Assembly (NCBI GenBank): GCA_002712645.1
Contig: PAUH01000009.1
Coordinates: forward strand, 115,633-122,127
Direction of reading: 5' to 3'
Source: Methanobacteriota archaeon
Lineage (GTDB): Archaea; Thermoplasmatota; Poseidoniia; Poseidoniales; Thalassarchaeaceae
Length of the DNA: 6,495 bases
The position numbers were made by a program, and so were the translations under genes. Under the pieces are notes generated by a model. It was not told where the DNA came from, searched no databases, and saw nothing but the letters and a program-made list of their open reading frames with translations. This document shows, piece after piece, positions 1-6,495 of the stretch (the stretch's first letter is position 1; every line of letters starts with the position of its first letter).

Positions 1-14
1 GGGGAACCAGTCGG

Positions 15-2120
15 CTAATTTGCATCATAGATGCAAGATCCTTCGCAGTAGTCTTCCACAAACCCGTGGTAAAGGTAGCCGAACGCCATACTGTGAGCTG
101 CTCCAACACCTGCTACCCAGTTGTGCGCTGGATGCGGCTCCTGACCTAGTAGATTCTCCACAGGAGCATGGCTGAAACCGCCATCGAAATACACTCCAAT
201 ATTCCCTGTTGCGCTCTCCCCCCCGTCTACGACAGGCATACCATACGGCAATATCGAAGAGCTGGAAAGAATGGAAGCATCTGCATTTCGAAGTGCACGA
301 CTCGTGGATATGTTGGAAATCTGGACATCCCCTATGGATCCAATGTACAGCATCTCGTAAGGATCGATTCTACCCTCCAAACCATTTGATAGAGTTGACC
401 ATGTGTTCGTATCTGTGGCATCCCATAGCGATTGGATTATTGAGATAACAACGGCTCTATCTAGCTGCGACGGATATCCGATCACGCTTTCCATCAAATC
501 ATCGAACTGATCGTATTGCGTGCATCTCTCAATTTGGTGAGAGAATGCTGCTCCGCCGACCCACAAGGCGCCCCTACTGACGTCTGGCGAAAGTCCGAGT
601 AAAGATGCACCTCTATTTCCTCCAAGTGAATAGCCCGTGTAGTAAACCTCTGACGTATTTACAAGAAGACGCCCGCTGTCGTCTTGCATCTCAGGCAAAT
701 CAGAACAGATTCCCTTGAACGTCCTAATCATTACCACATGATTGACCATTGCTTGTTGTAACCTGTCTGATTGATGGGTGAAGTAGTACCCATCCATTAT
801 GCCCATCGAGATACCGTCATGATCGTCCGAGCTCCACCCGTAGAAATCTGTAGCTATGAGGGCCGTTTCGTATATCTCGCCCCACTCTCTGAGGCCGCTA
901 CTGACGTGACCCTCCCCCGTTCCAAGGAAACCGTGCCCAAATACGGTCAAAGCACCAGGCTCAGTTGAGTTGTATAGGGACATAGGGATAATCAATGTGA
1001 ATGGGACCTCCCTATTCTCCACGAAGACAGGGTTGTACGATGAATCCCTCGAAAGCAATGTTGGAGCCCGGTCTTCCAATAGGTATTGAGGCGCTGTAAA
1101 CGTGCCTCTTACTCTTCTATAGATCATACCATCGCCGCCGAAGTTGTCTTCCACCCCATCGGAATTAATCGTACACCCAAGGCCGTCCCCTATTCTCTGC
1201 AAAGCATCATCTCTCATCGACAAGATAGGACCTATTACCGATTCAATGGATGCCGTATGAAACGACCAGAGAGCCTGAATATCGTCTCTATCGACTCCAA
1301 TATGATTCTCAGCAACATCGACGTAGTTATTGTACGCAGCTCTCCTCAGTTCAATATCCTCTGCATTAGTGACCTCTCCCCCGATTAGTGCTTTCAGTGC
1401 GGCAGAGGGTTGGATAGGCTCGCCATTCTGATCGTTCAGGCCTCGTATGACCACCATGTACGCCGTGTCGTGTTCAAGAGCAGCAGCAGTTCGAAGGTGG
1501 ACGATGGTCTGCTCGCCATCTTGCGCTCTCGCATCCAATTCGACCCAATGCGCGACTAAAACATCGTCATCCAAGTTCCATATGATCGTTGCATGATCGG
1601 TTTCCATTGACTTTTCAATATCATATTGGTAAGCGACACCTTGGAGATCTGGTACTTCATCGAAAGTCGTCATAATCTGACTTGCAGTGCTCATGCCATC
1701 AAGTTGGTTTATTCTGGGTATCTCTACGACGTCCATCGAACCTGAAGCTGGAATTGAGCCTGTGGGATAGTGCACTCTCAACCCGGTAGTTGTCGTAGAG
1801 TCCTCAACAAGGAATGCATCGGATGGAAACGGGAGCATACAGTGGTGCGGATTCAGATTGTCGCACCCAGCCTGATTCGGCACATTGGTGATGGTAGGCA
1901 AATCTGTATCTTGTACAGGCTCCGAGCCGCCCTCTTTCTCATCGGAATAGTCCCCGCAGTCGTCCACACCGTCATTGACGCTGCTCATTTGAACTTGATT
2001 CCCGTTGTCACAGTCAAACATGTCTTCGGCATCTACGGAATCATCTTGCCCCACACAACCTGCAATCGGGACCAAAAGGAACAATAGGGCAATAGAGTAA
2101 GCAGTCAATCGTACATTCAT
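15..2120 (-). CDS. Secreted lipoprotein with alpha/beta-hydrolase (lipase-like) fold and LDL-A-like motif
   Basis: Probable cell-surface esterase or lipase of 701 aa; substrate unknown. The N-terminus is a lipoprotein signal peptide: a hydrophobic core ending in lipobox IAGC, with Cys22 as the predicted lipidated residue. Residues about 37-61 form an acidic box ending VNDGVDDCGDYSDE, like the calcium-binding half of an LDL-receptor class A repeat but with too few cysteines for a full one. A Cys86...Cys94-MLPFPSD segment resembles the N-terminal region of bacterial virulence-factor-type lipases and myxobacterial lipoproteins. The hydrolase core has GHGFLG (oxyanion region) and nucleophile motif GYSLGG (Ser498). 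Asp598 in IGDVQIS and His676 in GAAHS are the likely remaining triad members. The C-terminus has a CEGSC pair (Cys692/696). An in-frame ATG at 2171 would put a second hydrophobic stretch before the signal peptide; the ATG at 2120 is preferred because a TATA-like box lies 26 nt upstream. The fold is well supported; activity is inferred. Confidence 0.8.
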   Translation of the reverse strand: MNVRLTAYSIALLFLLVPIAGCVGQDDSVDAEDMFDCDNGNQVQMSSVNDGVDDCGDYSDEKEGGSEPVQDTDLPTITNVPNQAGCDNLNPHHCMLPFPSDAFLVEDSTTTTGLRVHYPTGSIPASGSMDVVEIPRINQLDGMSTASQIMTTFDEVPDLQGVAYQYDIEKSMETDHATIIWNLDDDVLVAHWVELDARAQDGEQTIVHLRTAAALEHDTAYMVVIRGLNDQNGEPIQPSAALKALIGGEVTNAEDIELRRAAYNNYVDVAENHIGVDRDDIQALWSFHTASIESVIGPILSMRDDALQRIGDGLGCTINSDGVEDNFGGDGMIYRRVRGTFTAPQYLLEDRAPTLLSRDSSYNPVFVENREVPFTLIIPMSLYNSTEPGALTVFGHGFLGTGEGHVSSGLREWGEIYETALIATDFYGWSSDDHDGISMGIMDGYYFTHQSDRLQQAMVNHVVMIRTFKGICSDLPEMQDDSGRLLVNTSEVYYTGYSLGGNRGASLLGLSPDVSRGALWVGGAAFSHQIERCTQYDQFDDLMESVIGYPSQLDRAVVISIIQSLWDATDTNTWSTLSNGLEGRIDPYEMLYIGSIGDVQISNISTSRALRNADASILSSSSILPYGMPVVDGGESATGNIGVYFDGGFSHAPVENLLGQEPHPAHNWVAGVGAAHSMAFGYLYHGFVEDYCEGSCIYDAN

Positions 2121-2140
2121 CTTCCCAAGGATGCTGTTCA

Positions 2141-2150
2141 ATAGTATATA
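2141..2150 (-). promoter_or_regulatory. TATA-box-like promoter element for the lipoprotein gene
   Basis: On the minus strand this reads TATATACTAT, centred about 26 nt upstream of the ATG at 2120. That is the usual archaeal TATA-to-transcription-start distance, so the message would be leaderless or nearly so. No clear Shine-Dalgarno sequence precedes the ATG, which fits. It lies in the 55-nt gap after the DUF1499 gene and is the most TATA-like sequence seen in any gap of the window. No upstream BRE element was assigned with confidence. Confidence 0.5.
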
Positions 2151-2175
2151 GATGGATGTGAATGCAATCATTCTG

Positions 2176-2670
2176 TCAGCATCGATTGCTGCTGCCCTCT
2201 TGCCCGTCCAAGAAAGACATCAATGAATCAAGACGTTCGGGATTAACTCCTAGATCGCTAATCCCTATTCTTGACGAGCTGTGCCCGTGTATCACCGTCA
2301 ATCCATCTGAGCATTCAATATGAACCACAAGATCGTCTTCGAACCTTAGGAGCAATGTCGTTTCAACCACGTGGAACGTATCATTGTCGGAATAGACAAT
2401 TGTGCTCCTATCTCGTTCAGATACCCACTCTCTGACTAAATTTCTGGCATCGCCCATGTTGCCCTCAAATACAATGGCTCCAGCCCCATCCGTTCTGTGG
2501 CTCCATTTTCCGAATCCTGCACAATTGAGCGAGTCCTCCTCGCATTCTTCCGGAAGAGTCTGTGAATAATCTGGCTCAGAGGAGATTGCCTTGATCGTTG
2601 CTATGAGGAATAACCACGACACGAACACGGTCAAGGCTGCATATGACAAGCGCCGAGGAATATCACTCAT
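2176..2670 (-). CDS. Membrane-anchored DUF1499 family protein
   Basis: Protein of 164 aa with unknown biochemical function. It begins with a short basic segment and one hydrophobic helix (about residues 6-31), probably an N-terminal membrane anchor with the rest outside the membrane. The remainder matches DUF1499 (PF07386): a short Asn-Cys (NC) motif near residue 50, a central alternating beta-rich part, and the characteristic C-terminal block SSSRIGISDLGVNPERLDSL (about 131-150). The family is known mainly from bacteria and plastid-bearing eukaryotes. The last residue is Cys164. The longest open frame begins at a TTG at 2688, overlapping grpE by 14 nt. The ATG at 2670 is preferred: a GGAG Shine-Dalgarno core lies 7 nt upstream and the gap to the grpE stop is 4 nt, suggesting translational coupling. 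Confidence 0.7.
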   Translation of the reverse strand: MSDIPRRLSYAALTVFVSWLFLIATIKAISSEPDYSQTLPEECEEDSLNCAGFGKWSHRTDGAGAIVFEGNMGDARNLVREWVSERDRSTIVYSDNDTFHVVETTLLLRFEDDLVVHIECSDGLTVIHGHSSSRIGISDLGVNPERLDSLMSFLDGQEGSSNRC

Positions 2671-2674
2671 ATTT

Positions 2675-2681
2675 TCACTCC
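2675..2681 (-). promoter_or_regulatory. Shine-Dalgarno site of the DUF1499 gene, overlapping the grpE stop
   Basis: The minus strand reads GGAGTGA, then AAAT and the ATG at 2670. The GGAG core is 7 nt from the ATG, and the TGA within the site is the grpE stop codon. This decides for the ATG at 2670 over the upstream TTG at 2688 and suggests that translation of the two genes is coupled. Confidence 0.6.
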
Positions 2682-3163
2682 GAGACAACCACCTTGGCTG
2701 GTTTTAGTACACGATCATGAATCATGTACCCTGTCTCGATAACTTGCAATACTCTGCCAGAACCAACATCCTCTGATGCGGGAATCGCTGCAATTGCTTC
2801 CATCCGGCTGGGATCGAATACCTCGCCCTCGACATCAATCTCAACAATCCCCTCCGAAGAGAGGGCCGATCGCATGCTTTCTGCAGTCAGTCTTACACCC
2901 TCCAGAGTTGAATCTATGGAGTCTTTCGATGACTCGATGGCAAGCTCGAGACTCCTCAGGACATCTAGCATCCTCAGTCCAAGTTGACTCGGCGAGTATC
3001 TGATTAGGTCGGCTCTTTCCCTCGAAGCTCTTGAACGTACATTTGCAATCTCCGCACGAGCATACTGGAGATCACGTTCTAAAGATTCGATACTTACTTC
3101 CACAGCGCCCTCGTCCTCGGGAACATCCTCCTCATGATTTGCAATCTCATCTTCACCAGTCAT
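2675..3163 (-). CDS. grpE: GrpE, nucleotide exchange factor of the DnaK (Hsp70) chaperone
   Basis: Cytoplasmic cochaperone that releases ADP from DnaK; 162 aa, at the short end for the family. The layout is canonical. An acidic low-complexity N-terminus is followed by a charged helical or coiled-coil segment (about 22-60) for dimerisation, a helical part with LRMLDVLRSLELAI, and a C-terminal beta domain from about residue 105. That domain carries FDPSRMEAI, VLQVIETGYMIHDRVLKPAKV and a final VSE. The usual His of the FDPxxHEA motif is Met here. Archaeal GrpE is regarded as acquired from bacteria together with DnaK/DnaJ; neither partner gene is in this window. The open frame extends to an ATG at 3208, overlapping the Rli1 gene by 11 nt. 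The ATG at 3163 is preferred because a strong AGGAGG lies 9 nt upstream and because the extra 15 residues are not typical of the family. Confidence 0.9.
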   Translation of the reverse strand: MTGEDEIANHEEDVPEDEGAVEVSIESLERDLQYARAEIANVRSRASRERADLIRYSPSQLGLRMLDVLRSLELAIESSKDSIDSTLEGVRLTAESMRSALSSEGIVEIDVEGEVFDPSRMEAIAAIPASEDVGSGRVLQVIETGYMIHDRVLKPAKVVVSE

Positions 3164-3171
3164 ATCCAATG

Positions 3172-3177
3172 CCTCCT
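3172..3177 (-). promoter_or_regulatory. Strong Shine-Dalgarno site of grpE
   Basis: The minus strand reads AGGAGG, 8-9 nt from the ATG at 3163, within a purine-rich run just after the Rli1 stop. It fixes the grpE start at 3163, leaving a 34-nt gap, and implies a message with a 5' leader, which fits read-through transcription from the Rli1 gene. Confidence 0.65.
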
Positions 3178-3197
3178 CTCTCTCTAAAAGACTGTAA

Positions 3198-4967
3198 TTA
3201 ATCAACATAGAAATATTCGCCGTCGATTTTCTGCTCCCTATCTTTCCTACTCCCTGGTTTGTTTATTCTCGGCCTGTGTGATTCATGATCCCTTCGAAAC
3301 GTCACATCAACTTGTTCCAGGAATCGATTCATGCCTTGTCTTAGCGCCATCGGCCCATGGGCGTGCCCTTGAGCCCCTCCCTTCCCCTCGAAGACAAGTA
3401 GCGAATCACTCACAATATCGATGAAATAGATATCGTGATCGATGACCATGGCAGCCTTCTCTTTGGAAAGCATTGTCCTCCGAATTGCCTTGGCGGCTTC
3501 CATTCTAGCATTCACGTCTAGATGCGCACTTGGTTCATCGAGGAGATATAGATCAGCTTCTCTGCCGAGACATATGGCTATACTCACCGCTTGTAACTCT
3601 CCTCCGGATAGACGCCGAGCATTTAATTCGACCATCTGATCAATTTGAAGGGGCCGAATGACCTGCGTATTGAACTCCCCGCTCCTCCATGTGAGTCCTA
3701 TCTCAGAATCCAACCATTGAGCCACACTTCCTTCAAAATCTGTATTGACGTGCTGCGGTTTGTACGATACTGTCGCATCCATTGTGCACCATCCTTGATC
3801 AGGCTCAATTTCCCCTGCAATCATTCTGACCATCGTCGTCTTACCGGTTGCATTTGGCCCCACCACGCCTACCACTTCGGCACTTCTGACGCCACCTTCT
3901 CCTGTTTTCAAGGAGAAATCCCCCATTTTCTTCTCCATGTCTCCCCATTCTAGGATGATGTCTCCAACCTCTTCACCACGCACCCTTCCTCTTAGGAATG
4001 AAATAGGCTTGTCCCTGATTCTGACATTTTCTTCCGTTAGGAAACCGTCGAGATAGGCATTTATTGCAGTCCTAGTGGTTCTCGGCGGAGTGAATATCCC
4101 GTATGCGGCACGCCCCCCATACACGACATGAACAAGATCGCATAGAACATCGAGAATCGCCAGATCATGCTCTATTACGATAATTCTCTTGCCTCTTTCC
4201 ACAAGATCTTGAATGATTCTGACAACCCTCATGCGTTCATGGATATCGAGATAGGACGATGGCTCATCGAAGAAGTAGACATCGGCTTCTTTCAGTATGG
4301 TTGCACATATCGCGACACGTTGTAACTCGCCACCAGATAGTCCCGAGAGCCGCCTATCTAGTATGTGACTTATGGCGGTTTTTTCAGCATATGCCTCAAG
4401 CTCACCACGATCATCGACTCTCGAAAGAAGGCCCCGCACCTCCCCGTCCCAAAGTTTTGGAAGCTTGTCGACGTACTGTGGTTTGACGGCTATGGCAACT
4501 CCCGATTCTGAGAGCAGATCAAGATAATCTCTCAATTCTCCACGAGGGAATGAGTTGAGAATCTCATCCCAATCCCTGTCGGCAATGGTCCAATCTCCAA
4601 GATTAGGCCTTAGAGCCCCAGATAACAGATTTATCGCAGTTGATTTTCCCATCCCGTTCGGTCCAAGAATCCCGACAACTTGTCGTTCACGCGGAGCAGG
4701 TAAACGAAAAAGTCTGAATGAGTTCTCCCCATAACTGTGCGTCATATCATGGTCGAGCTCTTCTGGAAGATTGATGATCTTGACTGCATTCCCCGGACAA
4801 CGTTTCGCCCTATTCAAGCACACCGGACAGGCAGTTTCTAGAATTCTGCATTTGTTACCTTCGAATTGAATACACTCCCTTCCGCAACTACCTGCGTATT
4901 TTTGCAGATAATCGAATGCAGGGGTATTGGGCTTGCATCGTTCCTCAAGCAATACCGCGACTCGCAT
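3198..4967 (-). CDS. rli1: ABCE1/Rli1, ribosome-recycling ATPase with atypical Fe-S domain
   Basis: Soluble twin-ABC ATPase that splits ribosomes after termination; 589 aa, the usual length. The order is an N-terminal Cys-rich Fe-S domain (1-68), NBD1, hinge, NBD2. NBD1 has Walker A GPNGMGKST (102-110), a helix-loop-helix insertion ending in KPQYVDKLP (162-170), signature LSGGE (210-214), Walker B YFFDEPSSYLD (231-241) and switch His267. Hinge: AINAYLDGFLTEENVRIRD (301-319). NBD2 has GPNATGKTT (370-378), YKPQ, LSGGE (453-457), LLDEPSAHLD (475-484) and His511. The tail has MNRFL, VTFRRD, PRINK and KDREQK followed by a YF motif, as in other Rli1 proteins. The Fe-S domain has seven cysteines (11, 28, 32, 40, 47, 50, 57) in a non-canonical arrangement, described under findings. 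The frame stays open to a GTG at 5126, but those extra 53 residues overlap the upstream gene and lack family similarity. MRVAVLLEERCKP aligns with the normal Rli1 start. Confidence 0.95.
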   Translation of the reverse strand: MRVAVLLEERCKPNTPAFDYLQKYAGSCGRECIQFEGNKCRILETACPVCLNRAKRCPGNAVKIINLPEELDHDMTHSYGENSFRLFRLPAPRERQVVGILGPNGMGKSTAINLLSGALRPNLGDWTIADRDWDEILNSFPRGELRDYLDLLSESGVAIAVKPQYVDKLPKLWDGEVRGLLSRVDDRGELEAYAEKTAISHILDRRLSGLSGGELQRVAICATILKEADVYFFDEPSSYLDIHERMRVVRIIQDLVERGKRIIVIEHDLAILDVLCDLVHVVYGGRAAYGIFTPPRTTRTAINAYLDGFLTEENVRIRDKPISFLRGRVRGEEVGDIILEWGDMEKKMGDFSLKTGEGGVRSAEVVGVVGPNATGKTTMVRMIAGEIEPDQGWCTMDATVSYKPQHVNTDFEGSVAQWLDSEIGLTWRSGEFNTQVIRPLQIDQMVELNARRLSGGELQAVSIAICLGREADLYLLDEPSAHLDVNARMEAAKAIRRTMLSKEKAAMVIDHDIYFIDIVSDSLLVFEGKGGAQGHAHGPMALRQGMNRFLEQVDVTFRRDHESHRPRINKPGSRKDREQKIDGEYFYVD

Positions 4968-5025
4968 ACACTCTACCCCGGCACCCGCCCCGTGGGCCGA
5001 CGTTTGAGCCCTTCGTGGCCACCAG
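4968..5025 (-). other. Intergenic gap between the crtB-like and rli1 genes
   Basis: This 58-nt spacer is noticeably GC-rich, with G-rich runs on the minus strand just before the Rli1 ATG (GGGGTAGAG, 3 nt from the ATG). That is at best a weak ribosome-binding site. No TATA-like element and no hairpin followed by a T-tract is visible, so the Rli1 gene probably shares the transcript of the synthase gene. Confidence 0.4.
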
Positions 5026-6273
5026 TCAGATAGGGAGGAATCGATAACGGAAGTACACCCATGCAGCGAGACCAATCTTCTCCGGTTTCGATAGCTGCAC
5101 TCTCTCGGAGAATACATCTCCGTCACTCTTGGCTATCTTCTTCAATATCGAGTCATAGAAAGCCATCATCGCTGCTGGGGAGTATCTTGATTGCCTGTCC
5201 AAGTGTCCAAGGAGGCTCCTAGCAGTACGCCCATATGATTTTGCACGTTTGATGTAATTCCGGCAGAAACCCTCCCAACCTGGGTGGCGCAAAAGGCTCG
5301 CACCGTCCAGAACATCTTGTTCGGATATGCCGTACCTGCGCAACTCGTCTAGAGGCAGGTATATCCTTCCTCTAGCCGAGTCCTCTAGGACATCTCTCAA
5401 GATATTGGTCAGCTGCATGTATATGCCCCATGCTTCAGCCTCATCCTTGGCCTCGGGAGCGTTGTAGCCATAGATTTCTATGCACACGAGACCAACAGTA
5501 GAGGCAACTTTGTAGCAATACTCATAGAGATCTTCGAAAGTCTCGAATCGATCTCTGTGAAGATCATCCTCCATCCCGCTGATCATGTCGTCTAATAGGG
5601 ATCTTGGGATTCTGAACTTTTCAACAGTGTCCTTCAGTGCAATGAATATCGGATCCGTGGAAGTCACGGTTGTATAAGCTGTCGAGAGCTTCTTTCGATA
5701 GTAAAAAAGCTGAGACATTTTATCGTCATACGCCTCCCTCTCGAGAACAGGCTCACCCATTATTCGCTCTATCTCCGTCCTGTAGCCCCTTGACTCGCTA
5801 CTGTTCTCAGAACCTCCGGGGAATAGATCAGTGTAGTCGCCATCAGCGATATCGTCCGCCCTTCTGCAGAAGGCGTAGTATGCGCATATCGATTGCCTAA
5901 CCTCTTGAGGAAGATACTTGAACGAATGATAGAAGTTTGCAGCTTCCATCCTGGTCAACTCTTCACAGTACTCGTATGAAGCAGCAATCATTCTTGCAGG
6001 CAGCTCACCCTCTTTCCAAATCGAAGCATCAATGTGTCCAAATGGGTTCCTGAGACCCCCTCTTAAGGTGGCGACGCCCATGAATTTGGCCCCCTCTCTG
6101 AGCGTTTCTAGGGCTGTTATGGAGATTGCACGCGTAGCATCCCTGGTGAGTGAGACCCTCGATCTAATTGCATCAATAGGTTCACTCGAATCCTTCTCAA
6201 AACCAAGGGAGATGTCCTCGATATCCAAGCCATCAATATCGATGGACTCAGCCTTTTCATTCAGTGACATCAT
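5026..6273 (-). CDS. crtB: Phytoene/squalene synthase family protein (probable phytoene synthase)
   Basis: Head-to-head prenyl synthase; in this family two geranylgeranyl diphosphates give phytoene, or two farnesyl diphosphates give squalene. The protein has 415 aa. Family motifs are clear: EAANFYHSFKYLP (about 110-122), YYAFCRRADDIAD with the first Asp-rich motif D140-x3-D144, YEYCYKVASTVG (about 250-261), and QLTNILRDVLEDSARGRIYLP with the second Asp-rich motif D294-x3-D298. The C-terminal VQLSKPEKIGLA is also typical. Oddities are an N-terminal extension of about 95 acidic, mostly helical-looking residues and a longer linker after the first Asp motif; relatives are usually near 300 aa. No desaturase or cyclase gene is in the window, so the product cannot be fixed from sequence alone. 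Start choice: the longest frame begins at TTG (6285); tandem ATGs at 6273 and 6270 are more likely. An ATG at 6081 preceded by a G-rich run is a weaker alternative. Confidence 0.85.
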   Translation of the reverse strand: MMSLNEKAESIDIDGLDIEDISLGFEKDSSEPIDAIRSRVSLTRDATRAISITALETLREGAKFMGVATLRGGLRNPFGHIDASIWKEGELPARMIAASYEYCEELTRMEAANFYHSFKYLPQEVRQSICAYYAFCRRADDIADGDYTDLFPGGSENSSESRGYRTEIERIMGEPVLEREAYDDKMSQLFYYRKKLSTAYTTVTSTDPIFIALKDTVEKFRIPRSLLDDMISGMEDDLHRDRFETFEDLYEYCYKVASTVGLVCIEIYGYNAPEAKDEAEAWGIYMQLTNILRDVLEDSARGRIYLPLDELRRYGISEQDVLDGASLLRHPGWEGFCRNYIKRAKSYGRTARSLLGHLDRQSRYSPAAMMAFYDSILKKIAKSDGDVFSERVQLSKPEKIGLAAWVYFRYRFLPI

Positions 6274-6327
6274 GTTTCGGAACAAAGTTAGACGTTTGAA
6301 GGTCTGTGTCTTTAGTGCGCTCCCGCT
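6274..6327 (-). other. Short gap upstream of the crtB-like gene
   Basis: These 54 nt lie between the stop of the possible upstream partial gene and the ATG at 6273. No convincing Shine-Dalgarno sequence precedes the ATG and no strong TATA element is seen at the spacing expected for a leaderless start. An AT-rich AATATTTT on the minus strand near 6341-6348 is a possible weak TATA element with a 46-nt leader, but it would lie inside the upstream frame. Confidence 0.25.
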
Positions 6328-6495
6328 TCATTCTCCTGTCGAAAATATTCTGCCCGAACTTATCAGCCTCTTTTCATACCACTCTGAGCGCACTGCTAAT
6401 TTGCATTGGAAGAGAATTAGCCCTATCGAACGTCTGCCTATCTTAATCGGCTTACCGGGATTTAGGACATTCTTGTCGCGTAGTAACGCAATAGT
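6328..6495 (-). CDS. Possible 3' end of an unidentified gene, cut by the window edge
   Basis: A frame on the minus strand stays open from the window edge for 55 codons to a TGA at 6330-6328; the other two minus frames close within about 15 codons. The translated end is basic and mixed (for example RSEWYEKRLISSGRIFSTGE) and I do not recognise it. First codon positions are purine-rich, as in coding DNA. The strand and the 54-nt spacing to the next gene match the rest of the cluster. A stop-free run of this length can also arise by chance, and a 46-codon frame from GTG (6306-6446) lies on the other strand, so this is tentative. Confidence 0.35.
   Translation of the reverse strand, partial: TIALLRDKNVLNPGKPIKIGRRSIGLILFQCKLAVRSEWYEKRLISSGRIFSTGE

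Follow-up and report, generated by a model that had tools for sequence, protein, structure and literature searches.

A six-cysteine form of the Rli1/ABCE1 N-terminal domain that interchanges with the canonical iron-sulfur form among marine Poseidoniales

The mitochondrial Fe-S assembly system had no known essential target before Rli1 (ABCE1) was identified as one. The clusters of Rli1 are regarded as essential, and a redox role for them is not supported, according to the sections of a review drawn on here (PMC8153317). The canonical N-terminal domain contacts rRNA and uS12 via residues including R2, K15, N17, E19, P25 and R28 (PMC7196836, in the part cited). Replacement of Cys25 or Cys61 in yeast Rli1 by Ser was described as allowing anaerobic and not aerobic growth, and the double mutant did not grow (excerpt of PMC4523923). 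The ferredoxin-like domain of archaeal Rpo3 falls into six classes by Cys pattern, its cluster motifs varying between archaea, and in Methanosarcina acetivorans the domain and its clusters are both dispensable (PMC5300874, passages used here). Marine group II archaea carry either NiSOD or Fe/MnSOD, the Ni and Fe/Mn types being the only ones reported in the cited portion of PMC10783094; the SOD type mostly tracks clades, and Fe/MnSOD is described there as vertically inherited. Among the PMC full-text matches listed, no title or abstract start described these archaea as having an altered Fe-S domain in Rli1/ABCE1 (subscription papers and preprints lie outside that set). Among those matches, the six-cysteine Rli1 form presented here appears to be a previously undescribed variant of a known protein.

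The window analysed (the whole stretch of DNA, 6,495 nucleotides) comes from a marine Poseidoniales genome of 1.55 Mb in 46 contigs (G000, 87% complete), in which one full-length Rli1 copy was found. The Rli1 protein scored 749 bits against NCBIfam NF009945 over residues 1-588 (cut-off 469), contained two PF00005 stretches corresponding to two ABC ATPase domains, and was co-linear with P. abyssi ABCE1 across residues 1-587 when aligned to solved ABCE1 chains. Its assignment as an ABCE1/Rli1 orthologue is well supported; it is not a canonical two-cluster ABCE1. Feature positions are listed in Table 1. Other ORFs on the same strand, named here by the look of their sequences, include a GrpE-like ORF (2675-3208) that overlaps the rli1 3' end by ∼10 bases, a phytoene/squalene-synthase-like ORF (5026-6285) that ends ∼60 bases upstream of rli1, and a lipoprotein- or hydrolase-like ORF of 718 residues (15-2171) whose hydrophobic start is followed by a Cys (AGC).

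Table 1. Positions of rli1, its domains and the N-terminal cysteine codons in the window
Feature	Position	Strand	Remarks
rli1/abce1	3198..4967	minus	589 aa plus stop; one full-length copy in genome
Twin ATPase domains and hinges, residues 75-589	3201..4745	minus	Common to both forms; ATPase tree separates the two families
Six-cysteine ("D") N-terminal domain, residues 1-66	4770..4967	minus	From sequence, conservation and predicted structure
Cys11 codon	4935..4937	minus	Invariant; equals canonical Cys 1 (site I)
Cys28 codon	4884..4886	minus	Invariant; new Cys ahead of strand 2; predicted at site II
Cys32 codon	4872..4874	minus	Invariant; equals canonical ninth, non-ligand Cys; predicted new site II ligand
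Cys40 codon	4848..4850	minus	Cys in 64/97, not conserved; ligand role unlikely
Cys47 codon	4827..4829	minus	Invariant; equals canonical Cys 5 (site II)
Cys50 codon	4818..4820	minus	Invariant; equals canonical Cys 6 (site II)
Arg53 codon	4809..4811	minus	Invariant in six-cysteine form; sits at canonical Cys 7 (yeast Cys61)
Cys57 codon	4797..4799	minus	Invariant; equals canonical Cys 8 (site I)

When translated, the minus strand gave the Rli1 N-terminus MRVAVLLEERCKPNTPAFDYLQKYAGSCGRECIQFEGNKCRILETACPVCLNRAKRCP..., with Cys at residues 11, 28, 32, 40, 47, 50 and 57 and Arg at 53, the same seven cysteines and arginine as given in a preliminary description of this DNA. The lack of the canonical eight cluster cysteines, also claimed there, was confirmed by the translation and by Pfam: the N-domain scored 12.1 bits on Fer4_RLI (PF04068), under the cut-off of 23. 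Apart from this sub-threshold match, neither Fer4 (PF00037) nor any other Fer4 family was detected at E up to 10, and no zinc family model matched. For two canonical Poseidoniales domains run for comparison, the Fer4_RLI scores were 45 and 40 bits and the Fer4 scores 31 and 35 bits. The two-cluster motif, C-x2-3-C-x2-3-C...CP occurring twice, is absent from the window N-domain.

To survey the order, each of the two forms was run as a query against 318 Poseidoniales genomes, and the form was assigned from the two scores. The window's form as query matched in 290 genomes (28 of the 318 gave no match), and these 290 scorable genomes comprised 143 six-cysteine genomes, one of which (G185) was counted from a 44-residue piece only, and 147 canonical ones. 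Reading of the relatives revealed two discrete N-domain forms. The six-cysteine form follows the pattern C-x-P-x14-C-x3-C-x14-C-x2-C-x6-CP; in the canonical form, which varies slightly, the sequence is CQPKKCNxECxxFCPPVRNGxECI...CIGCGICxxxCP. Both occur in both Poseidoniales families and in 11 of 22 genera (g4, g5, g8, g10, g11, g12, g13, g15, g16, g17, and g20). In another family of the same class (f3), 18 of 21 genomes matched, seven with the six-cysteine and 11 with the canonical form. The six-cysteine Rli1 proteins of f3 (L309-L315) are 60-61% identical to that of the Poseidoniales genome G135 over the whole protein, and the canonical f3 proteins 43-48%. A wider sample of 389 Thermoplasmatota genomes yielded matches in 357. 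Outside the class, no match scored better than E 1.1e-12, against 1.1e-19 or better for the six-cysteine form; none of the sampled Thermoplasmatota outside the class scored like that form, and the domains read there, mostly best-scoring ones, were canonical in 20 of 20.

A single genome, G296, had both forms, on contigs C45 and C47 (L235, L183). This is probably mis-binning (a mixed bin), because the canonical copy is on a separate contig and its ATPase part groups with f2 genus g15. Two paralogues with differential loss were not favoured as an explanation, since each genome shows one form by score, with G296 as the sole exception. Chance, a sequence error or a MAG artefact was ruled out by the presence of the form in 143 of 290 genomes and by the same six cysteines in all 97 domains read; several six-cysteine records (L053, L056, L057, L060, and L067) bear AG-... 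or AH-... names, which suggest single-cell genomes and count against a MAG artefact. The preliminary description would have taken close relatives with eight cysteines as a sign of local sequence error or divergence. Such relatives do exist (the canonical 147 of 290), and they reflect exchange of two domain forms, not error. One record titled Gemmatimonadetes bacterium (L093, PBPC01000088.1) encodes a Poseidoniales canonical Rli1 and is probably mislabelled or from a mixed bin.

Conservation was assessed on the 97 of the 143 six-cysteine genomes in which the N-domain was read. Residues 11, 28, 32, 47, 50, and 57 were Cys in 97/97 domains. Residue 53 was Arg in 97/97, in line with the earlier statement that Arg53 replaces the third motif-II Cys. 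Position 40 was Cys in 64, Phe in 16, Trp in 7, Val in 5 and Ile in 5. The suggestion that Cys40 might serve as a cluster ligand was dropped, 33 of the 97 domains having Phe, Trp, Val or Ile there; Cys in only 64 ruled it out as a site II ligand. Of the seven-cysteine pattern, six cysteines were conserved and Cys40 was not. The C28-x3-C32 and C47-P-x-C50 pairs were invariant, with one extra residue between C28 and C32 in two f3 sequences (G586, G588). Among the database matches listed, 235 of 240 proteins kept the six-cysteine pattern; in four of the five exceptions the domain's N-terminal end was missing wholly or partly, and the fifth was without C47. The dN/dS values of the domain and the adjacent ATPase segment were 0.036 and 0.022 in the six-cysteine form (15 close pairs), and 0.016 for both in the canonical form (13 pairs). 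The six-cysteine domain, with its dN/dS of 0.036, is therefore maintained: it is under strong purifying selection and changes somewhat faster than the canonical domain.

The history of the domain differs from that of the rest of the protein. By parsimony on quick, unrooted trees, which include some weak branches and do not resolve the direction of gain or reversion, one change separated the two forms on the N-domain tree (179 rows) vs. 15 on the ATPase-part tree (177 rows), where the family labels needed 2. Removal of the odd G296 copy left 15 form changes on the ATPase tree, and 12 independent pairs were on well-supported branches. A single six-cysteine clade on a 38-row ATPase tree was rejected (p-AU 2.9e-67). 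The closest mixed-form pair, G135 (six-cysteine) and G133 (canonical) of genus g17, had ATPase parts 94.0% identical. Their DNA identity, taken in 60-base bins, was 85-100% ahead of the start codon; within the gene it fell to 48-53% for bases 0-180, stood at 65-73% from base 180 to base 360 and was mostly 71-93% after that, with a single low bin of 56% at base 540. Five other mixed-form pairs gave 33-51% identity over bases 60-180 (two of them had about equally low bins in the flanks too), vs. 68-95% in six same-form control pairs. Because the form changes once on the domain tree and ∼15 times on the ATPase tree, and because identity collapses over the domain in a pair with 94% identical ATPase parts, the simplest reading is repeated domain replacement through homologous recombination. 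Within genera, two ATPase residues are associated with form. Residue 243 is His in 66/79 canonical vs. 32/94 six-cysteine proteins and Tyr in 55/94 six-cysteine proteins; residue 106 is Met in 79/79 canonical proteins and Ile in 34/94 six-cysteine ones. Co-adaptation or linkage is possible for both.

The two forms were aligned profile to profile (97 six-cysteine vs. 82 canonical sequences). C47, C50, and C57 fell on canonical Cys 5, 6, and 8, R53 on Cys 7, and C32 on the ninth Cys of the canonical domain. No Cys counterpart of canonical Cys 2, 3, and 4 was seen in this alignment or in alignments to solved chains, and the yeast Rli1 and P. abyssi chain alignments gave the same frame. The ECIQ...KCRILE stretch aligned to canonical strands 2-3 (ECIV...KPLVSE), and therefore C32 falls on the ninth Cys. 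That residue is Ala in P. abyssi ABCE1 and Val in 11 canonical f3 proteins, so it is a non-ligand position. As had been proposed, two complete [4Fe-4S] sites cannot be built from the canonical ligands; Cys 2, 3, 4, and 7 have no Cys counterpart. The 12-residue insertion described in motif I was not recovered here: the profile and solved-chain alignments lay this stretch over canonical motif I and open gaps only one to four residues long. The S. solfataricus alignment, with a register off by three residues around C32, showed no ∼12-residue insertion either.

Secondary structure prediction placed strands at residues 2-6, 33-36, 39-42, and 62-66 and helices at 16-24 and 48-55, a beta-alpha-beta-beta-alpha-beta order that corresponds to a predicted ferredoxin-like fold. 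Fold prediction of the window protein from a 41-sequence alignment gave a mean pLDDT of 80.2 (68, 87, 85, 81, 78, and 82 for successive 10-residue blocks of residues 1-60), and the best PDB match of the predicted fold was P. abyssi ABCE1. An AlphaFold canonical control domain had a mean pLDDT of 41.6 and was left out of the comparison. In the ferredoxin-like fold, strand 1 and helix 2 both terminate at one end of the domain; helix 1 terminates, and strand 2 and helix 2 begin, at the opposite end. The canonical ligand sets are Cys 1, 2, 3, 8 and Cys 4, 5, 6, 7, and the fold-end rule drawn from this topology reproduces them. Applied to the window protein, it would assign C11 and C57 to site I, with C28, C32, C47, and C50 grouped at site II, a prediction based on the alignment, the predicted strand and helix order and general ferredoxin topology. 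This model suggests that site I keeps two cysteines and that site II likely regains four, to give one centre, either zinc or one cluster. The preliminary description had cluster I intact and cluster II broken; the alignment and predicted fold would reverse that assignment.

An alternative alignment that keeps the local C-x-x-E-C would leave C11, C28, C32, and C57 as cluster I. On that alternative, cluster I stayed intact after an insertion and the second site degenerated, leaving one [4Fe-4S] at site I. C28-x-x-E-C32 does resemble the canonical C-x-x-E-C, with residue 31 Glu or Asp in 97/97 domains, and both C11 and C57 are invariant. We nevertheless consider it unlikely. It requires a 12-residue insertion and a deletion of ∼15, chosen by neither the profile nor the solved-chain alignments, it leaves the invariant C47 and C50 partnerless, and the predicted hairpin at 33-42 right after C32 fits canonical strands 2-3, not the loop past canonical Cys 3.

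We favour, with moderate confidence, a rebuilt six-cysteine N-domain that interchanges with the canonical one among relatives, likely holds one metal centre and probably still serves as the ribosome-splitting lever. The rebuilt domain would keep the ferredoxin-like strand and helix order. Site I would be gutted, with C11 and C57 remaining, perhaps paired as thiols or as a disulfide, and site II would be rebuilt as C-x3-C / C-P-x-C (C28, C32, C47, and C50) to bind one structural ion, most likely zinc, or else a single cluster. Since CIGCGIC became CPxCxxR and the C-x3-C / C-P-x-C quartet appeared, there is a slight preference for the one centre being possibly zinc rather than a single cluster. 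The gain could be a splitting factor with a reduced iron requirement, or none, and a lower sensitivity to oxygen in surface seawater; where that benefit is missing, lineages might return to the two-cluster form. We put forward more tentatively, as plausible rather than probable, that ABCE1, among the most highly conserved Fe-S proteins of archaea and eukaryotes, has in the six-cysteine form a natural iron-free (zinc) version, so that the clusters are dispensable for splitting, and that the two forms are adaptive trans-species domain alleles which abundant ocean archaea exchange by recombination.

We examined the residues that contact the ribosome. R2, K15, N17, E19, P25, and R28 were invariant in 16 aligned canonical f1 sequences (some f2 canonical proteins have Met at 17). 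Of these residues, the profile alignment matches R2 alone to one in the six-cysteine form; docking must differ, because K15, N17, E19, P25, and R28 have none. The uS12 proteins were sought in 30 genomes, i.e., 15 sister pairs, of which 28 genomes matched and 12 pairs were usable (uS12 was incomplete in G135, G139, and G048, and the G048 reading was unalignable). In these 12 pairs, the uS12 proteins of mixed-form sisters were identical or a few residues apart, and co-switching of uS12 with form was not seen, no column splitting the forms at p < 0.05. Given near-identical uS12 between sisters and the lost contact residues, the rebuilt domain likely acts on the same ribosome through a different docking surface. 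Judged from orthology and selection only, the six-cysteine Rli1 probably still splits ribosomes. The earlier point that loss of the canonical ligand set would bear on ribosome splitting is supported. Yeast Cys25 and Cys61 are canonical Cys 3 and 7 (chain numbering), and the alignment leaves the six-cysteine form without equivalents of both. Because the yeast Cys25 and Cys61 mutants fail aerobically, a damaged two-cluster domain in an aerobic plankton cell is, by analogy, unlikely, and a new single centre would explain the six-cysteine form better.

Rhodopsin genes are a mark of sunlit water. They were present in 94 of the 143 six-cysteine genomes and in 77 of the 147 canonical ones (uncorrected Fisher p 0.024; odds ratio within genera 2.0). 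On 12 phylogenetically independent pairs, the difference was not significant (∼4.5 pairs the same way and 1.2 the other way; median p 0.375). The G000 genome itself has two rhodopsin-family matches. An iron or oxygen advantage of the six-cysteine form is weakly supported. The balance between the forms might instead be kept by an antagonist (a toxin, an inhibitor or a virus factor) that hits one form, with no role for iron or oxygen. Forms switch within genera without a clear ecological correlate in the one trait tested (rhodopsin), and target-resistance alleles show this pattern of a domain form handed from species to species; both count in favour of an antagonist. Against it, ABCE1 has no antagonist of this kind known to us, and viral contigs yielded no close relative of the window protein in one scan. 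We regard an antagonist as improbable, if not negligibly so.

Six, not four, cysteines are invariant and none is obviously spare, so that all six could sit in an unusual centre, e.g., a binuclear zinc cluster or a lower-nuclearity Fe-S centre with shared ligands. The predicted strand and helix order and ferredoxin topology would place the two groups at opposite ends of the domain, too distant from each other, which makes such a centre distinctly unlikely. A degenerating, metal-free remnant heading for loss would account for the missing canonical ligand set, Fer4 signature and most ribosome-contact residues, and is very improbable in view of the low dN/dS (0.036), the same six cysteines in 97/97 domains and the repeated exchange by recombination.

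The rebuilt six-cysteine domain would matter in three ways. A natural form without the canonical ligand set, together with near-identical uS12 and ATPase parts up to 94% identical, provides matched pairs for testing the role of the clusters. The form may be an adaptation, iron- or oxygen-saving, of an abundant group of planktonic archaea. If the zinc version is true, the two Fe-S clusters of ABCE1 would not be required for ribosome splitting.

Compared with known systems, the window protein shares its whole-protein architecture and twin ATPase domains with canonical ABCE1/Rli1 (NF009945, PF04068 plus PF00037). It differs in its six newly arranged cysteines, in being without Cys 2, 3, 4, and 7, in failing PF04068 and in the loss of most rRNA and uS12 contacts. 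Like the yeast Cys25 and Cys61 mutants in the sections of that study cited above, the six-cysteine form is without the equivalents of ligands lost there; unlike them, it is natural, lacks both at once, carries additional cysteines and has been kept in marine plankton. The SOD types, as portrayed in the portion of that work used here, are likewise metal-cofactor alternatives inside the same archaea, but SOD type goes mostly by clade, whereas the Rli1 form switches within genera. The closest precedent found is Rpo3, going by the passages cited: it too is an information-processing protein with a ferredoxin-like domain whose cluster motifs vary. In contrast to Rpo3, Rli1 is a protein whose clusters are regarded as essential, and it switches form repeatedly among sister species by domain-sized recombination.
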